Origin: Myxococcales bacterium | Lineage (GTDB): Bacteria > UBA10199 > 2-02-FULL-44-16 > JAAZCA01 | Reading direction: 5' to 3' | NCBI GenBank assembly: GCA_012513515.1 | Contig: JAAZCA010000037.1 | Location: 1 to 10,420, forward strand | Length of the DNA stretch: 10,420 nucleotides | In this document: positions 1-10,420 of the stretch, one piece after another | Numbering within the stretch: position 1 is the first letter of the stretch | Layout of the letters: every line of letters starts with the position of its first letter | Made by a program: the position numbers and the translations under genes | Notes under the pieces: generated by a model | Told to the model about the DNA's origin: nothing | Seen by the model: only the letters and a program-made list of their open reading frames with translations | Database searches by the model: none

Positions 1-688
1 CTCCGTAGATTCCTACCAGGACGATGAAGGGGAGGGGAACTATCCAGGCGGCGTCGCGTAGCGAGCTGAATACCTTTCGAAGCTCGAATTTTTGTCGTGT
101 CGTTTTTTGTTTGATGCTTACATATGTGCTAAATAGCGACAACAGAAGCACCAGGATTATTCCCGGCACGATTCCGGCGAGAAAAAGAGCATCTACGTTC
201 ACTTGGGAAATTATTGCAAAAAGTATCAGCGGGAGGCTGGGCGGAAAAAGAAGTCCCAAACTCCCTCCTGTAGTGAGCAGACCCAGGGAAAATTTTTCCG
301 AATATTTTTCGCTGATGAGGATTGGGTAGAGTAGGCCTCCCAGCGCGATTATAGTCACTCCCGATGCTCCAGTGAACGCCGTAAAAAAAGCACAGGCCAC
401 AAAGGATACGACGGCAAGCCCGCCAGGGATCCATCCGAAAAGGGCTCTGTAGAGGTTTACCATTCGCTCTGGAGACTTTGATTCTGCAAGAAGATAGCCC
501 GCGAAGGTAAACAGCGGAATCGCTATCAACATCGGCGCCGAAGCGAGACGATACATGTCTATTATTACTGCTTGGGGATCTATTCCTACGGCGGTGAATA
601 GGACGATAGCCAGGCCCCCTATTATTATGAACAGAGGAGCGCCGCATATGGCGCACAGAGCCAGTGCCAATATGTAGAGGGTGCTCAT
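1..688 (-). CDS. dctM: TRAP transporter large permease DctM, 3' end outside window
   Basis: This is the large membrane subunit of a TRAP transporter, which couples solute uptake to an ion gradient in the cytoplasmic membrane. The first 229 codons are present and the frame is open to the window edge. Family marks are an N-terminal hydrophobic helix (residues 4-24), the IPLFTFAGYLLAES motif at 57-70, a Gly/Ala-rich helix with FTGASG around 105-110, and TTGGSLGLLFPPSLP at 139-153, matching the GTLGxxIPPS-type motif of DctM. The ATG at 686-688 overlaps the dctQ stop as ATGA, so its translation is probably coupled to dctQ. Full DctM proteins are usually about 425-430 aa, so roughly half is missing, simply because the window ends. 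Confidence 0.93.
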   Translation of the reverse strand, partial: MSTLYILALALCAICGAPLFIIIGGLAIVLFTAVGIDPQAVIIDMYRLASAPMLIAIPLFTFAGYLLAESKSPERMVNLYRALFGWIPGGLAVVSFVACAFFTAFTGASGVTIIALGGLLYPILISEKYSEKFSLGLLTTGGSLGLLFPPSLPLILFAIISQVNVDALFLAGIVPGIILVLLLSLFSTYVSIKQKTTRQKFELRKVFSSLRDAAWIVPLPFIVLVGIYG

Positions 689-1215
689 TCGCGCCCCCTG
701 CCTGCGACGTGCTTGTCGCCGTATTTTCTGATCCTGTAGATGTCGAGCCCTATGCCTATGGCGTATTCGATCGCTATTATAAAGAATCCGAATGGTATCA
801 CGGCCTGTGCTATCCAGGTTGGAATGCCGATGAAGAGTTCAGAGCCTGCTGTCTTTTCTGATATAACAAAAGCGAATGAGGCATTTGTGAGTATTACAGA
901 GACAGCGCAGGAAAGCATGTCGAGCACTATTCTCAAAACGTTTCTGGAGGTGTGTGGCAAAAGTCTTGTGAGAGCATCTATCGATATGTGATGCCTGCTG
1001 CGAGTGGCTAGCATTGCGCCGAGAAATGCGATCCATAGCACCATGTGCCTGGATGCGATATCGGCCCAAGATATTCCGCTGTGAAATATGTTTCGCAAGA
1101 TGACCTGAAGAACGACGAAGGCCACCATGGAGAGCAATATCATGATAAGGAGCGCCCGCACTATCTTTGCGAACGACCTGTCTATGAATATGAAAAAATT
1201 CAAGAGATGCTGCAA
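685..1215 (-). CDS. dctQ: TRAP transporter small permease DctQ
   Basis: This is the small four-helix membrane subunit of the TRAP transporter, which pairs with DctM. The 176-aa product has hydrophobic segments at about 20-40, 52-71, 95-117 and 133-156. It also has the family's helix-2 pattern ISWADIASRHMVLWIAFLGA (48-67), followed by HHISID (75-80). The start is TTG at 1213-1215, chosen because GGAGG lies 4 bases upstream (1220-1224); the next in-frame Met falls inside the first helix. It begins 18 bases after the dctP stop and its own stop overlaps the dctM start. The rare start codon might tune its level, but that is inference. Confidence 0.9.
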   Translation of the reverse strand: MQHLLNFFIFIDRSFAKIVRALLIMILLSMVAFVVLQVILRNIFHSGISWADIASRHMVLWIAFLGAMLATRSRHHISIDALTRLLPHTSRNVLRIVLDMLSCAVSVILTNASFAFVISEKTAGSELFIGIPTWIAQAVIPFGFFIIAIEYAIGIGLDIYRIRKYGDKHVAGRGRE

Positions 1216-1233
1216 AATGCCTCCGAAAAGGGG

Positions 1234-2232
1234 TTATTTGCTCGATGAACGGTGGCTTTCCACAGCCGATATCGCTTCGTTTAACAATTCTCTGCTGTAT
1301 AGCTTGCCGACGAGTGAATCCCAGACTTTTCTGCATGTGGATGTGATTCTTTCCCGTTCATCATCCTGGACTTTCACCTGCGTGAGGCCGGACTCGAGGA
1401 GGGTCTGGTATGATTTTTCATTTTCCGATCTCGTCCTTTCGACCAACTGCTTGGAATATTTCTCTGCGGTCTCCTTGAGGATTTCCTGATCCTTGGGCGA
1501 TATCATCTGCATTGCCTTCTTGGTTATCAGGATGCCGCCGGTCGAATCGGAGAGCTTAAGGTCGGTTATGTACTTGGTTTGAGTGAACCACTGCAGTGCG
1601 ATGGCCCCAAGAGGAGGCGTATATACCGCATCGATGAGATGTGTCTGGAGCGATGTTCTCACGTCCGTGAGTGGGAGCGGAATAGGAACTATTTTAAATT
1701 CCCTGTACATCGCTTCGACGAGAGGATCTCCCTCCCAGGCCCACATCTTCTTTCCATCCATATCGGAAGGAGAGGCGATCGGACTGTTGGAAAATATGTA
1801 CACAAATCCGGTTTCAGCCCATCCGAGGAGTACAAAACCTTTTTTATCGAATCCCAATTTCAATCTCGGCTGAAGCGCTTTGGCCAGGGCGTCCGCTTCA
1901 GCGTAATTCGATACCAGCGTTGGGAGTTCCAGAACACGGACCTCCGGATTTATTATCCCAAGGCCAAGGCCGGTGAATCCGGCAGCATGAACCTGGCCTA
2001 TGTTCATCTTTCGTATGACGTCCTTTTCATCACCGAGAACTCCGCCAGCATATATTTTTATTGAAACTCTTCCGGATGTTTTCTGCGAGAGCTCTTCGTT
2101 CCATGCGGCCATGACTTTGTGCCAAGTAGTTCCTTCCGGGGCCAGAATGGCGATTTTGATTTCAAGGGCGTCAGCGGAAGTTCCAAAAAACAAAACGGCC
2201 GCCATCAGGACAAGAAAGGCTGTTTTCTTCAT
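1234..2232 (-). CDS. dctP: TRAP transporter periplasmic solute-binding protein, DctP family
   Basis: This is the periplasmic solute receptor that delivers ligand to the DctQM permease. The 332-aa length is typical. A signal peptide is visible (MKK, hydrophobic core to about 18, likely cleavage after ADA at 20-22). It lacks a lipobox, so the mature protein should be soluble. DctP-type segments include FxGGVLGDEKD-like sequence near 61-71, the LELPTLV stretch (101-107), and a core region from 158 to 207 ending in LIDAVYTPP. In classical organic-acid receptors that core carries a conserved Arg (K-I-R-V) that grips the ligand carboxylate; here the equivalent stretch reads KKMWAWEGDP (161-170), with Trp164 where Arg is expected. 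Its ATG overlaps the tatT stop (TGATG). The substrate cannot be named from sequence, and a simple C4-dicarboxylate is not supported. Confidence 0.92.
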   Translation of the reverse strand: MKKTAFLVLMAAVLFFGTSADALEIKIAILAPEGTTWHKVMAAWNEELSQKTSGRVSIKIYAGGVLGDEKDVIRKMNIGQVHAAGFTGLGLGIINPEVRVLELPTLVSNYAEADALAKALQPRLKLGFDKKGFVLLGWAETGFVYIFSNSPIASPSDMDGKKMWAWEGDPLVEAMYREFKIVPIPLPLTDVRTSLQTHLIDAVYTPPLGAIALQWFTQTKYITDLKLSDSTGGILITKKAMQMISPKDQEILKETAEKYSKQLVERTRSENEKSYQTLLESGLTQVKVQDDERERITSTCRKVWDSLVGKLYSRELLNEAISAVESHRSSSK

Positions 2233-3146
2233 CAGAATACCTCCTCTTTCATTTCCAGAAGTCTTTTGGCGCGAATTTTGGCTAAGGCGTTGGAGAGCTG
2301 CTGTCCATCCTGCGGTTTTACATCGGAAAATATGACGTCATTTAGTGTATCTTCAAAGAGTTTTTTATCTTGAATCCGCCTTGCGTAGTACGTCGCGTAC
2401 ATGACTTTTGTCATCAGGTTTGACGGGGAGATCTCCATTGCGCGGATGAACTCGGATTTTGCCAGTTCGGGCTCCCCTCCAAGCATTTCGGGCCTCGATG
2501 CGGCTATCGTGCCGAGTATCGCGTGTGCGGAGCCGAAATAGAAATTTTCATTCAGCTCTATAACTCTCCTGACCATCGCCTCAATTCTTGGCAGATCGAC
2601 GATGGCAGAGGGGTCATCGATGTTCAAATTAAGCCAATTTGCCCAATTGAATGAGGTCCAAAAAAGGGCATCGACGTCATTTTTCCCCATTTTTTTAACT
2701 TCCTTTTCAAAAAGGGAAACATGCGATTTAAAAGCTTTTTTCATCGATTTGTTCTTGATCAGAGCTGCTATTCCGTATTCCTTTCCACGCCTGTAGAATA
2801 ACTCCGCATCGGAGAGGAGCGACTTTTTTTCGGGGCTTCCGTTTTTTGCGGAGAGCATGTCGTTTTCGATGAAGCCGAATGCGTATTGACCATATGCCTT
2901 CGAAAGCAGCGTCAGGGCGGTGGAATTTTTCTTGTTTCCGTACCGAAGAACCTCGAGCGTTTTTATGAGGGCTGGAGAGGCGCTGCGCGCGAATTCCACA
3001 CTGGTTTCGGATTCCATCGATATCATACCGGAGCTTCCGATGTCGGCGACGACGCCCGTGGCGATATGTTTCGGGCTGCAGGCAGAAATAGATATCAGCG
3101 CGATTAGTGTTGAAAGAAGAAAAATGGTTTTGCCGCGTATCTTCAT
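2232..3146 (-). CDS. tatT: TatT-type TPR lipoprotein of a TRAP transporter (TPAT)
   Basis: This is a helical TPR-like lipoprotein of the TatT family, the accessory component that defines TPAT transporters. The family was described for the Treponema pallidum pair Tp0956/Tp0957, where the TPR protein associates with the DctP-like receptor. The product from this start is 304 aa. It has a lipoprotein signal peptide with lipobox ISAC, Cys23 being the lipidated residue. Recognisable TatT sequence includes RRGKEYGIAAL (119-129), a Trp-containing FWTSFNWANWL (162-172), and HAILGTIAASRPEMLGGEPE (208-227). The ATG at 3144-3146 was chosen because it gives a clean signal peptide. A TTG at 3176 in the same frame would add 10 residues but has a weak ribosome site. 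AGGAG sits 14-15 bases upstream of the ATG, a long spacing. The 93-base gap to the DUF116 stop contains a possible promoter (TTGCGT at 3211-3216, GATATT at 3188-3193, spacer 17). Confidence 0.88.
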   Translation of the reverse strand: MKIRGKTIFLLSTLIALISISACSPKHIATGVVADIGSSGMISMESETSVEFARSASPALIKTLEVLRYGNKKNSTALTLLSKAYGQYAFGFIENDMLSAKNGSPEKKSLLSDAELFYRRGKEYGIAALIKNKSMKKAFKSHVSLFEKEVKKMGKNDVDALFWTSFNWANWLNLNIDDPSAIVDLPRIEAMVRRVIELNENFYFGSAHAILGTIAASRPEMLGGEPELAKSEFIRAMEISPSNLMTKVMYATYYARRIQDKKLFEDTLNDVIFSDVKPQDGQQLSNALAKIRAKRLLEMKEEVF

Positions 3147-3239
3147 AATATAAGTCCGGTCTCCTAGCAGTTCCAAAATCTTAAATCAATATCGGTTACA
3201 CGATGCTTTGACGCAATGCATATACTTGAAACGATGGGA

Positions 3240-4073
3240 TTATAGCCATTTCAACTCTTCGGATCTTTCCTCCTCTTGCGAGGGAGGGCCGACGTAAAAC
3301 TCAATGGCGTCGATCAACTCTTTTATTTCTATAACCGTGTTCTGGCATGGGCCGTCAGGGCGCTTGTTTGGGATTCCTATGAGAGAAATTTTTCTACCCA
3401 CGTCTCGTATCCCGCTTACGAGGTCGCGTTCGCATGCGACGCCGATGACCGCTGTCGGTCTAGACTCCTTTATCTTCCTGCGAGCGAGTTCCCCTCCCGA
3501 AACGACGTGAATTTCAATGGGATATCTTTCCTTTAGAGAAGTGATCTCCTTGATCTGCTCCTTGGTGAGGCACCTAGGAAGGAGAATTAAAAGTTTTTCA
3601 TCCGATTCATGCCTTTTCGTAGCGCGAGACATCTCATTGTATGATTTCACAAATGAGTTTCCGAGCCTGTCTTTGGAGATCCCTAAAAATTTGGAAATTT
3701 TGAACGATCCTTCAAATACTATGTCGAACAGGTATTTCAGAGGGTTTGACAAGAATAGAAAGTTTTTTCCTGTTACGGCAGTCAGAATTATTTGGGTCAT
3801 CCATACGATTGTCATCAGGATGACGATTGTGACGATTGTCCATGCGACAAGCGGAAGGAAGCTGTGCCAGCTCGCAAGCCTTGGGGATATCATGTAGGTG
3901 AATCCGATGATCAAGAGGTCAAGCAGCAGAACCACAAAGCTTCCGATGGCGAGAAAGAGAGATTTCCCCTCGGAGGTATCCTCTCTTTTTTCTCCTTTCC
4001 AGCCTTCCCATTCTTCGCCGAGATTTCTAGTCTGAACTTTTCCCTCTTCTATTTTCTTTGCATCCATGACCAT
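3240..4073 (-). CDS. DUF116-family membrane protein lacking the usual extra cysteines
   Basis: This 277-aa protein has a charged N-terminus, two membrane segments (about 38-61 and 73-100) and a C-terminal DUF116 domain from about 158. DUF116 is recognised from LLILLPRCLT (161-170), VVSGGELARR (190-199), PTAVIGVACERDLVSGI (206-222), and GIPNKRPDGPCQNT (233-246). As I recall the family, Cys168 is normally followed by a C-x-x-C-rich insertion that looks like a metal or Fe-S site. Here LPRCL runs straight into the helix before the VVSGG strand, leaving only Cys168, Cys214 and Cys243. The function of DUF116 is unknown to me. It is transcribed toward the TRAP operon and diverges from nrdJ. A second in-frame Met at residue 3 is an equally plausible start. 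Confidence 0.82.
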   Translation of the reverse strand: MVMDAKKIEEGKVQTRNLGEEWEGWKGEKREDTSEGKSLFLAIGSFVVLLLDLLIIGFTYMISPRLASWHSFLPLVAWTIVTIVILMTIVWMTQIILTAVTGKNFLFLSNPLKYLFDIVFEGSFKISKFLGISKDRLGNSFVKSYNEMSRATKRHESDEKLLILLPRCLTKEQIKEITSLKERYPIEIHVVSGGELARRKIKESRPTAVIGVACERDLVSGIRDVGRKISLIGIPNKRPDGPCQNTVIEIKELIDAIEFYVGPPSQEEERSEELKWL

Positions 4074-4321
4074 TTTGATTTTTGCTTTCCTAAGGGTTCA
4101 TTAATAAAAAATTTTTTTAGTTAAAAAGATTAGATGCTTGATAAACCAGCTTTTGACGGCGTCGTTACGCGCATTTGCTGTATTGACGAGGATTTTACGC
4201 GCCTGTCACTTCTTCGAAGCATTCCTGATTTCCAAGATGCCTCGGTCGGGGAAAACTCTATATCGGCAATTTATATGAGGAAGCAAGGCAAAAGCAAAAA
4301 AACAGCTTTTTTAGTTTGACT
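4074..4321. other. Divergent intergenic region, AT-rich upstream part
   Basis: This is the DUF116-proximal half of the 481-base region between the divergent DUF116 and nrdJ genes. It holds a strongly AT-rich stretch at 4100-4132 with an A6T7 tract (4106-4118), which may be a bent or easily melted segment or the promoter zone of the DUF116 gene. No clear -35/-10 pair is seen for that gene. An open frame of 61 codons (4134-4319) has no ribosome site and no recognisable family, so it is not called. A TTGACT hexamer at 4316-4321 lies immediately before the first NrdR box and could be the -35 of the nrdJ promoter. Confidence 0.4.
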
Positions 4322-4337
4322 CCACTATATGTTGTGG
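4322..4337 (+). promoter_or_regulatory. NrdR box 1 upstream of nrdJ
   Basis: CCACTATATGTTGTGG matches the NrdR-box consensus (acaCwAtATaTwGtgt) at 13 of 16 positions, including the central C-A-T-G core symmetry. NrdR is the ATP/dATP-sensing repressor of ribonucleotide reductase genes. The box lies directly after a TTGACT hexamer, as expected for an operator overlapping a promoter. Confidence 0.85.
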
Positions 4338-4354
4338 TTATTTCTCTTTATACA

Positions 4355-4370
4355 ACACTAGATATTGTGG
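4355..4370 (+). promoter_or_regulatory. NrdR box 2 upstream of nrdJ
   Basis: ACACTAGATATTGTGG matches the NrdR consensus at 14 of 16 positions. It starts 33 bases after box 1, about three helical turns, so both boxes face the same side of the DNA. Tandem boxes with this kind of spacing are the usual NrdR arrangement. TATACA (4349-4354) lies between the boxes and may be a -10 element. The right end of the box overlaps a DnaA box. Confidence 0.88.
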
Positions 4371-4374
4371 ATAA
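4366..4374 (-). promoter_or_regulatory. DnaA box, overlapping NrdR box 2
   Basis: The plus strand reads TGTGGATAA, the exact complement of the consensus DnaA box TTATCCACA. Five bases (4366-4370) are shared with NrdR box 2, so NrdR and DnaA would be expected to compete here. Confidence 0.7.
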
Positions 4375-4387
4375 AGACGGGGAAAAT

Positions 4388-4396
4388 TGTGGATAA
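4388..4396 (-). promoter_or_regulatory. DnaA box
   Basis: This is a second exact TGTGGATAA, in the same orientation as the first. It starts 22 bases after the first, about two helical turns. Confidence 0.7.
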
Positions 4397-4441
4397 GTTT
4401 GGTAACGTACGGAATTTATTGAATTCTTTTCTAATAAGTTG

Positions 4442-4450
4442 TTATCCACA
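4442..4450 (+). promoter_or_regulatory. DnaA box
   Basis: This is an exact TTATCCACA, in the opposite orientation to the two boxes upstream. It lies about 105 bases before the nrdJ start. Three perfect boxes within 85 bases is well above chance. Confidence 0.7.
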
Positions 4451-4498
4451 GCCGTTTTCATTAAAACTGCCTTTTCAACGTCCTACAAATAGGATTAT

Positions 4499-4532
4499 GC
4501 GACAGTGCTTTTGTCGCCCGAGGTCGGGTCGC
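4499..4532 (+). promoter_or_regulatory. Paired hairpins in the nrdJ leader
   Basis: GCGACA (4499-4504) pairs perfectly with TGTCGC (4512-4517) over a 7-base loop. CCCG (4517-4520) pairs with CGGG (4525-4528). GTCGC occurs twice (4513-4517 and 4528-4532), so GCGAC could pair with either copy. The structure ends 13 bases before the nrdJ Shine-Dalgarno sequence. No T tract follows, so it is not a simple terminator. No B12-box-like element of a cobalamin riboswitch was seen. Confidence 0.4.
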
Positions 4533-4554
4533 TTCGGATTTTCAGGGAGGATAG

Positions 4555-7500
4555 ATGGTTATTAAGGCTGCTGAGAAAATTACCAAACACGCTAAAAAGG
4601 GAAAAGTTTTGAAGGTAGCGAAAAGCGGGGTTTCCCTCTCCAGGCGCTTCACAAGAAGTGGTGTAAATCCTCTTGAAGAGTTGAAGTACGACAAGCGCGA
4701 CAGCCTCATCACGAATCCCGATGGTTCAATTGTCTTCAGAATGGAGGATGTACAGGTCCCTGAAGGGTGGTCCCAGCTTGCTACCGACATCCTCGTTTCA
4801 AAATATTTTCGCAAGAGGGGCGTCCCAGTGGGTGGGTGCGAGAAATCCGCGGCTCAGGTCGTTGGCAGAATAACGAGTACTATACGCGATGCGGGAGAGC
4901 GTATTGGAAAATATTTCGCTTCAAAAGAGGATGCCGATATTTTCGAGGCCGAGCTCTCGTATATGCTGATAAACCAGGTCGGCGCCTTCAACTCGCCGGT
5001 ATGGTTCAACTGCGGGCTCTATCACGCCTATGGCATCGAGGGGAGCGGGGGGAACTGGTTTTGGAATCATGAGACGAAGGAGTATGAGCTTACGAAAAAT
5101 TCCTACGCCAGCCCGCAATGTTCGGCGTGCTTCATACAATCAGTTGAAGACGATCTCATGTCCATCTTCGAGCTGTCAAAAAATGAGGCGAAGCTTTTCA
5201 AATTTGGCTCAGGAACCGGGACCAATTTTTCCAGTTTGAGATCGAAATATGAAAAACTTTCAGGTGGCGGCACAAGTTCCGGTCTGATGAGTTTTCTCGA
5301 GGTACTGGATCGCGGCGCTGGCGCGACGAAGTCGGGAGGCACGACTAGACGCGCTGCAAAGATGGTCATCCTTGACGCGGACCACCCCGAAATTATCGAT
5401 TTCATAGAGTGGAAGAAGAAGGAGGAAAAGAAGGTCGCGGCTCTAATCGAGGCGGGATATTCCTCCGATTTCAACGGAGAGGCCTACAAGACCGTATCCG
5501 GCCAGAATTCCAACAACTCCGTGCGCGTAACCGACGATTTCATGTATGCCTTTCTCAACGACGACAAATGGCAGACAAAGTTGCGTACCACTGGCGAAAT
5601 ACTCGAGGGATACTCAGCACGCGATCTTATGAGAAAAATATCGGATGCCACGTGGAGTTGCGCCGATCCGGGGCTCCAGTTTGATACCACGATCAACAAG
5701 TGGCACACGTGCAAAAATTCGGGGCGCATCAATGCGTCGAACCCCTGCAGCGAGTATATGTTTATCGATGACAGCGCATGCAACCTGGCTTCCATAAATC
5801 TTATGAAGTTTTACGATGAAGCTACAGGCACATTCGACGCCGATGGCTTCATGCACGCCTGCAGGATATTCATCATAGCGCAGGACATCCTCGTCGATTT
5901 TGCGTCATACCCGACGCTTCCAATTGCGAAGAATAGCCACAAGTTTAGGCCTCTTGGGCTCGGTTACGCCAACCTCGGAACTTTGCTGATGGTAAATGGA
6001 ATGCCCTACGATTCCGACGAGGGACGAGCCCTTTGCGCCGCTATTACCTCAATAATGACCGGCACTGCGTATCTGACTTCCGCCGAACTCGCATCGCAGA
6101 TAGGTGCTTTTGAAGAATACGCCAAGAATCGCGAGTCGATGCTGGAAGTGATAAGGATGCACAGGGACTACTCATACGAAATTCCTTCCGACAACCTGAC
6201 CTCTTCCGTTGCAAAGCATGCAAGGGAAATTTGGGACAGAGCCTTGGCGGAAGGTGAGCGCTTCGGTTACAGAAATGCCCAGGTAACCGTGCTCGCTCCC
6301 ACAGGCACCATCGGCCTTCTGATGGATTGCGATACCACAGGAATAGAGCCTGACTTCTCGCTGGTGAAGTTCAAAAAGCTGGCTGGCGGCGGATATTTCA
6401 AAATCGTCAACAGCTCTGTTGCGATGGTGCTTAGAAAGCTCGGCTACACGCAGGGACAGATCAACGATATCATTGCCTACGTCATGGGGAGCAATTCCCT
6501 CAACGCGGCGCCGCACATAAATGAGCATAGTTTGCGAGACAAGGGATTTTCAGACGAGGATATCGCCAGAATAAACAAAACGCTTCCGGGAGTTTTCGAT
6601 ATTACGTTTGCGTTCAATTCCCATGTTCTAGGTAAGGAATCGATGGCTCGCTTCGGCATTACTGAAGATCAGTACACGGCGCCGGGGTTCAACCTCCTGA
6701 AGGCTATAGGTTACTCTGATGAGCAGATAGATGAAGCCAGCAAGCACATATGCGGTCACATGACAATAGAGGGCGCGCCTCATGTGAAGGATCATCACCT
6801 TCCGGTTTTTGACTGCGCGAGCAAGTGCGGCAAAGATGGAAAGAGATATCTCGCTCCGATGGCGCACATCAGAATGATGGCTGCCGCACAAAAATTTATA
6901 TCCGGAGCGATATCGAAGACGATAAATCTTCCTAATGAATGCACGGTTGAAGAGATAGAGAAGCTCTATCTCGAGTCCTGGAGAAAGGGCCTAAAGGCAG
7001 TTGCTCTGTATCGCGACGGGTCGAAGCATGCGCAGCCTTTAAACACTGTCAAAGATAGGGAGAAGAAAGAAGCTGCGGTCGTCGAAAGCGTGGATGGGAT
7101 GGCGTCAGCCCAGGAGTTTCCGAAGCCCAGGCGCCGCCGTCTTCCGAAGAAAAGGAGAGGGTTCACTCAAGAGGCTCGCATCGGCGGACAAAAAGTTTAC
7201 CTGAGGACGGGCGAATACGAAGACGGAACGCTCGGCGAGCTCTTCGTCGATATGCACAAGGAGGGGGCCGCTTTCAGGAGCATGATGAACTGTTTTGCTA
7301 TAGCTATCTCCCTCGGGCTTCAGTACGGTGTTCCGCTCGAGGAGTACGTCGATTGTTTTACATTTACGAGATTTGAGCCGCAGGGCGTCGTCGATCATCC
7401 GAATATAAAGATGGCCACCTCGGTAATCGATTACGCATTTCGTCTCCTTGGGATGGAATATCTTGGACGCACTGACTTCGTACAGGTAAAGCCTACAAGG

Positions 7501-7863
7501 GATGAGGATGTAAAAAGGGAGATCGAAAGCAGCACGGCGATCGAGATGACGAAAGAGCAGGAGCAAAAGTCCAAGGCATCCAAAAAGGATGACGATAGCG
7601 GATTGTCCAAAATCGCCAAGGTTGTCACAGCCAAAGCCGCAGCGGCGCAGGATGGTTTGCAGGTGGCGGCATCGACCAGCAGCGTCGTCGTTAATCTTTC
7701 CACGAGGCAAGGTGTGTCCAAAAACGCGGCTTCCAGCGCCAATGCGCAGCTCTCCGGCATCATGCGCGATGCTCCCTTCTGCGACCAGTGCGGTCACGTA
7801 ACTGTAAGGAATGGGGCTTGCTACAAGTGTCTCAATTGTGGAAATTCGATGGGCTGTTCCTGA
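4555..7863 (+). CDS. nrdJ: Adenosylcobalamin-dependent (class II) ribonucleotide reductase
   Basis: It reduces ribonucleotides to deoxyribonucleotides in the cytoplasm, using adenosylcobalamin to generate the thiyl radical, and needs neither oxygen nor a second subunit. The product is 1102 aa. NPCSE at 396-400 supplies the radical Cys398 with Asn396 and Glu400. Cys409 ([11 protein letters not shown]) and an N-terminal Cys from SPQCSACF (Cys189 or Cys192) would form the redox pair. [10 protein letters not shown] and the PTGTIG nucleotide-binding loop (582-587) are present. After a basic linker ([12 protein letters not shown], about 858-869) comes a TSCPD domain (about 869-968), then a Lys/Ala/Ser-rich linker. 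The tail has six cysteines (1076, 1079, 1089, 1092, 1095, 1101), presumably a zinc ribbon and/or shuttle cysteines for re-reduction. No N-terminal ATP-cone is obvious. The ATG at 4555 has AGGGAGG 4 bases upstream. NrdR and DnaA boxes precede the gene. Confidence 0.97.
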
Positions 7864-7883
7864 GTTCGATTTTTGGAGATAAG

Positions 7884-8669
7884 ATGAAGAAAGAAAAAAT
7901 TTTAACCGGCCCGAGGGTTTATCTGGTCGGCAGGCAGAGCGTAGATGACGAGATGATGAAGGCCTTTCTCGATGACGAGGGATTGGTTTTTCAGACCGAC
8001 ACCGAAGTGCCTGCGGAAATCTTGGCGGAATCGGCCGGCCGCACTTGTTACATGTCGTTCGGCAGGGGAAGGAAGTCCAATCAGGAATATCTCGACAGGA
8101 TAATTTCCAGCCATCACGGCTCCGTTCTCGAGCATTGTGTCTGGAATTTTTTGGTGACAGGGATCAGCCGATCTCTCACTCATGAACTCATAAGGCACAG
8201 AGCAGGGTGGGGATATTCGCAGCTAAGCCAGCGCTATGTCGATGAGGGAGATGCCCAGTTCGTCGTTCCTCCTTTTTATCGTGAAAATCCGGAACTCTAT
8301 AACAAATGGCTCGGAGCGATAGAAAATGCTCACAGGGCATATATAGAGCTTGTAGAGGCAGCGGAGCCTTATGTCGAACAGCTATATCCTGATATGCCAA
8401 AGACAGACAGGCGCAAGATAGTGAGACAGTCGGCGAGATCCGTTCTTCCTAATTCCTGCGAGACGAAAATTTTCATCACCGCAAATGGCAGAGCGCTTCG
8501 CCATTTCTTCGAGATGCGCGGCTCTGTTCATGCCGATGCCGAAATTCGCGAGCTGGCCATCACTATGTGTCGCATTATGAAGGAAGAATCCCCCAATCTG
8601 ATGAGAGACATCGATATCGTTCTGGAGGATGGAGTAGAAGTTGTGAAAGTCGTGCATTCTAAAGTGTGA
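7884..8669 (+). CDS. thyX: Flavin-dependent thymidylate synthase ThyX
   Basis: It methylates dUMP to dTMP using methylene-tetrahydrofolate and reduced FAD, replacing ThyA. The product is 261 aa from the ATG at 7884, which has GGAG 5 bases upstream. An in-frame ATG inside nrdJ (7788) would add 32 residues that only read the nrdJ tail out of frame, so it was rejected. Family motifs are HGSVLEH (76-82), the signature RHRAGWGYSQLSQRY (104-118), SARSVLPNSCETK, and NGRALRHFFEMR followed by EIRELA. The signature has eight residues between RHR and Ser115, one more than the usual RHRx7S form. The gene begins 20 bases after nrdJ, so the two are almost certainly one operon supplying DNA precursors under shared NrdR control. 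Confidence 0.95.
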   Translation: MKKEKILTGPRVYLVGRQSVDDEMMKAFLDDEGLVFQTDTEVPAEILAESAGRTCYMSFGRGRKSNQEYLDRIISSHHGSVLEHCVWNFLVTGISRSLTHELIRHRAGWGYSQLSQRYVDEGDAQFVVPPFYRENPELYNKWLGAIENAHRAYIELVEAAEPYVEQLYPDMPKTDRRKIVRQSARSVLPNSCETKIFITANGRALRHFFEMRGSVHADAEIRELAITMCRIMKEESPNLMRDIDIVLEDGVEVVKVVHSKV

Positions 8670-8725
8670 CAAATCATCACAGGCGAGTTGTTGAGGTTGC
8701 CGGATCCCGTTCCAACAATAACTTC

Positions 8726-8803
8726 GACCATGGACAATTGACCATCGACCAAAACCAACGGTCGCAGTTGGTCAATGGTCTATAGTCCATTGTCAATCGT
8801 CAT
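8726..8803. repeat. Degenerate 7-base repeats arranged as an inverted repeat
   Basis: Four 7-base units on one side (GACCATG, GACAATT, GACCATC, GACCAAA; 8726-8753) face five units in the opposite orientation (TGGTCAA, TGGTCTA, TAGTCCA, TTGTCAA, TCGTCAT; 8769-8803). The tip contains a perfect ACCAAC/GTTGGT stem (8754-8759 with 8767-8772) around a 7-base loop. The array sits between the convergent ends of thyX and the PAP2 gene. Transcribed from either side it would form a long imperfect hairpin, but no T-rich tail marks it as a classic terminator. The flanking sequence 8670-8725 and 8804-8849 shows nothing else. Confidence 0.7.
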
Positions 8804-8849
8804 TCGGGGGTGATGACCTTTCAGCGCACGATCATTATCTTTGGAATTT

Positions 8850-9491
8850 TTACGTCTTGCAAGTTGCCGCATTTTTTGACCTGAACCAGAATTTTTCAGT
8901 TTTCAATGCGAAGAGATAGCTAAACAGGGCGGTGAATATGCCGGCAACGGCGTCAGCTATGTAATGCTGCTTAACCAGTACGACCGAAACAGCAACAATA
9001 ATTGCCATCGCAAGCATTACCCACCTCATTACCCTGTGATTTCTCCACGATACCAGAGTTATGAAGACAGGATATGTCACATGCAGAGAAGGAAAACAGT
9101 TGTATGGGAGATCGATGGCAAAAATAGCCGATGTTATCGCTCCATAGATTCCTGTGAGTGATTCCACCGGTGGACGCATCGTCATCTTCACCGGCATAAA
9201 AAGGAAGAATGCGTAGCATATCGTCGTTGCCGTGAAGAAGGTTATGACGGCGCGGCGCCAGTCCTCGATATCGTCTATGATTGCGTATGCCAGAAAGACG
9301 CCTCCGTATACGCATGCGTAGCCGAGTATGAAGACCGGGACGAATGGGATGGAATTTTCAAAGGACATCCCGAAGTCATAAAAACGGCTTCCCATCGATG
9401 CGATCCAATTGGTAGCCATATAGCCGATTCCGAAATATGCCAGCATTATGGCGAACCAAAATCTTTTTTCTCTGAGCTCCACGCGCGTCAT
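8850..9491 (-). CDS. PAP2-superfamily integral membrane protein (phosphatase or phosphotransferase)
   Basis: This 213-aa protein is very hydrophobic, with about six membrane segments (12-31, 50-72, 82-100, 112-127, 137-150, 157-173, and a C-terminal helix 181-195). It carries the three PAP2 signature regions in reduced form: RP at 106-107, PSLH at 134-137 within PYNCFPSLHV, and H176-Y-I-A-D180 near the end. Such proteins hydrolyse or transfer lipid phosphate or head groups. The NCFPSLH context recalls the Aur1/inositol-phosphorylceramide-synthase-like branch, but the substrate cannot be assigned. AGGGGG lies 8 bases before the ATG. The gene is convergent with thyX and divergent from the nfu gene, so it is probably monocistronic. 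Confidence 0.85.
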   Translation of the reverse strand: MTRVELREKRFWFAIMLAYFGIGYMATNWIASMGSRFYDFGMSFENSIPFVPVFILGYACVYGGVFLAYAIIDDIEDWRRAVITFFTATTICYAFFLFMPVKMTMRPPVESLTGIYGAITSAIFAIDLPYNCFPSLHVTYPVFITLVSWRNHRVMRWVMLAMAIIVAVSVVLVKQHYIADAVAGIFTALFSYLFALKTEKFWFRSKNAATCKT

Positions 9492-9500
9492 TTCTTAAGC

Positions 9501-9514
9501 CCCCTTTCGAGGGG
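9501..9514 (-). promoter_or_regulatory. Hairpin covering the PAP2 gene ribosome site
   Basis: On the minus strand CCCCT pairs with AGGGG around CGAA, a perfect 5-base stem. The AGGGG arm is the Shine-Dalgarno sequence of the PAP2 gene, so folding would lower its translation. No regulator or alternative fold is evident. Confidence 0.35.
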
Positions 9515-9517
9515 TGG

Positions 9518-9546
9518 ATACTATGCAAAAGGAGCATGCCGATCAA
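9518..9546 (-). promoter_or_regulatory. Probable sigma-70-type promoter of the PAP2 gene
   Basis: On the minus strand TTGATC (9541-9546) and TAGTAT (9518-9523) are separated by exactly 17 bases, each matching its consensus hexamer at four positions. The distance to the PAP2 start is suitable. Confidence 0.4.
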
Positions 9547-9625
9547 CAATGAATTGACTTGCATATAAAGTGCGCAGAATGGTACGACCCCTGCCGATAA
9601 TTAGATATCATCTTCAGGAGGATAT

Positions 9626-9853
9626 ATGGATAGAAACGCGGTTGAAAAAGTTTTGGATGACAAGGTTCGCCCGAAGCTTGCGATGGACGGCGGCGGCGTC
9701 GAGCTCGTAGATGTGAGGGATGACAATACCGTAGTTGTAAAGCTTGTCGGCGCGTGCGGATGCTGCCCGTTTTCACAGATGACCTTGAAGGCCGGGGTCG
9801 AGGCGGAACTCAAAGCCGCATTTCCGGAACTGAAGGCCGTAGTTACGGGTTAA
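9626..9853 (+). CDS. nfu: NifU C-terminal-domain (Nfu-type) Fe-S scaffold protein
   Basis: This 75-aa protein consists of just the NifU C-terminal domain, which binds a 4Fe-4S cluster at a dimer interface and delivers it to target proteins in the cytoplasm. The N-terminal half has the family pattern VRPKLAMDGGGVELVDV (14-30). The cluster site is GACGCCPFSQMTL (42-54), with Cys44 and Cys47 as the C-x-x-C ligands. An additional Cys46 stands where Ser is commoner. AGGAGG lies 4 bases before the ATG, an excellent ribosome site. GATAAT at 9596-9601 could be a -10 element, but no good -35 is seen. No other isc/suf gene is visible nearby. Confidence 0.93.
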   Translation: MDRNAVEKVLDDKVRPKLAMDGGGVELVDVRDDNTVVVKLVGACGCCPFSQMTLKAGVEAELKAAFPELKAVVTG

Positions 9854-9859
9854 TCTATA

Positions 9860-9996
9860 TATGGGCACATCTAAAAACTATAAGATGAGCCGCCGCGACC
9901 GGAAAATTCACGTGTCTGGAGCGAGCCTTATCCGCGAAGATACGTGAATTTTCCGAGGCAGGCGGCTAACGCAGATAGTTTTTAGATGTGCCCATA
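9860..9996. mobile_element. 137-base palindromic element, MITE-like
   Basis: A perfect 22-base inverted repeat (9860-9881 with 9975-9996, beginning TATGGGCACATCTAAA) encloses two further perfect paired blocks: GCCGCC/GGCGGC (9889-9894 with 9961-9966) and CGGAAAATTCACGT with its complement (9900-9913 with 9942-9955). If the element proper is TGGGCAC...GTGCCCA (9862-9994), it is flanked by TA on both sides, as expected for a TA target duplication of IS630/Tc1-mariner type. It has no open frame and starts 6 bases after the nfu stop. It could be a non-autonomous element or, if transcribed with nfu, a long RNA hairpin ending that transcript. Confidence 0.6.
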
Positions 9997-10041
9997 AATC
10001 AATATCTGATTAGGCGTGTTTAAAAACAGGCTAACAATCTT

Positions 10042-10319
10042 ACATTCACTTCTGTTTTGGTAGGGTTCCCCTGAAGGAGACATTGGCGCGTCTACGAGAC
10101 CGATCGTATCCGGAAGTTAAAAATCAGATCGCTTTCTTGATTTGGAGGCCGACAGAGGAGGATATCCAAATCAGATGAAAGCGACTGATTTATGACGACG
10201 GATAGGGAGGCGAAGTGCGCCCAGTCGACGAAGGGGAAACCTGTCAAAATAGGAAGTAAATGTCAGATCCTATCACAACCGATTCTTATAATTTGAACTA
10301 GTCACGATTTAATCTGACA
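10042..10319 (+). ncRNA. Candidate structured RNA or leader, class unknown
   Basis: There is no convincing gene here, but nested complementarity is dense. The basal stem pairs 10042-10060 with 10244-10263 (18 pairs including GU, one mismatch, one bulge). Next come GGTTCCCCT (10064-10072) with 10232-10241, and TGGCGCG (10084-10090) with 10216-10223. Above them are TATCCG (10107-10112) with CGGATA (10199-10204), AAATCAG (10121-10127) with CTGATTT (10185-10191), CGCTTTC (10130-10136) with GAAAGCG (10177-10183), and TGATTTGGA (10138-10146) with TCCAAATCA (10165-10173). The tip is an 18-base loop containing GAGGAGG. A 3' helix pairs TGTCAGAT (10261-10268) with ATCTGACA (10312-10319). I do not recognise it as tRNA, tmRNA, RNase P, SRP or a known riboswitch. 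The strand is inferred from the downstream gene, and pairing alone cannot exclude a DNA element. Confidence 0.5.
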
Positions 10320-10322
10320 GAG

Positions 10323-10345
10323 GGTGGTTGAAAAAAGAAACCGCC
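10323..10345 (+). promoter_or_regulatory. A-rich-loop hairpin before the terminal gene
   Basis: GGTGGTT (10323-10329) pairs with AACCGCC (10339-10345), seven pairs with one GU, around the loop GAAAAAAGA. It sits between the large structured region and the hairpin that masks the ribosome site. Confidence 0.45.
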
Positions 10346-10402
10346 ATGGCACCTTCCCGGGGAGTCTCTAAACACCCCAAAAGGGGAAGGAGGAAACCAT
10401 GA
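10346..10402 (+). CDS. Possible 18-codon upstream ORF overlapping the next start
   Basis: The ATG at 10346 opens a short frame encoding MAPSRGVSKHPKRGRRKP, very basic at its end. Its TGA stop overlaps the downstream ATG as ATGA (10399-10402). Ribosomes translating it would melt the hairpin that masks the next ribosome site, and the overlap would allow re-initiation. Against it, no good Shine-Dalgarno sequence lies within 10 bases upstream, and the start itself is next to a hairpin. It may be chance. Confidence 0.25.
   Translation: MAPSRGVSKHPKRGRRKP
10352..10390 (+). promoter_or_regulatory. Hairpin masking the Shine-Dalgarno sequence of the terminal gene
   Basis: CCTTCCC (10352-10358) pairs with GGGAAGG (10384-10390), which includes the first part of the AAGGAGG ribosome site (10387-10393). 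Directly inside, GGGG (10359-10362) pairs with CCCC (10375-10378). That CCCC can instead pair with the downstream GGGG (10383-10386) across AAAA, giving a competing fold. This resembles a translational on/off platform. Confidence 0.5.
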
Positions 10403-10420
10403 CGGTCGGAGAAAAGCTTA
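10399..10420 (+). CDS. Start of an unidentified gene, cut by the window edge
   Basis: Only seven codons are visible (MTVGEKL), then the window ends. The start is supported by a strong AAGGAGG 5 bases upstream (10387-10393). The product cannot be identified; it would be the gene controlled by any leader in 10020-10398. Confidence 0.55.

Follow-up and report, generated by a model that had tools for sequence, protein, structure and literature searches.

The described systems closest to the element reported here are the REP, BIME and REPIN sequences, mobilised by RAYT (Y1) enzymes, which are short non-coding imperfect palindromes with many intergenic copies, often in inverted pairs. IS200/IS605 elements carry two terminal hairpins, in fixed order on one strand, that act as single-stranded DNA; an HUH transposase works on these hairpins, and insertion is next to a fixed short target. 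OLE, GOLLD, ROOL and other large structured RNAs are long, elaborately paired and covarying, and have a restricted taxonomic range. Miniature inverted-repeat elements (MITEs), for instance the enterobacterial RU-1/RU-2 and the Correia-like sequences, are small, non-coding and dispersed, with inverted terminal arms (PMC2229807).

Here we describe a long self-pairing element, hereafter the rod, which is scattered in the genomes of one group of uncultured bacteria and uncatalogued until now; no described equivalent turned up in the papers searched. Its habit is that of REP sequences, since rods are dispersed intergenic palindromes that partly occur as inverted pairs, but they measure 200-300 bp, as against 20-60 bp for REP, BIME and REPIN, and, unlike these, they show class-wide covariation and purine internal loops. 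Nor does a Y1 gene recur beside rods, whereas REP repeats lie beside the RAYT gene that mobilises them; the RAYT genes of the genome of the window sit among CCGTCAGACGGAG repeats. Rods share with MITEs all the features listed above, although neither a parent transposon nor a target duplication nor fixed ends were found for them, and they possess conserved internal loops and strand asymmetry. Like IS200/IS605 ends, rod units may consist of two hairpins in fixed order on one strand and may act as single-stranded DNA; however, no gene lies between these hairpins, which are several times longer. Finally, the rod resembles OLE, GOLLD and ROOL in the four respects given, yet it is unbranched, has many copies per genome and matches nothing in Rfam. 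It is best read as REP/BIME-like in habit but several times longer.

Fold and extent of the rod

The window is the whole stretch of DNA analysed, 10,420 nucleotides of a Myxococcales bacterium (contig JAAZCA010000037.1, number 37 in an assembly of 1.79 Mb). For 10000-10420, the + strand reaches a folding energy of -158 kcal/mol, versus -110.0 +/- 5.5 in 100 dinucleotide shuffles of the same segment (z -8.8, 0/100 as good), which bears out the claim of an earlier note, made from the letters alone, that pairing here is far above chance. The - strand, too, gives a strong fold (z -6.6), as expected because the sequence is a palindrome. In the minimum free energy (MFE) fold, the rod starts where 10037-10040 pair with 10265-10268 and leads, by way of about 19 helices of 1-12 pairs each, to a terminal loop of 3 nt (10154-10156); the earlier description, seven helices over about 220 bases, was right in outline. 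The features of the region are as follows.

9860-9996: palindrome adjoining the rod, itself a dispersed repeat in this genome (9857-9999 has matches at C19:175990-176092, C9:56089-56141, C31, C19 and C29)
9995-10036, + strand: left outer arm, or inverted terminal sequence, AAATCAATATCTGAT..., common to copies C19a and C19b (copy comparison)
10037-10268, + strand: the rod, a single unbranched imperfect palindrome (MFE fold, shuffles, homologous copies)
10037-10064 with 10240-10268, + strand: foot of the rod (MFE fold)
10085-10221, + strand: conserved core with 137 positions and 44 pairs in models R1/R2; 42 of the pairs covary (covariance models)
10106-10116, + strand: second conserved internal loop, 5' side, GUAUCCG-GA-AG (alignment read by eye, sequence)
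10149-10161, + strand: tip, CC-GA-C(AGA)G-GA-GG (fold and covariation)
10194-10206, + strand: second conserved internal loop, 3' side, GAC-GA-CGGAUAG (alignment read by eye, sequence)
10262-10269 with 10312-10319, + strand: 8-pair helix TGTCAGAT/ATCTGACA, in the window copy only, competing with the rod foot
10340-10406, + strand: separate hairpin around the ribosome-binding site and start codon, outside the repeat (fold)

In the tip, a 3-nt loop closed by C-G stands above tandem G.A pairs, followed by two covarying pairs. The 8-pair helix, previously taken as a separate structure downstream of the rod, does exist as sequence, but pairing it would undo part of the rod foot and other copies lack it, so that it has no support. 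The small hairpin noted beyond it is also present and belongs to the gene start, not to the repeat: it pairs CATGG/CCTTCCC with GGGAAGG/CCATG and is predicted to sequester a Shine-Dalgarno-like GGAAGGAGG together with the start codon (ATG, 10399) of the downstream gene (MTVGEKL...), which is cut by the contig end.

The rod in the window matched no Rfam 15 family at the gathering threshold, in agreement with the earlier failure to recognise an RNA class, and a passing comparison with 6S RNA found no support. Likewise, 17 other loci yielded just four hits in Rfam 15, three on rods; all four were to miRNA precursors and scored far short of the threshold. Elsewhere in the window, 8725-8805 contains an inverted repeat, GACCATGGACAATTGACCATCGACC...GGTCAATGGTCTATAGTCCATTGTC, a 42-base piece of which also occurs in L033.

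Copies in the same genome

Sequence search revealed seven rods in the genome, the other six being 86-91% identical to that of the window, besides further fragments. The flanks of these copies are mostly unrelated to one another. Some copies (C19a, C19b and, in part, that of the window) have an outer inverted repeat ending in GTACAAATCAAGATC. In others a left hairpin stands apart from the rod (AATAACGGAAAAGAGGC...GCCTCTTCTTTTCCGTTATT), which makes a repeated unit of 468 bp at C9a and C9b.

There are also repeats in which twin divergent genes for four-helix-bundle proteins (PF05635, 23S rRNA intervening-sequence protein) flank a near-perfect palindrome of about 74 bp, an arrangement also suggested in G001, G003, G004 and G042. 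The PF05635 twin-gene repeats are located at:

L019:1112-2060
L029:1436-2350
L026:1023-1863
L018:1-470
L031:1-390

Two of these repeats are nested inside rods of the genome of the window. As partners of the rod, the PF05635 genes were considered and dismissed as incidental: the rod-rich genome G012 has one, and G018 and G013 have none.

Distribution within the class

An initial DNA search gave weak matches in relatives, whose folds corresponded to the same rod built with other stems. A covariance model made from ten copies detected rods in 14 of the 46 genomes of the class, and a broader model in 16 of the 46, at 1-60 copies each (for example, 60 in G012, 27 in G017, 17 in G018, 14 in G031 and seven in the genome of the window). 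The broader model, run under stricter filters, retrieved none from 53 genomes outside the class. A degenerate exact pattern of the tip, which is narrow, was also sought in 84,980 named species genomes and, among the 80 matches listed, true rods appeared only in the relative G001; the same pattern found no true rod in viral contigs.

Covariation and conserved loops

Covariation among homologues was the test that the earlier note had itself put forward, and it came out positive. In an alignment of 98 copies, 93.6% of 4246 paired cells hold standard pairs, both partners have changed in 42 of the 44 pairs, and all four Watson-Crick types are present at many pair positions. None of 500 shuffles reached the observed values; tests of this kind are inflated by relatedness, and the alignment had been fitted to the model. 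Sliding the partners lowered pairing to 37-46% (about 46% for a shift of one column) and, given this result and how many types of pair occur, chance is untenable as the source of the covariation despite those caveats.

The C-G pair closing the tip loop is invariant (98/98 copies), whereas the two pairs below it, from which it is separated by the tandem G.A, vary among CC/GG, CU/AG, UU/AA, AC/GU and AU/AU. Purine loops like those of the tip recur further down the rod, as read by eye. The outer arms of the G012 copies differ in sequence and retain complementarity. In all, the fold has been kept by evolution though most of the rod sequence has changed.

The strand that folds

Among isolated mismatches flanked by pairs, G.T outnumbers A.C by 123 to 40, or by 89 to 37 if each distinct local context counts a single time, and G.A/A.G outnumber T.C/C.T by 97 to 24. 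In the outer arms, aligned with G.T and A.C scored alike, the counts are 94 versus 51. Since G.T exceeds A.C, the + strand is the folding strand, and these data show that what selection sees is the + strand folded on itself. The bias fits RNA and single-stranded DNA alike, and separates neither from the other. That selection maintains the fold of one strand is shown by the compensatory changes over 14 genomes, the kept loops and the strand bias of the mismatches.

Genomic neighbourhood and paired units

Rods are intergenic, and just two of the 82 copies lying in longer stretches overlap a large ORF. According to heuristic ORF calls, both neighbours are antisense to the rod in 36 of these copies and sense in 15, with 19 convergent and 9 divergent arrangements. 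No protein recurs beside rods, and GC skew gave no signal of replication-strand bias (26 vs 34). At least one copy (L063) lies between trpG and trpD homologues. A leader would be expected to precede a consistent, sense-oriented gene; instead, neighbours vary and occur in all orientations and, as no protein is recurrent among them, the rod is not a leader. The earlier note had named dispersal in numerous copies, with no constant gene downstream, as the sign of a DNA repeat, and this is the picture obtained.

True neighbouring pairs of rods (including L043 and L177), found in G012, G013, G017 and G021, are all head-to-head and about 90-140 bp apart; three other pair combinations are accounted for by weak matches, on the reverse strand, to the L253 rods themselves. 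In addition, a second structured element (model R3) consists of GUGUC, a stem enclosing an invariant GGGUUACGGCCC, GCAC, and then another hairpin. This element is itself dispersed, in 11 of the 46 class genomes. Eight places in four genomes have it on the 5' side of a rod, some 107-174 bp away, with both on one strand. Its loci include:

L013:2029-2112 and 3374-3457
L063:684-767
L012:1258-1341
L257:9765-9848
L262:16892-16975 (-)

Judging by its position, the palindrome at 9860-9996 of the window would occupy the place of the second hairpin found beside other rods.

Search for a mobilising enzyme

No transposase was linked to rods. Y1/RAYT genes are present in 37 of 45 class genomes, whether or not these contain rods, and the RAYT-type Y1 genes of the genome of the window (L034, L035) lie amid copies of a different short repeat, of the CCGTCAGACGGAG type. 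RAYT was thus rejected as a linked partner, because the repeat associated with it in this genome is another and no Y1 gene recurs beside rods; as mobiliser it is possible, though unlinked and nearly ubiquitous. As a separate observation, L010:1455-1529, from G037, matches 26 of 29 bases of the right flank of the window rod (about 10290-10318) and is situated some 210-240 bp beyond a gene for a Y1 transposase.

Reverse transcriptase (RVT_1) had no match in the genome of the window (G000) or in G012, G013, G017 and G018, all of them rod-bearing. The lack of a recognisable match in the last four, which are rich in rods, argues against retrotransposition. By inspection for MITE features, inverted outer arms are present, and neither a target-site duplication nor a parent transposase was identified. 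No empty site was established.

Nature of the element

We lean, with slightly better than even confidence, towards the rod belonging to a mobile element, non-autonomous and non-coding, that is special to its bacterial class and acts as a folded single strand. Its mobility is suggested by the dispersal of the copies and by the nested ones. Among the options listed in the earlier note, a mobile element or palindromic repeat fares best, although a plain repeat does not account for the compensatory changes, the conserved loops and the strand-specific mismatches. We propose that a protein whose gene lies elsewhere in the genome would recognise the folded + strand, either single-stranded DNA exposed at replication or a transcript, by its tandem G.A loops and its 3-nt tip. 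A unit of one or two hairpins would then be copied in trans to new intergenic sites, as are REP/BIME sequences and IS200/IS605-type ends, and continued spread would be conditional on the stems staying paired. Pairing as a condition for spread could explain why the outer stems drift in sequence and yet stay complementary. More tentatively, and with the odds rather against it, the two-hairpin non-coding unit might represent a new class of bacterial mobile element, so far from one class of uncultured bacteria, which would spread in the form of a single folded strand, with recognition in trans via the tandem G.A and the 3-nt tip, and in which the first-position hairpin would be interchangeable (a rod or the GGGUUACGGCCC element).

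A minority chance goes to a multicopy trans-acting structured RNA, or to an element for transcript processing or stability, whose + strand would be transcribed and bound by protein while the spread of copies would be a by-product. The strong covariation and the tolerance of G.U-type mismatches and purine-purine internal loops on one strand only agree with this, and the copy between the trpG and trpD homologues makes it probable that some copies are transcribed. However, where both neighbouring genes point the same way, read-through would more often meet the rod in antisense (36 vs 15), inspection of the flanks by eye brought up no conserved promoter or terminator, and 30 of the 46 class genomes have no rod. 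A MITE-like DNA palindrome, with arms kept identical by hairpin-templated repair and no selection on the fold, would explain that both strands fold and that the outer arms are near-perfect inverted repeats varying together. We find it improbable, given that the unpaired purine loops and the C-G-closed tip are kept over 14 genomes while the stems change, that such repair would erase loop mismatches as well, and that the mismatches are as strand-asymmetric as counted above. Least credible, to the point of being nearly discounted, is a riboswitch-like cis-regulatory leader of the downstream gene, another proposal of the earlier note: the window rod does precede an ATG that has a ribosome-binding site, but the element ends before the start-codon hairpin and its many dispersed copies adjoin unrelated genes in all orientations, which refutes it.

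The usual view of dispersed palindromes in bacteria is that they are short sequence repeats. In the present case, an element of 200-300 bp, reaching dozens of copies per genome, has its fold kept by compensatory change across a class of uncultured bacteria. If confirmed, the rod would offer a tractable case of a mobile element in which the fold of one strand must itself be conserved, and it would define a target in the search for the enzyme, namely a protein that reads the tandem G.A loops of the rod.
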